From the NCBI GenBank assembly GCA_005502805.1, contig SCMY01000012.1, forward strand, positions 1 to 64,000: a stretch of DNA of 64,000 nucleotides, given 5' to 3'. Source of the DNA: Rhizobiales bacterium 2SD (lineage in GTDB: Bacteria; Pseudomonadota; Alphaproteobacteria; Rhizobiales; Beijerinckiaceae). The translations under genes were made by a program, and so were the position numbers. Within the stretch, counting starts at the first letter, position 1. Every line of letters begins with the position of its first letter. The notes beneath the pieces are model-generated. The model was not told where the DNA came from. It saw only the letters and a program-made list of their open reading frames with translations, and searched no databases. Shown one piece after another: positions 1 to 64,000 of this stretch.

Positions 1-351
1 TCGATCAAGATGCGCAAGGCGGTGAAGCTGATCCAGGAACGCGCGCCGGAGCTGGAATGCGACGGCGAGATGGAGGCCGACACCGCCCTCGTCGCCGCGA
101 TCCGCGACCGGGTGCTGCCGTCCTCGAAGCTGAAGGGCGTCGCCAACGTCCTGATCTTCCCCAATCTCGACGCCGCCAACATCGCCTATCAGTTCGCCAA
201 GGTGCTGGCCGATGCGCTCCCCGTCGGCCCGATCCTGATCGGCGCCGCCAAGCCGGTCCACATCCTCACCGGCTCCGTCACCGCGCGCGGCGTCGTCAAT
301 ATGACAGCCGTCGCCGTCGCCGAGGCGCAGGGACGCGCGGCCGCAGGATGA
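1..351 (+). CDS. maeB: NADP-dependent malic enzyme, C-terminal end (5' partial)
   Basis: Only the last 116 codons are present and the frame is open from the first base. The segment matches the C-terminal phosphotransacetylase-like domain of the large bacterial malic enzymes (about 760 residues). Recognisable stretches are ELECDGEMEADTAL, LIFPNLDAANIAYQ, GPILIGAAKPVHIL and SVTARGVVNM. These enzymes decarboxylate malate to pyruvate with NADP, and the PTA-like domain is thought to be regulatory rather than catalytic. A free-standing phosphate acetyltransferase would have a similar end, so the assignment to malic enzyme rests on the closer wording of these motifs. A hairpin that looks like a terminator follows directly. 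Confidence 0.8.
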   Translation, partial: SIKMRKAVKLIQERAPELECDGEMEADTALVAAIRDRVLPSSKLKGVANVLIFPNLDAANIAYQFAKVLADALPVGPILIGAAKPVHILTGSVTARGVVNMTAVAVAEAQGRAAAG

Positions 352-363
352 GCTTGGGAGAGG

Positions 364-394
364 GCTGGCTCAACTCGTTTCTGAGCCAGCTTTC
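364..394 (+). terminator. Probable intrinsic terminator after maeB
   Basis: A perfect 9-bp stem (GCTGGCTCA paired with TGAGCCAGC, 9-nt loop) begins 13 bp after the malic enzyme stop and is followed by a short TTTC run. The T-tract is weak, so termination may be partial. Confidence 0.6.
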
Positions 395-523
395 GAAAGC
401 AGGACAATGACTTAAGCTGAACGGTTGAAACCGGCTTTTCGCTCTTGGCGGGCGGCGCGCGATCGGCCCATACTCCCGTCAGGAGCGGGAAAGGGGCCCG
501 TCCGAATCGTTCGGAGAGCGCTC

Positions 524-2152
524 ATGCGTGAGATCCATCGTCAGTCCGGAATCCGGCGTGCCATCCGGCCGCTCGCGCTGGCGAGCGGCCTTTTTCTTGC
601 CCTTGCCTGTACCGGCGCCGCCATGGCGCAGGTCGTGTTCCATCGCGGCAATGACGGCGATCCCGAAACGCTCGATTCGCACAAGACCTCGACGGTGAGC
701 GAGGCCCATCTGCTGCGCGATCTCTCCGAGGGCCTGGTGATCCATCACATCAACGGCGAGGTCGTGCCCGGCGTCGCCGAGAGCTGGACGATGGCGCCCG
801 ACGGCAAGAGCTACACCTTCAAGCTGCGCGCCAACGCCAAATGGTCGAATGGCGACCCGGTCACGGCGAATGATTTCGTCTTCTCGTTCCGGCGCATGGT
901 CAATCCGGAGACCGGGGCGAAATACGCCAACATCCTCTACCCGATCCGCAGTGCCGAGAAGATCAACAAGGCCAGCGAAGGCGCCAAGCTGGAGGACCTC
1001 GGCGTCAAGGTGGTCGACGAGCGCACGCTCGAAATCGCGCTGGAGCGGCCGACGCCCTATTTCCTGGAATTGCTGACGCATCAGACCGGGCTGCCGGTCC
1101 ATCCGGCTTCCGTGCAGAAGTTCGGCAAAGACTTCGTCAAGCCGGAGAACTGGGTCTCGAACGGCACCTACACGCTGAAGGAATTCGTGCCGAACTCGCA
1201 TATCCGGCTGGAGAAGAACAAGGCCTTCCACGACGCCGCGAACGTCAGGATCGACACGGTCATCTACTATCCCACGCCCGACTTCTCCGCCGCCGCCCGC
1301 CGCTTCCAGGCCGGCGAACTGCAGATGACCTCGGACATCCCGGCCGACCAGGTGCAGCAATTGCGCGAGAAGCTCGGCAAGGACCAGGTTAGGATCTCGC
1401 CCTATCTCGGCACCTATTTCCTGATCATCAACAGCGCCAAGAAGCCCTTCGACGACATCAGGGTACGCCGCGCGCTCTCGCTGGTGATCGACCGCGAGTT
1501 CATCGCCGAAGAGATCTGGGGCGGCACCATGCTGCCTGCCTATGGCGTCATTCCGCCGAACATCGGCAATTACGGCGAGCGGGCCGAAGCCGACTTCAAG
1601 GGTACCTCCCCGCTCGACCGCGAGGACGAAGCCAAGAAGCTGCTAGCCGCCGCCGGCTTCGGACCGGGCGCACCACTCAAAGTCCAGTTGCGCTACAACA
1701 CGACGGACAACAACCGCCGCACCGTCATCGCCATCGCCGAGCAGTGGAAGGCGATCGGTGTCGAGACCAGCTTCATCAACACCGACGGCAAGACGCATTT
1801 CGCCCTGCTGCGTGACGGCGGCGATTTCGACATCGCCCGCTATGGCTGGATCGGCGACTATTCCGACCCGCAGAACTTCCTGTTCCTGTTCCAGAGCGAC
1901 AACACCGGCTTCAACTCCGGCAAGTACAACAACCCGAAATTCGACGCGCTGATGAAGCAGGGCGCCGAGGAGATCGACATCGCCAAGCGCGCCGCGATCC
2001 TGCGCGAGGCGGACGCGATCCTCGCCGCCGAGGTGCCGTGGATTCCGGTGCTCTACTATTCCTCGAAGAACCTGGTGTCGCCGAAGGTGCAGGGCTTCCA
2101 GCAGAACCTGCGCGGCGCGCTGCCGACGCGGTTCCTGAGCCTGAAGCCGTGA
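524..2152 (+). CDS. oppA: Oligopeptide ABC transporter, periplasmic binding protein
   Basis: A 542-residue extracytoplasmic solute-binding protein of the SBP_bac_5 (OppA/MppA) family. It captures peptides in the periplasm and delivers them to the permeases encoded downstream. The N-terminus is a signal peptide: basic residues, a hydrophobic stretch (LALASGLFLALACTGAA) and a likely cleavage site near AMA-Q at residues 33-35. The mature start RGNDGDPETLDSHKT and the segment GVAESWTMAPDGKSYTFKLR are typical of the family. An in-frame start exists at 425, but 524 is preferred because GGAGAG lies just upstream and the signal peptide then starts at residue 1. A palindromic repeat follows 9 bp after the stop, before the permease genes. 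The exact substrate cannot be read from the sequence. Confidence 0.88.
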   Translation: MREIHRQSGIRRAIRPLALASGLFLALACTGAAMAQVVFHRGNDGDPETLDSHKTSTVSEAHLLRDLSEGLVIHHINGEVVPGVAESWTMAPDGKSYTFKLRANAKWSNGDPVTANDFVFSFRRMVNPETGAKYANILYPIRSAEKINKASEGAKLEDLGVKVVDERTLEIALERPTPYFLELLTHQTGLPVHPASVQKFGKDFVKPENWVSNGTYTLKEFVPNSHIRLEKNKAFHDAANVRIDTVIYYPTPDFSAAARRFQAGELQMTSDIPADQVQQLREKLGKDQVRISPYLGTYFLIINSAKKPFDDIRVRRALSLVIDREFIAEEIWGGTMLPAYGVIPPNIGNYGERAEADFKGTSPLDREDEAKKLLAAAGFGPGAPLKVQLRYNTTDNNRRTVIAIAEQWKAIGVETSFINTDGKTHFALLRDGGDFDIARYGWIGDYSDPQNFLFLFQSDNTGFNSGKYNNPKFDALMKQGAEEIDIAKRAAILREADAILAAEVPWIPVLYYSSKNLVSPKVQGFQQNLRGALPTRFLSLKP

Positions 2153-2160
2153 CTGATGCA

Positions 2161-2250
2161 CGTCATGGCCGGGCTTGACCCGGCCATCTCAGGCCGAGGC
2201 GGGCAATCGCCAGCGATCATGAGATGCTCGGGTCAAGCCCGAGCATGACG
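2161..2250. repeat. Dispersed palindromic intergenic repeat, copy 1
   Basis: The element begins CGTCATGG and ends CATGACG, so its ends are inverted copies. Each side holds a hairpin: ATGGCCGGG/CCCGGCCAT and ATGCTCGGG/CCCGAGCAT, both with 5-nt loops. It lies between the binding-protein gene and the first permease gene of the peptide importer. The ATGCTCGGG arm is shared with the copies at 8803, 19736 and 54647. Confidence 0.85.
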
Positions 2251-2265
2251 TAGGGACCGCCCCCC

Positions 2266-3186
2266 GTGCTCACCTACATCCTGCGCCGTCTCGCCGCCGC
2301 GATCCCGACCCTGTTCGTGATCGTGACGATCTCGTTTTTCCTGATGCGCGTCGCGCCGGGCGGGCCGTTCGATCTCGAACAGCCGCTCGAAGCCAAGGTG
2401 ATGGAGAACCTGCGGCGCATCTACAAGCTCGACCAGCCGCTGTTCCAGCAATACCTGACCTATCTTTCCGCCCTGCTGCGTGGCGATTTCGGCCCGTCCT
2501 TCTACTTCCGCGATTTCTCGATCGCCGAATTGCTCGCGCAGGGGCTGCCGGTCTCGATGCGCCTCGGCGCCTGCGCGCTGCTGCTCGCGCTCGTGATCGG
2601 CGGCCCGCTCGGCGCGCTCGCGGCCTTCCGCCAGAACGGCGCGGCCGACCATGCGGTGATCGGCTTCGCCACTGCCGGCATCACCATCCCGAACTTCGTC
2701 GTGGCGCCGGTGCTGCAGATCGTCTTCGGGCTCACGCTCGCCTGGCTTCCGGTCGGCGGCTGGAACGGCGGCGCCTTCCGGAACACCGTGCTGCCGATCG
2801 TGACGCTCGCCTTGCCCCAGATCGCCGTGATCGCCCGAATGACGCGTGCGGCGATGATCGAGACGCTGCGCGCCAACCATATCCGCACGCTCCGGGCCCA
2901 GGGTCTCTCGACCACCACTATCGCGCTGCACGCGGCGCGGGGCGCGGCCCTGCCGGTCGTCTCCTATCTCGGACCGGCGGCAGCGAGCCTGCTCACCGGC
3001 TCGGTCGTGGTCGAGACGATCTTCGGCATTCCCGGCATCGGGCGCTATTTCGTCGAGGGCGCGCTCAACCGCGACTATACGCTGGTGATGGGCACGGTCG
3101 TCGTCGTCGCGATCTTCGTATTGCTCTTCAACCTCGTCGTCGACGTGCTCTACGCGCTGCTCGACCCGCGCGTCCGGCTGGAGTGA
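2266..3186 (+). CDS. oppB: Oligopeptide ABC transporter, permease (OppB type)
   Basis: A 306-residue inner-membrane permease of the BPD_transp_1 family with about six membrane segments. The N-terminus (MLTYILRRLAAAIPTLFVIV) is the characteristic DppB/OppB opening. The cytoplasmic EAA-type loop, which contacts the ATPase, is visible around RTLRAQGLSTTTIALHAARG. Translation starts at GTG. The gene follows the binding-protein gene after a 113-bp gap that contains a palindromic repeat, and it precedes the second permease gene by 3 bp. The pair should form the heterodimeric pore. Confidence 0.9.
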   Translation: MLTYILRRLAAAIPTLFVIVTISFFLMRVAPGGPFDLEQPLEAKVMENLRRIYKLDQPLFQQYLTYLSALLRGDFGPSFYFRDFSIAELLAQGLPVSMRLGACALLLALVIGGPLGALAAFRQNGAADHAVIGFATAGITIPNFVVAPVLQIVFGLTLAWLPVGGWNGGAFRNTVLPIVTLALPQIAVIARMTRAAMIETLRANHIRTLRAQGLSTTTIALHAARGAALPVVSYLGPAAASLLTGSVVVETIFGIPGIGRYFVEGALNRDYTLVMGTVVVVAIFVLLFNLVVDVLYALLDPRVRLE

Positions 3187-3189
3187 GCG

Positions 3190-4311
3190 ATGAGCGACCT
3201 CGCCGCCTGCCCCACCCCACCCATCGGCCGCTCGCTCTGGCAGGACGCCCGCATCCGCCTGCTGCGCAACCGCGCCGCCGTGGCGAGCCTGATCGTGCTG
3301 GCACTGATGACACTGGCCTGCCTCGTCGGTCCACTGCTGACCGGCCACCCTTATGACCGGGTCTATCAGGACTATGTCCGCGTGCCCGCCAGCCTGTCCG
3401 CTTATCCCAAGGCGGAGGCTTTGCCCGCCGCGGTGCAGCGCATCGCCTCTCGTATCAGGGCGACGCCAAGCGAGATCGTGGTGGATGCAACCCGCATCAA
3501 ACTGGTGCTGACCGCGCAGCGGCCGATCGACCAGCACCTGCTGGTCTATTTCGATCGCTCCGACCAGTTCGGCACGCCGGTCATCACCGCCAATGAGCAG
3601 GAGGGCCGCCGGCTTTCCCTCGACGTCCCGATCAAGCGCCAGTACTTCCTGTTCGGCACCGACTCCAATGGCCGCGATCTGCTCACCCGCACGCTGATCG
3701 CCGGCCGGGTCTCGCTCGCCATCGGCCTGCTTGCCACCGGCGTCGCCCTGGTGATCGGCGTCGCCTATGGCGCGACCGCCGGCTATCTCGGCGGGCGCAT
3801 CGACATGGTGATGATGCGCATCGTCGACGTGCTCTATTCCCTGCCCTTCATCTTCTTCGTCATCCTGCTCGTCGTCTTCTTCGGCCGGAACTTCATCCTG
3901 ATGTTCCTCGCCGTCGGCGCGATCGAATGGCTCGACATGGCTCGCATCGTCCGCGGCCAGGCGCTCTCGATCCGGCGGCAGGACTATGTGCTGGCGGCCG
4001 AGGCGCTGGGGGTCTCGACCGGCGGCATCCTCAGGCGCCATGTCATCCCCAACACGCTCGGGCCGGTCATCGTCTACGTCACCCTTTTGGTGCCGAAAGT
4101 GATCCTGCTCGAAAGCTTCCTGTCCTTCCTCGGCCTCGGCGTGCAGGAGCCGATGACGAGCTGGGGCGTGCTGATCTCGGACGGCGCCCGCGCCATCCAG
4201 GCGACGCCGTGGATGCTGATCTTCCCGGCGGCCTTCCTGGTGACGACGCTGTTCTCGCTCAACTTTCTCGGCGACGGCCTGCGCGATGCGCTCGACCCGA
4301 AGGATCGCTGA
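3190..4311 (+). CDS. oppC: Oligopeptide ABC transporter, permease (OppC type, enlarged loop)
   Basis: A 373-residue permease that partners OppB. The transport core from about residue 155 (FGTDSNGRDLLTRTLIAGR) to the end is a standard OppC domain, with EAA loop EALGVSTGGILRRHVIPN and five membrane segments. OppC/DppC proteins are usually about 300 residues. The extra length lies between the first membrane helix and the core (about residues 50-150), in a predicted periplasmic segment. Similar insertions occur in YejE-type permeases. The gene is packed against its neighbours, with 3 bp upstream and 1 bp downstream. Confidence 0.88.
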   Translation: MSDLAACPTPPIGRSLWQDARIRLLRNRAAVASLIVLALMTLACLVGPLLTGHPYDRVYQDYVRVPASLSAYPKAEALPAAVQRIASRIRATPSEIVVDATRIKLVLTAQRPIDQHLLVYFDRSDQFGTPVITANEQEGRRLSLDVPIKRQYFLFGTDSNGRDLLTRTLIAGRVSLAIGLLATGVALVIGVAYGATAGYLGGRIDMVMMRIVDVLYSLPFIFFVILLVVFFGRNFILMFLAVGAIEWLDMARIVRGQALSIRRQDYVLAAEALGVSTGGILRRHVIPNTLGPVIVYVTLLVPKVILLESFLSFLGLGVQEPMTSWGVLISDGARAIQATPWMLIFPAAFLVTTLFSLNFLGDGLRDALDPKDR

Positions 4312-4312
4312 G

Positions 4313-5905
<1,593 letters not shown>

Positions 5906-5913
5906 GACGAAAA

Positions 5914-5939
5914 CGCCGCCTCGCTGGAGCGAAGCGGCG
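5914..5939. terminator. Hairpin between convergent genes
   Basis: An 11-bp stem with one mismatch (CGCCGCCTCGC against GCGAAGCGGCG, loop TGGA) lies 8 bp after the ATPase stop. There is no T-tract on the plus strand. It may work as a bidirectional transcription block or an mRNA-end stabiliser. Confidence 0.5.
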
Positions 5940-5945
5940 CCCTAT

Positions 5946-5977
5946 CGGTGTCCGGCCAGGGGAGGCCACCGACACCG
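5946..5977. terminator. Second hairpin, downstream of the livK-like gene
   Basis: CGGTGTC and GACACCG pair, and inside them GGCC pairs with GGCC. The hairpin sits 14 bp beyond the stop codon of the minus-strand binding-protein gene at 5992. It has no clear T-tract on either strand. Confidence 0.45.
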
Positions 5978-5991
5978 GCTAGCTGAAGTTA

Positions 5992-7107
5992 TCAGTTCTC
6001 GACATAGCTGATCTTGCCGTCCGTCCCCTTCTTCCAGGTGTAGACGGTGTAGTCGAGATTGGTGCGGTCGCCCTTCTTGTCATAGGACATGTCGCCGAGC
6101 ACGGTCTTGAAGGTCATGCCCGAATGCATCGCGGCGGCGATCTTCTTCGGATCGAGCGATTTCGCCTGCTCCGCAGCCTGCTTCATGATCTGGACCGCGG
6201 CATAGGAGTAGAGCGTATAGGCCTCGGGATTGATGCCCTTGGCCTCGAAGCGCTTGACCACTTCGGCCGCCGCAGGACGCTTGCGCGGATCGGGCGGGAA
6301 AGTCATCAGCGTGCCTTCGGTGCCAGGGCCGCCGATCACGGCGTATTCGTCGGAGGTGATGCCGTCCGCACCCATCGCCACCGTGGTCAGGCCTTGGTCG
6401 CGCATCTGGCGGACGATCAGGCCGAGCTCAGTGTGTAGCCCGCCCCAATAAAGCAGGTCGGCCTTGGCCGCCTTGATCTTCGAGACCAGCGCCGAGAAGT
6501 CCTTCTCGCCGGTGTTGACGCCTTCATAGAGCACCTCCTTGATGCCGGCGGCGTGCAGACCCTTGCGGGTTTCGTCGGCGAGGCCCTGGCCATAGGTCGT
6601 CTTGTCGTGGACGACGACGATCACCTTGCCCTTGAAGGTCTTGGCGATATGGCCGGAGGCGACGACGCCCTGCTGGTCGTCACGGCCGCAGGTGCGGAAC
6701 ACGTTCCAGAGACCACGCTCGGTGATCTTCGGATTGGTCGCCGACGGGCTGATCATCAGCATGCCGTTCTCGGCATAGACCTCCGATGCCGGCATGGTGA
6801 CGCCGGAGTTGAAATGGCCAACGACGAGCTTGACGCCGTCGCCGACGAATTTGTTCGCGACAGAGACGCCCTGCTTGGGATCGCCAACATCGTCCCCGCT
6901 CGAGAGCGCGATCGTCTGGCCGAGAATGCCGCCGGCGGCATTGATATCGGCCACCGCCTGCTCGACCCCGTTCTTCAATTGCGCACCGAAGGCGGCGCTC
7001 GCGCCGGTCATCGGGCCGGCGACGCCGAGCTTCACCTGCGCCAGCACCGCGCCTTGCGACATCGCGAGCGCGCCGGCGGCGAGCATCACGATCAGATTGG
7101 TCCTCAT
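5992..7107 (-). CDS. Branched-chain amino acid-type ABC binding protein (orphan)
   Basis: A 371-residue periplasmic binding protein of the Peripla_BP_6 (LivJ/LivK) family, with a signal peptide ending near VLAQ and the mature start VKLGVAGPMTGASAAFGAQL. The family binds branched-chain amino acids, amides or aromatic acids, and the ligand here is unknown. No permease or ATPase gene is adjacent, so it must share a transporter encoded elsewhere, perhaps the Liv set near 21-25 kb. Two ATGs compete. The one at 7107 is preferred because GGAGGAGG at 7114-7121 directly abuts the ATG at 7113, which is too close for that start. It is divergent from the CGNR-protein gene. Confidence 0.85.
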   Translation of the reverse strand: MRTNLIVMLAAGALAMSQGAVLAQVKLGVAGPMTGASAAFGAQLKNGVEQAVADINAAGGILGQTIALSSGDDVGDPKQGVSVANKFVGDGVKLVVGHFNSGVTMPASEVYAENGMLMISPSATNPKITERGLWNVFRTCGRDDQQGVVASGHIAKTFKGKVIVVVHDKTTYGQGLADETRKGLHAAGIKEVLYEGVNTGEKDFSALVSKIKAAKADLLYWGGLHTELGLIVRQMRDQGLTTVAMGADGITSDEYAVIGGPGTEGTLMTFPPDPRKRPAAAEVVKRFEAKGINPEAYTLYSYAAVQIMKQAAEQAKSLDPKKIAAAMHSGMTFKTVLGDMSYDKKGDRTNLDYTVYTWKKGTDGKISYVEN

Positions 7108-7159
7108 CTCCATCCTCCTCCACGGTCCAAGCCGTGGCCGGACGCTACGTCGCTTGCCT

Positions 7160-7187
7160 TAACCTGTAAATCTGAGATAGCTGGTTA
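7160..7187. promoter_or_regulatory. Candidate operator in the livK/CGNR divergent region
   Basis: An interrupted inverted repeat, TAACCTG-N14-CTGGTTA, has 7-nt arms (one mismatch) whose starts lie 21 bp apart, two helical turns. It ends one base before the ATG of the CGNR protein and sits in the only intergenic space between two divergent genes. That would suit autoregulation, but the motif occurs once here and is not a recognised site. Confidence 0.35.
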
Positions 7188-7188
7188 C

Positions 7189-7836
7189 ATGACGGCAGAT
7201 CGTACAGGCGGCCCCAGCCGCGCCGGCTCGCTCCCGCTGGTCGCAAGCGAGCTCGCCTTCGACTTCACCAACACCACCTCGGATCGCGGCGGGCCGAACG
7301 AGCTCGAGCATCTGCGCGAGGGGCGCGACGTCGTGATCTGGGCGCGGCATGCCAAGGTGATCAGCGACGGCGACCGGGACGTGGCGCTGGCTGCGGTCGA
7401 GGCGGACGAAGCGCTGGCGGCGCGGCTGCTCGCCGAGGCCCTCGCCCTGCGCGACACGATCTACCGGATCGGCGCCGCGCTCAGCCGCCGCCAGCCACCG
7501 GCAGAGGAAGACCGGACACAGCTCGCCGCCATCCACGCGCATTGCCTCGCCTGTGCCAAGCTCTCACCGTTCGGTGACGGCTTCGTCTGGCGCTGGGACT
7601 CGAGCCGGACGCTGAGCGAGGCGATCCGCGGTCCGATCGCACTGTCGGCATTGACCGTGCTGACCCAGCAAAACCTCGCCCGCATCAAGCAGTGCGAGGG
7701 TGACCATTGCGGCTGGCTGTTCTTCGACACCACCAAGAACCGGCTGCGGCGCTGGTGCGAGATGGCAGTTTGCGGCAACCGCGCCAAGGTCCGCGCCTTC
7801 CGGCAGCGCCATTTCGAGGCGAAGACGGTCGGCTAG
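7189..7836 (+). CDS. CGNR zinc-finger protein (ABATE domain), probable regulator
   Basis: A 215-residue protein in two parts. The N-terminal two thirds look like the ABATE (stress-induced) domain, beginning LPLVASELAFDFTNTTSDRGG. The C-terminus is a CGNR zinc finger: CEGDHCGWLFFD, then RRWCEMAVCGNRAKVRAFR, supplying four cysteines and the GNR signature. Such proteins are thought to bind DNA and are often annotated as regulators. There is no good ribosome site before the ATG (upstream GAGATAGCTGGTTAC), so it may be translated weakly or leaderless. It may control the divergent binding-protein gene; this is inferred from position only. Confidence 0.8.
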   Translation: MTADRTGGPSRAGSLPLVASELAFDFTNTTSDRGGPNELEHLREGRDVVIWARHAKVISDGDRDVALAAVEADEALAARLLAEALALRDTIYRIGAALSRRQPPAEEDRTQLAAIHAHCLACAKLSPFGDGFVWRWDSSRTLSEAIRGPIALSALTVLTQQNLARIKQCEGDHCGWLFFDTTKNRLRRWCEMAVCGNRAKVRAFRQRHFEAKTVG

Positions 7837-7939
7837 CGTCGCCCTGCATCCGACGCCGGTCTGCAAGCCGGCATGATATCTCGCCTCGCGCGCCGGGCTC
7901 GGCTAGGAAGGTTCGTCCTTTCCGCATGAGACCCTGCCC

Positions 7940-8797
7940 ATGAGCCGCACCGTCTACGTCAATGGCGCCTATCTTCCCGAGGAAGAAGCGACGATCTCGA
8001 TCTTCGACCGCGGCTTCATCTTCGGCGACGGCATCTACGAGGTCTCGTCCGTACTCGGCGGCAAGCTGGTCGACTGCGATGCGCATCTCGCCCGGCTCGA
8101 GCGTTCGGCTGGCGAGATCGGCCTCAGCCTGCCTTGCTCGCGCGCTGAGCTGATCGCGATCCATCAGGAACTGATCGCCCGCAACGCCATCGACGAAGGC
8201 AGCATCTATCTGCAGGTCTCGCGCGGTGCCGCCGATCGCGACTTCCCCTTCCCGGCGGAGGCCAAGTCGTCGCTGGTCCTGTTCACCCAGGTGCGCAACC
8301 TCACCAACGCCCCCGCCGCCAAGACCGGCATCAAGGTCGTCAGCACCCCGGACCTGCGCTGGGCTCGCCGAGACATCAAGAGCGTCAACCTGCTCGCGCC
8401 GGTGCTGGCCAAGCAGTTCGCCGCCGAGAAGGGCGCGCAGGAGGCCTGGCTGATCGAAGACGGCGTCGTCACGGAAGGCGCGTCGTCGACCGCCTGGATC
8501 GTCAAAGGCAAGACGCTGATCTCGCGCCCGCTGTCGAACAAGGTGCTGCCCGGCATCACCCGCAAGGCCGTGCTCGCCTTCCTGGCCGAGAGCGGCTTCA
8601 GCTTCGAGGAGCGCGAGTTCACGCTGGAAGAGGCGCTCGACGCCGAAGAGGCCTTCATCACCTCGGCGACCAGCTTCGTCATGCCGGTCGTCTCGATCGA
8701 CGGCCACAGCATCCACAATGGTGCGCCCGGCCCGGCGACAATCCGCCTGCGCGAGATCTATTTCGACCACGCCCGCAAGGGCGGCGTGCTGGGCTGA
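7940..8797 (+). CDS. dat: D-amino acid aminotransferase (PLP fold type IV)
   Basis: A 285-residue class IV aminotransferase. It opens with MSRTVYVNGAYLPEEEATIS and FDRGFIFGDGIYEV, the D-alanine transaminase form of the motif. The PLP-binding lysine is in RRDIKSVNLL, and the later stretch EGASSTAWIV and the segment ITSATSFVMPV also fit. The enzyme moves amino groups between D-amino acids and 2-oxo acids, making for example D-glutamate or allowing D-alanine breakdown. A branched-chain aminotransferase or aminodeoxychorismate lyase is less likely from these motifs. It lies 103 bp after the CGNR gene and is followed by a palindromic repeat shared with the convergent guanine deaminase gene. Confidence 0.85.
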   Translation: MSRTVYVNGAYLPEEEATISIFDRGFIFGDGIYEVSSVLGGKLVDCDAHLARLERSAGEIGLSLPCSRAELIAIHQELIARNAIDEGSIYLQVSRGAADRDFPFPAEAKSSLVLFTQVRNLTNAPAAKTGIKVVSTPDLRWARRDIKSVNLLAPVLAKQFAAEKGAQEAWLIEDGVVTEGASSTAWIVKGKTLISRPLSNKVLPGITRKAVLAFLAESGFSFEEREFTLEEALDAEEAFITSATSFVMPVVSIDGHSIHNGAPGPATIRLREIYFDHARKGGVLG

Positions 8798-8802
8798 TTG
8801 CG

Positions 8803-8898
8803 CGTCATGCTCGGGCTTGACCCGAGCATCTCAGGACGAGAAGGCGTTCTATCCTGCGAGGGATTCTCGGGTCACCGCTACGCGGCGCCCGAGAATGA
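8803..8898. repeat. Dispersed palindromic intergenic repeat, copy 2
   Basis: It begins CGTCATGCTCGGG, contains ATTCTCGGG and ends CCCGAGAATGACG, closely matching copies at 19736 and 54647. It starts 5 bp after the aminotransferase stop and runs into the 3' end of the guanine deaminase gene, so that gene's stop codon and last six codons are repeat sequence. Confidence 0.85.
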
Positions 8899-10203
8899 CG
8901 GCAACTCCGCCCGCTCTCCCGCGATATAGGTCGCGGCGACATTGCGCTCGTCGCCGAGCGTGACCAGCACGAAGAGCTCCTCGGCGAGGTCGCGCACGGT
9001 CTCCAGCCGGTGGGCCATCACCCGCGTCGCGGCGGGGTCGAGCACAACGATATCCGCCTCGCGCCCCGGCTCGAACGAGCCGATCAGATGGTCGAGCCCG
9101 AGCGCCACAGCGTTGCCGAGCGTGATCGCGTGCAGCGCCTCGAAGGCCGAGAGCGACTGGCCCTGCAGCTGCAGGATCTTGTAGGCCTCGGCCATGGTCC
9201 GGAGCATCGAATAGGAGGTGCCGCCACCGATATCCGTGGCGACTGCAACCTTGACGCCCTCATGCCGCGCTCTTTGCCAATCGAACAGACCGGAGCCGAG
9301 GAAGAGGTTCGAGGTCGGGCAGAACACCGCGATCGCGCCGGCTTCAGCGAAGGCGCGCCATTCACGCTTGGTCATGTGGATGCAGTGGCCGAGCAGGCTC
9401 TTCTGACCCAGCAGCCCGTAATCCTCGTAGATGCCGGCATAGTCGGCGGCAGCGGGATAGAGCTCCCTGGCAAACGCGATCTCCGCCCGGTTCTCGTTGA
9501 TATGGGTCTGGACGAAGCAGTCGGGATGCTCTTCGACCAGCCGCTGCGAGGCCGCCATCTGCTCCAGCGTCGAGGTCACGGCGAAGCGCGGCGTGATCGC
9601 ATAGAGCTGGCGGCCCTTGCCGTGCCAGCGGCCGATCAGCTCCTTGCTGTCGGCATAGCCGCTCTCAGCCGTATCGGTCAGCGCCGGCGGAGCGTTGCGG
9701 TCCATCATCACCTTGCCGGCGATCATGCGCGTGTTGCGCCGGTGTGATTCGGTGAAGAAGGCCTCGGCCGATTGCTTGTGCACCGAGCAATACACCGCCG
9801 CCGTGGTGGTGCCGCTCGCCAGCAATTCGTCGAGCAGGAAGGCTGAGAGCTTCTGCGCATGGCCCTGCTGGGCGAGCTTCTGCTCCTCGACGAAGGTGTA
9901 TTTGTTCAGCCACTCCATCAATTGCGCGCCATAGGAGGCGATCACTTGCGTCTGCGGCATGTGCAGATGGGCGTCGATGAAGCCCGGCATGATCAGATGT
10001 GGGCGATGATCGCTGATCGCAGCGCCGGCTGGCAGCGTCGGCAGCAGCTCCTTCGCCTCGCCGGCAGCCCGGATCAGGCCGCCTTCGATGACGAGCAGAC
10101 CGTCCTCGACATAGCGATGCGCGGCCTCGCCGACCTCGTGCGGATCGCCGACGAACCAGAGAAGCCGGCCGCGCAGGGCTAAGGTCGCACCATCTTTGCT
10201 CAA
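8878..10203 (-). CDS. guaD: Guanine deaminase
   Basis: A 441-residue amidohydrolase that converts guanine to xanthine and ammonia, feeding the xanthine dehydrogenase encoded divergently. Visible family features are the metal-binding DAHLHMPQ (His79, His81), LEWLNKYTF-type segment EWLNKYTFVEEQ, QTHINENRAEI, and the late TDIGGG metal ligand. The start appears to be TTG at 10203, with GGAG about 10 bp upstream; no ATG is near. The final residues SFSGAA and the stop lie inside a dispersed palindromic repeat. It would act in the cytoplasm as the entry step for guanine into the pathway to urate. Confidence 0.92.
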   Translation of the reverse strand: MSKDGATLALRGRLLWFVGDPHEVGEAAHRYVEDGLLVIEGGLIRAAGEAKELLPTLPAGAAISDHRPHLIMPGFIDAHLHMPQTQVIASYGAQLMEWLNKYTFVEEQKLAQQGHAQKLSAFLLDELLASGTTTAAVYCSVHKQSAEAFFTESHRRNTRMIAGKVMMDRNAPPALTDTAESGYADSKELIGRWHGKGRQLYAITPRFAVTSTLEQMAASQRLVEEHPDCFVQTHINENRAEIAFARELYPAAADYAGIYEDYGLLGQKSLLGHCIHMTKREWRAFAEAGAIAVFCPTSNLFLGSGLFDWQRARHEGVKVAVATDIGGGTSYSMLRTMAEAYKILQLQGQSLSAFEALHAITLGNAVALGLDHLIGSFEPGREADIVVLDPAATRVMAHRLETVRDLAEELFVLVTLGDERNVAATYIAGERAELPSFSGAA

Positions 10204-10320
10204 GGCTCGCCGCTCCGGCTCAAATCGCGATCATATCTGCACCAAATCAAAGCTTCCGGCCAAGCCGCGAACGTGCCTAATCTCAGGGCATGAATCCGAT
10301 TTGCGAGCGGCAGTGCCGCC

Positions 10321-11796
10321 ATGCGTGAGAGCGTGCGTTTCCTGCTCGGCGACGAGCTGGTCGAGATCACCTCCTGCGATCCGACCCGCACCGTGCTCGA
10401 CTGGCTCAGGCTCGACCGGCGCCGCACCGGCACCAAGGAAGGCTGTGCCGAGGGCGATTGCGGCGCCTGCACCATCGTCGTCGGCCGGCTCGACGGCGGC
10501 CAGCTGCGCTATGAAGCGATCAACGCCTGCATCCGCTTCCTGCCGACGCTGGACGGCTGCCACGTCCTGACCGTCGAGCATCTGAAAGCGCCGGACGGCA
10601 CGCTTCACCCGGTCCAGCAGGCGATGGTCGACTGCCATGGCTCGCAATGCGGCTTCTGCACGCCCGGCTTCGTGATGTCGCTGTTCGCGCTCTGGCTGAA
10701 CGAGCGGGCGCCCTCGGTGCAGCGCATCGAGGATGCCCTCGCCGGAAACCTCTGCCGCTGCACCGGCTATGAGCCGATCATCGCGGCGGCGCAACGCATG
10801 TATGGCGCCGAACGCGAGCGGGATCGTTTCGTCGCGGGGATGCCCGCGATCATCGCCCAGCTGAAGGCGCTCGTGGATAGCGAGACGATCTCGATCGGCG
10901 ATGGCGCGTGTCAGTTCTACGCCCCTGCCACCGTCGGAGCGCTGGCCGAGTTGGTCGACACCCATCCGCAGGCGACTCTGGTCGCCGGTGCGACCGATGT
11001 CAGCCTCTGGGTCACCAAGGGCATGCGCCGGCTCGATCCGGTGATCTATCTCGGCCGGATCGACGAACTGCGTGCGATCTCCGACGAAGGCAGCCATCTG
11101 CGCCTCAGTGCCATGGCCAACCAGATCGCGGTGCGCGAGGCGCTCGCCGGCATCTCGCCACAGCTCGACGAGATGATGCGCCGCTTCGGCGGCGAGCAGG
11201 TGCGCAATGCCGGCACGATCGGCGGCAACATCGCCAACGGCTCGCCGATCGGCGACCTGCCGCCGGCGCTGATCGCACTCGGCGCGACGCTGGTTCTGCG
11301 CAAAGGCGGTGAACGCCGCGAACTCCCGCTCGAAGCCTTCTTCCTCGACTACCGCAAGCAGGACCGGCAACCGGGCGAATTCGTCGAGGCCGTGCTGGTG
11401 CCGAAGCTGCCCGCGGACGCGCTCTTCCACATCTCGAAGATATCGAAGCGCTTCGACGAGGACATTTCCGCGGTTTGTGGGGCCTTCTATCTGACACTCG
11501 ACCAGGCCGGCCGCATCAGCGAGGCGAGGCTCGCCTATGGCGGCATGGCTGGCATCCCGAAGCGGGCGAAAGCTGCGGAGGCAGTGCTGCTCGGCCGTTC
11601 CTGGGACGATGCCGCAGTTGCCGCCGCAATCACCGTGCTGGCTGGGGATTTCACGCCGTTGACCGATATGCGCGCCTCGGCCGGATACCGGCTCAAGGTC
11701 GCCGGCAGTCTGCTGCGGCGCTTTCTGATCGAGACGACCGCTCCCGAGACCGGAACCCGCGTCGCCGGCCTGCTGGCGGAGGCCGCCCATGGCTGA
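10321..11796 (+). CDS. xdhA: Xanthine dehydrogenase small subunit (2Fe-2S and FAD)
   Basis: A 491-residue subunit carrying the iron-sulfur and flavin parts of xanthine dehydrogenase. The first 2Fe-2S cluster is plant-ferredoxin type with Cys42, Cys47 and Cys50 in CAEGDCGAC. The second has CGFCTPGF and CRCTGY at about residues 108-150. The FAD domain follows (LVAGATDVSLWVTKG; RNAGTIGGNIANGSPIGD), with the CO_deh_flav_C domain at the end. Electrons from the molybdenum site pass through these centres to NAD+. It overlaps xdhB by 8 bp, which suggests translational coupling. Confidence 0.95.
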   Translation: MRESVRFLLGDELVEITSCDPTRTVLDWLRLDRRRTGTKEGCAEGDCGACTIVVGRLDGGQLRYEAINACIRFLPTLDGCHVLTVEHLKAPDGTLHPVQQAMVDCHGSQCGFCTPGFVMSLFALWLNERAPSVQRIEDALAGNLCRCTGYEPIIAAAQRMYGAERERDRFVAGMPAIIAQLKALVDSETISIGDGACQFYAPATVGALAELVDTHPQATLVAGATDVSLWVTKGMRRLDPVIYLGRIDELRAISDEGSHLRLSAMANQIAVREALAGISPQLDEMMRRFGGEQVRNAGTIGGNIANGSPIGDLPPALIALGATLVLRKGGERRELPLEAFFLDYRKQDRQPGEFVEAVLVPKLPADALFHISKISKRFDEDISAVCGAFYLTLDQAGRISEARLAYGGMAGIPKRAKAAEAVLLGRSWDDAAVAAAITVLAGDFTPLTDMRASAGYRLKVAGSLLRRFLIETTAPETGTRVAGLLAEAAHG

Positions 11797-14137
11797 CGCA
11801 CGCAAACGGCTCGACGCCATGGCGACGCGGCCGATCGTCGGTGCGCCGCTGAAGCACGATTCCGCCGAGAAACATGTCGCCGGCGAAGCCCTCTATATCG
11901 ATGATATCGCCGAGCCGGCCGGCCTCGCCCACGCCTGCCTCGGCCTCTCGACGATCGCGCATGGCAAGCTGCTGGCGCTCGACCTTTCGGCCGTTGAGGC
12001 GGCGCCGGGCGTGATCGCTGTCCTCACCGCCGCCGACATCCCCGGCGAGAACGACATCTCCTCGACGCACAAGCATGACGAGCCGGTCTTCGCGACGTCG
12101 GACATCCTGCATCACGGCCAGCCGCACTTCGCCGTCGTCGCCGAGACGCGCGAGCAGGCCCGCCATGCCGCATTGCTGGCCAAAGCGAGCTATGAGGAGG
12201 CGCCTGCCCTGCTCGACGTCGCCGCCGCCCGCGCTGCGGGCTCCGACCTCGTCACCGAGCCGCTGAAGCTCGAGCGCGGCGATGTCGGTGCCGCCCTCGC
12301 CGCCAGCCCGCGCCGGCTGAAGGGGTCGATGGCGATCGGCGGGCAGGACCATTTCTATCTGGAAAGCCAGATCTCGCTCGCCATCCCCGGCGAGGACCAG
12401 GACATGCTGGTGCTGTGCTCGACCCAGCATCCAAGCGAAGTCCAGCACATGGTCGCGAATGTGCTCGGCGTCGGCGCGCATGCGGTGACGATCGAAGTCC
12501 GGCGCATGGGCGGCGGCTTCGGCGGCAAGGAGACGCAGGCCAACCTCTTCGCCTGCGTCGCCGCGCTCGCTGCGCGCAAGCTGAAGCGGCCGGTGAAGCT
12601 CCGGCCCGACCGCGACGACGACATGGTCATCACCGGCAAGCGCCACGATTTCGTCGTCGATTACGAGATCGGCTTCGACGACGAGGGCCGCATCCATGCG
12701 GTCGATGCGGTCTATGCCGCGCGCTGCGGCTGGAATGCCGACCTCTCCGGCCCGGTCACGGACCGCGCGCTGTTCCACATGGACAATTGCTATTTCTACC
12801 CGGCGGTGCGGGCCCGCTCGGAACCGCTCCGCACGCATACCGTCTCGAACACCGCCTTCCGCGGCTTCGGCGGGCCGCAGGGCATGGTCGGGGCCGAGCG
12901 CTTCATCGAGGAGGTCGCCTACGCCACCGGGCTCGACCCGCTGGAGGTGAGGAAGCGCAATCTCTATGGCGGCGAAGGCCGTGAGATCACGCCCTATCAC
13001 CAGCCGGTCGAGGACATGATCGCCGCCGAGGTGATCGACGAGCTGGAGCACGTTTGCGACTACCGCGCCCGGCAGGAGGCGATCCGCGCCTTCAACCGAC
13101 AGAGCCCAGTGATCAAGCGCGGCATTGCGCTGACCCCGGTCAAGTTCGGGATCTCCTTCACCGCGACCTGGTACAATCAGGCCGGGGCGCTGGTGCATGT
13201 CTATACCGACGGCACCGTGGCGCTGAACCATGGCGGCACCGAAATGGGCCAGGGGCTCTATCAGAAGGTGGCGCAGGTGGTGGCGCAGGCCTTCGGCATC
13301 GGGCTGGAGCAGATCAAGATCACCGCGACGACGACCGGCAAGGTGCCGAACACCTCGGCGACGGCCGCCTCCTCCGGCTCCGACCTCAACGGCATGGCGG
13401 CGCTCGACGCCTGCGAGACGATCAAGGCGCGGCTCGTGGCTTTCGCTGCTACGCATTGGCAGGAAAAGCCGGAGGCGATCGCCTTCCTGCCCGGCAGGGT
13501 GCAGGTCGGCGCCCGCGAGATTGGCTTCGTCGAGCTGGTCAAGGCGGCCTATATGGCCCGCGTCCAGCTCTCGGCCACCGGCTTCTATGCGACGCCAAAG
13601 ATCCATTGGGACCGCAAGGCTGGTCGCGGACATCCCTTCTACTATTTCGCCTATGGCGCGGCGGCAGCCGAAGTCGCGATCGACACGCTGACCGGCGAAT
13701 ACAAGGTCGAGCGCGTCGACATCCTGCACGATTGCGGCAACTCGCTGAACCCGGCGATCGACAAGGGCCAGATCGAGGGCGGCTTCATCCAGGGCATGGG
13801 CTGGCTGACCACCGAGGAATTGGTCTGGGACGAGAAGGGGCGGCTCAGAACCCACGCGCCCTCGACCTACAAGATTCCTGTCGCCTCCGACCGGCCGCGC
13901 ATCTTCAACGTCGCGCTCTTGGAGAAAGCCCCCAATCGCGAGCACACCATCCATCGCTCCAAGGCGGTGGGCGAGCCGCCGCTGATGCTGGCGATCAGCG
14001 TGCTGCACGCGCTCTCCGACGCAGTCGCCAGCGTCGGCGACCATCGCTTCTGCCCGCAGCTCGATGCGCCAGCGACACCCGAGCGGGTGCTCGATGCGGT
14101 TGACCGGGTGCGGGCGTTGGCGGAGGCGGCGCGATGA
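11789..14137 (+). CDS. xdhB: Xanthine dehydrogenase large subunit (molybdopterin)
   Basis: A 782-residue catalytic subunit that hydroxylates hypoxanthine and xanthine to urate at a molybdenum cofactor. Motifs include GGGFGGKETQ near residue 240, RGFGGPQGM, GTEMGQGLYQK, and KAVGEPPLML near residue 727, which holds the catalytic glutamate. Length matches bacterial XdhB. It overlaps xdhA by 8 bp and xdhC by 4 bp, so the three should be made together. Confidence 0.96.
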   Translation: MADARKRLDAMATRPIVGAPLKHDSAEKHVAGEALYIDDIAEPAGLAHACLGLSTIAHGKLLALDLSAVEAAPGVIAVLTAADIPGENDISSTHKHDEPVFATSDILHHGQPHFAVVAETREQARHAALLAKASYEEAPALLDVAAARAAGSDLVTEPLKLERGDVGAALAASPRRLKGSMAIGGQDHFYLESQISLAIPGEDQDMLVLCSTQHPSEVQHMVANVLGVGAHAVTIEVRRMGGGFGGKETQANLFACVAALAARKLKRPVKLRPDRDDDMVITGKRHDFVVDYEIGFDDEGRIHAVDAVYAARCGWNADLSGPVTDRALFHMDNCYFYPAVRARSEPLRTHTVSNTAFRGFGGPQGMVGAERFIEEVAYATGLDPLEVRKRNLYGGEGREITPYHQPVEDMIAAEVIDELEHVCDYRARQEAIRAFNRQSPVIKRGIALTPVKFGISFTATWYNQAGALVHVYTDGTVALNHGGTEMGQGLYQKVAQVVAQAFGIGLEQIKITATTTGKVPNTSATAASSGSDLNGMAALDACETIKARLVAFAATHWQEKPEAIAFLPGRVQVGAREIGFVELVKAAYMARVQLSATGFYATPKIHWDRKAGRGHPFYYFAYGAAAAEVAIDTLTGEYKVERVDILHDCGNSLNPAIDKGQIEGGFIQGMGWLTTEELVWDEKGRLRTHAPSTYKIPVASDRPRIFNVALLEKAPNREHTIHRSKAVGEPPLMLAISVLHALSDAVASVGDHRFCPQLDAPATPERVLDAVDRVRALAEAAR

Positions 14138-14979
14138 CCCCCGCCGACTTCCTCTCCACCAGTTTGAAGGACGGTGCCGTCATCGTCCGCATAGCGGAGG
14201 CGCAGGGCTCGACCCCGCGCGAAGCCGGCGCGACGATGATCGTCAGCGCTCGCGGCAGCGCCGGCACGATCGGCGGCGGCCAACTCGAATTCCACTGCAT
14301 CGACCTCGCCCGCATCCTGCTAGACAGCGGCGGGCCGCAACAGTTGATCGATATTCCGCTCGGCCCGCAAATGGGCCAGTGCTGCGGCGGACGCGTGCGG
14401 GTGGCAATGGAGCTCGCCACTGCCGCACATCTCGAAGTGCTCAGGCAGGACGAGGCGAAAGCCGCCGCCGAACGGCCGCAGGTTCTAATCTTCGGCGCCG
14501 GCCATACCGGCAAGGCGCTGGCGCGCAGCCTCGCCCTGCTGCCCATCGCTACCACGCTGATCGACGACCGGCCCGGCCAGTTCGACGAAGTGCCGACGAC
14601 CGTCGCCTACCTGCAGCTCGACGACCCCGAGACCGCCTTGGCCGCAGCCCGGCCGGGCTCGGCCTTCGTCGTGCTGACCCATAGCCATGCGCTCGATTAT
14701 CGTCTGGCCGAGGCCGCGCTGCTTCGTGGCGATGCCGCTTATGTCGGCATGATCGGTTCGGCGACGAAACGGGCTCGCTTCGAGGCGAGCTTCCGCCGCC
14801 GCCACGCCGGCAGCATGGCTTTGGCTGGGCTCACCTGCCCGATCGGTGGATCGGATGTGCATGACAAACGTCCGGAGGTGATCGCCGCCTTGACGAGTGC
14901 CGAGCTGGTGCGCTGCTTGCTTGGCGAGACCGCGACGAAACGAGCGAGGACACGGAACCGCCATGACGCAGCCGCCTGA
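14134..14979 (+). CDS. xdhC: Xanthine dehydrogenase accessory protein XdhC
   Basis: A 281-residue accessory protein that binds and sulfurates the molybdenum cofactor and inserts it into XdhB. It has the GQCCGGRVRVAME segment, with paired cysteines, and a Rossmann-type FGAGHTGKALARS near residue 117. The C-terminal AAYVGMIGSATKRARFEASF is a family hallmark. It begins in the ATGA overlap with xdhB and its last 17 bp overlap the start of the transporter ATPase gene, tying enzyme maturation to the importer operon. Confidence 0.93.
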   Translation: MTPADFLSTSLKDGAVIVRIAEAQGSTPREAGATMIVSARGSAGTIGGGQLEFHCIDLARILLDSGGPQQLIDIPLGPQMGQCCGGRVRVAMELATAAHLEVLRQDEAKAAAERPQVLIFGAGHTGKALARSLALLPIATTLIDDRPGQFDEVPTTVAYLQLDDPETALAAARPGSAFVVLTHSHALDYRLAEAALLRGDAAYVGMIGSATKRARFEASFRRRHAGSMALAGLTCPIGGSDVHDKRPEVIAALTSAELVRCLLGETATKRARTRNRHDAAA

Positions 14980-16519
14980 CCAGACGGCACCTTCGCGCCT
15001 GGCGCTCGCTCATGTCTCGAAGAGCTTTCCGGGCGTGAAGGCCAATCAGGACATCAGCCTCAGCGTCCGCCCCGGCGAGATCCACGCTTTGCTTGGCGAA
15101 AACGGCGCCGGAAAGTCGACCCTGGTCAAGATCATCTATGGCGTGCAGCGCGCCGACGAAGGGCAGATCAGCTTCGATGGCCGCCCGGTCGAGATCGCCT
15201 CGCCCAAGGCGGCGCGCAAGCTCGGCATCGGCATGGTCTTCCAGCATTTCTCGCTGTTCGACGGCATGACCGTGCTGGAGAACATCGCGCTCGGGCTCGA
15301 CGAGAGCGTGCCGGCAGAGGAGCTGAAGGCGCGGATCAAGGCGATCCTCGACAGCTATTCGCTGCCGCTCGATCCCGACCGCGAGGTGCACACCCTCTCG
15401 GTCGGTGAGCGCCAGCGCATCGAGATCGTGCGCTGCCTGCTGCAGAAGCCCAAGCTGCTGATCATGGACGAGCCGACCTCGGTGCTGACGCCGCAGGAGG
15501 TCGAGCGCCTGTTCGAGACTTTGCGCCAGATCGCCCGGGAAGGCTGCTCGATCCTCTACATCAGCCACAAGCTGCACGAGATCAAAGCGCTGTGCGAAGC
15601 CGCGACCATCCTGCGGGCTGGCCGGGTCGTCGCGACCTGCGATCCGCGCACCGAGACGACGCAGCACATGGCCGAGCTGATGATCGGCGCGGAGCTGAAG
15701 CACCTTCAGCGACCGACTAGCAGCAAGCAAGGTGCGGCGCGGCTCAGCGTCGAGCGCCTGGACATGCCGGGCGAGCCGCCCTTCGGCACCAGCCTGAAGG
15801 GCATCTCGTTCTCCGCTCACGCCGGCGAGATCCTCGGGATCGCCGGCGTCGCCGGCAACGGCCAGGCCGAATTGCTGCTGGCGCTCTCAGGCGAGCATCT
15901 CGCCGGGCGCGCCGATGCGATCCAGCTCGACGGCCGGCCGATCGGCCTTGCCGATGCCGGTGCCCGCCGCGCCGCTGGCCTCGCCTGCGTACCGGAAGAG
16001 CGCAACGGCCATGCCGCCGTGCCCGATTTCTCGCTCGCCGAGAACGTCGTCCTGACCGCGCGCCATCGCCTACCGCTCGCGCCGTCCGGGCTGATCCGGC
16101 AGGGGCCGGTCGAGCGCTATGCCGGCGAGGTCATCGCCCGCTTCGATGTCCGCACAACGGGGCCGGCAGCGCTCGCCGGCTCGCTCTCCGGCGGTAACCT
16201 GCAAAAATTCATCATGGGCCGCGAGATCGGGCAGCGTCCCGACGTGCTGGTGGTGGCACAGCCGACCTGGGGCGTCGATGCCGGCGCTGCCGCAGCGATC
16301 CGGCAGGCGCTGGTCGACCTCGCTGCGCAGGGCTCGGCCATCGTGGTGATCTCGCAGGATCTCGACGAACTGCTCGAACTCTCCGATCGGCTCTGCGTCA
16401 TCAATGAGGGCCGGCTGTCACCCGCGCGGCCGGTCGCGGGCTTAAAGCTCGAAGAGATCGGCCTGCTGATGGGCGGCGTCCACGGCGAAAGCCATCAGGC
16501 GGAGTCGGCGCATGCTTGA
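14963..16519 (+). CDS. BMP-type nucleoside/purine ABC transporter, double ATPase
   Basis: A 518-residue ATPase with two ABC domains, the form used by BMP-family nucleoside importers (YufO/NupO type) and sugar importers. Domain 1 has GENGAGKSTLVKI, the signature-region variant LSVGERQRIEI and Walker B LLIMDEPTSVLTP. Domain 2 is degenerate: it has GVAGNGQAELL for Walker A and LSGGNLQKFI as signature, as usual in this class. The start at 14963 is preferred over one at 14897, giving a 17-bp overlap with xdhC. Its place between xdhC and two Bmp-type permeases suggests import of purine bases or nucleosides to feed XdhAB. Confidence 0.9.
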   Translation: MTQPPDQTAPSRLALAHVSKSFPGVKANQDISLSVRPGEIHALLGENGAGKSTLVKIIYGVQRADEGQISFDGRPVEIASPKAARKLGIGMVFQHFSLFDGMTVLENIALGLDESVPAEELKARIKAILDSYSLPLDPDREVHTLSVGERQRIEIVRCLLQKPKLLIMDEPTSVLTPQEVERLFETLRQIAREGCSILYISHKLHEIKALCEAATILRAGRVVATCDPRTETTQHMAELMIGAELKHLQRPTSSKQGAARLSVERLDMPGEPPFGTSLKGISFSAHAGEILGIAGVAGNGQAELLLALSGEHLAGRADAIQLDGRPIGLADAGARRAAGLACVPEERNGHAAVPDFSLAENVVLTARHRLPLAPSGLIRQGPVERYAGEVIARFDVRTTGPAALAGSLSGGNLQKFIMGREIGQRPDVLVVAQPTWGVDAGAAAAIRQALVDLAAQGSAIVVISQDLDELLELSDRLCVINEGRLSPARPVAGLKLEEIGLLMGGVHGESHQAESAHA

Positions 16520-17588
16520 GTGGCGGCGCCGGCGCGAGCCGAGCAAGACGATGCTCTATCTCAGCCCGCTGATCGCGATCGGGCTCACCATGCTGACAGG
16601 CATGCTGGTCTTCGGCGCGATCGGCTTTGACGGCCTGCGAGCCGTCACGGCGATCTTCATCACGCCACTGATCGAACCGCAGCGCTGGGCCGATCTCGGC
16701 GTCAAGGCGGCGCCGCTGATCATGATCGCGCTCGGCCTCGCCATCGGCTTTCGCGCCAATGTCTGGAACATCGGCGCCGAGGGGCAATATGTCATGGGCG
16801 CGATCGCCGGCACCGGCGTCGCGCTCCTGACCCATGACATGACCGGCTGGTGGATCCTGCCGGCGATGGCGCTCGCCGGCATTCTGGGCGGCGCTGCCTG
16901 GGCGGCGCTCCCTGCCCTGCTCAAGGTGCGCCTGCAGGTCAGCGAGATCCTGACCAGCCTGATGCTGACCTATGTCGCGGTGCAGTTCCTGTATTACCTC
17001 GTGCGCGGCCCGTGGAAGGACCCGGACGGCTTCAATTTCCCGCAGACCAAGATGTTCAGCGGCAGCCAGACATTGCCGGCGGTGGCGGAAGGCTCGCTCG
17101 TCCACTTCGGCGTGCCCTTGGCGATCCTGCTCGCGCTGATCGCCTGGTTCGTCATGAGCAAGACCGTCGCCGGCTATGCCGTGCGCGTGGTCGGGCGCGC
17201 TCCGGCGGCCGCCCGCCATGGCGGTTTCGACGCTAGCCGCGTCACCTGGGCGACGCTGCTCGCCGGCGGCGGGCTTGCGGGCCTCGCCGGCTTGTTCGAG
17301 GCGGCCGGCCCGTTCGGCCAGCTCACCCCGCAATTCCCGGTCGGCTACGGCTTCACCGCGATCATCGTCGCTTTCCTCGGCCGGCTCTCGCCTCCCGGCA
17401 TCGTCTTCGGCGCGCTGGTGCTGGCGGTGACCTATGTCGGCGGCGAGATCGCCCAGAGCACGGTGCGCCTGCCCTCGGCCGCCACCGGCATGTTCCAGGC
17501 GCTGCTGCTGTTCTTCCTGCTCGCGACCGATGTGCTGGTGCGCTACCGGCTCGCCTGGAAGGCGCGTCCGGCAAGGAGCGCGCCATGA
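16512..17588 (+). CDS. BMP-type nucleoside/purine ABC transporter, permease 1
   Basis: A 358-residue membrane protein of the BPD_transp_2 family with about nine or ten membrane segments. It is the longer of the two permeases of a BMP-type importer (compare YufP). The conserved segment LGLAIGFRANVWNIGAEGQYVMGA is easy to see. It overlaps the ATPase gene by 8 bp and the second permease gene by 4 bp. Confidence 0.9.
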   Translation: MLEWRRRREPSKTMLYLSPLIAIGLTMLTGMLVFGAIGFDGLRAVTAIFITPLIEPQRWADLGVKAAPLIMIALGLAIGFRANVWNIGAEGQYVMGAIAGTGVALLTHDMTGWWILPAMALAGILGGAAWAALPALLKVRLQVSEILTSLMLTYVAVQFLYYLVRGPWKDPDGFNFPQTKMFSGSQTLPAVAEGSLVHFGVPLAILLALIAWFVMSKTVAGYAVRVVGRAPAAARHGGFDASRVTWATLLAGGGLAGLAGLFEAAGPFGQLTPQFPVGYGFTAIIVAFLGRLSPPGIVFGALVLAVTYVGGEIAQSTVRLPSAATGMFQALLLFFLLATDVLVRYRLAWKARPARSAP

Positions 17589-18508
17589 CCGCCGCCATCC
17601 TCGTCTCAATCTTCATGACACTCGCCGCCGCGGCGACACCGATCCTGCTCGCGGCCTTGGGCGAGCTCGTCACCGAGAAGGCCGGCGTGCTCAATCTCGG
17701 CGTCGAGGGCATGATGCTGTGCGGCGCGGTCGCCGGCTTCGCCGTGACCTATTCCACCGGTAGTGTCCCGCTCGGGCTCCTGGCCGCGACATTGGCCGGT
17801 GTCGCCGCCGCAATGATCTTCGCGCTGCTGACGCTCGGCCTCGGCTCCAACCAGGTCGCGACCGGCCTCGCCCTGACGATCTTCGGCATCGGCGCCTCCT
17901 CGCTGATCGGCGCCGGCTTCGTCGGCCGCACGATCACGCGGCTCGGCCCGCTCTTCCCGGCCGACTATGCCGCCCATCCCTGGCTGCGCCTCGTCTTCGG
18001 CCATGACGCGATCGTCTATCTCTCGCTCGCGCTCGTCCTCGCCGTCAGCCTGTTCCTGCGCCGGACCAAGGCCGGGCTGATCCTGCGCGCCGTCGGCGAA
18101 AATGCCGATTCCGCCCATGCGATCGGCTATCGCGTGCTGGCGATCCGCACCGCCGCGACCGCCTTCGGCGGAGCGCTGGCGGGTCTCGGCGGCGCCTATT
18201 TCTCGCTGGCGCTGACGCCGATGTGGGCAGACCGGCTCACCGCGGGCCGCGGCTGGATCGCGCTCGCGCTCGTCGTCTTCGCCGCCTGGAAGCCGGGGCG
18301 CCTGCTCGCCGGCGCCTATCTCTTCGGCGCGGTCGCAACCTTCGAACTGCAGGCCAAGGCCGCCGGCTGGAGCTTCATCGCGCCGGAGGTTCTGGCGATG
18401 ACCCCCTACCTTGCGACGATTGTGGTTCTGACCATGATGTCGCTAGGAGGACGCACCGGCGGACGCGACGCGCCCGCCTGCCTCGGCAAGCCTTTCCCGG
18501 CGTCGTGA
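17585..18508 (+). CDS. BMP-type nucleoside/purine ABC transporter, permease 2
   Basis: A 307-residue partner permease (compare YufQ), with the hallmark LGELVTEKAGVLNLGVEGMML near residue 25 and about eight membrane helices. It completes the membrane part of the importer. The binding-protein gene follows only after a 144-bp gap that contains two palindromes, unlike the tight overlaps upstream. Confidence 0.9.
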   Translation: MTAAILVSIFMTLAAAATPILLAALGELVTEKAGVLNLGVEGMMLCGAVAGFAVTYSTGSVPLGLLAATLAGVAAAMIFALLTLGLGSNQVATGLALTIFGIGASSLIGAGFVGRTITRLGPLFPADYAAHPWLRLVFGHDAIVYLSLALVLAVSLFLRRTKAGLILRAVGENADSAHAIGYRVLAIRTAATAFGGALAGLGGAYFSLALTPMWADRLTAGRGWIALALVVFAAWKPGRLLAGAYLFGAVATFELQAKAAGWSFIAPEVLAMTPYLATIVVLTMMSLGGRTGGRDAPACLGKPFPAS

Positions 18509-18525
18509 CGACGCCGCAACCGACC

Positions 18526-18574
18526 GAGCATGTTCCGCAAAAGTGGAATCCACTTTTGCGATAAGAACATGCTC
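18526..18574. repeat. Palindromic intergenic repeat, GAGCATGTT class
   Basis: A 49-bp imperfect palindrome with ends GAGCATGTT and AACATGCTC and inner arms CGCAAAAGTGGA and TCCACTTTTGCG. It differs in sequence from the CGTCAT-class repeats in this window. Elements built on the same GAGCATG/CATGCTC plan with an AAAAGTGG core are widespread in rhizobial genomes. Confidence 0.8.
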
Positions 18575-18605
18575 TATCTAGTTTTGAGTCTGCGCGAATT
18601 CTTAT

Positions 18606-18625
18606 CGTTCGGCTGACGCCGAACG
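18606..18625. other. Short hairpin upstream of the BMP binding-protein gene
   Basis: CGTTCGGC and GCCGAACG form a perfect 8-bp stem with loop TGAC, 27 bp before the start codon. It could end upstream transcription, protect the 5' end of the binding-protein mRNA, or bind a regulator. There is no T-tract. Confidence 0.5.
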
Positions 18626-18652
18626 GAAAGCGCGCCAACGGGGAGCACCGTC

Positions 18653-19726
18653 ATGTCGACCATCATCACCCGCCGCACTCTTCTCGCCGGCGCTGCCGCC
18701 AGCTCGGCCCTGCCGCTGGTCGGCGCTCAGGCCCAGGCGCCCTTCGGCGTCGGCTTCATCTATGTTGGCCCGGTCGGCGACCATGGCTGGAGCTGGACGC
18801 ATGACCAGGGCCGCAAGGCGCTGGAGAAGGAATACGGCAACAAGATCAAGACGAGCTTCATCGAGAACGTCGCCGAGGGGCCGGATGCGGTGCGCGCCAT
18901 CCGCCAGCTCGCCCAGGCCGGCGACCAGCTGATCTTCACGACGTCCTTCGGCTTCATGAACCCGACTATCCAGGTCGCGAAGCAGTTCCCGAAAATCAGG
19001 TTCGAGCACGCCACCGGCTACCAGCGCGCCGAGAATGTCGCGACCTACAATGCCCGCTTCTATGAAGGCCGCGCCGTGATCGGCACCCTCGCCGGCCACA
19101 TGTCGAAGTCCGGACAGGCCGGCTACATCGCCTCCTTCCCGATCCCGGAAGTGGTGATGGGCATCAACGCCTTCCATCTCGCGGCGAAGAAGGTGAACCC
19201 GAACTTCAAGACCAAGGTGATCTGGGCCTCGACCTGGTACGACCCGGCCAAGGAGGCCGACGCCGCCAAGGCACTGATCGACCAGGGCTGCGACGTGATC
19301 AGCCAGCACACCGACAGCCCGGCGGCCCTGCAGGCGGCCGAGCAGCGCGGTGTCTTCGCCTTCGGCCAGGCCTCCGACATGAAGGCCTTCGCGCCCAAGG
19401 CGCAGCTCTCGGCGATCGTCGACGACTGGTCGGGCTACTACATCAAGCGCGTCAAGGAGGCGATGGACGGCAGCTGGAAGAGCGGCGACGTCTGGGGCGG
19501 CATCAAGGACGGCATGGTCAAGCTCGCGCCCTATAACGACGCCGTCACACCGGCGGCGCGCGCCGCCGCGGACGAGCTGCAGAAGGGCATCGTCGCCGGC
19601 ACGATCCACCCCTTCACCGGCGAGCTCAAGGACCAGAAGGGCACGCTGCGCCTCAAGGCCGGCGAGACCGCCACCGACGAGATGCTCTCGAAGATGGACT
19701 GGTACGTCGACGGCGTGCAGGCCTGA
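18653..19726 (+). CDS. BMP family ABC binding protein (purine/nucleoside)
   Basis: A 357-residue periplasmic lipoprotein-like (BMP/PnrA/Med family) binding protein. The signal has a twin-arginine pattern, TRRTLLAGAAASSALPLVG, ending near AQA, so export may use Tat. The mature start FGVGFIYVGPVGDHGWSWTHDQG is typical of the purine-linked branch of the family. Close relatives sit next to xanthine dehydrogenase genes in many proteobacteria. It should deliver a purine base or nucleoside to the permeases upstream. A palindromic repeat starts 10 bp after the stop. Confidence 0.9.
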   Translation: MSTIITRRTLLAGAAASSALPLVGAQAQAPFGVGFIYVGPVGDHGWSWTHDQGRKALEKEYGNKIKTSFIENVAEGPDAVRAIRQLAQAGDQLIFTTSFGFMNPTIQVAKQFPKIRFEHATGYQRAENVATYNARFYEGRAVIGTLAGHMSKSGQAGYIASFPIPEVVMGINAFHLAAKKVNPNFKTKVIWASTWYDPAKEADAAKALIDQGCDVISQHTDSPAALQAAEQRGVFAFGQASDMKAFAPKAQLSAIVDDWSGYYIKRVKEAMDGSWKSGDVWGGIKDGMVKLAPYNDAVTPAARAAADELQKGIVAGTIHPFTGELKDQKGTLRLKAGETATDEMLSKMDWYVDGVQA

Positions 19727-19735
19727 GCAAAGGCG

Positions 19736-19843
19736 CGTCATGCTCGGGCGTGGCCCGAGCATCTCTTGCAGGAGGAGGCGCCCTACAGCGCCTTCTCGTC
19801 CTGAGATTCTCGGGTCTGCGCTTCGCTCCGCCCGAGAATGACG
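19736..19843. repeat. Dispersed palindromic intergenic repeat, copy 3
   Basis: It begins CGTCATGCTCGGG and ends CCCGAGAATGACG. The inner halves are ATGCTCGGG/CCCGAGCAT and ATTCTCGGG/CCCGAGAAT. It is the same subtype as the copies at 8803 and 54647 and lies 10 bp downstream of the BMP binding-protein gene. Confidence 0.85.
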
Positions 19844-19882
19844 CTCTCCGGCCACGCACAAAAATTACCCGCAGGAACCCCC

Positions 19883-19911
19883 TTGCAGATATTTTAAGCT
19901 TGAAACAATAT
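19883..19911 (+). promoter_or_regulatory. Candidate promoter and operator of the liv-eut operon
   Basis: TTGCAG and CAATAT are spaced 17 bp apart, a plausible -35/-10 pair for the binding-protein gene starting at 19989. Inside the spacer is an AAGCTT-centred sequence flanked by ATATTTT and GAAACAAT. It matches 17 of 22 positions of the clear palindrome before the flavin monooxygenase gene (30806-30827). The match is suggestive, not proof of shared control. Confidence 0.35.
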
Positions 19912-19988
19912 GGCTGCCGACACCGCACGGACGGGATGGGGAACCCCGCCGGCGGTCGCATCTGCCACGTCCCGGGAGGACATCGGAC

Positions 19989-21158
19989 ATGACGCTCAAA
20001 TTCACCTTGTCGCTCGGCGCCGGCGTGCTCGCGCTCGGGCTCGCCACTGCCCAGGCGCAGGAGCCCTTGAAGATCGGCGTGGTCAGCGTGCTGACCGGGC
20101 CTGCGGCCTCGCTCGGTCAGCAGGTCCGCGACGGCTTCCAGCTGGCAGTCGACCAGAATGGCGGCAAGCTCGGCGGCGTGCCGGTGCAGATCACCGTGAT
20201 CGATGACGAGCTCAAGCCCGACGTCGCCGTCGGCAAGGTCCGCAGCTTCGTCGAGGGCGGCAAGGTCGACTTCGTCGTTGGCCCGGTGTTCTCGAACATC
20301 CTCGGGGCGATCGCCAAGCCGGTGCTCGATTCCGGCGCGATCCTGATCAGCCCGAATGCCGGCCCATCGACCATGGCCGGCAAGGCCTGCCACCAGAACT
20401 TCTTCGTGACCTCGTACCAGAACGACCAGGTCCACGAGGTGCTCGGCAAATACGCGCAGGACCAGAACTACAAGAAGGCCTATATCATCGCGCCGAACTA
20501 CCAGGCGGGTAAGGACTCGCTCGCCGGCTTCAAGCGCTACTTCAAGGGCGAGGTCCTCGACGAGGTCTATGTGCCGCTGAACGCGCTCGACTTCTCGGCC
20601 GAGCTCGCCAAGATCGCCTCGGCCAAGCCGGACGTGGTCTTCGCCTTCCTGCCCGGCGGCCTCGGCGTCAACTTCGTCAAGCAATGGTCGCAGGCGGGCC
20701 TCACCGGCAAGGTGCCCTTCCTCTCCGCCTTCACCGTCGACGAGTCGACCCTGCCGGCGCAGCAGGATGCGGCGGTCGGCATGTTCGGCGGCATGACCTG
20801 GGCGCCCAATATGGACAACCCGCAGACGAAGAAGTTCGTCTCGGCCTATGAAGCCGCCTACAAGATCGTGCCCGGCTCCTATGCCCAGCAGGCCTATGAC
20901 GCGGCACTGCTGATCGATTCCGCGGTCAAGGCCGCCGGCGGCACCGCCGACAAGGACAAGCTGCGCGCCGCGATCAAGAAGGCCGACTTCACCTCGCTGC
21001 GTGGCAAGTTCAAGTTCAACACCAATGGCTACCCGATCCAGGACTTCTACCTGGTCAAGGTCGCCAAGCGGGCGGACGGCAAGTTCCAGACCGAGATCGC
21101 CCAGAAGGTGTTCACGGACTACGCCGACCCGCACGCGAAGGATTGCGCGCTGAAGTGA
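19989..21158 (+). CDS. Branched-chain amino acid-type ABC binding protein (liv-eut cluster)
   Basis: A 389-residue Peripla_BP_6 protein with a signal peptide ending near AQAQ and the mature start EPLKIGVVSVLTGPAASLG. It heads a set of four Liv-type transporter genes followed by ethanolamine ammonia-lyase genes, so ethanolamine or a related amine or amide is the contextual guess. Many relatives bind aromatic acids or amino acids, and the sequence alone does not settle the ligand. A GGGAGGA ribosome site precedes the ATG. A palindromic repeat separates it from livH. Confidence 0.88.
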   Translation: MTLKFTLSLGAGVLALGLATAQAQEPLKIGVVSVLTGPAASLGQQVRDGFQLAVDQNGGKLGGVPVQITVIDDELKPDVAVGKVRSFVEGGKVDFVVGPVFSNILGAIAKPVLDSGAILISPNAGPSTMAGKACHQNFFVTSYQNDQVHEVLGKYAQDQNYKKAYIIAPNYQAGKDSLAGFKRYFKGEVLDEVYVPLNALDFSAELAKIASAKPDVVFAFLPGGLGVNFVKQWSQAGLTGKVPFLSAFTVDESTLPAQQDAAVGMFGGMTWAPNMDNPQTKKFVSAYEAAYKIVPGSYAQQAYDAALLIDSAVKAAGGTADKDKLRAAIKKADFTSLRGKFKFNTNGYPIQDFYLVKVAKRADGKFQTEIAQKVFTDYADPHAKDCALK

Positions 21159-21187
21159 CGGCAACGTCCTTCACCGCGACCTGAATG

Positions 21188-21288
21188 GTCATCCCGGGCG
21201 GGCCCAAGCCCGACTCGGGGTCCATGCCAGACCCGATCGATGTTCAGGCATGGATCCCGGCTCTCCGCTTCGCTGCGGCCGGGATGAT
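21188..21288. repeat. Dispersed palindromic intergenic repeat, copy 4 (GTCATCCCGGG subtype)
   Basis: It begins GTCATCCCGGGC and ends GCCGGGATGATGG, with inner arms GTCCATGCC and GGCATGGATC. It lies between the binding-protein gene and livH of the same operon. The copy at 52405 has the same organisation. Confidence 0.8.
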
Positions 21289-21324
21289 GGCATCTGTTAT
21301 TCTCGAGCCGAGTTGCCAAAGCGC

Positions 21325-22251
21325 ATGACCACCGGCCTCCTCATCGTCCAGATCCTGAACGGGCTGCAGTTCGGCATCCTGCTGTTCCTGGTGGCGGCTG
21401 GGCTGACGCTGGTCTTCGGCGTGATGGATTTCATCAACCTGGCGCATGGCGTGCAGTACATGCTCGGCGCCTATCTCGCGGTGACCTTCGTCGGGCTGAC
21501 AGGGTCCTTCGTGCTCGGGCTGGTGCTGGCGCTGGCGGCTGCGCTGGTCTTCGGTCTCGCGCTCGAATTCCTGGTCTTCCGCCATCTCTATGAGCGCGAC
21601 CATCTCGACCAGGTGCTGGCGACCTTCGGGCTGATCCTGCTGCTCAACCAGGGCGTCAAGATGATCTGGGGCGCCGCTCCCCTCTCCGTGCCGCTGCCGG
21701 CCTTCCTGACCGGCAATGTCGCGCTGATGGACGGCATCCTCTACCCGACCTATCGCTTCGCGCTGATCGGCTCTGGGCTCGCGGTCGGCGCCCTGCTCTG
21801 GTTCATCGTCGAGAAGACGCGCACCGGCATGCTGCTGCGCGCCGGCGCCTCCAATGCGCCGATGGTCTCGGCGCTCGGCGTCGACATCCGCAAACTGTTC
21901 ATGATCGTCTTCGCCTTCGGCACGATGCTGGCCGGCTTCGCCGGAGCGATGGCGGCGCCGATCCTCTCGGTCGAGCCCGGCATGGGTGACACCGTCCTGA
22001 TCCTCGCCTTCGTCGTCATCGTCATCGGCGGCATCGGCTCGATCCGCGGCGCCTTCGTCGCGGCCCTGATCGTCGGCCTTGTCGACACGCTCGGCCGCTC
22101 CTTCATGAACGACCTGTTGCGCCTGTTCATGAGCGCCCCATCGGCAAGGGCGACCGGCGCGGCCCTGTCCTCGATGCTGATCTATCTCCTGATGGCGGTG
22201 GTGCTGTTCGTGCGGCCGGAAGGCCTGCTGCCGGCGCGGGGCCGGACATGA
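21325..22251 (+). CDS. livH: Branched-chain amino acid-type ABC transporter, permease LivH
   Basis: A 308-residue BPD_transp_2 permease with about eight membrane helices. The opening LIVQILNGLQFGILLFLVAAGLTLVFGVMDFINLAHG is the LivH signature region. The ATG at 21325 is preferred over one at 21250, whose extra 25 codons would come from the palindromic repeat. It overlaps livM by 4 bp. Confidence 0.9.
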   Translation: MTTGLLIVQILNGLQFGILLFLVAAGLTLVFGVMDFINLAHGVQYMLGAYLAVTFVGLTGSFVLGLVLALAAALVFGLALEFLVFRHLYERDHLDQVLATFGLILLLNQGVKMIWGAAPLSVPLPAFLTGNVALMDGILYPTYRFALIGSGLAVGALLWFIVEKTRTGMLLRAGASNAPMVSALGVDIRKLFMIVFAFGTMLAGFAGAMAAPILSVEPGMGDTVLILAFVVIVIGGIGSIRGAFVAALIVGLVDTLGRSFMNDLLRLFMSAPSARATGAALSSMLIYLLMAVVLFVRPEGLLPARGRT

Positions 22252-23240
22252 GCTCGGCCACGACAACGTCCGAGGTCAGCAGCGTCGCGCCGCCACGCGA
22301 GCGCGCCAAGCTGCTGCTGCCGGCCATCCTGTTCCTGCTGCTGGCACTGGCGCCGCTCGCCGTCACCATCGGCATGCCGGCCGGCTGGCTCGCTCTGCTG
22401 ACGCGGGCGCTGATCTTCGCCATCGCCGCACTCTCGCTCGACCTCATCCTCGGCGTCGGCGGCCTCGTCTCCTTCGGCCATGCCGCCTTTCTCGGTATCG
22501 GCGCCTATGTCACCGGCATCATGATCACCGAAGGCCGGAGCGAGGCGCTGGTGATCCTGCCGGTGATCCTCGGCGTTTGCGCCCTCTTCGGCGCGATCAC
22601 CGGGGCGGTCTGCCTGCGCACGCGCGGCGTCGCCTTCATCATGATCACCCTCGCCTTCGGCCAGATGGTCTATTTCCTGGCGCAGGCGCTGTCGGCCTAT
22701 GGCGGCGATGACGGACTGACGCTCTACGAGAAGAGCACCCTGCTCGGCTTCAACCCGTTCGCGAACCGGACCTCGTTCTATTACAGCGTACTGATCGCGC
22801 TCGCCGGCGCCTACCTCTTGGTGCGCGGCTTCGTCGCCTCGCGCTTCGGCCGCGTGCTGCGGGCAGCGCGCGAGAACCCAGTCCGCGTCAGCGTCACCGG
22901 CTTCGACGTCACCAAGGTGCGCCTCGTCGCCTATGTGATCAGCGGCATGCTGGCCGGGCTCTCTGGCTTCTTCCTCGCCAACCACACCGAATTCGTCAGC
23001 CCGGCCTTCATGTCCTGGCAGCGCTCGGGCGAGCTGATCTTCATGGCGGTGCTCGGTGGCGTCGGCTCGCTGCACGGCGCGATCATCGGCGCGATCGCCT
23101 ATCTGATCGCCGAGGACGCGCTCTCGCATCTCACCGAGCATTGGCGCGTGATCTTCGGGCCGATGATCATCCTGTTCGTGCTGTTCACCCGCGGCGGTAT
23201 CGTCGGCATGCTGCGCAAGCTGGGCCCTCGCCATGGCTGA
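22248..23240 (+). CDS. livM: Branched-chain amino acid-type ABC transporter, permease LivM
   Basis: A 330-residue permease, partner of LivH. LDLILGVGGLVSFGHAAFLGIGAYV near residue 65 is the LivM hallmark. The C-terminal half has the EAA-like loop (RAARENPVRVSVTGFDVTKVRL). It overlaps livH by 4 bp and livG by 8 bp. Confidence 0.9.
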   Translation: MSSATTTSEVSSVAPPRERAKLLLPAILFLLLALAPLAVTIGMPAGWLALLTRALIFAIAALSLDLILGVGGLVSFGHAAFLGIGAYVTGIMITEGRSEALVILPVILGVCALFGAITGAVCLRTRGVAFIMITLAFGQMVYFLAQALSAYGGDDGLTLYEKSTLLGFNPFANRTSFYYSVLIALAGAYLLVRGFVASRFGRVLRAARENPVRVSVTGFDVTKVRLVAYVISGMLAGLSGFFLANHTEFVSPAFMSWQRSGELIFMAVLGGVGSLHGAIIGAIAYLIAEDALSHLTEHWRVIFGPMIILFVLFTRGGIVGMLRKLGPRHG

Positions 23241-23985
23241 GCCGGTCCTCATCCTCGATGGCGTGCGCAAATCCTTCGGCGCGCTGAAGGTCACCGACGG
23301 CGTAAGCCTTGCCGTCGCGCCCGGCGAACTGCACGCCCTGATCGGCCCGAACGGCGCCGGCAAGACCACTTTGGTCCACCAGATTTCCGGCATGCTGACG
23401 CCGGACGATGGCACGATCCGCTTCCGCGGCCAGGACGTCACGGCGTTCAATGCCGAGAAGCGCGCCCGCCACGGCCTGGCGCGGACCTTCCAGATCACCT
23501 CGACCATCGCCTCGCTCTCGGCGCTGGAGAATGTCGCGCTCGGCGTGCAGGCCAAGGCGAGCCATCCGCTCTCCTTCTTCCGCAACGCCGCCAGCGACGA
23601 ACGCCTCAACCGCCCTGCCCGCGCCGCGCTCGACGCGGTCGGCCTGTCGGAGCGCGCCCATGTCCCGGCCGGCAGCCTGTCGCATGGCGAGAAGCGGGCG
23701 CTGGAGATCGCCATGGCGCTGGCGCTTGAGCCAGCGGCGATCCTGCTCGACGAGCCGCTCGCCGGCGTCGGCAAGGAGGAAGGCGAGCGCCTGATCGCCC
23801 TGCTCAAGAGCCTGAAGGGGCGCTATGCCATGCTGCTGGTCGAGCACGACATGGAGGCGGTGTTCGCGCTCGCCGACACGGTCAGTGTGCTGGTCTATGG
23901 CCGCGTCATCGCCTCGGGCGACCCGGCTGTGGTCCGCGCCGACCCGGCCGTGCGCGAAGCCTATCTCGGCGAGGAGGGGGGATGA
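23233..23985 (+). CDS. livG: Branched-chain amino acid-type ABC transporter, ATPase LivG
   Basis: A 250-residue ABC ATPase with Walker A GPNGAGKTTLVHQI, the LivG-type ARTFQITSTIASLSALENVALG segment, signature LSHGEKRALEIAMAL and Walker B AILLDEPLAGV. It energises the LivHM pore together with LivF. It begins inside the end of livM. Confidence 0.92.
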   Translation: MAEPVLILDGVRKSFGALKVTDGVSLAVAPGELHALIGPNGAGKTTLVHQISGMLTPDDGTIRFRGQDVTAFNAEKRARHGLARTFQITSTIASLSALENVALGVQAKASHPLSFFRNAASDERLNRPARAALDAVGLSERAHVPAGSLSHGEKRALEIAMALALEPAAILLDEPLAGVGKEEGERLIALLKSLKGRYAMLLVEHDMEAVFALADTVSVLVYGRVIASGDPAVVRADPAVREAYLGEEGG

Positions 23986-24002
23986 CCGACGACGTCACGC
24001 CT

Positions 24003-24126
24003 TGTCATTCCGGGGCTTCGCGCAGCGAAGAGCCCGGAACCCACGACCGGGTGAGACCATGACGACCATGAACGATCGCGCTCGCCCGGTCGTGTGTTCC
24101 GGGTTCGCTGCGCGCCCCGGAATGAC
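24003..24126. repeat. Dispersed palindromic intergenic repeat, copy 5 (GTCATTCCGGGG subtype)
   Basis: Ends TGTCATTCCGGGGC and GCCCCGGAATGACA are near-perfect inverted copies, enclosing inner arms ACGACCGGGTGAG and CTCGCCCGGTCGT. At 124 bp it is the largest copy in the window. It splits livG from livF inside an otherwise overlapping operon. Confidence 0.85.
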
Positions 24127-24144
24127 AGAGAGCGAGCACGCATC

Positions 24145-24843
24145 ATGCTGACGGTCGAGAACCTCGATGCCGGCTATGGCGAGGCGCAGATTCTGTTCGG
24201 CGTCGATCTTGCCGTGGGAGCCGGCGAGGTCGTGACCCTGCTCGGCCGCAACGGCATGGGCAAGACCACGACGGTGCGCGCCATCATGGGGCTGATCCGG
24301 CCGCGCGCCGGGCGCGTCAGCTTCGGCGGCGTCGACCTCACCGGCAGCGCCCCCTTCCGGCTGGCGCAGGCCGGCATCGGCCTCGTGCCCGAGGGGCGGC
24401 AGGTCTTCCCGACGCTCTCGGTCGAGGAAAACCTGATCGCCACCGCCGCCAGCCGCTTCGGCAAGGCGCGCTGGACGCTGGAGCGCGTCTACGCCTTCCT
24501 GCCACGTCTCAGGGAGCGCAAGGCCAATCGCGGCAACCAGCTTTCCGGCGGCGAGCAGCAGATGCTGGCGATCGGCCGCGCGCTGATGACCAATCCCAAG
24601 CTCGTCATCCTCGACGAGGCGACCGAGGGGCTGGCGCCGATCATCCGGCAGGAGATCTGGTCCTGTCTCGCGGCACTGAAGGCCGAGGGCGAGTCGATCC
24701 TGGTGATCGACAAGAATGTCGACGCGCTCGCCAAGATCGCCGACCGGCATATCGTGCTGGAGAAAGGCCGCGTCGCCTGGCGCGGCAGCAGCGACGACCT
24801 GCGCAGCGACAGCGCAGTCAAGGACCGCTTCCTGCATCTGTAG
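24145..24843 (+). CDS. livF: Branched-chain amino acid-type ABC transporter, ATPase LivF
   Basis: A 232-residue ABC ATPase with Walker A GRNGMGKTTTVRAI, GLVPEGRQVFPTLSVEENL (LivF-specific), signature LSGGEQQMLAIGRAL and Walker B LVILDEATEGLAP. The ATG at 24145 is chosen; an in-frame ATG at 24094 would add 17 residues encoded by the repeat. It ends 26 bp before eutB. Confidence 0.92.
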   Translation: MLTVENLDAGYGEAQILFGVDLAVGAGEVVTLLGRNGMGKTTTVRAIMGLIRPRAGRVSFGGVDLTGSAPFRLAQAGIGLVPEGRQVFPTLSVEENLIATAASRFGKARWTLERVYAFLPRLRERKANRGNQLSGGEQQMLAIGRALMTNPKLVILDEATEGLAPIIRQEIWSCLAALKAEGESILVIDKNVDALAKIADRHIVLEKGRVAWRGSSDDLRSDSAVKDRFLHL

Positions 24844-24869
24844 CGCGAGCTGGAGAGGGAGACAGGCAA

Positions 24870-26258
24870 ATGGGCTATCGCGTCGCTGCCGGTGGAACGA
24901 GCCATGTCTTCGCCGATCTCCGCGAGCTGATGGCGAAGGCGACCCCGCTGCGCTCGGGCGACCAGCTGGCCGGGCTCGCCGCCGGCAGCATGCAGGAGAT
25001 GATGGCGGCGCGGATGGCGCTGGCGGATCTGCCGCTGCGGACCTTCCTGCATGAGGCGCTGATCCCCTATGAGGAGGATGAGGTCACGCGCCTCATCCTC
25101 AACACGCATGATGCCGCCGCCTTCGCGCCGATCGCCGCGCTCACGGTCGGCGAGTTCCGCGACTGGCTCTGCTCCGATGCGGCGACGAGCGAGGTGCTGG
25201 CCCAGCTCGCCCCGGGCATCACGCCGGAGATGGCGGCGGCGGTGTCGAAGCTGATGCGTAACCAGGACCTGATCCTGGTCGCGCGCAAATGCCGGGTCGT
25301 CACGCGTTTCCGCAACACGCTCGGCCTGCCCGGGCGGCTGGCTGTGCGCCTTCAACCCAACCACCCGACCGACGATGCCGCCGGCATCCTCGCCTCCACG
25401 ATCGACGGGCTGAGCTACGGCTGCGGCGATGCGGTGATCGGCATCAATCCGGCCTCGGACAGCCTTGGCCGAACCGGCGAGCTGCTGCGCCTGCTCGACG
25501 AACTGATCGCCCGCTTCGACATCCCGACGCAGGCCTGCGTCCTGACGCATGTCACCAGTTCGATCGCCCTGATCGGACAGGGCGCGCCGGTCGACCTCGT
25601 CTTCCAGTCCGTCGCGGGGACGCAGGCCGCCAACGCCTCCTTCGGCATCGACCTTGCCGTTCTGCGGGAGGGGCTTGAGGCGGGCCGCTCGCAGACGCGC
25701 GGCACGGTCGGCGACAACGTGATGTATTTCGAAACCGGCCAAGGCTCCGCTTTGTCGGCCAACGCCCATCACGGCGTCGACCAGCAAACGCTGGAGGCAC
25801 GCGCCTATGCGGTCTGCCGAGCCTACGAGCCGCTGCTGGTCAACACCGTCGTCGGCTTCATCGGGCCGGAATATCTCTATGACGGCAAGCAGATCATCCG
25901 GGCGGGGCTGGAAGACCATTTCTGCGGCAAGCTGCTCGGCGTGCCGATGGGTTGTGACATCTGCTACACCAACCATGCCGAGGCCGACCAGGACGACATG
26001 GACACGCTGCTGACCCTGCTCGGCACGGCCGGCGTCAACTTCATCATGGGCGTTCCGGGCGCCGACGATGTCATGCTGAACTATCAGTCGACCTCCTTCC
26101 ACGACCAGCTCTACATCCGCGAGCTTCTCGGCCTGAAGCGCGCGCCCGAATTTGAGGCCTGGCTGCAGCGCATGGACATCACCGATGCGGCCGGGCGCCT
26201 GAGCGCGACCCAGGGCGGGCAGGCGCTTCTGGCGGCGATGCCGGGCCGGGCAGCATGA
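24870..26258 (+). CDS. eutB: Ethanolamine ammonia-lyase, large subunit
   Basis: A 462-residue catalytic subunit of adenosylcobalamin-dependent ethanolamine ammonia-lyase, which converts ethanolamine to acetaldehyde and ammonia by a radical route. Recognisable stretches include NTLGLPGRLAVRLQPNHPTDD, FQSVAGTQAANASFGI, MYFETGQGSALSANAHHGVDQ and GVPMGCDICYTNHAEADQDD. Length matches the family (about 453-465). A GAGGGAGA ribosome site precedes the ATG and it overlaps eutC by 4 bp. No eutA reactivase or carboxysome-shell genes are in the window, so this looks like the simple, shell-free form of the pathway. Confidence 0.95.
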   Translation: MGYRVAAGGTSHVFADLRELMAKATPLRSGDQLAGLAAGSMQEMMAARMALADLPLRTFLHEALIPYEEDEVTRLILNTHDAAAFAPIAALTVGEFRDWLCSDAATSEVLAQLAPGITPEMAAAVSKLMRNQDLILVARKCRVVTRFRNTLGLPGRLAVRLQPNHPTDDAAGILASTIDGLSYGCGDAVIGINPASDSLGRTGELLRLLDELIARFDIPTQACVLTHVTSSIALIGQGAPVDLVFQSVAGTQAANASFGIDLAVLREGLEAGRSQTRGTVGDNVMYFETGQGSALSANAHHGVDQQTLEARAYAVCRAYEPLLVNTVVGFIGPEYLYDGKQIIRAGLEDHFCGKLLGVPMGCDICYTNHAEADQDDMDTLLTLLGTAGVNFIMGVPGADDVMLNYQSTSFHDQLYIRELLGLKRAPEFEAWLQRMDITDAAGRLSATQGGQALLAAMPGRAA

Positions 26259-27091
26259 GTGAGGAATCGAAGCCGGGAGCTCGGCAGTTGGCCGAGCTGA
26301 CGAGGCTCACCCCGGCCCGCATCGCGCTCGGCCGGTCCGGCGCCTCGCTGCCGACGCAGGAAGTGCTTCGCTTCGGCATGGCTCACGCCCAAGCCCGCGA
26401 CGCGGTGCACGCGCCTTTCGATGCCGAGGATGTATCCAGCCGGCTTGCGGCGCTCAGCGTGGAGGTGGTCCAGGTCGACAGTGCAGCGCGCTCGCGCGAA
26501 GAATATCTGCGCCGGCCCGATCTCGGACGCAGGCTCTCGTCCGAGAGCTGCCGGGCGTTGATGGCGCAGCGTGGCGACTTTGACCTGGCGATCATCGTCG
26601 CCGACGGGCTCTCCTCGACCGCCGTTCACCAGAATGCCGTTCCCCTCGTCACGGCGCTGCTGCCGATGCTGGCGCGCCAGGGCTTGCGGCTCGCTCCGCT
26701 CGTCGTCGGACGCGAGGCGCGGGTCGCGCTCGGCGACGAGATCGGCGAAGCGCTCGGCACGCGGGCGGTGGCCATGCTGATCGGCGAACGGCCCGGCCTG
26801 TCCTCGCCGGACTCGCTCGGCGCCTACATCACCTTCGCGCCGCGAGCGGGCCTGACCGACGCCAACCGCAACTGCATCTCGAATATCCGGCCGGGAGGCC
26901 TCGGCTATGAGCAGGCAGCCTTCAAGCTGTCCTGGCTGGTCGCCGAAGCCTTCCGTCGTTCGTTGACCGGGGTCGGCCTCAAGGACGAGAGCGACCTCGC
27001 TCTGGAGGAGAGCGCGGCAAGCAGACCCGCAATCGTTGAAGCAGAACCACCACGCATTTCCGCTGACAGGACTCGAAAAGGAGACCGATGA
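26255..27091 (+). CDS. eutC: Ethanolamine ammonia-lyase, small subunit
   Basis: A 278-residue small subunit that completes the cobalamin site. LTPARIALGRSGASLPTQEVL, FDLAIIVADGLSSTAVHQNA, GARVALGDEIGEAL-type REARVALGDEIGEAL and RNCISNIRPGGLGYEQAAFKL are all EutC signatures. The last 30 or so residues are a charged tail not needed for the fold. Coupled by 4-bp overlaps to eutB and to the cupin gene. Confidence 0.95.
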   Translation: MSEESKPGARQLAELTRLTPARIALGRSGASLPTQEVLRFGMAHAQARDAVHAPFDAEDVSSRLAALSVEVVQVDSAARSREEYLRRPDLGRRLSSESCRALMAQRGDFDLAIIVADGLSSTAVHQNAVPLVTALLPMLARQGLRLAPLVVGREARVALGDEIGEALGTRAVAMLIGERPGLSSPDSLGAYITFAPRAGLTDANRNCISNIRPGGLGYEQAAFKLSWLVAEAFRRSLTGVGLKDESDLALEESAASRPAIVEAEPPRISADRTRKGDR

Positions 27092-27549
27092 TGAAGCCTC
27101 TGACCGCAGGCGTGACCAAGGCCAATGAAGGGATCGACGCGATCTCCTGGAACATCCTCGGCCAGACCTATGTGCCGAAGATGCTGAGCGAAGACAGCTT
27201 CTCCTGGCACGCCACCTTCCCGCCTGGCACCTTCGTGCCGCCGCATATCCACCCGACGCAGGACGAGTTCATCTACATGCTCGAGGGAAGGCTCGACCTC
27301 GTGCTCGACGGCCAGGAATCGCATGCTTTGCCCGGCGACCTGATCAAGCTGCCGCGCAACATCCCGCACGGCCTGTTCAACAAGAGCGAGGCGCCGGTGA
27401 AATGCCTGTTCTGGGTCGCGCCCACGGGGCGGCTCTACGACCTGTTCTGGGCGATCCATTCGATGAAGGAGCAGAATCCGGCCGAGGTCGTCGCGCTCTC
27501 GGCCCGCTACGAGATCGACTTCCTGCCGCCTCCCCCCGAGGGCGCTTAA
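27088..27549 (+). CDS. Cupin-domain protein linked to eutBC
   Basis: A 153-residue single-domain cupin. Motif 1 is PPHIHPTQDEFIYMLEG (two histidines and a glutamate as metal ligands) and motif 2 is GDLIKLPRNIPHGLFN. It starts in the stop codon of eutC, so it is probably made with the lyase. Cupins of this type can be small dioxygenases, isomerases or ligand sensors. Classical eut operons contain EutQ, also a cupin fold, but I see no specific EutQ signature, so no function is assigned. Its stop codon overlaps that of the convergent secreted-protein gene. Confidence 0.8.
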   Translation: MMKPLTAGVTKANEGIDAISWNILGQTYVPKMLSEDSFSWHATFPPGTFVPPHIHPTQDEFIYMLEGRLDLVLDGQESHALPGDLIKLPRNIPHGLFNKSEAPVKCLFWVAPTGRLYDLFWAIHSMKEQNPAEVVALSARYEIDFLPPPPEGA

Positions 27550-27914
27550 CGTCGGCGCCGGCAGAGCTGCGACTCCGCCTTCGTGGCGGGGCGCACGATC
27601 CCGCTCGCGACGAGCCTGGCCGACGGTCCTTCCTCCAGGGCCCCGGCCAGCACGGTCGTGCCTTCGTAGAGCGCGCTCCCCTGGCCGCTCCTCCCGACCA
27701 ACAGCTGCCGACGCTGTGCCTCGGTGAGCCTGGAGAGATCGGGCTCGGTCTTGGCGAGACGCCGCCCCGACGGCAGCAGCACCGTATCCCGCGAGGGACA
27801 TGGCGGCCTGAAACAGCGAAGCCCGTTGTCGCAGGTGACGAACTCGACTTCCGCAGCCTGTGCTATCGGGGCGAACAGCCCGATCAACAGCAAGGCGATG
27901 GCTGGCGTCTTCAT
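27546..27914 (-). CDS. Secreted hypothetical protein with a Cys-rich N-terminus
   Basis: A 122-residue protein with a clear signal peptide (MKTPAIALLLIGLFAPIAQAA). The mature start FVTCDNGLRCFRPPCPSRD has three closely spaced cysteines, and a fourth lies near the C-terminus in SQLCRRRR, so two disulfides are possible. The rest is soluble and basic at the end. I do not recognise a named family. It is convergent with the cupin gene, with a 4-bp stop overlap. Confidence 0.6.
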   Translation of the reverse strand: MKTPAIALLLIGLFAPIAQAAEVEFVTCDNGLRCFRPPCPSRDTVLLPSGRRLAKTEPDLSRLTEAQRRQLLVGRSGQGSALYEGTTVLAGALEEGPSARLVASGIVRPATKAESQLCRRRR

Positions 27915-28114
27915 CGCGGCCTCTTTCTCGACGCGTCGACCTGAGAGGCCAGATCATAGCGCTGCAAACCATGTCAGACGTCCGTTGAATGGACGAGGCG
28001 CCTCCTCGCAACGTCGCGGTTGCCGGCGCGATTAAGGTTAAGGAAGACTTACTGCTGCAACCAGCAGCATTAGCGGGCATTGTCGCAACCTGAGCTTGAA
28101 CAAGGGTCAGGCCC

Positions 28115-28495
28115 ATGCCCGCCGCAACCAGCGTCCCAGAACGCCGCCGCGCAGTCCGCACCCGGACCCTGATCGGCGGCAAGGTCATCTTCAACCAGCG
28201 TCAGTCGACGCTGGACTGTACGGTCCGGAATCTGTCGGAAGACGGGGCGCTGCTGGTTTTCCCGGACAGCGTCGCCCTTCCCGAGCTGTTCGAGCTCTAC
28301 TTTCCGCTCAAGCGGGAGAGCCGGATGGCGCGCAGCCGCTGGCGTGACAGCGAACGCATCGGTGTCTCCTTCGCCACAGCCGCAAAGCAGGATGATGCTC
28401 CTGTTCCGCTCGATCTGGTGCGGCGGCTGCGTCAGCTCGAACAGGAAAACGCCACGCTGAAGGCGCGCATCGTCGAGCTGACGGAAGGCGCCTGA
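28115..28495 (+). CDS. PilZ-domain protein
   Basis: A 126-residue protein. The N-terminal ERRRAVRTRT resembles the RxxxR motif, and NLSEDGALLVF fits the D/NxSxxG motif that contacts cyclic di-GMP. SRWRDSERIGVSF closes the barrel. The last 30 residues (LVRRLRQLEQENATLKARIVEL) form a short coiled coil. It may report cyclic di-GMP to a partner, although many alphaproteobacterial single-domain PilZ proteins of this kind have not been shown to bind it. Transcribed alone or with the following phosphodiesterase gene, 61 bp away. Confidence 0.8.
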   Translation: MPAATSVPERRRAVRTRTLIGGKVIFNQRQSTLDCTVRNLSEDGALLVFPDSVALPELFELYFPLKRESRMARSRWRDSERIGVSFATAAKQDDAPVPLDLVRRLRQLEQENATLKARIVELTEGA

Positions 28496-28556
28496 TTTCC
28501 GGCTGAATTTCGCCCGCTTGCAGCGCCGACATCGCCCCCGTTTCGAGGGGATGGCG

Positions 28557-29537
28557 ATGAAACGATTCTGGCTCCGCGTCCTGCTGGCGATCGGCGCGGT
28601 CGTTGCCGTCGCCTTCATCCAGAACACCAGCCTGCTCGCCCCTGCTTCCAGCGCACGGCCGATCCTGCTGGCTCATCGCGGCCTGGCGCAGACTTATCCG
28701 GCCACGGGCGTCACGAACACGACCTGCACCGCGAGCCGCATCAACCCGCCGGAGCACCCCTATCTGGAGAACACTCTCGCTTCGATGGACGCTGCCTTCG
28801 CCGCCGGCGCTGACATCGTCGAATTCGACGTGCATCCGACGACGGATGGTCATTTCGCGGTGTTTCACGACTGGACGCTCGATTGCCGCACGAACGGCAG
28901 CGGCGTCACCCGCGAAAAGACTCTGGCGGAGCTCAAGGCGCTCGATATTGGCTATGGCTACACGGCGGACGGCGGCAAGACTTATCCGTTCCGCGGCAAG
29001 GGCATCGGCCTGATGCCCACCCTCGACGAGGTGCTGGCGCGCTTTCCCGAGCGCCGCTTCCTCATCCACATCAAGAGCAACGAAGCGCGCGAAGGCGAAG
29101 CGCTGGCCGAGCGCCTCCTGCGCCTGCCCGCCTCCCGGCTCGAACGCCTGATGGCCTATGGCGGCGCGGCGCCGATCGAAGCCTTGCGCGCCCGCATCCC
29201 CGCCCTTCTGACGATGTCCACCGCAGCCGAGAAGCGCTGCCTGCTGCATTACCTCGCCATGGGCTGGACCGGGCTGGTGCCGGCGTCCTGCGAGCGGCAG
29301 CTCCTCCTGCTGCCATCCAATTACGCGCGATGGCTCTGGGGCTGGCCGGCTCGGTTCAGCGCGCGAATGCGGGCCGCCGGAAGCGAGGTCATCGTCGCCG
29401 GTGCGCTCGTCGACGGCGAGGCGTCGAGCGGCATCGACCATGCCGACCAGCTCAAGGCGCTGACGCGCCCCATCCCCGACATCTGGACCAACCGGATCGA
29501 CCGAATCGCGCCCCTCGTGCAGGCCGAGCAGCGCTGA
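28557..29537 (+). CDS. Glycerophosphodiester phosphodiesterase-family protein
   Basis: A 326-residue membrane-anchored or exported GDPD-fold protein. An N-terminal hydrophobic segment (FWLRVLLAIGAVVAVAFI) is followed by the catalytic ILLAHRGLAQTYP, LENTLASMDAAFAAGADIVEFDVHPTTDGHFAVFHD and KSNE motifs. These hold the two histidines and the Glu/Asp metal ligands of the family. Such enzymes split glycerophosphodiesters to glycerol 3-phosphate and an alcohol. The start at 28557 fits a GAGGGG ribosome site 6 bp upstream; 28551 would be too close to it. An insertion with two cysteines follows the first His motif. Confidence 0.85.
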   Translation: MKRFWLRVLLAIGAVVAVAFIQNTSLLAPASSARPILLAHRGLAQTYPATGVTNTTCTASRINPPEHPYLENTLASMDAAFAAGADIVEFDVHPTTDGHFAVFHDWTLDCRTNGSGVTREKTLAELKALDIGYGYTADGGKTYPFRGKGIGLMPTLDEVLARFPERRFLIHIKSNEAREGEALAERLLRLPASRLERLMAYGGAAPIEALRARIPALLTMSTAAEKRCLLHYLAMGWTGLVPASCERQLLLLPSNYARWLWGWPARFSARMRAAGSEVIVAGALVDGEASSGIDHADQLKALTRPIPDIWTNRIDRIAPLVQAEQR

Positions 29538-29543
29538 GGAGAC

Positions 29544-30785
29544 TTAACGCCTGGCCAATTGCGCCGCCGAGAAGCCGGCCTTGCCGGCATAGGCGTTCAC
29601 GATCTGCTCGCGCTTGCCATAGGGCAGGACGCGCTCGACATCGTCGAAGCCGTTGGGCGCCAGCGCCTCGACGGCGTCGATGACGCGCTCCGGTCCGCCG
29701 GCGCGATTCATCGCGACGATCTCGGCCGTCGCCGGCAGGCGCTGCGCCTCATAGGCGGCAAGCGCATGGCGCGAATGCTCGGCCTTGACCAGGAGGTCGG
29801 CGAGGCAGCGGGCGTCGAGGATCGCCTGCGAGGCGCCGTTGGAGCCGACCGGATACATCGGATGGGCGGCATCGCCGAGCAGCGTCACCCGGCCATGTGT
29901 CCAGCGCGGCAGCGGATCGCGGTCGCACATCGGGTATTCCCAGAAGGTGCCGCTCGCCTGGATCAGAGCGAGAATGTCGACCCCGGGCACGGTGAAGCGC
30001 TTGGCAAAGGGCAGCACATCCTCGAGTCGGCCGGCCTTGGACCAGGCTTCCTTCGGCGGCGGCTTGGCAGGGTCGCCGGTGCGCACATTGACGACCCAGT
30101 TGGTCAGTCGTGTGCCCGGCTTCTTGCCCTCCGCGATCGGGTAGAGCACCAGCTTGCCGGCCATGCCGCCGGCGATGATCATGCTCTCCCCGTCGAGGAA
30201 AGCCGGCCAGTCGCAGGCGCCGCGCCACATCTGGACGCCGTTCCAACGCGGCCCGCCCTGGTTTGGGAAATAGTGCGCGCGCACCGTCGAATGAATGCCG
30301 TCGGCGCCGATCAGGATATCGGCGCGCGCGGTCTCACCGCCCTCGCCCAATCTGGCGTCGGCGAAATGCGCGGTGACGCCGCCCTCGTCCTGCAGGAAGC
30401 CCTGCAGGCGGCGGCCGGTGCGGATCGCATCCGGCCCGAGCCGCGCGATCACGGCATCGCGAATCACGCCCTGCAGCCGGCCGCGGTGGATCGAGAACTG
30501 CGGCACGGCAGCGCCCGCGTGCAGGCCGCGCAGCTCGCGCCAGACGGTCTGGCCGAAGCGGTTCATGTAGATCAATTCGCGCGTGCGGATCGCAACCGCG
30601 TCCAGCGCCGGCAGCAGACCCAGCTCCGCCAGCTCGCGGATCGCATGCGGCAGCGTATTGATGCCGACGCCGACCTCGCGGATCTCGCTCGCCTGCTCGT
30701 AGACGGTCGCGGCGATGCCGCGTGCGTGCAACATCAGGGCCAGTGACAAGCCCCCGATGCCGCCGCCGATGATGATGGCCTTCAT
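29544..30785 (-). CDS. FAD-dependent monooxygenase (aromatic hydroxylase type)
   Basis: A 413-residue class A flavoprotein monooxygenase. The N-terminal dinucleotide fold is MKAIIIGGGIGGLSLALMLHARG. The DG motif is LIGADGIHSTVR, and the FAD-ribityl motif is VTLLGDAAHPMYPVGSNGASQ. These enzymes hydroxylate aromatic rings with NAD(P)H and oxygen; relatives include salicylate and 3-hydroxybenzoate hydroxylases and PhzS-like enzymes. The substrate cannot be fixed. A strong AAGCTT-centred palindrome 21 bp before the start points to control by a dimeric regulator. It is convergent with the phosphodiesterase gene. Confidence 0.85.
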   Translation of the reverse strand: MKAIIIGGGIGGLSLALMLHARGIAATVYEQASEIREVGVGINTLPHAIRELAELGLLPALDAVAIRTRELIYMNRFGQTVWRELRGLHAGAAVPQFSIHRGRLQGVIRDAVIARLGPDAIRTGRRLQGFLQDEGGVTAHFADARLGEGGETARADILIGADGIHSTVRAHYFPNQGGPRWNGVQMWRGACDWPAFLDGESMIIAGGMAGKLVLYPIAEGKKPGTRLTNWVVNVRTGDPAKPPPKEAWSKAGRLEDVLPFAKRFTVPGVDILALIQASGTFWEYPMCDRDPLPRWTHGRVTLLGDAAHPMYPVGSNGASQAILDARCLADLLVKAEHSRHALAAYEAQRLPATAEIVAMNRAGGPERVIDAVEALAPNGFDDVERVLPYGKREQIVNAYAGKAGFSAAQLARR

Positions 30786-30805
30786 GCCGCGTTCCGCTCC
30801 CCTGA

Positions 30806-30827
30806 ATTATTTCAAGCTTCAAATAAT
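30806..30827. promoter_or_regulatory. Palindromic operator before the flavin monooxygenase gene
   Basis: A 22-bp near-perfect palindrome: AAGCTT core with left arm ATTATTTC and right arm CAAATAAT (7 of 8 arm positions pair). It is AT-rich in a GC-rich genome and lies 21 bp upstream of the start codon. The layout is typical of MarR-family operators of aromatic-degradation genes. No MarR gene is in the window. Confidence 0.6.
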
Positions 30828-31065
30828 CTGAGGCATTTTGTCAATCGCTCCACAAAGCTGGTGAAAACCGCCCCAATTTCGCGGCTTTTGACAGGAACGA
30901 AGCCGATTGCTGTGCGTATGTACGGCCGATGCCGTCGTGTTTCGACGGCAGGCATGTCAAAGGGCGAATTCGTGCGCGAGAGCGCGTCGATTCGCCGCGA
31001 CGCGCCGGACCCGCTGGGGTTCGGCGCGGCGTCAATTTAAGCATCATTGGTCTCAGGAGGTTTTC

Positions 31066-31338
31066 ATGACCAAGAACGAACTGATCGCCGCGATCGCGGA
31101 CGAGACGGGCAAGACCAAGGCCGACGTTTCGGCCATCCTCGGCTCGCTCGCCGGTGTTGTCGCCAAGACGCTGAAGTCCGGCGGCGACGTCACGCTCGGC
31201 GGCATCGGCAAGCTCGCCGCCGCCAAGCGCGAAGCCCGCGAGGCCCGCAACCCGTCGACCGGCGCGACCATCAAGGTCCCGGCCAAGACGGTCGTGAAGT
31301 TCAAGGTCACCAAGGATCTGGCTGACGCCGTCGCCTGA
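31066..31338 (+). CDS. hup: DNA-binding protein HU
   Basis: A 90-residue histone-like protein. It starts MTKNELIAAIADETGKTKADV, has the TLGGIGKL turn, and carries the DNA-arm motif ARNPSTGATIKVPAKTVVKFK. HU bends DNA and shapes the nucleoid as a dimer. A strong AGGAGG lies 6 bp before the ATG. The long AT-poor leader of about 280 bp from the divergent monooxygenase gene probably holds its promoter. Confidence 0.95.
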   Translation: MTKNELIAAIADETGKTKADVSAILGSLAGVVAKTLKSGGDVTLGGIGKLAAAKREAREARNPSTGATIKVPAKTVVKFKVTKDLADAVA

Positions 31339-31343
31339 GCCTT

Positions 31344-31376
31344 GTCGGACAGCGGCGGCCCAGAGCCGGGTCCGAC
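31344..31376 (+). terminator. Possible terminator hairpin after hup
   Basis: GTCGGAC and GTCCGAC pair across a GC-rich 19-nt interior that can itself fold (CGGC/GCCG). It starts 5 bp after the hup stop. There is no T-tract, so this is a weak call. Confidence 0.35.
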
Positions 31377-31457
31377 CAGCCTGCCTTGCAGCTTGATCGG
31401 CACCGGCCCTAGGCCGCCGCAGCTTGACCTAAGAGCGTTGCTGGCCACAGTAGCGCG

Positions 31458-32633
31458 ATGTTCCTCCGCCTCTTCACCGATCTGCGCGCCGCCAAGGTCC
31501 CGGTGACCCTGCGCGAATATCTGGCGCTACTCGAAGGCGTCGAGGCCGAGCTCGCCGAGTATCGCGTCGACGAGTTCTATTATCTCGCCCGCGCCTGCCT
31601 GGTGAAGGACGAGCGCCATCTCGACCGCTTCGACCGCGTCTTCGCCGAAGTCTTCAAGGGCGTCGAGACGCTGGGCGAAGCCTTCGAGCAGGTCGGCATC
31701 CCCGAAGAATGGCTGCGCAAGCTCGCCGAGAAATTCCTCACCGACGAAGAGAAGGCCCAGATCGAGGCGCTCGGCTGGGAGAAGCTGCTGGAGACGCTGA
31801 AAGAGCGCCTCGCCGAGCAGAAGGGCCGCCATCAGGGCGGCTCGAAATGGATCGGCACCGCCGGCACCTCGCCCTATGGCGCCTATGGCTACAATCCCGA
31901 GGGCGTGCGCATCGGCCAGGACAAGAACCGCAATTTCCGGGCGGTGAAGGTCTGGGACAAGCGCGAATTCAAGGATTTCGACGACACGCGCGAGCTCGGC
32001 GTCCGCAACTTGCGGATCGCGCTGCGCCGCCTGCGCAAGTTCGCCCGCACCGGCGCGGTCGAGGAGCTCGACCTCGACCAGACAATCACCGAGACCGCCA
32101 AGCACGGCTATCTCGACGTCAAGCTCCGGCCCGAGCGGCACAACGCCGTCAAGGTCCTGCTCTTCCTCGATGTCGGCGGCTCGATGGACTGGCATATCGA
32201 ACTGGCCGAGGAGCTGTTCTCGGCGGCCCGGGCCGAGTTCAAGCATTTCGAGCACTTTTACTTCCACAACTGCCCCTATGAGCGGGTCTGGAAGGAAAAT
32301 CGGCGCCGCCACGATCAGGTGATCCCGACCTTCGAGGTGCTGCGCACCTATCCGGCCGACTACCGCCTCGTCTTCGTCGGCGATGCCTCGATGAGCCCCT
32401 ATGAGATCGCCATGCCGGGCGGCTCGGTCGAGCACTGGAACGAGGAGGCCGGCGAGGTCTGGATGCGACGGCTGACCGAGCGCTTCCAAAAATCGGTCTG
32501 GCTCAATCCCGTGCAGCAGCATCTGTGGGGCTATACCCAGTCGATCCGTCAGATCGGAGGGCTGATGGGCGGGCGGATGTTCCCGCTGACGCTCGACGGC
32601 CTGGATGGAGCGATGAAGGCGCTGACGCGGTAA
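31458..32633 (+). CDS. VWA-domain protein, CoxE family
   Basis: A 391-residue cytoplasmic protein. The N-terminus (MFLRLFTDLRAAKVPVTLREYLALLEG; VDEFYYLARACLVKDERHLDRFDRVF) is the family's helical domain. The C-terminal half is a von Willebrand A fold with the metal site LFLDVGGSMDWH, a DxGxS variant of the usual DxSxS. CoxE-like proteins work with a MoxR-type AAA+ ATPase to mature or remodel metalloenzymes. The usual ATPase partner gene is not next to it here. Convergent with the NTF2-like gene, 3 bp apart. Confidence 0.85.
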   Translation: MFLRLFTDLRAAKVPVTLREYLALLEGVEAELAEYRVDEFYYLARACLVKDERHLDRFDRVFAEVFKGVETLGEAFEQVGIPEEWLRKLAEKFLTDEEKAQIEALGWEKLLETLKERLAEQKGRHQGGSKWIGTAGTSPYGAYGYNPEGVRIGQDKNRNFRAVKVWDKREFKDFDDTRELGVRNLRIALRRLRKFARTGAVEELDLDQTITETAKHGYLDVKLRPERHNAVKVLLFLDVGGSMDWHIELAEELFSAARAEFKHFEHFYFHNCPYERVWKENRRRHDQVIPTFEVLRTYPADYRLVFVGDASMSPYEIAMPGGSVEHWNEEAGEVWMRRLTERFQKSVWLNPVQQHLWGYTQSIRQIGGLMGGRMFPLTLDGLDGAMKALTR

Positions 32634-32636
32634 CGC

Positions 32637-33044
32637 CTAGGCACTTCGGTCCGTGGGCGTGCCCTGGTGGAAAACCATCTGCCAGCGCTCGTCACGCCAT
32701 GCCCAGATCGAACTCCGGAGCGAATGCGTCGCGCCGCTCGCTTCATGTCGGGTCGATCGGTAGGTGAGCAAGACCGCGCCTTCAGCCAGCTCGTTCGCGT
32801 GGAAATGCGAAGCCGCCCGCTCGGCTGCTTCGGGGCCTCCGGCTTCGCCGACAAGCGCCTCGATGGTTTGCCGCTTGTCATAGACACGGCCGGAGCGGCC
32901 GAACTCGATGAAGTCGTCAGCCAACAGGTCCGCGAGCTTTTCCGGCGACGACCGTACCGCGGGCGCCAGCAACTCCTCTTCGAGGCGCCGCAGAACGGAA
33001 AGCAAGGCTTCCGCACCCGGCCTCTGCGAGCTTCCACCGGCCAT
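32637..33044 (-). CDS. NTF2-like / DUF4440 small protein
   Basis: A 135-residue protein of the cone-shaped NTF2/SnoaL fold, with LLADDFIEFGRSGRVYDKRQTI and RSSIWAWRDERWQMVFHQGTP as the clearest family stretches. Such proteins serve as small enzymes or ligand-binding modules, and nothing here fixes a substrate. The ATG at 33044 is chosen because GGAG lies 5 bp upstream; an in-frame upstream start at 33077 would add 11 residues. Confidence 0.75.
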   Translation of the reverse strand: MAGGSSQRPGAEALLSVLRRLEEELLAPAVRSSPEKLADLLADDFIEFGRSGRVYDKRQTIEALVGEAGGPEAAERAASHFHANELAEGAVLLTYRSTRHEASGATHSLRSSIWAWRDERWQMVFHQGTPTDRSA

Positions 33045-33106
33045 GCCATCTCCAACGCCCAGTGAGAACCGAGACAAGATCGCGAGCAGCCGCTAGAGGC
33101 TGCATC

Positions 33107-33703
33107 ATGGACAATCTCGACGACACTACCCTGCCCTTCTGGCGCCAGCGACCGAAGCCGATCGGCTTCGAGATCGCCTATCGACTGAAGGGCGACGTGC
33201 TGGAGATCGATTCGACCCGCAAGGTCGATCAGGTCAGGCTCGCCGCCGTCGAGCAGGTGCGCTTCATCTATGCGCCGAGCAATGTCTCCTCGAAAGGCTT
33301 CCGGACCCAGCTGCGGCTGAGCGACGGCAAAAGCATTACGTTCGGCAATCTGTCCTGGCGCTCGCTCACCGACATCGAGCGCGACGACGCGCGCTACCAC
33401 GCCTTCGTCACGGCGCTGTCCGCTGCGATCGTGCGCGCCAATCCGAAAGCCCGCTTCCTCGCCGGCAAGCCCTATCTGCTCTGGCTGGCGCTGACGCTCG
33501 CCGGCGGCGGCGCCATGGTGATGCTGACCTTCTTCAGCCTGCGCGCCCTTCAGCAAGGCGCGACAGCCGCCGCGGGACTCGGCCTCGTGCTCGCGGCCGC
33601 CTCGTTCTGGCAGGTCTGGCCGATGATCAAGCTCAACCGGCCGCGGGATCTCGCAACCGGCGAGGTTCCCGACGACCTCGTGCCCGGCCGGCAGACGGCC
33701 TAG
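33107..33703 (+). CDS. Hypothetical membrane protein
   Basis: A 198-residue protein. The first 110 residues are soluble and look like a small beta-rich domain (PH-like by eye: IAYRLKGDVLEIDSTRKVDQVRL). Two membrane helices follow (LLWLALTLAGGGAMVMLTFF and GLGLVLAAASFWQVWPMI). It is conserved-looking but I do not recognise a named family. It is divergent from the NTF2-like gene and convergent with the Usp gene, 3 bp away. Confidence 0.65.
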   Translation: MDNLDDTTLPFWRQRPKPIGFEIAYRLKGDVLEIDSTRKVDQVRLAAVEQVRFIYAPSNVSSKGFRTQLRLSDGKSITFGNLSWRSLTDIERDDARYHAFVTALSAAIVRANPKARFLAGKPYLLWLALTLAGGGAMVMLTFFSLRALQQGATAAAGLGLVLAAASFWQVWPMIKLNRPRDLATGEVPDDLVPGRQTA

Positions 33704-33706
33704 TCG

Positions 33707-34129
33707 CTACCGAACGACCAGCACCGAGCACTTCGCCCGGCGCACGATGGTCGAGGCGTTCGAGCCGATCACATAGGCCAGCATGCCGGGCTCGTGCGAG
33801 CCGATGACGATCAGGTCGGCGCCACTGGCGTCAGCCTCGGCCAGCACCTCGCCATGGACCGAGCCGACCAGAACCTTGGCCGAGACGCGCTCGGCCGGCA
33901 GGTTCACCTTCGCGGCGATCTCGGCGAGCTTGGCTTCCGACTCGGACTGCTGGCCGGCATCGAAGTCCGCCGGCACGAATTCCATATAGGTGATCGGCAC
34001 CAGCGAGCGGACGTAGACCAGCCGGATCGACCCGTCCGACTGGTTGGCAAAGCCTTCGGCGGCCGCAATCGCGGGGCCTGCCAGCTCGGCCTCGGCGAGA
34101 TCGACCGGTACCAGAATCGATTTGTACAT
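33707..34129 (-). CDS. Universal stress protein (UspA family)
   Basis: A 140-residue single Usp domain. It opens MYKSILVPVDLAEAELAGPAI and ends with the nucleotide-binding region IGSHEPGMLAYVIGSNASTIVRRAKCSVLVVR, a G-2X-G-like site as in ATP-binding Usp proteins. The ribosome site GGAGGAGG precedes the ATG. The 290-bp gap to the divergent MFS gene holds no gene I can support. Confidence 0.9.
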   Translation of the reverse strand: MYKSILVPVDLAEAELAGPAIAAAEGFANQSDGSIRLVYVRSLVPITYMEFVPADFDAGQQSESEAKLAEIAAKVNLPAERVSAKVLVGSVHGEVLAEADASGADLIVIGSHEPGMLAYVIGSNASTIVRRAKCSVLVVR

Positions 34130-34420
34130 CGCATCCTCCTCCGGCGTGGCCCGCCCGGCCGCAGATGGTCGAACGATCGGGACCGACGCCTACACACTAT
34201 GTCGGAGCCAATCGCCCCAAGGGAAGAGCGTCGCGTCGTCGCGAGCCAAATCGGCTTTCCGATGACACAATCATCGCCGGCCAGCGCATGGCAGTCCTTG
34301 CGATCGATCAATCCGGCGGGCGCATGCCTGCCAGAAGGCGATGGAATTTGACGGCGGGCGCAAGGAACCCGACAGTCCGCCGCCGCACTTTGCGCCAGGC
34401 GCTGTTTTCCGGTGGATATG

Positions 34421-35656
34421 ATGAGCGAAGCCGCCTCTCCCGCCCCGCGCAAGGGCCTCTTCGCCTCGCCGGCCACCTTTCTGATGGTGCTCGCCTTCCT
34501 CAACTGGCTCGGCTACGCCAGCTGGAGCGCGCTGCTCAACAATTTCGCCAAGGAGGCGGCCGGCTTCACCGGGCAGGATATCGGCATTCTGCAATCGGTC
34601 CGCGAGATTCCCGGCTTCCTGGCCTTCACCGCCATCATCCTGTTCTGGATCATGCGCGAGCAGGTGCTGGCCTATCTCAGCCTGCTGACGCTCGGGCTCG
34701 GCGTGGCGCTTACCGGCTATTTCCCGAGCCTCGGCGGCCTGCTGCTGACGACGATGATCATGTCGCTCGGCTTCCACTATTACGAGACGGCACAGCAATC
34801 GCTGCAATTGCAGCTGCTGCCGAAATCGGAGGCGCCGCGGCTGCTCGGCAAGATCGCCGGCGCCTCGGCTGTGGCGCAGCTCATCGCCTTCGGCTCGATC
34901 GCGTTGATCTGGCGCCTCTGGCAGCCGAGCTACAGCCACATCTTCCTCGGCGCAGGGCTCGTCACCATGGCGCTGACGGCGGCGGCGATGCTGCTCTTCC
35001 CGCGCTTCCAGGGTACGGTCGCGCAGAACAAGGGCTTCGTGCTGCGCAAGCGCTACTGGCTCTATTATGCACTGACTTTCATGTCCGGCGCGCGCCGGCA
35101 GATCTTCATGGCCTTCGGCGGCTTCCTGCTGGTCGAGCGCTTCGGCTACGACGTCACTGCCACCGCGTCGCTGCTGCTGGTGACCTACGGCATCAACATG
35201 TTCGCTGGCCCCCTGCTCGGCCACCTCGTCGGCAAGGTCGGCGAACGCGCGACGATCCAGCTCGAGAACATCTCGCTGATCGCCGTATTCGTCGGCTATG
35301 CGCTCGCCAGCCATGGCCAGTTCGGGACGGCGGGTGGGCTCGTCGCCGGCGCGCTCTTCGTCATCGACGGCGTGTTCTTCACGCTGGTCCTGGCGCAGCG
35401 CACCTATTTCCAGAAGATCGCCGATCCCGCCGACATCGCGCCGACCTCGGCAGTGGCCTTCACCATCAACCACATTGCCGCGGTGTTCCTGCCGGTCACC
35501 TTCGGCCTGATCTGGCTGCGCGACCCGGCGCTCGTCTTCTATATCGGCGCTGCGGTGGCGAGCGTGTCGCTCAGCCTGTCATTGCTGGTCCCACGCCACC
35601 CGGCACCCGGTCACGAGACAACGCTGATCGCGCCGGCGGCTGCCGCGGCGGAATGA
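34421..35656 (+). CDS. Major facilitator superfamily transporter
   Basis: A 411-residue transporter with about twelve membrane helices. It begins with a short soluble arm and LFASPATFLMVLAFLNWLGYASWSALLNNF. No substrate signature is evident. Starts at GTG 34412, ATG 34418 and ATG 34421 are possible; 34421 is chosen for its 5-bp distance from GGTGG. It is convergent with the ferredoxin gene. Confidence 0.75.
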   Translation: MSEAASPAPRKGLFASPATFLMVLAFLNWLGYASWSALLNNFAKEAAGFTGQDIGILQSVREIPGFLAFTAIILFWIMREQVLAYLSLLTLGLGVALTGYFPSLGGLLLTTMIMSLGFHYYETAQQSLQLQLLPKSEAPRLLGKIAGASAVAQLIAFGSIALIWRLWQPSYSHIFLGAGLVTMALTAAAMLLFPRFQGTVAQNKGFVLRKRYWLYYALTFMSGARRQIFMAFGGFLLVERFGYDVTATASLLLVTYGINMFAGPLLGHLVGKVGERATIQLENISLIAVFVGYALASHGQFGTAGGLVAGALFVIDGVFFTLVLAQRTYFQKIADPADIAPTSAVAFTINHIAAVFLPVTFGLIWLRDPALVFYIGAAVASVSLSLSLLVPRHPAPGHETTLIAPAAAAAE

Positions 35657-35675
35657 AGATCGAACTGGTGGAAGC

Positions 35676-35996
35676 TCAGCCCTGGCGGGCCGGCGTGCGC
35701 ACGACGAGGCCGTCCAGATCGTCGCGGACCCTGATCTGGCAGGACAGGCGCGAATTCGGGCGGACGTCGAAGGCGAAGTCGAGCATGTCCTCTTCCATCG
35801 GCTCGGCATGGCCGGTCTTTTCGGTCCAGGCGTCGTCGACATAGACATGGCAGGTGGCGCAGGCGCAGGCGCCGCCGCACTCTGCCTCGATACCCGGCAC
35901 GCCGTTGCGCACCGCGACTTCCATCACCGTCGAACCCGTCTCGCCCTCGACCGTGCGGCTGGTGCCCTGGGCATCGATGTAAGTGATCTTCGGCAT
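35676..35996 (-). CDS. 2Fe-2S ferredoxin, adrenodoxin type
   Basis: A 106-residue electron carrier. The cluster ligands are C-x5-C-x2-C in [11 protein letters not shown] and a fourth cysteine in RLSCQI, the adrenodoxin pattern. It starts [21 protein letters not shown]. Such proteins pass electrons from an NAD(P)H reductase to P450s or to iron-sulfur and heme pathways. Its partners are not nearby. GGAG lies 6 bp before the ATG; a longer in-frame opening to 36122 has no ribosome site and is rejected. Confidence 0.92.
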
Positions 35997-36195
35997 CGTG
36001 AACTCCGGCCGCCTGACGACGGCTGCGCGGCTGGCGCGATCGGGAGGAACCGGCCGGGCTTCCTTGGCGGCGCCGCAGGCAGGTTCGCGAGGGAACTGCG
36101 CCCGCAGTGACGTCGCGGACAAGTTCGTCTCTAGAGGATTTCGAAAGCGGACGAAACGGCGATATCCGCAGCGCCGCCCCTTTCTTGCTGCGGCG

Positions 36196-36531
36196 TCAGG
36201 CCGCGCAGTCGAGCCGCGAGATCACGGCGCGCGCCTCGGCCGCCGCGAGCGTCAAGGCATCCAGAGCATCCTCGCGCGGCGCGGCGTCAGCCTGGGCAAG
36301 CTGTTGCTCGATCCGATCGGCGGCGTCCGCAACCTGCCAGGCGCCGATCGCGCGGGCGGCCCCTTTGAGGGTGTGGGCGGCGTCGCGGCGTACATTGGCG
36401 TCGCCGCCATGGATGGCGCGCAGATGGCGGGCGCATTGCTGGGCGAACAGCGTCAGCAGCTCTCGCTCAAGCTCGGCATCGCCGCCGGTCTGGCGGGCGA
36501 GGTGCACGAGGTCGATGGCAGTCTGGGGCAT
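36196..36531 (-). CDS. Hpt-domain phosphotransfer protein
   Basis: A 111-residue four-helix Hpt domain. The phospho-accepting histidine is in [15 protein letters not shown]. It would shuttle phosphate between a hybrid histidine kinase and a response regulator. No kinase or regulator gene is next to it. It is divergent from the GPR-like gene with a 264-bp gap, which may be chance or may link cell-pole growth to phosphorelay signalling; the sequence does not decide. Confidence 0.88.
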
Positions 36532-36795
36532 GGGGAACTCGGTTTTCTCTCGAGCTGCGGAACTCGCACAGCCTTCTGACCCTTCATCAAGCGCCGTTAT
36601 GGTGAATGAGGCGTTAACGACGTTTGTGAATCAGACACTCAAACGGGTTTCAATCACTGCTTGCCTCAACTACCCTTCGAGACAGTAAACGATGGGCGTC
36701 GTGTCGCTTTTGACGGGTTCCGGCTGGAGGCTGCCGGTTCCCGCTCTGCGGCGGACAGCGCCGCCTGTCGCAAGTGGCGTAGCGAGGCGGCAGTC

Positions 36796-39700
36796 ATGAC
36801 CCGGCAGAACAAGCTCCAGGATCCGACCGAAGCGGCAATGTCGGCGATCGAGGAAGCGCTGAGGCTCGATCCGTCCAAGGCCGAGGGGGAGGCTACGGCC
36901 GAGCCGAGGCTGCCCTCGACGGGAGAGAACGAGCTCAAGATCGAGCTGCCGCGCGTCGAAAGCGCTCCGGCCAGCATCGATACCGCGCCCGAGCCTCTTC
37001 CCGCCCCATCCCGTCCCGCCATCGCACCGGATACCAGCCGCGTCGCCAATGACGACCGCCGGGATTCCTCCTCGCTGGTCCAGGCATTCGCGGTCCGCCC
37101 TTCCGGAAAGCCGTATTGGCTCGCCGCTCTGGCCACTCTTGTCTGGGCGGGAGGGGGCGGCTTCACACTGGTCAGCCGCTACGGGTCCTTCACTGATGGC
37201 TTGCCGGCCGGCATGGCCGCCTGGGGGCCCGGTCAATGGGCGTTGCTGGCGCTCGGCGCCGGTACGCCGGTGGTGTTCTTCTTCGTGCTGGCGGCGCTCT
37301 ATCGTCGGACCCAGGAGATGCGGCTGGTCTCGCGCGCGATGACCGAGGTCGCGCTGCGCCTGGCGGAACCGGAAGTCGTCGCTTCGGATTCGGTGCTGTC
37401 GCTCAGCCAGACCATTCGCCGCGAGGTCGCGGCCATGGGCGACGGTATCGAGCGGGCAGTGGCGCGAGCCGGCGAGCTGGAGACAATCGTGCGCGGCGAG
37501 ATCGCGACGCTCGAGCGCGCCTATGCCGACAACGAAATCCGTTTGCGCTCGCTCATCGACGAGCTGGTGACCCAGCGCGAATCCGTCGTCGGCAACGCCG
37601 AGCGCGTGAAATTCGCGATATCAGGCGCGCATGAGAGCATAACCAAAGACCTGGAGACCGCCAGCCGCTCGATCTCCGAAGCGGTGGCAGAAGCCGGTGA
37701 GCGCGTCACCTCGCGCCTGACCGACAAGGGCGATCAGATCACTCTGGCGCTCGGCCATGCCGGCGAACGCATGGTCGACGAGATCAGCGGCCGCGGCAAC
37801 GACCTGGTCGAGCGCCTGCAGTCGACCTCGCACGACGTCAGCGAGCGCATGACGAGCGCGAGCCAGTCGATGACGGCCGTGCTCGACAACCGCGCCCAGG
37901 AGATCGCAGGCTCGATCGAGCGCACCGGCGCCGTTCTCACCGACGGCCTGACAGCCGGCGCCCGCGACGTCACCCGCGCGATCAGCGAGACCGGGGCGCA
38001 GGTCGTCGAGTCGCTGGCGAGCCGCGCCGAGACAGTCAACGAGACGCTGCGCACCACCGGCGACACGCTCGCCCAGGAAATCACCCAGCGCGGCGCCACC
38101 GTCGCCGAGCGCTTCGAGCAGAGCGGGCGCACGCTGGTCGACCTGTTCGATACCCAGAGCAACAGCCTGACCCTGCGCCTGACCGAGACCGGCGAGAACC
38201 TGCGCAGCTCGATCAGCAGCGAAGGCGAGAGCGTGACCACCCGCCTCGCCGAGGTCGGCCGCGGCGTGCATATGCTGCTCGGCAAGCAGAACGAGCTGGT
38301 CGTCAACCGTATCCAGGAGGCCGGCGACACCGTCCACGGCCTGATCGCCAGCCAGGGCTCGACCCTGGTCGAGAAACTCGAAGGCACCGTCCAGACCGTC
38401 GACAGCCTGCTGCGCGAGAAGACCGACTCGATCGTCCTGCGCTTCGATGAAGCCGGCAAGGGCCTGCACAGCCTGATCGGCGAGCGCGGCGAAGAGCTAA
38501 CCGCGCGGATCTCCGCCGTCGGTGCGACAGTGCACAGCCTGTTCTCCGAGGAGGCGAGCAGCCTCGTCACCCGCCTCTCCGACCTCGGCCACGAGGTGCG
38601 CAGCACGATCGGCGAGCAGGGCGACCATCTGGTCGGCCGCCTGTCCGAGACCGGGCAGCGCCTGCAGGAGGCGATCAGCGAGCGCGGCGACGGGCTGGTG
38701 TTGCGCATGGCCGAAATCGGCCAGGGCGTCGAGCACGCGATCGGCGAGCGCGCCGACAGCATCGTCAATCGCGTGGCCGATGCCGGCCGCAGCGTCGAGG
38801 CAATTATCGGCGAGCGCGGCGACGGCCTCGTCTCCCGTCTGTCGGAAACCACGTATCAGATCGAGCAGACCCTGGGCGGCCGCGCCGACGGCATCGTCGC
38901 CCGCATCGCCGACGCCAGCCGCGGCATCGAGAACGTGATCGGCGAACGCGGCGACGGCCTGGTCGCCAAGCTGTCCGAGACCACCGAGGAAATCCACCGG
39001 ACACTCGGTGACCGCGCCGAGGTCATCGTCTCCCGGGTCGCCCATGCCGGCCGCGATGTCGAATCGGCGATCGGCGAGCGCGGCGACGGGCTGATCGCCC
39101 GTCTGTCCGAGGTCGCACGCGAGGTCCATGCCACCATCGGCGAGCGCGGCGACAGCCTCGTCGCTCGCCTGTCGGATGTCGGTACGGAAGTCCACACCGC
39201 CATCGGCGAACGCGGCGACAGCCTGGTGGCGCGCCTGTCGCATGTCGGCAGCGAGGTCCAGGGCGCGATCGGTAGCCAACGCGAAGCGCTCGTGACCCAA
39301 CTCACCGACGCCGGAGCCAGCGTTCGCAACCTGCTCATTGTCGAGGGAGAGGCGCTCAGCGGCCGCGTCATCGCGACCGGCCAGGACATACAGGAACTGC
39401 TCTCCGGCCAGAGCCAGGCGCTGGTCACCCGCGTCGCCGATGTCGGCCGCTCGGTCCATGGCCTGCTGGCGGAGCGCGGCAACGCGCTGATCGACCGGCT
39501 GGCCGAAGCGAGCGGGACCGCGCATCAGCGGCTCGACGAAACCGGGGAGGCGCTCGCTGCCAAGATCCTGGCCGCCAGCGAGACGGCGAAATCCGTCATC
39601 GACAACCAGCACAGCGGCTTCATCGCGCGTCTCGGCCAAGCCGGAGACGAGGTCGGCACCCTGCTCGGCACGCAGCGCGACGCGATCATCGCCGGCCTCA

Positions 39701-42700
39701 CCGCGACGGGCCGCGAGGTCCACGGCCTGATCGGAGAGCAGAGCCAGATGCTGGCCGGCCGTCTCGACGAGGCGACCAAAGCCCTCTCCGACGCCATCAA
39801 TGTCGATGGCCGCGAGATCGCCGACCGCGTCTCGGAAGCTGCGAACGCCTTGCGCGACACCTTCACCACCGAGGCCGAGCGCGCCAGCGGCCTGCTCGCC
39901 GCGACCGGCAAGGACGTGGTCATCGCGCTCACCCAGCAGGGCGGCCGGGTCAACCAGGCGCTGGCCGCCAATGCCGAGTCGCTTCTGCGCTCGGTCGATG
40001 CCCGCTCGCAGGCGCTCAACGAGTCGCTCGCCAGCAAGCACGATGCGCTGAACCGCCTGTTCGACATCCAGGGCCGCGAGATCGAGGCGACGATCGGCGC
40101 CCGCCTCGGCGCCTTCGAGGAGATCATCGTCACCCGCGGCGGCACGCTGGCGGCCAAGATCGGCAACGACGCCCGCTCCTTCACCGATTCGGTGACGCTG
40201 CGCCTCGGCCAGGTCGAGAAGCTGCTCGGCGAGGAAGGGCAGGCTTTGGCCGAACGGATCGGCGAGCGCTCGCAGCACGCCGCCGAGACGATGATGGCGC
40301 GCACGCAGGAAGCGGCCGCCGCCATGGAGACGCAGATCAAGACCTTCGAGGAGCGTTCCAGCGCCAAGAGCGCCGAGATCGCGACCTCGCTCGACGGTCT
40401 CATCGCCCGCATCGACGGCAATCTCGGCGCGCGCGCCAACGCACTCAACGAGGCGCTGGTCGAGCGCACGGTCGACATCGCCCGGGTCATGGCCGAGGGC
40501 GGGCGCGAGGTCACCCGCGCCCTCACCGCCAAGGCCGACGAGATCGGCGAGATCGTCACCACGAAGAGCGAGGCTCTGACGCAGACGCTCGCCGAGAAGG
40601 CCGACAGCATCAATGCGACGCTGGGCGGGCGCGCTTTGCAGATCGCCGACACGCTCGACCAGAGCGTGGCGCGGTTCGAGGAGCGCGTCGTCAACCGGCT
40701 CGACACGGTCTCCGGCACGCTCGACGCGCGCGGCAGCCAGATCGCGCAGACCCTGCAGGGCACTGCAGATTCGATCGCCGGCTCGCTCGGCGACCGCACC
40801 GAGGAACTGCGCGCCCTGTTCGACGGCAAGGGCACCGGCCTGATCACCCTGCTCGACGAGCGCGGCAACCAGATCGTCCAGACGCTGCAAGGCACCGCGG
40901 ATGCGGTCACCGGCTCGCTCAGTGCCCGCACCGACGAGCTCCGTGCCCTGTTCGAGGGCAAGGGCACCGGCCTGATCACCCTCCTCGATCAGCAGGGCAA
41001 CAAGATCGTCCAGACCCTGGACGGCGCTGCGGCCTCGATCGTGGGCTCGTTCAGTGCGCGCAGCGACGAGCTGCGTGCGCTGTTCGACGACAAGGGCACC
41101 GGCCTGGTCACCCTGCTCGACCAGCACGGCAACCAAATCGCGCAGACGCTGCAGGAGAAGGCGGACGGCATCGCGGCCACGCTCTCCGATCGCTCGAACG
41201 AGCTGCGCGCCGTGTTCGACGAGCGCGGCGGCGGCATCCTCAATGCGCTCGGCAATCGCGGCAGCCAGATCGCCCAGATCCTGCAGGAGCGCTCGGACGG
41301 CCTCGCCACCGCCCTCTCCGGCCGTACGGAAGAGCTGCGCGCCTTGTTCGACGAGCGCGGCGGCGACATGCTGAACACGTTCGACCAGCACAGCCGCAAC
41401 CTCACCCGGACCCTGGCGGAGCAGTCGGACGGGATCAGCTCGGCGCTGACCACACGCACCGAGGAACTGCGCGCCCTGTTCGACGAACGCGGCAACGGCG
41501 TGGTCGAGGCGATCGGCCGCAAGGGCATCACGCTCGCCAACCAGTTCGCCAGCCTCGGCGAGGCCCTGGTCAACAATATCGAGACCCGCGGCAACCGCAT
41601 GGTCGCCGGCCTGCACGAGCGCAGCAGCGAGATCAGCCAGGCGCTTGAGCTTGCTTCCGGCGCGTTGCGCGAGACGATCGAGAGCGGCACCAACCACTCG
41701 GTCGAGGCGCTGCTCAAGACCAATGAGCAGCTGCGCAGCGAGCTCGGCAGCATGCTGGGCCGCCTCGGCGAGGCCAACAAGCTGATGCAGCAGATCGTCA
41801 CCGGCGCGAACAAGAACCTCGCGGCGGTCGAAGGCAGCCTGTCTGGCCGTGTCGAGGAGCTGCAGACAGTGCTCTCGACGGTGGTCCAGGAGACCAACCG
41901 CACCTCCGAGCAGGTCGCGAACCAGATCGCGGCGCTGAAGGGCTATTCGGAAGGCACGCTGCGCGACACCGCGGCGCTGATCTCCCGGATCGACGCGCAG
42001 GGCTCGTCGATGACCGAGACCTCGGAAGCCAACGCCGCGGCGCTCAACGCCGTCGCGCAGCGGCTGGAGCAGGTCGAGGCCCGCGTCGGCAATGTCCTCG
42101 CCGACCGCAAGGAGGCGCTGGAGCACCTGCACGGGCTGATCGCCACCCGCACCGACGACATCGAGCAGATCACCCGCTCGTTCTCTTCGCAGCTCGACGA
42201 ATCGCTGAGCAGTGCCGAGACGCGCACCCGCCAGCTGAGCACAGTGCTCAGCGACGCCGCCGAATCGACCAGCAACGCCATCGCCCAGCAGTTCGACTCG
42301 ATCCGCGCCGCCAGCGGCCGCGAGCGCGAAGCGACCGCGCAGGCGTTGCGCGCGGCCTATGAGGAAGTGGTGAACGAGGTCTCCGGCGAGCTCGGCAAGG
42401 TCACGGAACGCTTCCAGAGCGCCGCCGAGGACATGCGCTCCATGTCGGCCGAAATCCATCGCGAGCTCGAGACGACCCGCACCGAGCTGAAGAAGGGCGT
42501 GCTCGAACTGCCGCGCGAGACCCAGGAATCGACCGCGGCCATGCGCCGCGTCGTTGCCGACCAGATCAAGGCGCTCAACGAGCTGACCGAGATCGTCTCG
42601 CGCTCGGGCCGGAGCAGTGACGTGGCGCGTCCGCAAGGCGAGCGGCGAGCCACGGCGAACTACCAGCAACCGGCTCCGGTCGTGACCGCCTCGTCGTCCG

Positions 42701-43314
42701 TCGCGGTGCAGAGCGCGCCGGTGCTGACCGAGCCGCTGCGCGCCTCGATCGACCCGACGCCGGAACCGGCCCGGACCGAGCCGCAGGTGCAGGTCGTGCG
42801 TCCCACCCCTGCCCCCGAGCAGGCCCGCGCCGAGGCTGTTCAGCGCGCCGAGCCGGCCCGCCGCCCGGCGGCCGAGCAGCCTGCTCCGGCCAAGTCCGGC
42901 TGGCTCTCGGACCTGCTCAGCCGCGCCTCGCGCGACGACCGGGCGCCTGAGGCTTCGAAGCCGACGGCGCACAGCATCGAGAAGCTCGATTCGCTCTCGG
43001 TCGACATCGCCCGGATGATCGATCATGACGCGGCCGTCGAGCTCTGGGAGCGCTACAAGCGCGGCGAACGCAGCGTCTTCACGCGTCGCCTCTATACGCT
43101 GCAGGGCCAGCAGACCTTCGACGAGATCCGGCGCAAGTATCGCCGCGACACCGAGTTCAAGGAGACGGTCGACCGCTATATCGAAGAGTTCGAGCGCCTG
43201 CTCGGCGAAGCGGCCAAGGACGACCGCGACTCGATGGTGGCGAAGACCTACCTGACCTCGGAGACCGGCAAGGTCTACACCATGCTGGCCCATGCCAGCG
43301 GACGGTTCGAGTAA
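36796..43314 (+). CDS. Growth Pole Ring (GPR)-like giant apolipoprotein-type protein
   Basis: A 2172-residue protein. Order of parts: an acidic, proline-containing cytoplasmic arm (1-100); two membrane helices (about 105-128 YWLAALATLVWAGGGGF and 145-169 LLALGAGTPVVFFFVLAAL); a very long helical region built of 22-residue amphipathic repeats (about 230-1700); a coiled-coil-rich part (to about 1945); a proline/alanine linker; and a conserved C-terminal domain (about 2061-2172, IARMIDHDAAVELWERYKRG). The size, membrane anchor and apolipoprotein-like repeats match GPR of Agrobacterium (about 2100 residues), which forms a ring at the growing pole and is needed for polar growth. The ATG at 36796 is preferred over a TTG at 36661. 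It is a single gene with its own terminator. Confidence 0.8.
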   Translation: MTRQNKLQDPTEAAMSAIEEALRLDPSKAEGEATAEPRLPSTGENELKIELPRVESAPASIDTAPEPLPAPSRPAIAPDTSRVANDDRRDSSSLVQAFAVRPSGKPYWLAALATLVWAGGGGFTLVSRYGSFTDGLPAGMAAWGPGQWALLALGAGTPVVFFFVLAALYRRTQEMRLVSRAMTEVALRLAEPEVVASDSVLSLSQTIRREVAAMGDGIERAVARAGELETIVRGEIATLERAYADNEIRLRSLIDELVTQRESVVGNAERVKFAISGAHESITKDLETASRSISEAVAEAGERVTSRLTDKGDQITLALGHAGERMVDEISGRGNDLVERLQSTSHDVSERMTSASQSMTAVLDNRAQEIAGSIERTGAVLTDGLTAGARDVTRAISETGAQVVESLASRAETVNETLRTTGDTLAQEITQRGATVAERFEQSGRTLVDLFDTQSNSLTLRLTETGENLRSSISSEGESVTTRLAEVGRGVHMLLGKQNELVVNRIQEAGDTVHGLIASQGSTLVEKLEGTVQTVDSLLREKTDSIVLRFDEAGKGLHSLIGERGEELTARISAVGATVHSLFSEEASSLVTRLSDLGHEVRSTIGEQGDHLVGRLSETGQRLQEAISERGDGLVLRMAEIGQGVEHAIGERADSIVNRVADAGRSVEAIIGERGDGLVSRLSETTYQIEQTLGGRADGIVARIADASRGIENVIGERGDGLVAKLSETTEEIHRTLGDRAEVIVSRVAHAGRDVESAIGERGDGLIARLSEVAREVHATIGERGDSLVARLSDVGTEVHTAIGERGDSLVARLSHVGSEVQGAIGSQREALVTQLTDAGASVRNLLIVEGEALSGRVIATGQDIQELLSGQSQALVTRVADVGRSVHGLLAERGNALIDRLAEASGTAHQRLDETGEALAAKILAASETAKSVIDNQHSGFIARLGQAGDEVGTLLGTQRDAIIAGLTATGREVHGLIGEQSQMLAGRLDEATKALSDAINVDGREIADRVSEAANALRDTFTTEAERASGLLAATGKDVVIALTQQGGRVNQALAANAESLLRSVDARSQALNESLASKHDALNRLFDIQGREIEATIGARLGAFEEIIVTRGGTLAAKIGNDARSFTDSVTLRLGQVEKLLGEEGQALAERIGERSQHAAETMMARTQEAAAAMETQIKTFEERSSAKSAEIATSLDGLIARIDGNLGARANALNEALVERTVDIARVMAEGGREVTRALTAKADEIGEIVTTKSEALTQTLAEKADSINATLGGRALQIADTLDQSVARFEERVVNRLDTVSGTLDARGSQIAQTLQGTADSIAGSLGDRTEELRALFDGKGTGLITLLDERGNQIVQTLQGTADAVTGSLSARTDELRALFEGKGTGLITLLDQQGNKIVQTLDGAAASIVGSFSARSDELRALFDDKGTGLVTLLDQHGNQIAQTLQEKADGIAATLSDRSNELRAVFDERGGGILNALGNRGSQIAQILQERSDGLATALSGRTEELRALFDERGGDMLNTFDQHSRNLTRTLAEQSDGISSALTTRTEELRALFDERGNGVVEAIGRKGITLANQFASLGEALVNNIETRGNRMVAGLHERSSEISQALELASGALRETIESGTNHSVEALLKTNEQLRSELGSMLGRLGEANKLMQQIVTGANKNLAAVEGSLSGRVEELQTVLSTVVQETNRTSEQVANQIAALKGYSEGTLRDTAALISRIDAQGSSMTETSEANAAALNAVAQRLEQVEARVGNVLADRKEALEHLHGLIATRTDDIEQITRSFSSQLDESLSSAETRTRQLSTVLSDAAESTSNAIAQQFDSIRAASGREREATAQALRAAYEEVVNEVSGELGKVTERFQSAAEDMRSMSAEIHRELETTRTELKKGVLELPRETQESTAAMRRVVADQIKALNELTEIVSRSGRSSDVARPQGERRATANYQQPAPVVTASSSVAVQSAPVLTEPLRASIDPTPEPARTEPQVQVVRPTPAPEQARAEAVQRAEPARRPAAEQPAPAKSGWLSDLLSRASRDDRAPEASKPTAHSIEKLDSLSVDIARMIDHDAAVELWERYKRGERSVFTRRLYTLQGQQTFDEIRRKYRRDTEFKETVDRYIEEFERLLGEAAKDDRDSMVAKTYLTSETGKVYTMLAHASGRFE
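38476..39330 (+). repeat. 66-bp coding tandem repeats (22-residue units) in the GPR-like gene
   Basis: The codons for I-G-E-R-G-D recur with exact 66-bp spacing: ATC at 38476, 38608, 38674, 38740, 38806, 38938, 39070, 39136, 39202 and 39268 (every position a multiple of 66 from the first). The unit reads like GERGDGLVSRLSE plus a variable helix half. These are apolipoprotein-type 22-mers and the DNA is similar enough for slippage or unequal exchange. Confidence 0.9.
40732..41392 (+). repeat. 132-bp coding tandem repeats (44-residue units) in the GPR-like gene
   Basis: GGCA(A/G)CCA-type codons for G-N/S-Q-I-x-Q-T/I-L recur at 40732, 40864, 40996, 41128 and 41260, exactly 132 bp apart. Each 44-residue unit ends in a D/E-ELRALF-(D/E)-K/R-G block. 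This is two 22-mers evolving as one double unit. Confidence 0.88.
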
Positions 43315-43339
43315 GCGCTCCCGCTATCGGCACCATCGA

Positions 43340-43369
43340 GGCCGCCCTCCCCGAGGGCGGCCTTTTTTT
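43340..43369 (+). terminator. Strong intrinsic terminator after the GPR-like gene
   Basis: A perfect 10-bp stem (GGCCGCCCTC and GAGGGCGGCC, loop CCC) is followed by seven T residues, 26 bp after the stop codon. It is the clearest Rho-independent terminator in the window. Confidence 0.95.
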
Positions 43370-43384
43370 GTCCGCGCATGCCAT

Positions 43385-43717
43385 CTAATCGCGCCCTCGC
43401 GCCCAGTCCTTCGCCCAAGCGCCCAGCGGGACGAGCAGTTGGTATAATCTCGTGCCCTCGGCCGTGCTCCGATAGCCTTGCTCGGACCGCTCGACCAAAC
43501 TCGCCTGCCGGAGCTCCTTGAGGCGCGTATTCAGCACGGTCGGGGAGACTGAACCACAGAGCAACTGGAGCTGGCGAAACGAACAGGCCCCCTCCTTGTT
43601 GAGGGTCCACAATACACCCATGGCCCATCTGCGCCCGAGCAGGTCGAACAGGGCCATAATCGGTGCTCCCGATCGTGAGCCGCGCACTGGTTGACCCGGT
43701 TCAGGAATGTCCGTCAT
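43385..43717 (-). CDS. HxlR-family winged-helix transcriptional regulator
   Basis: A 110-residue regulator. LFDLLGRRWAMGVLWTLNKEGACSFRQLQ and VSPTVLNTRLKELRQASLVERS are the HxlR winged-helix motifs. HxlR proteins bind as dimers to palindromes and often respond to quinones, aldehydes or xenobiotics. There is one cysteine in each of GACSF and LLCGS, possible redox sensors. It is divergent from an EamA exporter gene, and two matching palindromes lie between them, so it very likely controls that gene and itself. Confidence 0.88.
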   Translation of the reverse strand: MTDIPEPGQPVRGSRSGAPIMALFDLLGRRWAMGVLWTLNKEGACSFRQLQLLCGSVSPTVLNTRLKELRQASLVERSEQGYRSTAEGTRLYQLLVPLGAWAKDWARGRD

Positions 43718-43726
43718 TCTGAGATC

Positions 43727-43743
43727 GCTACAAAATCCGTAGC
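43727..43743. promoter_or_regulatory. Operator 1 of the HxlR/EamA intergenic region
   Basis: GCTAC-N7-GTAGC, a perfect 5-bp-arm inverted repeat of 17 bp, 10 bp upstream of the HxlR start. It shares its plan with the second site 45 bp away. Confidence 0.65.
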
Positions 43744-43771
43744 GCCTTTCCCGTTTTCGTGATAGTGATCT

Positions 43772-43788
43772 GCTATTGATTTAGTAGC
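43772..43788. promoter_or_regulatory. Operator 2 of the HxlR/EamA intergenic region
   Basis: GCTAT-N7-GTAGC, 17 bp, the same spacing as operator 1 with one arm mismatch. It lies 21 bp before the EamA start, where it would cover the exporter's promoter or early transcript. Confidence 0.65.
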
Positions 43789-43808
43789 GTTCAGGAATCG
43801 ACCCGCCA

Positions 43809-44696
43809 ATGTCTATTATTGCCTTGGCTGCCGCAGTCGGCGCTTCGGCGAGTTGGGCCGCGGGCGCCATCATCGCCCATGCTCCGGCACGCCGATTGGG
43901 AGCCTTCGAGTTCACGAGGACCCAACTGATCAGCGCTTCGGCGGTGCTGATCGGCCTCGTCTCCTTGCGAGGCCTCTGGTCTTCCGTAGCCTGGCAGCAC
44001 TGGCCGGGCTTCGCGGCGAGCAGCGTCATCGGAGTGCTACTCGGCAATCTCGCCATGATCGCATGCCTGAGACGCGGCGGGCCGCGGCGAACACAGTTGC
44101 TGACGGCGATGGCGGCTCCGATCGCCGGAGTGCTCGGTTTCTTCGTCCTGGGGGAAACCCTGTCGCTCTCAAAGCTGACCGGGGCGGCGATCATGCTGAC
44201 CGGCATCGGGCTGGCCATACTCTTTGGCCAGGAAGTCGATGCCGACCCGGAACAACGGCATGGTTCGCTGCTTGCCGTCATGGCCTTCGGCTTGGCAGCG
44301 GCAACCTGCCAGGCCGTCGGATTGATCGCCCTGAAACCGGCCCTGCTGGCAGGAACCGATCCTTTGGCGGCATCGGCTTTGAGAACCTTTGGTGGCGCAG
44401 CCGCCATCACGCTGTTGACCCTGTGGCCGGCGCGCATGTTCGAAGCGGCGAATGCGCGGACAGCCAAGTTGGTCGCCTGGGCAATCTTGCCGGGCCTGCT
44501 CGGCTATGTCGTCGCAGTGAGCTTGATGCTCTACGCGTTGCGCAGCCACGAAGCCGGCATCGTCGCAATCTGCGGATCTCTGTCACCAGTCCTGATGCTG
44601 CCGATGATCTGGCTCACTACCCGCCGCTGCCCGCCTTGGCGAGCTTGGATCGGCGCCGGCCTCGTCATCCTCGGCCTGGTAGTAGCGGTCGTCTAG
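43809..44696 (+). CDS. EamA-family (DMT) transporter
   Basis: A 295-residue inner-membrane protein with ten predicted helices in two EamA halves (first half ending around LGETLSLSKLTGAAIMLTGIGLAIL, second ending WIGAGLVILGLVVAVV). The family exports metabolites and amino acids; the substrate is unknown. AGGAA lies 12 bp before the ATG. Its divergent HxlR neighbour and the two operators suggest induction by a small molecule that the pump removes. Confidence 0.85.
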   Translation: MSIIALAAAVGASASWAAGAIIAHAPARRLGAFEFTRTQLISASAVLIGLVSLRGLWSSVAWQHWPGFAASSVIGVLLGNLAMIACLRRGGPRRTQLLTAMAAPIAGVLGFFVLGETLSLSKLTGAAIMLTGIGLAILFGQEVDADPEQRHGSLLAVMAFGLAAATCQAVGLIALKPALLAGTDPLAASALRTFGGAAAITLLTLWPARMFEAANARTAKLVAWAILPGLLGYVVAVSLMLYALRSHEAGIVAICGSLSPVLMLPMIWLTTRRCPPWRAWIGAGLVILGLVVAVV

Positions 44697-44728
44697 CGCA
44701 GCGCCTCGAATACGCTGGCCAGCAGCGA

Positions 44729-45328
44729 TCACCGCGCCCAGCGGGCAATCTGGATCAGCACCTGCGACAACGCCTGGTCGAGCGCCTGCGCCGCCCCTGC
44801 CCCATCGGCGCCAGCGGGCACGCGGGCCGAGAACAGCTTGGCGCGCTGGACCTTGCCGGTCCGGTCGCCGATCAGCTTGGCGGTGATCTCGACCACGGCC
44901 TGGCCGCTGGCGGCGTCGATGTTGAAGGCGCGGATATCGGTGTTGAGCTGGAAGTCGGGAACGATGCGTTCGCCCGGCCGGCCGACGGCGGCGATGCGGC
45001 TGCCGTTCTCGAAGGTCTGGATCAGGCGGGTCTGCACCAGATTGGGCACCCGGTCGGCCCATTGCGCACCACCGAGGAAGGAGAGCGCACCGCTCGAATC
45101 CTTGACGATCAGCCGGTCGGAATCGAGCGCCTGCACCGCGGTCGGCTGCGCGACGATCAGGACACCGCCACCACCGCCGATGCGGCCGAAATCGCGCGGT
45201 GCGGAGAGATCAAAAGTGGTCGGCGCGGAGCCACCGCCGCAGCCGGCCAGCAGCAAGGCGCTTGCGACCACCAGTGACGGGGCGAGCAGACGACTGCAAA
45301 GCGGCGAAGTCGGAATGGGCATGATCAT
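44729..45328 (-). CDS. ABC-type transport auxiliary lipoprotein (PqiC/DUF330 type)
   Basis: A 199-residue outer-membrane-type lipoprotein with signal and lipobox LLLAGC (Cys about residue 30). The rest has the ABC_trans_aux fold (LIVAQPTAVQALDSDRLIV; GAQWADRVPNLVQTRLIQTFE; LNTDIRAFNID). In MCE systems this lipoprotein works with the MlaD-like protein in lipid movement across the periplasm. It ends the four-gene operon, 6 bp after the MCE gene. An alternative start is ATG 45322. Confidence 0.88.
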   Translation of the reverse strand: MIMPIPTSPLCSRLLAPSLVVASALLLAGCGGGSAPTTFDLSAPRDFGRIGGGGGVLIVAQPTAVQALDSDRLIVKDSSGALSFLGGAQWADRVPNLVQTRLIQTFENGSRIAAVGRPGERIVPDFQLNTDIRAFNIDAASGQAVVEITAKLIGDRTGKVQRAKLFSARVPAGADGAGAAQALDQALSQVLIQIARWAR

Positions 45329-45334
45329 ATCGAG

Positions 45335-46468
45335 CTAGCGCGATCCGCTGTATTGGGGAAGCGGCGGACGGCCGCCGAAGATGAACTGCTGGGGATTGCG
45401 CTCGACGTTGCGCAGCACACGGTTGATATCCCCAAGCGTGCGCTTGCCGTCGGAAGCGAGCGTCTCGAGGTCGCGCAGACCCGGACCGGTGAAGCGGTTG
45501 ATCCCCGTGGTGATCTCGGCCGTCCGCTTGTCGAGGTTGTCGGCCAGCACCCGGATCGATTTCGCAGCATTGGCGACCTCGGCGAAGGCGCCCTGCCCGT
45601 CCTGGGTATTCAGGAAGGATTGCGCCGCCTTGAGCACGCCCTCGACCTGGTCGGCGGCACGATTGAGCTTTTCCGTGATCGAAGCGACATCGCTGACTGC
45701 CTTCGAGACATCGTTGCTCGACCCGCCCAGGGCCGCGGTGAACTTGTCGACATTGTCGATGATGCCGGTGATCTTGGCGCGGTCGACCGAGCGCACCACC
45801 CCGGTCAGCTCCTCGCTCAGCGTGCCGAGCTTCTGCGAGAGCGGCGCGATCGTATCGGCGATCTGGCCGAAACTCGTCATCAGCTTGTCGATGTTGCCGG
45901 AGTTGCCTCCGAGCGCCTGCGAGAACTTCTCGACATTGCGGACGGTGTTGGTGATCGAGCCGGAATTCTCCTTGATCAGACCGTCGAGGTTGCCGAGCAC
46001 CTCATCCGCCTTCTTGGCGACATTGCGGACGGATTCGATGATGTCCTGCAGCTCGGAACGTTCGGCGATGATGGTCGGCAGCGTTTCGCCGGGCTTCACC
46101 TGCAGCACCGGCGCGTCGGGCTCGCCGCCGATCAACTGCAGTGCGACGACGCCGGCGAGCCCCTGCGCCTCGATGCGGGCACGGGTATCGACGCGCAGCG
46201 GCGTCGTATTGTCGACCTCGATCACGCCGAAGATGCGACGCGGGTCGTCCGGCTGCAGGCCGATCTGCTTGACCTCACCGACGCGCAGCCCGTTGAACAG
46301 CACGCTGGAGCCGCGTCCGAGACCGGTAACGGTCCCGGTGAAGATCACGCGGACATCCTGCTTGCGGCCGCCGCCGCCGCTGCCGAACCAGTAGACGAAT
46401 CCGAACATCGCCGCGATCACGGCGAGAGTGAAGAGGCCTACCAGGGCGTAGTTCGCACGGGATTCCAT
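45335..46468 (-). CDS. MlaD-like MCE-domain protein
   Basis: A 377-residue protein anchored by one N-terminal helix (ANYALVGLFTLAVIAAMFGFVYWF), with one MCE domain (residues about 40-120, VTGLGRGSSVLFNGLRVGEV) and a long helical tail rich in SVRNVAKKADEVL-type repeats. MCE rings carry phospholipids between membranes. The long helical C-terminus is typical of the alphaproteobacterial form, which is larger than E. coli MlaD (183 residues). Confidence 0.9.
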   Translation of the reverse strand: MESRANYALVGLFTLAVIAAMFGFVYWFGSGGGGRKQDVRVIFTGTVTGLGRGSSVLFNGLRVGEVKQIGLQPDDPRRIFGVIEVDNTTPLRVDTRARIEAQGLAGVVALQLIGGEPDAPVLQVKPGETLPTIIAERSELQDIIESVRNVAKKADEVLGNLDGLIKENSGSITNTVRNVEKFSQALGGNSGNIDKLMTSFGQIADTIAPLSQKLGTLSEELTGVVRSVDRAKITGIIDNVDKFTAALGGSSNDVSKAVSDVASITEKLNRAADQVEGVLKAAQSFLNTQDGQGAFAEVANAAKSIRVLADNLDKRTAEITTGINRFTGPGLRDLETLASDGKRTLGDINRVLRNVERNPQQFIFGGRPPLPQYSGSR

Positions 46469-46480
46469 CGCGGGCGTCCG

Positions 46481-47314
46481 TCACGTCCTCGTTTGATTCT
46501 CCGGCAGCCGGGCACGTGCCCGCTCGCCGCCGAAATACGCCTTGAGCCAGGGATGATCGGAAGCCAGCATGGTGGCGAGCGGACCGACCGCGATGACACG
46601 CTTGTCCGCCAAGGCGGCAATCCTGTCGCAAGCTACATACAGACTATCGAGGTCATGGGTTACCATGAACACCGTCAGGCCCAAAGTCTGCTTGAGCGTC
46701 ATGATCAGCTCGTCGAACTCGGCGGCACCGATCGGGTCAAGCCCCGAGGTCGGCTCGTCGAGGAAGACGATCTCGGGATCGAGCGCCAGCGCGCGGGCAA
46801 GCGCCGCGCGCTTGATCATGCCGCCGGAAAGCTCGGAAGGTGCCTTGTCGGCCGCATCCGGTTTCAAGCCCACCATCTCGATCTTGAGCATGGCGAGCTC
46901 TTCGAGCAGGCGCGGCGAGAGGTCGAGATACTCCCGCATCGGCACCTGGATGTTCTGCTTGACGCTCAAGGCGGAGAACAGAGCGCCTTGCTGGAACATC
47001 ACGCCAAAGCGCCGTTCGAGCCGACGCCGGCCGCGCGGATCGAGCTTGTCGACATTCTCGCCGAAGACCTCGATCGTACCGCGCTGCTTGCGGACGAGGC
47101 CGAGAATCGTGCGGGTCAGCACCGATTTGCCCTGACCGGATCCCCCGACGAAGCCGAGAATTTCACCACGCATCACATCGAGATCAAGTCCGTCCATGAT
47201 CACCTTGTCGCCAAAGGCGACCTTGAGGTCACGAACGCGAATCACCGGCTCGGGTTCCCTGTCGCCCGACGCACGAGGTCCGCGCGGACCAGTCTGAGAG
47301 GGTCTGTCGAGCAC
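46481..47314 (-). CDS. MCE-system ABC ATPase (MlaF-like)
   Basis: A 277-residue ATPase with Walker A GGSGQGKSVLTRTI, signature LSGGMIKRAALARAL and Walker B EIVFLDEPTSGLDP. The GGMIKR form of the signature is typical of MlaF. It powers the MlaE-type permease encoded just upstream (12 bp). Confidence 0.93.
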   Translation of the reverse strand: MLDRPSQTGPRGPRASGDREPEPVIRVRDLKVAFGDKVIMDGLDLDVMRGEILGFVGGSGQGKSVLTRTILGLVRKQRGTIEVFGENVDKLDPRGRRRLERRFGVMFQQGALFSALSVKQNIQVPMREYLDLSPRLLEELAMLKIEMVGLKPDAADKAPSELSGGMIKRAALARALALDPEIVFLDEPTSGLDPIGAAEFDELIMTLKQTLGLTVFMVTHDLDSLYVACDRIAALADKRVIAVGPLATMLASDHPWLKAYFGGERARARLPENQTRT

Positions 47315-47326
47315 AGAAGTCCCCTC

Positions 47327-48472
47327 TCACATCCGGATCGAGGCAAAGAACATAGCGAACAGCCCGTCGACCACGATCACCATGAAGATCGCCTTCACCA
47401 CCGACGCCGTCACCTGATGGCCGAGCGATTCGGCCGAGCCCTTGACCGCCAGCCCCTCGATCGAGGCGATCAGGCCGATGACGAACGCCATGAACGGGGC
47501 CTTGATGAGGCCGACGGCGAAATGCTGCCAGGTGATCACCGATTTCAGGCGGTCGAGATAGGTATCGAGGCCGATGCCACCATAAAGCCAGCTCACGAGG
47601 CCGGCGCCGACGAGGCCCGACATGGCCGAAATGAAGGTCAGGATCGGCAAGGCAATGATCAACGCCAGGATGCGCGGCACCACCAGCACCTCGATCGGAT
47701 CGAGCCCCATCACCCGCAGCGCATCGATCTCCTCGCGCATTTTCATCGACCCGATCTCTGCCGTGAAGGCGGAGCCCGAGCGGCCCGCCACCATGATCGA
47801 AGTCAGCAGGACGGAGAGTTCGCGCAGCACGAGAATGCCGGTCAGATTGACGACAAAGGCGGTCGCGCCGAAGCGCTGGAGCTGGAAGATGCCTTGCTGC
47901 GCGACGATGCAACCAACGAGGAACGAGATCAGGATGATGATCGGCGCGCCGTTGAACGCGATCAGCTCGATCTGATTGACCAATGAGGGTCCGCGGAAGC
48001 GCCGCGGTCCGAAAAGGGCGCCGACACAGCCCGCCATCACCTCGCCGAGGAAGATCGCGCCGCCCGCGAGGTCGCGGCCGAAGCGGGTGACGCCCTGACC
48101 GATGTCGACGAGGACCGTAACCAGCCCGATCGGGCGCACCGGCGGCCGATAGTCGGTGACATTGCGCTCGACCTCGCGCAACAGCACCGCGTGCTCCGGC
48201 TGGCGGCTCACCAGCTCGATGGACGCGCCTTTCGACTCGCCCGCCTGCTTCACCTGGTCGAGCAGATAGGCGCCCAGCGTGTCGAGGCGCTCGATCGCCG
48301 ACAGGTCGAGCCGCGCCTGTCGCACGCTGGCGATACGCTCCGTAAGCTCGCTCGCCAACGCTTCGAGACGCGGCGCCCGCCCGACGCTCCAGCGCCCGGC
48401 AAGCGACACGACGAGGACACCTCCATCGTCGCGATAGACCGCCCGCGGCTCAACGTCGTCGACGACAGCCAT
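47327..48472 (-). CDS. MlaE-type permease with N-terminal STAS domain
   Basis: A 381-residue fusion. Residues 1-110 form a STAS domain (LVVSLAGRWSVGRAPRLEAL; LDLSAIERLDTLGAYLLDQV) as in MlaB. From about residue 130 the protein is a complete MlaE permease with the family block FNGAPIIILISFLVGCIVAQQG, GRSGSAFTAEIGSMKMREEIDALRVMG and five helices. Free-standing MlaB is thus not needed. The ATG at 48472 is chosen; the frame runs open to 50167, but that stretch is antisense to other genes. GAGGAG lies upstream of the ATG. Confidence 0.92.
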   Translation of the reverse strand: MAVVDDVEPRAVYRDDGGVLVVSLAGRWSVGRAPRLEALASELTERIASVRQARLDLSAIERLDTLGAYLLDQVKQAGESKGASIELVSRQPEHAVLLREVERNVTDYRPPVRPIGLVTVLVDIGQGVTRFGRDLAGGAIFLGEVMAGCVGALFGPRRFRGPSLVNQIELIAFNGAPIIILISFLVGCIVAQQGIFQLQRFGATAFVVNLTGILVLRELSVLLTSIMVAGRSGSAFTAEIGSMKMREEIDALRVMGLDPIEVLVVPRILALIIALPILTFISAMSGLVGAGLVSWLYGGIGLDTYLDRLKSVITWQHFAVGLIKAPFMAFVIGLIASIEGLAVKGSAESLGHQVTASVVKAIFMVIVVDGLFAMFFASIRM

Positions 48473-48495
48473 GACGGTTCGCCTACTCCTCACGC

Positions 48496-49683
48496 TCAGA
48501 TTCGGCCCCCACGACCTGTATTGCCGCGCGCCTTGAGGATGGCAAGGGCCGCCAGCACCAACCCGAGCAGCGCGACCGGCACCATGGCGAGGAATACGCC
48601 AGGGCCGAACTGTCGATAGAGGTAGCCGGAGAGAACCGTGGTCACTCCCATGGCGAGCGCACCGGCGGCGACGAGGCGACCCTGCGCCGCCGCGCGGCGT
48701 GCCTCCGGCGCAAGCGCAGACAGCGCGGCCAATGAACCGAGATGCGCGCAGCCGAAGGTCGCGCCATGCAGAAGCTGCAACAGGAATGTCAGAGCCAGGC
48801 CAGGGTCCGCGCTCATCATGCCGAAGCGCAGCGCCGCCGCGACCGCTGCAAGCGCGATCCAGCGCAAGCCCGCAAGGCCTCGCGCCGCGATGCTGCCGGC
48901 TACCAGGAAGACGGCGATCTCGGCAAGAACCGCAACGGCCCAGAGCCAACCGATCACCTCGCCGCTGAAGCCGAGGCTGCGCCAGTGCAACGAGCCGAAG
49001 GCATAGAGCGCCGCATGCGTGGCGTTGACACACGCCGCGGCCCCGACCGCCAGCCAGAATGGCAATCTGAAACGGGCCGAAGGCGCGCTCACGCGAACGG
49101 AAGATGAAATCCCACCGGGCGGAGACGGGGCTTGCAAAGCCGCGAGTGCCGCGAGCGAACTGCTGCCGGCCAAGACGAACGGGATCAGCCAGGCGCCATG
49201 GAGCGCGATCAGATAGCCGCCGACGAGGTTCGAGAGCACGAAGGTCACCGACCCCCAGAGCCTGACGCGGCCATAGTCTCTCAGCGCCCCGGCCTTGACC
49301 TGTTCGGTGGTCAGAACATCGGCGAGGGGCACGACACCCGAAAGCGCGATCGCGCTGAGAGCGGTCAGGATGGCGATCGGAATGAGCTGCGCCTGCAGCG
49401 CCAGCAGGAAATAGACGATCGCCGCCAGCGCGTTCAGCAGCGCCAGCAGAAGATTGGGCCTCAGACGATCGCCCAGACCCGTCACCGACGATGCCACGAA
49501 GACACGTACCAGGATCGGAATCGCGAGCACGTAACCGATATCGACATCGCTCAACCCCTTGGAGGCGAGCCAGACCGGGAAAAACGGCAGATAGAAGCCG
49601 ACACCAAGAAAGTTCAACGCGTGCATCAACGAGAGGCGCGCGGCGAGCAGGCGCGAAGGTCCGGTCCGAAGAGGCGGTGACAT
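48496..49683 (-). CDS. MFS transporter, HcaT-like (MFS_1_like)
   Basis: A 395-residue transporter with about twelve helices. The opening LSLMHALNFLGVGFYLPFFPVWLASKGLSDVDIGYVL and VRLWGSVTFVLSNLVGGYLI match the phenylpropionate-permease-like group. The ligand is unknown. It precedes the Mla operon by 23 bp on the same strand and might share its transcript. Confidence 0.82.
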   Translation of the reverse strand: MSPPLRTGPSRLLAARLSLMHALNFLGVGFYLPFFPVWLASKGLSDVDIGYVLAIPILVRVFVASSVTGLGDRLRPNLLLALLNALAAIVYFLLALQAQLIPIAILTALSAIALSGVVPLADVLTTEQVKAGALRDYGRVRLWGSVTFVLSNLVGGYLIALHGAWLIPFVLAGSSSLAALAALQAPSPPGGISSSVRVSAPSARFRLPFWLAVGAAACVNATHAALYAFGSLHWRSLGFSGEVIGWLWAVAVLAEIAVFLVAGSIAARGLAGLRWIALAAVAAALRFGMMSADPGLALTFLLQLLHGATFGCAHLGSLAALSALAPEARRAAAQGRLVAAGALAMGVTTVLSGYLYRQFGPGVFLAMVPVALLGLVLAALAILKARGNTGRGGRI

Positions 49684-49785
49684 GCCGGTGGCAGCGATTT
49701 CTTAAAGAATCAGAGGCAATTTTGCCGATGGGCATCTTCGGCCGGCGACATGCGATTCGGCCAGCCCATGGAGAGCAGTCTGGCC

Positions 49786-50673
49786 ATGAGCGACGCGCGT
49801 TCGCCATCTCCGCTGAGCGCGGCCGACTATGACGCGATCGCCGCTGCCGTGATGGAAACCTCCCGCGGCCGCTGGTTCCTTGCCGAATATGCCCGCCGCA
49901 ACCGGCAGTCCGATACCGAAATGGTCCTCTCGGCGATTGCACGCCTCGAGCGGCTCTGCACCGTTCCGGCTGCGGTTGACTCGAATGCGGGCCTCTCGGA
50001 CACAGCCCGCACCATCGCCGAGCTCCGTGACGACCTCGATCGCGCCGGGGTGGGCGGTTCATCCGCCCGCCTGTCCTCCCGCGTCCAGGAGACCGCGGCC
50101 AACATACTCGATGCGGCAGAAGCGATTCAGGAGATCGCCTGGACACTGCGTGAAGGCGGCGCGGCACCTGAGCTCTGCGATCGTCTGGATCGGCGCGCGA
50201 CCGAAATCTACGGCGCGACCACGGTCGTCGAAGCGGCAGCCGACCAGATCGGAAAGGTCGCCGACACCGTCGCCATGCTCGATACGAGCCTGCGCTCCGC
50301 AGCCGATGAAGTTGTAGCCGTTCTGCAGGATGAGCCGCCTCTCACTCCTGTCGCTGCGCCTGAACAGCTCAGGTCGCCGCCCGCGAAGTTCGTCACCGAT
50401 CCGGACGACATCGACGTGATCGAGGCCGACACACGCCAGCGCGCGCCTCTGAACGAAGCCGGATTGCGTCAGCAGGTACAGCCCTATCGCCGGCGCAGCA
50501 GCATTCAGGTGGCCGAAGACGATATCGCCTTCGCGGATATCGGCGCGCCGGCCGAAGCGATCATGGTCCCGACATTCGCCAGTTCGGCCACGGTCGAGCT
50601 CAGCTATTCCGAGGCCGACCTGCGGGCGATCGCTTCGCTGCCGGTCGAGGACCGGCTGCATTTCTTCGGCTGA
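49786..50673 (+). CDS. Conserved alphaproteobacterial protein of unknown function
   Basis: A 295-residue soluble, mostly helical protein. The N-terminal YDAIAAAVMETSRGRWFLAEYARRNRQSDT recurs in my memory of rhizobial proteins but has no function I can name. The middle is a long helical stretch (IAELRDDLD to SLRSAADEV) and the C-terminus is acidic with a conserved-looking LPVEDRLHFFG end. Starts at 49750 and 49768 are also in frame; 49786 is chosen because GGAGAG lies upstream. It is divergent from the MFS gene. Confidence 0.6.
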   Translation: MSDARSPSPLSAADYDAIAAAVMETSRGRWFLAEYARRNRQSDTEMVLSAIARLERLCTVPAAVDSNAGLSDTARTIAELRDDLDRAGVGGSSARLSSRVQETAANILDAAEAIQEIAWTLREGGAAPELCDRLDRRATEIYGATTVVEAAADQIGKVADTVAMLDTSLRSAADEVVAVLQDEPPLTPVAAPEQLRSPPAKFVTDPDDIDVIEADTRQRAPLNEAGLRQQVQPYRRRSSIQVAEDDIAFADIGAPAEAIMVPTFASSATVELSYSEADLRAIASLPVEDRLHFFG

Positions 50674-50685
50674 GTTCTTCTCCGC

Positions 50686-51567
50686 TCAGTTCTCGCGCTT
50701 CAGCGCGCTCTCGTGCCAGCGCCGCAGCAGGAGATGCGAGATCAGGCTGGTCGCCAGGAAAATGGCAATGCCTGAGAGCGAGATCATCAGCAACGCCGCG
50801 AAGACGCGCGGGATCTTGAGCTGATAGCCGGCCTCGAGGATGCGGTAGGCGAGCCCCGATTCCGAGCCGCCGGTGCCAGCGACGAACTCGGCGACGACGG
50901 CGCCGATCAGCGCCAGCCCGCCCGAGATCTTCAGCCCCGCCAGGAAATAGGGCAGCGCCGCCGGCAGCTTGAGATAGCGCAGCGTCTGCCAACGGGTCGC
51001 GCCATGCAGCTGGAAGAAGTTGATCAGGTTGTGATCGGCCGAGTTCAGTCCGAGGATGGTGTTGGACAGGATCGGAAAGAAGGCGACGATCCAGGCGCAG
51101 ATCAGCAGCGACAGGTTGATGTCGCCGGCCCAGATGATGATCAGCGGCGCGATCGCGACGATCGGCGTCACCTGCAGGATCACCGCATAGGGCAGCAGCG
51201 CCATCTCCAGCCATTTCGACTGGGTGAAGAGCACGGCGAGGGCGACGCCGACGATCACCGCCGCCGCGAGCGCCATGAAGGTGATGCGCAAGGTGATCCA
51301 GAGCGAGGCCGAGAGCGTGCCCCAATCGGCGATCAGCGTCTGGCCGACCAGGAGCGGTCCGGGCAGCACATAGGACGGCACCTCGTTCCAGCGCACGGCG
51401 AATTCCCAGAGCCCGAGCACCAGGATGCCGACGAAGATCGGCGCGAGGATGCGCGGCCAGAAGCTGACCGGCAGGCCGAGGATGGTCGGCTCGGCGAGCG
51501 TGAGCGGACGAGCCTCGGCATCGGTGCCGTCATGCGGCACGGAGGCGGACGGAGAAGCAGAGCTCAT
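50686..51567 (-). CDS. NMT1-type ABC importer, permease (SsuC/TauC-like)
   Basis: A 293-residue permease of the BPD_transp_1 family with six helices and EAA loop FFQLHGATRWQTLRYLKLPAALPYF. It belongs to the group that imports sulfonates, nitrate, thiamine pyrimidine precursors and similar small ligands. The ATG at 51567 overlaps the ATPase stop by 4 bp (ATGA). A longer in-frame opening to 51789 lies within the ATPase gene and is rejected. Confidence 0.9.
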   Translation of the reverse strand: MSSASPSASVPHDGTDAEARPLTLAEPTILGLPVSFWPRILAPIFVGILVLGLWEFAVRWNEVPSYVLPGPLLVGQTLIADWGTLSASLWITLRITFMALAAAVIVGVALAVLFTQSKWLEMALLPYAVILQVTPIVAIAPLIIIWAGDINLSLLICAWIVAFFPILSNTILGLNSADHNLINFFQLHGATRWQTLRYLKLPAALPYFLAGLKISGGLALIGAVVAEFVAGTGGSESGLAYRILEAGYQLKIPRVFAALLMISLSGIAIFLATSLISHLLLRRWHESALKREN

Positions 51568-52370
51568 GCGCCGATCGCCTCCTTGAGCTTGCCGGAGGCG
51601 AGCCGGCAGAGATGAGCGTATTCGGCCGAGGTCCGGAACAGTTCGTCGCGTGGATAGGGCGCGGAGACGTCGAGATCGGCCATGACGCGGCCGGGCCGCG
51701 CCGCCATCACCACGATGCGCTGCGAGAGATAGACCGACTCGAACACCGAATGGGTGACGAAGACGGCGGTGAAGCGCTCGCGCCACCACAGGTTCAGGAG
51801 GTCGTCATTGAGGCGATGGCGGGTGATCTCGTCGAGTGCGGCGAAAGGCTCGTCCATCAGGAGGATCTTCGGCCGCATCACCAGCGCGCGGGCGATCGAG
51901 ACCCGCATCTTCATGCCGCCGGAGAGCTCGCGCGGGTAGGATGTCTCGAAGCCCTTGAGACCGACCAGCGCCAGCATCTCGGCCGCACGCTCCTGCGCCT
52001 CGCTTTTGGGCACATGCTTCAGCGTAAGCGGCAGCATGACGTTGGAGAGGGCATTGGCCCAAGGCATCAGCGTCGGGTCCTGGAAGACGAAGCCGAGATC
52101 GCGCTCGGCCTTGTCCTCGCCTGCGCCGGGCCAGTCGATCGTGCCGGTGGACGGGCTGCCCAGCCCGGCGACCATGCGCAGCAAGGTCGACTTGCCGCAG
52201 CCGGACGGGCCGAGCAGGCTGATGAACTCGCCGGTGCCGAGATCGAGATCGACGTCGCGCACGGCGATGGTGCCGTTGGCGAACTGCTTGGAGACCCGGC
52301 GGATCGAGACGAGCGGAACCCCGCTCTCCTGCCCCGCCGCCGGATGTGTGCTCAGATAGGCTGTGTCCAA
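51564..52370 (-). CDS. NMT1-type ABC importer, ATPase (SsuB/TauB-like)
   Basis: A 268-residue ATPase with Walker A GPSGCGKSTLLRM, signature LSGGMKMRVSIARAL and Walker B ILLMDEPFAALDE. The family energises taurine, sulfonate, nitrate and pyrimidine importers. It lies downstream of the binding-protein gene after a 157-bp gap holding a palindromic repeat. Confidence 0.92.
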   Translation of the reverse strand: MDTAYLSTHPAAGQESGVPLVSIRRVSKQFANGTIAVRDVDLDLGTGEFISLLGPSGCGKSTLLRMVAGLGSPSTGTIDWPGAGEDKAERDLGFVFQDPTLMPWANALSNVMLPLTLKHVPKSEAQERAAEMLALVGLKGFETSYPRELSGGMKMRVSIARALVMRPKILLMDEPFAALDEITRHRLNDDLLNLWWRERFTAVFVTHSVFESVYLSQRIVVMAARPGRVMADLDVSAPYPRDELFRTSAEYAHLCRLASGKLKEAIGA

Positions 52371-52404
52371 AGGCCTGATGATCCGTTCTTCGATCTCAAA
52401 TCGA

Positions 52405-52503
52405 CGTCATCCCGGGCGACCGAAGGGAGACCCGGGATCCATGCCTGAACCGTTCCGGCATGGACCCCGGATCAGCGCGGCTACGCCGCTTGTCCGGGAT
52501 GAC
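52405..52503. repeat. Dispersed palindromic intergenic repeat, copy 6 (GTCATCCCGGG subtype)
   Basis: It begins CGTCATCCCGGGC, ends GTCCGGGATGACAC, and has inner arms GGATCCATGCCTGAAC and GTTCCGGCATGGACCCC. It lies between the binding-protein gene (52528-53556) and the ATPase gene of this importer, both on the minus strand. It resembles the copy at 21188. Confidence 0.82.
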
Positions 52504-52527
52504 ACGCTCTATTGCGCGGCTGCCTTC

Positions 52528-53556
52528 TCAGGGCTTGCCGACGCCCTTGTTGATGAACTCGAGGCTGTAGGCCTTCTTCACGTCGACCCCGGCAGGAATG
52601 ACGCCGGCCTCGGTCATCGTCTTGGCGAAGCTTGCCCAGCGTGCATCGGTCATGGCGCCGATACCGAGCGTCTTCGCGTCGCCGGAGACGACGATGCCGT
52701 TCTCGTTCATCACCTTGAGGGCGTAGTCGATCTTCTCCTGATCCATGTCGGGATTGTCCTTCAGGATCCGGGCATTAGCGGCCGCGATGTTCGGGCCGCC
52801 CTTCATGTACTCGGCCCAGCCTTCGGCCGTCGCGTCGACGAAGCGCTGCACGATCTCCTTCTTCTCCTGCACCATCTTGCGGGAGATCGTGATCGTCGTG
52901 TTGTAGTTCTCGAAGCCGGCATCGGCGAGGAGATGGACGACCGGCTCGACGCCGGCCTTGCGGATGACGAAGGGCTCGGAAGACAGGAAGCCCTGCTGGG
53001 TCAGCTTCTTGTCGGCCAGGAACGGCGCCATGTTGAAGGTGTAAGGCCGGATCTGCTCGTCACGATAGCCGAATTTCAGCTTCAGGAACGGCCAGAAGCC
53101 GACGCGGGCCTGCGCCGCGATCAGGATCGGCTTGTCCTTGAGGGCGGCGAGCGTGTCGTTGCCCTGGCCGGGATGCGAGATCAGGACCTGTGGGTCCTTC
53201 TGGAAGATCGAGGCGATGCAGAGGAAGGGCAGGTTCTCCTGCGCGAAGCTCAGCGCCTCCAGCGAGTTGCCCATGATCATGTCGACGCGGCCGCCGAGCA
53301 GGAGCTGGGTCGGGTTCTGCTGCGGGCCGCCGGGGCGGATGTCGACGTCGAGGCCGTACTTCTTGTAGATGCCGTTGGCGGCAGCGAGATAGAAGCCCCC
53401 GTGCTCGGTCTGGGCGCGCCAGTTGGTCTGGTAGCTGACCTTGTCGAGGGTCTGCGCGTTGACGCGCGCACCCGGCACCGGGATCAGCACCGAGGCGGCC
53501 GAGCCACCGAGCAGGCCGAGCGCAGCGCGCCGGTCGAGGCGATACTTCATCGTCAT
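52528..53556 (-). CDS. NMT1/THI5-type ABC binding protein
   Basis: A 342-residue periplasmic binding protein with a twin-arginine-like signal (LDRRAALGLLGGSAASVLIPV). The mature start LDKVSYQTNWRAQTEHGGFYLAAANGIYKKYGLDVDI is the NMT1/THI5 opening shared by binding proteins for thiamine pyrimidine precursors and other heterocycles. The divergent neighbour is a creatininase-family amidohydrolase, so the ligand may be a cyclic amide or pyrimidine derivative; this is inferred from context only. GGAGGGGG lies 7 bp upstream of the ATG. Confidence 0.88.
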   Translation of the reverse strand: MTMKYRLDRRAALGLLGGSAASVLIPVPGARVNAQTLDKVSYQTNWRAQTEHGGFYLAAANGIYKKYGLDVDIRPGGPQQNPTQLLLGGRVDMIMGNSLEALSFAQENLPFLCIASIFQKDPQVLISHPGQGNDTLAALKDKPILIAAQARVGFWPFLKLKFGYRDEQIRPYTFNMAPFLADKKLTQQGFLSSEPFVIRKAGVEPVVHLLADAGFENYNTTITISRKMVQEKKEIVQRFVDATAEGWAEYMKGGPNIAAANARILKDNPDMDQEKIDYALKVMNENGIVVSGDAKTLGIGAMTDARWASFAKTMTEAGVIPAGVDVKKAYSLEFINKGVGKP

Positions 53557-53841
53557 GGCCTAACCCCCTCCATCATGTCGCGAACCAGTCGCCGGACTGC
53601 GCAATCCTTGTGTCCGGCAAGCAGCTTGTATGCCACGGCCGACGGGCCGCTGGAAATGCGTCGCGGCCGGCTTTCGCACAGACAGGCTTTGCCGACGAGG
53701 CTCCGGCCCGCATGGCATGCGCGTGCCATCGGCCCTTCCCTGGTCATCCCCGGCCACTATGCTGGGCAGTCCTGCCGCCTTGAGGCAGCAGGCGCGAATC
53801 GCGGGGCCGGCCCGCAGCTTGACCGACGAGACCTGAAGATC

Positions 53842-54642
53842 ATGACCGCACGCTTCTGGGGCGACCTGAAGACCACCGATTTCGCTGGCCTCTCGCCCGA
53901 GGCGACCATCGCCGTTTTGCCGCTCGCCGCGATCGAGCAGCACGGGCCGCACCTGCCCGTTTCAGTCGACACCACGGTGATGAACGCGATGCTGGCGCTC
54001 GCCATGCCGCAGGTTCCGGCCGGGCTCGACGTGCTGGTGCTGCCGACGCTGGCGATCTGCAAGTCGAACGAACACCTGCATTCGCCGGGTACGCTGACGA
54101 TTTCGTGGGAGAGCGCGATCCGCAGCTGGATCGAGATCGGCGAGAGCGTGAAGCGCGCCGGCCTGCGCAAGCTCGTGCTTGTCACCTCGCATGGCGGCAA
54201 TGTTGACCCGATGAAGGTGGTCGCGCGGGAGCTACGCGTCAGCCACGGCATGTTCGCGGTCTCGACCTCCTGGAGCAGCTTCGGCCTGCCACCGGAGCTC
54301 TATGGCGAACTGGACGCCAAACACGGCATCCATGCCGGCGACATCGAGACTTCGCTGATGCTGCATTTCCGGCCCGACCTCGTCGACATGAGCCAGGCCG
54401 GTCGCTTCGTGCCGCGCACGGTCGAGATGGCGGACGAGGGTTACACATGGCTGCGGCCGACCGGCGCGCATCCCTTCGCCTGGATGGCACAGGACGTTCA
54501 CCCCTCGGGCGCGGCAGGCGATGCCAGCCTCGCTACGGCCGAAAAGGGCAAGACGACGGCAGAGTTCCAGGCAAAAGGTTTTGTCGAACTGCTGGCGGAT
54601 GTGGCGCGGTTTCCGCTGGCGAAGCTGCACAAGGCCAATTGA
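53842..54642 (+). CDS. Creatininase-family amidohydrolase
   Basis: A 266-residue metal hydrolase. PLAAIEQHGPHLPVSVDT near residue 30, STSWSSFG, VTSHGGNVDPMK and HAGDIETSLMLHFRPDLVDM are the family's metal-binding motifs. Members include creatininase, the formamidopyrimidine deformylase ArfB and MftE. Without further evidence the substrate is open. It is divergent from the NMT1-type importer with a 285-bp gap, and a palindromic repeat starts 5 bp after its stop. Confidence 0.88.
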   Translation: MTARFWGDLKTTDFAGLSPEATIAVLPLAAIEQHGPHLPVSVDTTVMNAMLALAMPQVPAGLDVLVLPTLAICKSNEHLHSPGTLTISWESAIRSWIEIGESVKRAGLRKLVLVTSHGGNVDPMKVVARELRVSHGMFAVSTSWSSFGLPPELYGELDAKHGIHAGDIETSLMLHFRPDLVDMSQAGRFVPRTVEMADEGYTWLRPTGAHPFAWMAQDVHPSGAAGDASLATAEKGKTTAEFQAKGFVELLADVARFPLAKLHKAN

Positions 54643-54646
54643 AACG

Positions 54647-54753
54647 CGTCATGCTCGGGCTTGACCCGAGCATCTCAGGCCGGAAGAGGCTCCGGCCAGC
54701 GCCTTCTCGTCACGAGATTCTCGGGTCTCCGCTATGCTTCGCCCGAGAATGAC
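54647..54753. repeat. Dispersed palindromic intergenic repeat, copy 7
   Basis: It begins CGTCATGCTCGGG and ends CCCGAGAATGACG, same subtype as copies at 8803 and 19736. It fills the gap between the convergent creatininase and soxR genes. Confidence 0.85.
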
Positions 54754-54764
54754 GCCTTCCACCC

Positions 54765-55226
54765 TCAATCCGGATCGAGCAGCCTCGGTCCCGCGCCCTG
54801 CTTGCCGAGCTCGTCCCAGGGATTATGCAGCGGGCAGCTTCTCACCGAGAGGCAGCCGCAGCCGATGCAGTCGGTGAGATGGTCGCGCAGGCGCGTCAGC
54901 CGGTCGATGCGGTGCTCCAGCTCCGCCTTCCAGGCCGCCGAGAGCCGGCTCCAATCATCGGCCGTCGGCGTGCGCTCCTGCGGCAGCGCCTTGAAAGCCT
55001 CGCGGATCGTTTTGAGCGGGATGCCGGTGCGCTGCGCCACCTTGATGATGGCGACGCGGCGCAAGACCTCACGCGGGTAGCGGCGCTGATTGCCGGCATT
55101 GCGGCGGCTGCGGATCAACCCTTCGGCCTCGTAGAAGTGCAGCGCGGAGACCGCAATGCCGCTGCGGCTCGCGACCTGGCCGACGCTGAGATCGTCGGCG
55201 AAGGGGTTGCGGGCGGGGTGCTTCAT
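54765..55226 (-). CDS. soxR: Redox-sensing transcriptional activator SoxR
   Basis: A 153-residue MerR-family activator. The helix-turn-helix is [27 protein letters not shown], then a dimerising helix, then the 2Fe-2S site C-x2-C-x-C-x5-C at Cys120, 123, 125 and 131 ([12 protein letters not shown]). Oxidation of the cluster, often by redox-cycling compounds, switches on the target promoter. Outside enterics SoxR controls local genes directly rather than soxS. The divergent FMN reductase promoter next to it has a sox-box-like site and 19-bp spacer. Confidence 0.95.
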
Positions 55227-55231
55227 GGCGC

Positions 55232-55262
55232 TTGACCTTAACCTTACTTGAGGTCTTATAGA
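55232..55262 (+). promoter_or_regulatory. SoxR-controlled promoter with sox box
   Basis: TTGACC (55232) and TATAGA (55257) are 19 bp apart, the overlong spacer of MerR-family promoters. The spacer region carries an 18-bp site, CCTTAACCTTACTTGAGG (55236-55253), whose right half ACTTGAGG equals that of the E. coli soxS sox box. It should drive the FMN reductase gene starting at 55302. Confidence 0.8.
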
Positions 55263-55301
55263 GATCGCTCCGCTGCACCGCCAGCCCTCCGGAGCCTCCC
55301 C

Positions 55302-55856
55302 ATGCATCGCCCGCTCATCCCCCAGATCAAGGTCGCCGTGATCTATGGCAGCACGCGCCAGGGGCGCCTGTGCACCAAGGTCGCCGGCTGGACGATCGCG
55401 CAGATCGAGGGCGATGGCCCGTTCTCGGTCGAGAGCGTCGATCCCGGCGCGCACGACCTCGCCGAACAGAAGGAACGGCTCGGCCGGGCCGACGCCTTCA
55501 TCGTGGTCACGCCCGAATACAACCGCAGCTTCCCGGCGCCACTGAAGGCGCTGATCGACGGAACCGGCGCCGAGTGGCGCGGCAAGCCTGTCGCCTTCGT
55601 CTCCTATGGCGGGGTCTCGGGCGGCCTGCGCGCCGTCGAGCAATTGCGGCTCGTCTTCGCCGAACTGCACGCGGCGACGATCCGCGACGGCGTCTGCTTC
55701 GCCAACGCCTGGGACCAGTTCGACGAAACCGGCCGCCTGCGCGATGCCGACCGGGCCGAACGGGCGATGGCCACCATGCTCGGACAGCTCCATTGGTGGG
55801 CGAGCGCGCTCAGGACCGCCCGCAACACCGTGCCCTACGGCCAGTTCGCGGCGTGA
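55302..55856 (+). CDS. NADPH-dependent FMN reductase, SoxR target
   Basis: A 184-residue flavodoxin-fold reductase. [20 protein letters not shown] is the FMN phosphate site, [22 protein letters not shown] and [17 protein letters not shown] are family motifs. Enzymes of this type reduce FMN, quinones or azo and nitro compounds and can protect against redox-cycling drugs. GGAG lies 7 bp before the ATG. Control by the divergent soxR fits that role. Confidence 0.9.
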
Positions 55857-56083
55857 GCGGCATTTGGCTCGACACAAGATCGGCAACTCGCCGGCAGGGA
55901 TTTGTCGTGTCAGGAGCTTGTCAGAGACGAATTCAATGCCCTGAGGGCAGCGAGTGGAAAATCGTCCTGAAAATGCAGGCATCTAACGCCGCGATGCAGT
56001 TTGCTTCACAAATTCGAACTGGTCGCGGCGGCAGCATCCGGGGAAGGATCGAACGAACCGATCCCTCCCACCGCGGAGCCGCC

Positions 56084-56848
56084 ATGCAGCTCAAACTCCT
56101 GCGCAACGCCCTGCTCAAGCTGAGCTATGCCGGCAAGACCCTGCTGATCGATCCCGATTTCGGCGAGAAGCTCAGCCGGCGCTCGATCGCCGGCAAGTCG
56201 CAGAACCCGATGGTCGACCTGCCCGAGCCGATCGAGGATATCCTCGCCGGCGTCGATCACATCATCGTCTCGCATCTGCATGCCGACCATTTCGACGAGA
56301 TCGCCAAGGCGCGGATTCCGAAGGATATCCCGCTGATCTGCCAGCCCGGCAATGAGGAGGCGATCCGGGCGGCCGGCTTCACCCATGTCGAGCCGCTCGA
56401 ATGCTTCATCCGGATCGGGCCGATCGTGGTCAAGCCGCAGCCGGCGCAGCACGGCACCGGGCCGGTCGTCGAGGTGATGGGCAAGGTGATGGGCCTGACG
56501 CTGGAAGCGCCTGGCGAGCCTTCAGTCTACTGGTGCGGCGACAGCGTGCTCTATCCGCCCTTGCAGGAGGCCGTCGCCAAGGCCGAGCCCGACGTGATCG
56601 TCACCCATTCCTGCGGCGCACTCTGGGACGGCACACTGATCGTCATGGACGCACAGCAGACGCTCGACCTTGCCGAGCAGGCGCCGCAGGCGGTGATCGT
56701 CGCGACCCACATGGAAGCGCTCGACCATGCCAGCGTCAGCCGGCAAGCGCTGCGCGAAGCGGCAGAGGCCCGCGGCGTGGGCCGCGAGCGGCTGCTGATC
56801 CCCGCCGATGGCGAGACGATCGAGCTGAAGGCGCCGGTGCACGCCTGA
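56084..56848 (+). CDS. Metal-dependent hydrolase, beta-lactamase fold (UlaG-like)
   Basis: A 254-residue hydrolase with the HxHxDH metal motif in VSHLHADHFDEI, preceded by LLKLSYAGKTLLIDPDF. Later metal ligands are in CGDSVLY and VATHMEALDH. The group includes UlaG (ascorbate lactone) and diverse phosphoesterases or lactonases; the substrate is not evident. The 227 bp before it hold no gene or clear promoter that I can see. Confidence 0.85.
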   Translation: MQLKLLRNALLKLSYAGKTLLIDPDFGEKLSRRSIAGKSQNPMVDLPEPIEDILAGVDHIIVSHLHADHFDEIAKARIPKDIPLICQPGNEEAIRAAGFTHVEPLECFIRIGPIVVKPQPAQHGTGPVVEVMGKVMGLTLEAPGEPSVYWCGDSVLYPPLQEAVAKAEPDVIVTHSCGALWDGTLIVMDAQQTLDLAEQAPQAVIVATHMEALDHASVSRQALREAAEARGVGRERLLIPADGETIELKAPVHA

Positions 56849-56856
56849 GCGGGCGC

Positions 56857-57252
56857 TTATTTGATCCGCTTGGCGTCGACGCCGAAGGAGCGGAAGGTGT
56901 TGCGGTCGATGATGCTCACCGTCGTCGACGAACTCGAATTGCCGAACTCGTGCTTGCTGGACATTTCCAGCACGCATTCACCAGCTCCGGAACCGGGCTT
57001 GGTGGTCCATTGGCCGGAGGTAACCTGCTCCTCCCACTTGCCTTCCTGATTGACGAAGCGACGGACGGCCCTGAAAGAACCGTCCGGATTGTAGGCGTCG
57101 AGATTGTCGACCTTGACCTTCATCGGGCCCATGACGACGTCGCCCTTGGTCGTCCAGCGCCCGGTCAACGTCCCCTTGCAGTCGGTGGCGGCCGAGGCGA
57201 TCCCGGCCGAGCCGAAGACGGCTGCGAGAAGCGGCAGGAGGAAGCGGCGCAT
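56857..57252 (-). CDS. Secreted hypothetical protein
   Basis: A 131-residue protein with a signal peptide (MRRFLLPLLAAVFGSAGIASA) and a small beta-rich mature part with two cysteines (ATDCKGTLTGRW; GAGECVLEMSS), suggesting a single disulfide and possibly a lipocalin-like sheet. No named family is recognised. It is the last gene of the minus-strand run that includes the malonate genes, 89 bp after matB. Confidence 0.6.
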   Translation of the reverse strand: MRRFLLPLLAAVFGSAGIASAATDCKGTLTGRWTTKGDVVMGPMKVKVDNLDAYNPDGSFRAVRRFVNQEGKWEEQVTSGQWTTKPGSGAGECVLEMSSKHEFGNSSSSTTVSIIDRNTFRSFGVDAKRIK

Positions 57253-57341
57253 GGCGGTCTCCGGAAGACGGTGCTGGTATCACTGCACCGATCCTTGCTC
57301 CGGAAACGCCTGATCGCGTCCTCCATTCGAAGGAGCGGTCT

Positions 57342-58871
57342 CTACTCCCCCGCCTTGAGCTGCTTGGCGTAGATGTCCTTGTACTGCTCGCGCAGCAGGT
57401 TCTTCTGAACCTTGCCCATGGTGTTGCGCGGCAGGTCGGCGACAACGAAGACCTGCTTGGGCTGCTTGAACTTGGCGAGGCGCTGCTCCAGAGCCTTGGC
57501 GATGCCTGCGGCGCTGATATCGGCGCCGGGCTTGGCCACCACCACGGCGGTGACGCCCTCGCCGAAATCGGGATGCGGACAGCCGATCACGGCGCTTTCG
57601 ATCACGCCCGGCATCTCGTCGATCTCGGCCTCGACTTCCTTGGGATAGACGTTGTAGCCGCCGGTGATGATCAGGTCCTTGCCGCGCCCGACGATGTGGA
57701 CATAGCCGGCCGGGTCGATCTTGCCGAGATCGCCGGTGATGAAGAAGCCATCGGCCCGGAACTCGGCCTTGGTCTTCTCGGGATTGCGCCAGTAGCCCTT
57801 GAAGACGTTCGGGCCCTTGACCTCGATCATGCCGATCTCGTCGCGGGCGAGCTCCTTGCCGCTCTCCGGATCGGTGACGCGGGCAGAGACGCCCGGCAGC
57901 GGGAAGCCGACCGTGCCCGCCACCCGGTCCCCGTCATAGGGGTTTGAGGTGTTCATATTGGTCTCGGTCATGCCGTAGCGCTCGAGGATGGCATGGCCGG
58001 TGCGCTCGCGCCATTCGCGATGCGTCTCGGCCAGCAGCGGCGCCGAGCCGGAGACGAAGAGGCGCATATGCTTCACTGCCTCCTTCGACAGGCGCTGGTC
58101 CTGCAGCAGGCGGACATAGAAGGTCGGCACGCCCATCATGCTGGTCGCCTTGGGCAGGTACTTGAACACCTGCTCCGGATCGAACTTCGGCAGCAGGATC
58201 ATCGCGGCACCGGCGAACAGGATCACATTGGTCGCGACGAAGAGGCCGTGGGTGTGGAAGATCGGCAGCGCGTGCAGCAGCACGTCATTCTTCGTGAAGC
58301 GCCAGTAGTCGACCAACGACAGCGCGTTCGAGGCGAGGTTGTCATGGCTGAGCATGGCGCCTTTCGAGCGCCCGGTCGTGCCGGAGGTATAGAGGATGGC
58401 GGCGAGATCGTCGGCGCCGCGCGCGACATCGGCGAACTCGGCCGAGGCGGCATTGGCCTTGTCGAGCAGGCTGCCGGCGCCGACGCCGAGAGTTTCCAGC
58501 TTCGCCCCGGCCTTCTCCGCGAAGGGCTTCAGCGCCTCCGCCTTGGCGGGGTCGCAGACAAAGACGGCCGGCTCGGCATCGCCGAGGAAGTACTCGATCT
58601 CGGCCGGAGTATAGGCAGTGTTGAGCGGCAGGAAGATCGCGCCGGCCCGGACGGTACCGAGATAGAGCATCAGCGCCTCCAGGCTCTTCTCGACCTGGAC
58701 GGCAACGCGGTCGCCCGGCTTGACGCCGAGGCCCACCAGCGCATTGGCGAAGCGGGCGGAGACCGCGACCATGTCGGCGTAACTATAGGTCCGGCCGTCA
58801 TCGAGGAACGCGAAAGGCGCAGTCGGCGCCGGCATGCGGGCCTTGATCAGGTCGAACAGATGATTGCCCAT
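57342..58871 (-). CDS. matB: Malonyl-CoA synthetase (AMP-forming)
   Basis: A 509-residue acyl-adenylate enzyme that makes malonyl-CoA from malonate, CoA and ATP. Core motifs: ILYTSGTTGRSKGAMLSH (P-loop), LERYGMTETNMNTSNPYDGDR, GFFITGDLGKID and NTMGKVQKNLLR with the C-terminal lysine. The TETNMNTSNPYDG stretch is characteristic of MatB. It is paired with malonyl-CoA decarboxylase 37 bp upstream, so malonate would be activated and decarboxylated to acetyl-CoA. Confidence 0.93.
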   Translation of the reverse strand: MGNHLFDLIKARMPAPTAPFAFLDDGRTYSYADMVAVSARFANALVGLGVKPGDRVAVQVEKSLEALMLYLGTVRAGAIFLPLNTAYTPAEIEYFLGDAEPAVFVCDPAKAEALKPFAEKAGAKLETLGVGAGSLLDKANAASAEFADVARGADDLAAILYTSGTTGRSKGAMLSHDNLASNALSLVDYWRFTKNDVLLHALPIFHTHGLFVATNVILFAGAAMILLPKFDPEQVFKYLPKATSMMGVPTFYVRLLQDQRLSKEAVKHMRLFVSGSAPLLAETHREWRERTGHAILERYGMTETNMNTSNPYDGDRVAGTVGFPLPGVSARVTDPESGKELARDEIGMIEVKGPNVFKGYWRNPEKTKAEFRADGFFITGDLGKIDPAGYVHIVGRGKDLIITGGYNVYPKEVEAEIDEMPGVIESAVIGCPHPDFGEGVTAVVVAKPGADISAAGIAKALEQRLAKFKQPKQVFVVADLPRNTMGKVQKNLLREQYKDIYAKQLKAGE

Positions 58872-58908
58872 GATTTCGGGTCCTTTCAGGCGTTTCCGTT
58901 GTCTTTGT

Positions 58909-60237
58909 TTACTTTGTAGCCGGCCGCAGCTGCTTCTTCACCGAGGAGGAGGCGACCACGGTGTTGCGGCTGGCGAAGGCTTCGTGATTGGTCTCGATGT
59001 CGTCGAGATCGTAGCGGTAGTTGACCATCACGCCATGCGACTCGCGCTGGCCCCTGTCGGAGAGATTGCCGCCGACATTGATCCGCTCCAGCCGCGCACC
59101 GTTGCCGAGATGGAAGCGGGCGACAGGATCGATCACGCGCCCTGACGATGTCCTCGCCCGCAGCATGTACTGCGCCATCATCTGGCCGAGCAGCTTGTCG
59201 CGGCGGGCGCGGGTGACCTCGTCCTGCTTGGCGACCTCGGCCGGCACTTGCATCAGCAGCGCCGCCTCTTCATTGGTCAGGCCGAGCTCGGCCGGCTCTG
59301 CCAGTTCCTGGCCGAGCCAGCGGGCGAAGCCAGGCACCGGCGAGAGCGTGACGAAAAGGTCGAGGCCGGGGAGCTCGCGCTTCAGGTCCTCGGCGACCTG
59401 CTTGATCAGGAAATTGCCGAAGGAGATGCCGCGCAGGCCTTCCTGGCAGTTGGAGATCGAATAGAACACCGCTGTGGTCGCCGAAGAGGCCGACAGGACC
59501 TCGCGGTCCTCGCTGAGCACGTCGACGATGCGGCTCGGGCTCTCGCGGGTCAGCGCGACCTCGACGAAGATCAGCGGCTCGTCGATCAATTGCGGATGGA
59601 AGAAGGCGAAGCAGCGCCGGTCGGCCGGTTCGAGCCGGCGACGCAGATCGTCCCAGTCCTTGATGGCGTGGACCGCCTCGTAGCGGATGATCTTCTCCAG
59701 CACATTGGCCGGTGTGGTCCAGTCGATGCGACGCAGGACCAGGAAGCCGCGATTGAACCAGGAGCCGAACAGGTGCCGAAAATCGGCATCGACCGCTTTG
59801 AGCTCGGGCTCCTCCTTCATCGCCTCGAACAGGCTCTCGCGCATGCGCACCAGCACATGCGTGCCGCCCGGCGCGAGGTTGAGACGGCGGAAGAGCTCCT
59901 GCCGGCGCGGCTCGGAAGCGAGATGGAGCTGGCCGACTGCTTCGGCGTCGGGATTGTCACGATAGCGCTCCAGCGCGGCGTCGAGCCGCTCGTGATCGGG
60001 GCCGAAACGCTCCTGGAGCAGGCGGAAGAAGGCGAGCCGCCCCCCCTCGTCGAGCCGCTCCCAATCCTCCAGCACGGCCTGCGCCAGCGCCATGCCGGAA
60101 GCCTCGCCGCGGCCCGAGAGCAGGTCCTCGCAGAGCTTGTCGAGCGGCCGGCGGCGATTCGAGGCGAAGCGCTCGAAATTGATCAGCGCCCGGCCGCGAT
60201 CGGCGACGCTGGTCAGGAGATCGCCAAGAAACGCCAT
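58909..60237 (-). CDS. matA: Malonyl-CoA decarboxylase
   Basis: A 442-residue enzyme that decarboxylates malonyl-CoA to acetyl-CoA. The N-terminal helical part and the C-terminal GNAT-like fold are visible, with FFHPQLIDEPLIFVEVALT, STTAVFYSISNCQEGLRGISFGNFLIKQV-type stretch and TLSPVPGF, and the late HGVMVNYRYDL that holds the catalytic histidine. The ATG at 60237 is preferred over a TTG at 60249 because GGGGGTG lies 5-7 bp upstream. It is the gene before matB. Confidence 0.95.
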   Translation of the reverse strand: MAFLGDLLTSVADRGRALINFERFASNRRRPLDKLCEDLLSGRGEASGMALAQAVLEDWERLDEGGRLAFFRLLQERFGPDHERLDAALERYRDNPDAEAVGQLHLASEPRRQELFRRLNLAPGGTHVLVRMRESLFEAMKEEPELKAVDADFRHLFGSWFNRGFLVLRRIDWTTPANVLEKIIRYEAVHAIKDWDDLRRRLEPADRRCFAFFHPQLIDEPLIFVEVALTRESPSRIVDVLSEDREVLSASSATTAVFYSISNCQEGLRGISFGNFLIKQVAEDLKRELPGLDLFVTLSPVPGFARWLGQELAEPAELGLTNEEAALLMQVPAEVAKQDEVTRARRDKLLGQMMAQYMLRARTSSGRVIDPVARFHLGNGARLERINVGGNLSDRGQRESHGVMVNYRYDLDDIETNHEAFASRNTVVASSSVKKQLRPATK

Positions 60238-60320
60238 CTGCACCCCCAAAGGCCTGCTGTCCGCGCTATCCTATACGAGTTTGCCGCAGTGCAAACGCGA
60301 CAGGCCGCGACACGATCGCG

Positions 60321-61586
60321 CTACTTCAACAGCTCCCACGCCTTGAGGAAGAAATCCGGCGCGCCGAAGTTCCCCGACTTCAGCGCCACCACCATCTCCG
60401 GCCCGTCGACGACACGCGTCCAGGGCACGCCGGGATCGATCTCCGGGCCGATCTCCAGGGTCCGGATGGCAAGGCCCTGCACGACGGCACCGGAAGTCTC
60501 GCCGCCGGCGACGAGCAGGCGGGTGACGCCGCCAGCGTTGAGCAGCCGCGCGAGCTCTGCGAAGGCGTGCTCCACGATCTCGCCAGCCTTGTCGCGGCCG
60601 AGCTTGCCCTGCACCGAGGCGACCTCGGCCGGATCGTCGCTGGAGTAGACGAGGAAGGACTTGTCAGCCGGCTGAGACAACGCCCAGTCCGCCAGCTCCT
60701 TCGCCGTCTGCCTGCCGCCAGCCAGCGCCAGCGGGTCGACCTTGAGCGCCGGGATGCTGGCCGCGAGCGCCGCCTTGATCTGGCCGCGCGTCGCGGTCGA
60801 GCAGCTGCCGGAAATGATGCCGGCGCGGCCAGCCGGCGCCGCAAGATGCGTCGCGGTCTCACGCCACGGCAAGAGCCCCGCCTTGCGGAAATTCTCGGGC
60901 AGGCCCATGGCGATACCGGAGCCACCGGTGAGCAGGACATGGTCCGAAATCGCCTCGCCCAGCACCATCAGATGGCCGTTGTCGAGCGCGTCGGTGACGA
61001 CATAGCGCACGCCATCCGCCGCCAGCTCGGCCAGGCGCTTGCGCACCGCGGCAGCGCCCTGGTTGACGGCCGCATAGGAGGCGAGTCCGACCTTGTGAGG
61101 GGTCTGCGCACCCATCAGCCGCATCAGGTTGGAATCCCGCATCGGCGTCAGCGGGTGATCCTTCATCGAGCTCTCATGCAAGGGCACCTCGCCGACGAAG
61201 AGATAGCCCTGGAAGATCGAGCGGCCATTGGCCGGGAAGGCCGGGCAGACGATCGCCAGATGGGCCTTGAGACGCTGCATCAGTGCATCGGCGACGGGGC
61301 CGATATTGCCCTTCACCGTCGAGTCGAAGGTCGAGCAGTATTTGAACAGAATCTGCCTGGCACCAGCCGCCAGCAGCGCCTCGCAGGCGGCGAGCGAATC
61401 CGCCACCGCCTCAGCGACTGGATTGGTGCGCGACTTCAGCGCGACGACGACGGCGTCAGCCTCGGGCAGCTTCGCGCCGGCCGCAGGCGCGCCGATGACC
61501 TGGACCGTGCGCATCCCGGCGCGGTTCAGCATCAGGGCGACGTCCGTCGCGCCCGTCATGTCGTCAGCAATCACACCCAGCAGCAT
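60321..61586 (-). CDS. otnK: 3-oxo-tetronate kinase (DUF1537 family)
   Basis: A 421-residue sugar-acid kinase. MLLGVIADDMTGATDVALML at the N-terminus, the middle TFDSTVKGNIGPVADAL, and LLVAGGETSGAVVQGL near the C-terminus are the signatures of the four-carbon acid sugar kinases. The reaction is ATP-dependent 4-phosphorylation of a 3-oxo-tetronate. The usual partners (OtnC decarboxylase, OtnI isomerase, LtnD/DtnD dehydrogenase) are not in the window. It lies 83 bp before matA on the same strand and is divergent from a peptide-type importer. Confidence 0.9.
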   Translation of the reverse strand: MLLGVIADDMTGATDVALMLNRAGMRTVQVIGAPAAGAKLPEADAVVVALKSRTNPVAEAVADSLAACEALLAAGARQILFKYCSTFDSTVKGNIGPVADALMQRLKAHLAIVCPAFPANGRSIFQGYLFVGEVPLHESSMKDHPLTPMRDSNLMRLMGAQTPHKVGLASYAAVNQGAAAVRKRLAELAADGVRYVVTDALDNGHLMVLGEAISDHVLLTGGSGIAMGLPENFRKAGLLPWRETATHLAAPAGRAGIISGSCSTATRGQIKAALAASIPALKVDPLALAGGRQTAKELADWALSQPADKSFLVYSSDDPAEVASVQGKLGRDKAGEIVEHAFAELARLLNAGGVTRLLVAGGETSGAVVQGLAIRTLEIGPEIDPGVPWTRVVDGPEMVVALKSGNFGAPDFFLKAWELLK

Positions 61587-61640
61587 CGTCAGCCCTTTCC
61601 TGTGCCGCGCCGTCGCATATTTGCGGACGACCAGCCAAAA

Positions 61641-61654
61641 TCTTGCATACCAGA
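61641..61654. promoter_or_regulatory. Candidate GntR-type operator before otnK
   Basis: TCTTGCATACCAGA is a 14-bp pseudo-palindrome (5 of 7 positions pair), near the TGGTATACCA-like sites used by FadR-type GntR regulators. It lies 55 bp upstream of otnK. No GntR gene is in the window. Confidence 0.3.
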
Positions 61655-61823
61655 ATTAGCGCGGGCGGCGACAGGCTTTGGCTGCCCCGCGGCCATGCAG
61701 GCACGGCGACGCCAGATCGTCACACTGTATCCATTGCACCAATCGCGGCGGCGTGGAATGTTCGCGGCAACGCTCGCCGGGAGCAAGCCGGACCTATCGA
61801 CGATCACCGCGAAATGCGCCAAC

Positions 61824-61843
61824 TTGGTACCGAATGGGACCAA
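61824..61843. promoter_or_regulatory. Inverted repeat before the peptide-type importer
   Basis: TTGGTACC and GGGACCAA (7 of 8 pair) around GAAT form a 20-bp inverted repeat about 100 bp upstream of the binding-protein gene. It could be an operator or a leader hairpin. Confidence 0.35.
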
Positions 61844-61941
61844 CAAGAATGCCCCCGCGGGGCTCCGGAATCGCCGCCAGAGCGATGGAGCACCAGGCAG
61901 CGGGCCCAGGTCAAAGTTAGACAACAATGAGGGGAACAGCG

Positions 61942-63447
61942 ATGAAACGTATGGTTCTGCTGGCGTCCGCGGCCCTGCTCGGCCTTGCCGCTCTTCCAGC
62001 GCTTGCCCAATCATCATCGACCTTGCGCATCGGCCTGCAGGAGGACCCCGATGTGCTCGATCCGCACAAGGCGCGTACCTTCGTCGGCCGTATCGTCTTC
62101 ATGGGGCTGTGCGACCGGCTCGTCGACATCGACCCGGAGCTGAAGATCATTCCGCGACTTGCGACGGAGTGGTCGTTCTCAGCCGATGGCCTGACGCTGA
62201 CGATGAAGCTCAGGACCGACGCCAAGTTCCATGACGGCGAGAGCTTCAACGCCGAGGCGGCCAAGGCCAATCTCGAGCGGGCGATGACGCTGCCGGATTC
62301 GCTGCGGAAATCCGAGCTCGCTTCGGTCGAGAGCGTCAGCGCGCCCGATCCAGCGACGCTCGTCTTCAAGCTCAAGCGCCCCGATGCGACGCTGCTGGCG
62401 CAGCTCACCGACCGCGCCGGCATGATGTTGTCGCCGAAAAGCCTCGGCCCCGACATCTCGGCCAAGCCGGTCTGCTCCGGCCCCTACCAGTTCGTCGAGC
62501 GGGTCCAGAACGACCGCATCGTGCTCGACAAGTTCAAGGGGCACTGGGAAGCCGACAAGTACCAGTTCGACCGGATCGTCTACCGCGCCATTCCCGACAC
62601 CACGGTCCGTCTCGCTAATCTGCGCGCCGGCGAGCTCGACATGCTGGAGCGGCTGGCCCCCACCGATGTGAAATCGGCGCAGGGCGACAAGAGCCTGAAG
62701 GTCCAGAGCACGGCGAACCTCGGCTATCAGGGCATCACCATCAACACCGGCCATACCGACGCCGCCAACCAGCCGATGGGCAAGGACAAGCGCGTCAGGC
62801 AGGCGCTGTCGCTCTCGATCGACCGGAAGGTGCTGAGCCAGGTGGTGTTCGAGGGGCTCTATGAGCCGATGAACCAGCCCTTCAACCCGGGCAACCAGTA
62901 TCTCTCCGCCGCCTTGCCTGTGCCGGCGCGCGACGTCGCCAAGGCCAAGGCGCTGCTTAAGGAGGCCGGGGTCGCCAAGGTCAGCGTCGAGCTCTTCGTC
63001 ACCAACAACCCGGTCGACGCCCAGCTCGGCCAGGTCATCCAGGCGATGGCGCAGGAAGCCGGCATCGACATCCAGATCCGCTCGACCGAGTTCGCCAGCC
63101 AGCTGCGTGACCAGCAGCAGGGCAAGTTCCAGATGAGCCGGATCGGCTGGTCCGGCCGTATCGATCCGGACGGCAACATCCATCAGTTCGTCACCACCAA
63201 GGGCAACCAGAACGACGGGCGCTATTCCAACGCCGAGGTCGACAAGCTGCTCGACGAGGCCCGTACGATCTACGACGTCGCCGAGCGCAAGAAGCGCTAC
63301 GACGCCGCCCAGAAGATCCTCCAGGACGAACTGCCGATCGTCTATCTCTACAACCAGACGGTGTTCTTCGCACTGCGCTCCAACATCCAGGGCTTCGTGA
63401 TCAATCCGGACGGGATGATCCGGCTCTCAGGGCTGAAGCGCTCGTGA
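61942..63447 (+). CDS. Peptide-type ABC binding protein (SBP_bac_5)
   Basis: A 501-residue periplasmic binding protein. The signal peptide MKRMVLLASAALLGLAALPALA ends at AQ and the mature part begins SSSTLRIGLQEDPDVLDPHKARTF. Family motifs include RLATEWSFSADGLTLTMKLR and VRQALSLSIDRK. The group covers dipeptides, nickel, opines and other ligands. GAGGGG lies 7 bp before the ATG. A DppB-type permease gene follows 68 bp later. The nearby otnK gene hints at a sugar-acid or opine ligand, but this is a guess. Confidence 0.9.
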   Translation: MKRMVLLASAALLGLAALPALAQSSSTLRIGLQEDPDVLDPHKARTFVGRIVFMGLCDRLVDIDPELKIIPRLATEWSFSADGLTLTMKLRTDAKFHDGESFNAEAAKANLERAMTLPDSLRKSELASVESVSAPDPATLVFKLKRPDATLLAQLTDRAGMMLSPKSLGPDISAKPVCSGPYQFVERVQNDRIVLDKFKGHWEADKYQFDRIVYRAIPDTTVRLANLRAGELDMLERLAPTDVKSAQGDKSLKVQSTANLGYQGITINTGHTDAANQPMGKDKRVRQALSLSIDRKVLSQVVFEGLYEPMNQPFNPGNQYLSAALPVPARDVAKAKALLKEAGVAKVSVELFVTNNPVDAQLGQVIQAMAQEAGIDIQIRSTEFASQLRDQQQGKFQMSRIGWSGRIDPDGNIHQFVTTKGNQNDGRYSNAEVDKLLDEARTIYDVAERKKRYDAAQKILQDELPIVYLYNQTVFFALRSNIQGFVINPDGMIRLSGLKRS

Positions 63448-63515
63448 GGATGTCGCCTAAGACGAGGGAAGGGCAGCCACGCTCCCTCCCCGGCCTGCAA
63501 TAGCGATCAGCAGCC

Positions 63516-64000
63516 ATGTTCGCACTGATCGGCCGGCGCATCCTGATCGCGATCCCGACACTATTCCTCGTGTCGCTGTTCGTCTTCGCCCTGCAGCGGG
63601 CGCTGCCGGGCGATCCGTTCCTGGTCATCGCCGGAGAGGAGCGCGATCCTGAGGTGATCGCCCGGCTGCGCGAGATCTACCGGATGGATGATCCGATCGT
63701 CGTGCAGTTCTTCGCCTGGCTCGGCCAGGTGATTCAGGGCGATTTCGGCCGCTCGCTGCGCACCGGCGAGCCCGTGCTGACCCTCATCCTGCAGAAACTG
63801 CCGGTGACGATCCAGCTCGCCACCGCCTCGATCATCGTCGCGCTCGTCATCGGGCTCCCGGCCGGGATCATCGCGGCGCGGCGCAAGGGCACGATCGTCG
63901 ACTATTCGGCGAGCGCGCTCGCGCTGTCGGGCCTGTCGATCCCGAATTTCTGGCTCGGCATCATGCTGATCCTGGTTGTCGCCGTGCACCTGAAATGGCT
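63516..64000 (+). CDS. Peptide-type ABC transporter permease (DppB type), 3' partial
   Basis: The first 161 codons of a permease whose frame is open to the window edge. It begins MFALIGRRILIAIPTLFLVSLFVFALQRALPGDPF, the DppB opening, and continues through GDFGRSLRTGEPVLTLILQKLPVTIQL. About 310-330 residues are expected in full. It is the second gene of the importer started by the binding-protein gene at 61942. Confidence 0.88.
   Translation, partial: MFALIGRRILIAIPTLFLVSLFVFALQRALPGDPFLVIAGEERDPEVIARLREIYRMDDPIVVQFFAWLGQVIQGDFGRSLRTGEPVLTLILQKLPVTIQLATASIIVALVIGLPAGIIAARRKGTIVDYSASALALSGLSIPNFWLGIMLILVVAVHLKW

Follow-up and report, generated by a model that had tools for sequence, protein, structure and literature searches.

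We found that a giant gene in the window (the whole 64,000-nucleotide stretch of DNA analyzed here) probably encodes a growth-pole scaffold of the GPR/RgsE family, membrane-anchored and built around a single in-register hendecad rod of ~1460 residues. The sequence itself shows orthology, a hydrophobic hairpin, an unbroken 11-residue register, conservation of the C-terminal domain, and, within the genus, rods that change length by 11 or 22 residues at a time. Membership in GPR/RgsE, a known family, is confirmed; what we consider new is the unbroken register, the quantized length, a shift of helical period at the order boundary, and an Hpt gene as neighbor. Features are listed in Table 1.

Table 1. 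Features of the scaffold gene and its upstream neighbors, in window coordinates
Feature	Position	Strand	Description
GPR/RgsE ortholog gene	36796..43314	+	2172 aa; ORF call and sequence orthology
N-terminal membrane hairpin (predicted)	37120..37299	+	Two hydrophobic segments, beginning near residues 109 and 150; Kyte-Doolittle windows
Rod, residues 221-1683	37456..41844	+	Unbroken 11/3 (hendecad) register, without proline
Block 1	38476..39333	+	Thirteen 66-bp (22-residue) units, most with an IGERGD-type motif; unit gain/loss between species
Block 2	40732..41391	+	Five 132-bp (44-residue) units; unit gain/loss between species
Proline-rich linker	42600..42957	+	Limits approximate, by eye, from translation and RgsE alignment
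Conserved C-terminal domain	42958..43311	+	Predicted all-helical; no Pfam family above cut-off
Stand-alone Hpt phosphotransfer protein	36196..36531	-	111 aa, HTLKG motif; divergent, upstream; PF01627
2Fe-2S ferredoxin (Fer2)	35679..36122	-	Neighbor conserved mainly within the order

The first-pass annotation described a giant protein of 2172 residues with exact 66/132-bp coding periodicity, and this is what we see: translation begins at an ATG at 36796, the stop codon ends at 43314, and the protein has a strict 22-residue (66-bp) register with a 44-residue (132-bp) sub-block. A TTG-started frame extends 5' as far as 36661, but we kept the ATG because the N terminus so read looks like that of Sinorhizobium meliloti RgsE, a likeness judged by eye since the BLAST alignment begins at residue 70. 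The proposed membrane anchor was likewise found, as two hydrophobic N-terminal segments in Kyte-Doolittle windows (positions 171 and 212 of the stop-to-stop frame, which begins 62 codons 5' of the ATG). We rejected as a gene the 1598-aa antisense ORF (38497-43293, minus strand): 37 of 200 codon-dealt shuffles gave one equally long, and its presence inside the gene is explained by codon composition (GC3 0.90). Also rejected was a ZorA2 NCBIfam match of the giant protein (28.7 bits; cut-off, 700).

The comparator was a 2089-aa S. meliloti protein (CP090106.1), whose length is exactly that published for RgsE. BLAST aligned it with the N-terminal part of the window protein at 42% identity (256 columns; E = 4e-60) and with the C-terminal part at 45% identity (316 columns; E = 2e-85). 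For RgsE, the literature gives 42% identity with Agrobacterium GPR (PMC7327166). Kinship with GPR had been proposed at first pass and made to depend on similarity in both terminal domains; such similarity is present, at the level of sequence and with GPR's published homolog as the comparison. By these alignments, the window protein is an ortholog of S. meliloti RgsE. The protein also has the size of the family (about 2100 residues) together with PF01442 matches, helix is predicted for one 331-residue fragment, and its C-terminal match is single in the window genome, as for a single-copy gene. The S. meliloti homolog (L070:9076-15345) is publicly annotated "kinesin," on a 3.7-Mb replicon labeled pSymB.

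The rod is defined by helical phase. An 11/3 helix keeps constant phase over residues 221 to 1683, a run of 1463 residues, whereas 100 shuffles gave none longer than 154; the power at 11/3 residues per turn was 37, versus ≤1.4 in 1000 shuffles. Self-identity over residues 181 to 1640 was highest at lags of 44, 88, 176, 132, 66, and 22 (0.22 to 0.29), against a mean of 0.083 (SD, 0.035) over lags 1 to 399. The repeat register is thus not due to chance, and it spans almost the whole rod, well beyond the two blocks to which it had at first been assigned. Strong hydrophobic residues (ILMVF) recur with a period of 3.665 residues per turn in a spectral test. Within the 22-residue unit, they fill 250 of 266 cells at positions 1, 8, 12, and 19, while positions 5 and 16 hold G, A, or S in 102 of their 133 cells. 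Because position 9 is often hydrophobic (0.44 over residues 191 to 1290; 0.87 in block 1) and position 22 is so in part (0.34 over residues 191 to 1290), the hydrophobic stripe is not purely one of four positions.

Taking a as positions 5/16, d as 8/19, and h as 12/1 gives the 3-4-4 a-d-h pattern of a hendecad with one small core position; that is, both an 11-residue periodicity with a 3-4-4 core and a small residue at one core position were found. The commonest small core residue in the rod is Gly, not Ala; such a preference is unusual for a long stable helix. Dimeric hendecads are described as needing small core residues (PMC9858780). An AlphaFold model of residues 540 to 870 from the single sequence was helical at 324 of 331 residues (mean pLDDT, 79; pTM, 0.41). 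This model of the block 1 fragment was broken at fragment residues 165 to 169, possibly an instance of the spurious bending named in the abstract of PMC11676326. A literature search found no paper combining "hendecad" with "apolipoprotein"; the GPR/RgsE family may already be included in the hendecad survey of Martinez-Goikoetxea and Lupas. The words "hendecad" and "heptad" are not used in the GPR paper (PMC8262873).

The GPR literature proposes instead a true apolipoprotein-like rod, an amphipathic helix that lies on the membrane and binds lipid, its 22-residue repeat being the apolipoprotein repeat. The whole protein scores 274.7 bits against PF01442 (Apolipoprotein; cut-off, 90) in ten stretches, and two ApoA-IV entries, 3s84 and 9hx4, are the sole solved structures matched by phmmer at E ≤0.001 (1.4e-7 and 1.7e-7), so one can see how the published label arose; in Zupan 2021, two regions of GPR are modeled on ApoA-IV (PMC8262873). 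However, sub-cut-off PF01442 matches also occurred in 7 of 14 control genomes, in a search where the window's own stretches, scored singly, likewise fell below cut-off (best, 56.4 bits), and the profile therefore answers partly to generic periodicity. ApoA-I-type 22-mers are punctuated by proline, whereas these 1463 residues contain none, and their strong hydrophobics, instead of covering a broad face, are largely confined to 4 of the 22 positions (with 9 and 22 contributing in part); the apolipoprotein hallmark of 22-mers punctuated by proline and broadly nonpolar on one side is thus absent from this rod. Given these sequence features, we regard a lipid-binding rod as rather unlikely. For the apolipoprotein-like repeats claimed at first pass, the profile score agrees with the name, but the narrow stripe and the absence of proline do not agree with the name, and the label may largely reflect the 11/22 periodicity. 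The lipid idea needs to be retested if the hendecad coil proves to be locked in register. In the genome of the window, a second, weak PF01442 match (34 bits) lies in a 751-residue frame (G000:C23:60019-60594, L066).

The DNA repeats permit another explanation, namely that the 66/132-bp periodicity records recent tandem duplication and concerted evolution, with length free of structural constraint. The repeats themselves are real. Thirteen in-register positions follow each other at exactly 66 bp from 38476 to 39268, as had been claimed, but the codon there is not invariant: 10 of 13 are ATC, the others being TTC (38542), CTG (38872), and CTC (39004). The second block, said to step by exactly 132 bp from 40732, does so for five units (to 41391) that open with G(S/N)(Q/K)I.Q; a sixth is more diverged. 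TRF independently detects both arrays, with periods of 66 and 132 bp and 74 to 81% matches.

Codon agreement at shared residues bears on the age of the units, because fresh copies would exceed the agreement predicted from codon usage. Over the whole rod there is a small excess at lags of 22 and 44 residues (0.67 versus 0.59 expected) and none at the non-unit lags 33 and 55. Block 1 lies near expectation at lags 22 (0.69 versus 0.61) and 44 (0.65 versus 0.60), with a larger excess at lag 110 (0.75 versus 0.60); in block 2, the values are 0.74 versus 0.61 at lag 44 and 0.76 versus 0.62 at lag 88, and units 1 to 3 are 80 to 83% identical in DNA. These excesses argue for a faint shared DNA ancestry of all units that is clear in block 2. 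The duplication behind the rod units is thus old and its trace mostly worn away, with block 2 the youngest part, and neither block looks freshly copied. In the near clade (8 relatives, 91 to 94% identical), the only rod differences from the window protein are whole units in blocks 1 and 2, a pattern that speaks for duplication at these sites, but as unit gain and loss rather than gene-wide homogenization. Of the first-pass claim of recent duplication or concerted evolution, then, duplication survives in an older form. Because the register continues where neighboring units share only 18 to 20% of residues, and because odd multiples of 11 occur among the length steps between species (see below), we think it improbable that recent duplication accounts for the periodicity; a helix register held along the whole rod accounts better for the 66-bp step.

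Rod lengths among relatives follow this register. We fetched 40 of 60 genus relatives, and 40 of 41 proteins, including that of the window, could be measured between two anchors; they span 1005 to 1731 residues. Lengths were congruent with the window modulo 11 in 37 of the 40, and among 37 rods of differing length, the difference was a multiple of 11 in 34 and of 22 in 25, counts that come from related species and are not independent trials. When we compared 19 disjoint nearest pairs, leaving out two loci (L080, with a broken frame, and L101, at a contig end), 36 rod gaps comprised 24 multiples of 22, 10 other multiples of 11, and 2 others. Length variation predicted at first pass between strains was therefore seen between species, in steps of 11 or 22 with 3 exceptions. 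Self-similarity at offset 11 is weaker than at 22 (amino acid identity, 0.16 versus 0.22), yet 10 of 36 gaps are odd multiples of 11, an observation easier to reconcile with selection for the helix register than with slippage of repeats by itself. In the wider order, the preference for multiples of 11 fades to 10 of 42, compared with about 4 expected. In the congener with the broken frame, a two-contig assembly, the break falls in the C-terminal linker and leaves open frames of 2108 and 131 residues; it may be a sequencing error or a real truncation.

The helical period itself changes at the order boundary. An 11/3 run was longer than a 25/7 run in 38 of 38 genus loci and 41 of 42 order loci, compared with 1 of 41 class loci outside the order. 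The spectral peak lay at 3.665 residues per turn for order loci (42 measured; 35 in 3.65 to 3.68), whereas class loci outside the order had a median of 3.585 (31 of 41 measured, none in 3.65 to 3.68) and often a 25-residue period (lags 25, 50, and 75) instead of 22. In a set of 80 loci from a contig profile search, which is biased towards Parvibaculum-like sequences and repeats some genomes of the main sample, 25/7 was longer in 47 of 48 proteins of <1000 residues and 11/3 in 22 of 23 of >1300 residues.

Alternatively, the family may be an old alphaproteobacterial coiled-coil scaffold in which the giant rod arose by drift in length, without any role as a ruler. Frames were short (377 to 1391 residues) in 35 of the 40 class loci fetched from outside the order, which were hand-chosen, mostly for high scores and long contigs, from 92 genomes with a match to the C-terminal domain; these loci nevertheless keep that domain and N-terminal hydrophobic segments (at least one in 40 of 40, two in 33 of 40). 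The wide range of rod lengths within one genus points the same way. Against drift, the register persists as sequences diverge, and the switch of helical period falls at the order boundary, but both observations fit drift in length too. We consider length drift a serious possibility, though one we would not favor over a rod constrained by its register.

The last 115 residues were matched in 61 of 61 genus genomes and in 115 of 121 order genomes (3 of the 6 without a match being all sampled members of one family), and a profile search matched the C-terminal domain in 92 of 240 class genomes. Three class-level genomes (G201, G278, and G409) have two matches each. From 60 sequences, the 118-residue domain was predicted to form seven helices. 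The five models ranged in pLDDT from 58 to 79; the top one scored 78.7 (pTM, 0.74), and the remaining ones scored 58 to 73. Its fold had no confident match: the best Foldseek hit had an E of 0.42, the best VIA Z score was 5.9 with many tied unrelated rows, and the best PDB profile hit had an E of 0.082; no match was accepted. In Pfam, nothing exceeded the cut-off for the window copy (CdiI_2, 15.2 bits versus 26.7), and DUF7403 matched weakly in 12 of 60 members (best E, 0.001). Published GPR deletions are described as showing that the C terminus is needed for function and not for foci, a 221-residue C-terminal deletion, which was diffuse, being an unexplained exception (PMC8262873).

Upstream of the scaffold gene, the divergent Hpt protein scores 44.2 bits against PF01627 (cut-off, 24.6), and the window copy reads HTLKG; of 151 aligned Hpt frames (one frame per locus), 147 retain the phospho-accepting His. 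The same divergent arrangement is annotated in S. meliloti and Sphingomonas parapaucimobilis, and among 40 fetched loci at each level, we found it in 38 for the genus, 27 for the order, and 11 for the class, as well as in 61 of the 64 loci (of 80) in the Parvibaculum-biased contig set that had >1 kb upstream. Counted by sampled family, Hpt adjoins the gene in 22 of 31 from the order and 8 of 33 from the class, a tally in which the named Rhizobiaceae and Sphingomonadaceae are counted separately and may coincide with unnamed families. This tally is all that we used from a single-linkage clustering of flanking frames, which we rejected otherwise because unrelated frames were merged in its largest clusters.

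The neighboring ferredoxin gene serves as a control. Among 40 order loci, 26 had both Hpt and ferredoxin, 3 had Hpt only, and 11 had ferredoxin only; because the control is more conserved there than Hpt, linkage of Hpt inside the order may be plain gene-order conservation. Among 40 class loci, 2 had both, 10 had Hpt only, and 28 had neither, and the Hpt-scaffold pair stands out beyond the order, though in a minority of families. In the Sphingomonas Hpt neighbor (L072:7619-7912), the phospho-accepting His seems to have been lost, so that the two genes may have stayed together there beyond the end of phosphotransfer. Our literature search found no paper connecting an Hpt gene with GPR/RgsE; in PMC9022086, a hybrid kinase controlling cell shape is described as having no Hpt gene in its vicinity. 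The conserved Hpt neighbor offers a concrete signaling candidate. Downstream of the scaffold gene, at 45338-50167 on the minus strand, lies an MCE/Mla-type lipid transport set (an MlaD-like protein, an ABC ATPase, and an MlaE permease with a STAS domain).

For the scaffold itself, we envisage that the rod would be a hendecad coiled coil pairing in register, so that mainly insertions and deletions of whole 11- or 22-residue units would survive; blocks 1 and 2, where neighboring units are still similar, would be the easiest sites of unit gain and loss. Rods would form the ring at the growth pole, and the C-terminal domain would recruit or position the growth machinery. A weaker suggestion is that the divergent Hpt gene may link this scaffold with a phosphorelay. 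Few organizers are known for the building and sizing of the growth zone in a polar-growing bacterium, and GPR/RgsE is among them. If the rod is register-locked, species differing by known numbers of 22-residue units form a natural length series for ring size, and the published deletion phenotypes gain a simple reading.

Those phenotypes come from Agrobacterium GPR, which is described as forming six foci in a 200-nm ring (Zupan 2021, PMC8262873). Deleting ~20 residues of one predicted coiled coil caused the strongest dominant damage beside the wild type, to the authors' surprise, while the deleted protein retained partial function alone; a second coiled-coil deletion (1100-1120) was likewise dominant, yet on its own it complemented well (PMC8262873). 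We computed that removing 20 or 21 residues rotates an 11/3 helix out of phase by 164 or 262 degrees, respectively, whereas removing 22 keeps phase. The dominant damage would then fit a register mismatch in mixed multimers, which homomultimers partly escape. The size of the deletion is variously given as 20, 21, and, by its coordinates 413-434, possibly 22 residues (PMC8262873); if it is 22, the cut is in register and speaks against such a mismatch. Applying this reading to Agrobacterium GPR would in any case be an extrapolation, as RgsE is less regular (869 residues unbroken).

A bolder idea, which we hold to be unlikely as a whole, is that the length of the in-register rod sets the size of the growth-pole ring. 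It would take the dominant 20/21-residue deletion as register mismatch, polar growth as resting on >1000-residue hendecad rods in two phyla (GPR, and Scy in Streptomyces), the shift from ~3.58 to 3.667 residues per turn as the mark of the rod's origin at the base of the order, and Hpt as a phosphorelay link. Ring diameter should then step with rod length between species. At a helix rise of 0.15 nm per residue, the fully extended rod (1463 residues) would be ~219 nm long; six such rods, doubly overlapped, come to ~658 nm, against the 628-nm circumference of a 200-nm ring, which we regard as coincidence, not evidence.

Among known systems, the window protein is closest to S. meliloti RgsE (SMc00190) and A. 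tumefaciens GPR (Atu1348), in size (2172 versus 2089 and 2115 aa), in its hydrophobic N-terminal segments, and in its PF01442-like rod; the divergent Hpt and 2Fe-2S ferredoxin neighbors are also present in S. meliloti. It differs from RgsE in its register, which in RgsE is unbroken for 869 residues and drifts beyond, compared with 1463 here. With apolipoproteins A1/A4/E (PF01442), it shares the 22-residue amphipathic periodicity and the profile score, but it has a narrow stripe and a proline-free rod, is membrane-anchored, and is bacterial. Caulobacter TipN (882 aa) has been called similar to GPR (PMC8546619) and analogous to it (PMC13170164), and the likeness is taken from these two descriptions rather than from a sequence comparison; our contig profile search with the C-terminal alignment gave, among 80 kept of 290 relatives, none titled Caulobacter or Agrobacterium. 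A search of a plasmid collection with the Sphingomonas protein gave six records. The actinobacterial Scy/FilP proteins resemble the window protein in being cytoskeletal, with long hendecad rods and small core residues; Scy is described as >1000 residues that are almost entirely hendecads (PMC9858780). They have a DivIVA-like N-terminal motif, whereas the window protein has a membrane hairpin and another C-terminal domain; the likeness would be one of mechanism, and we claim no kinship.
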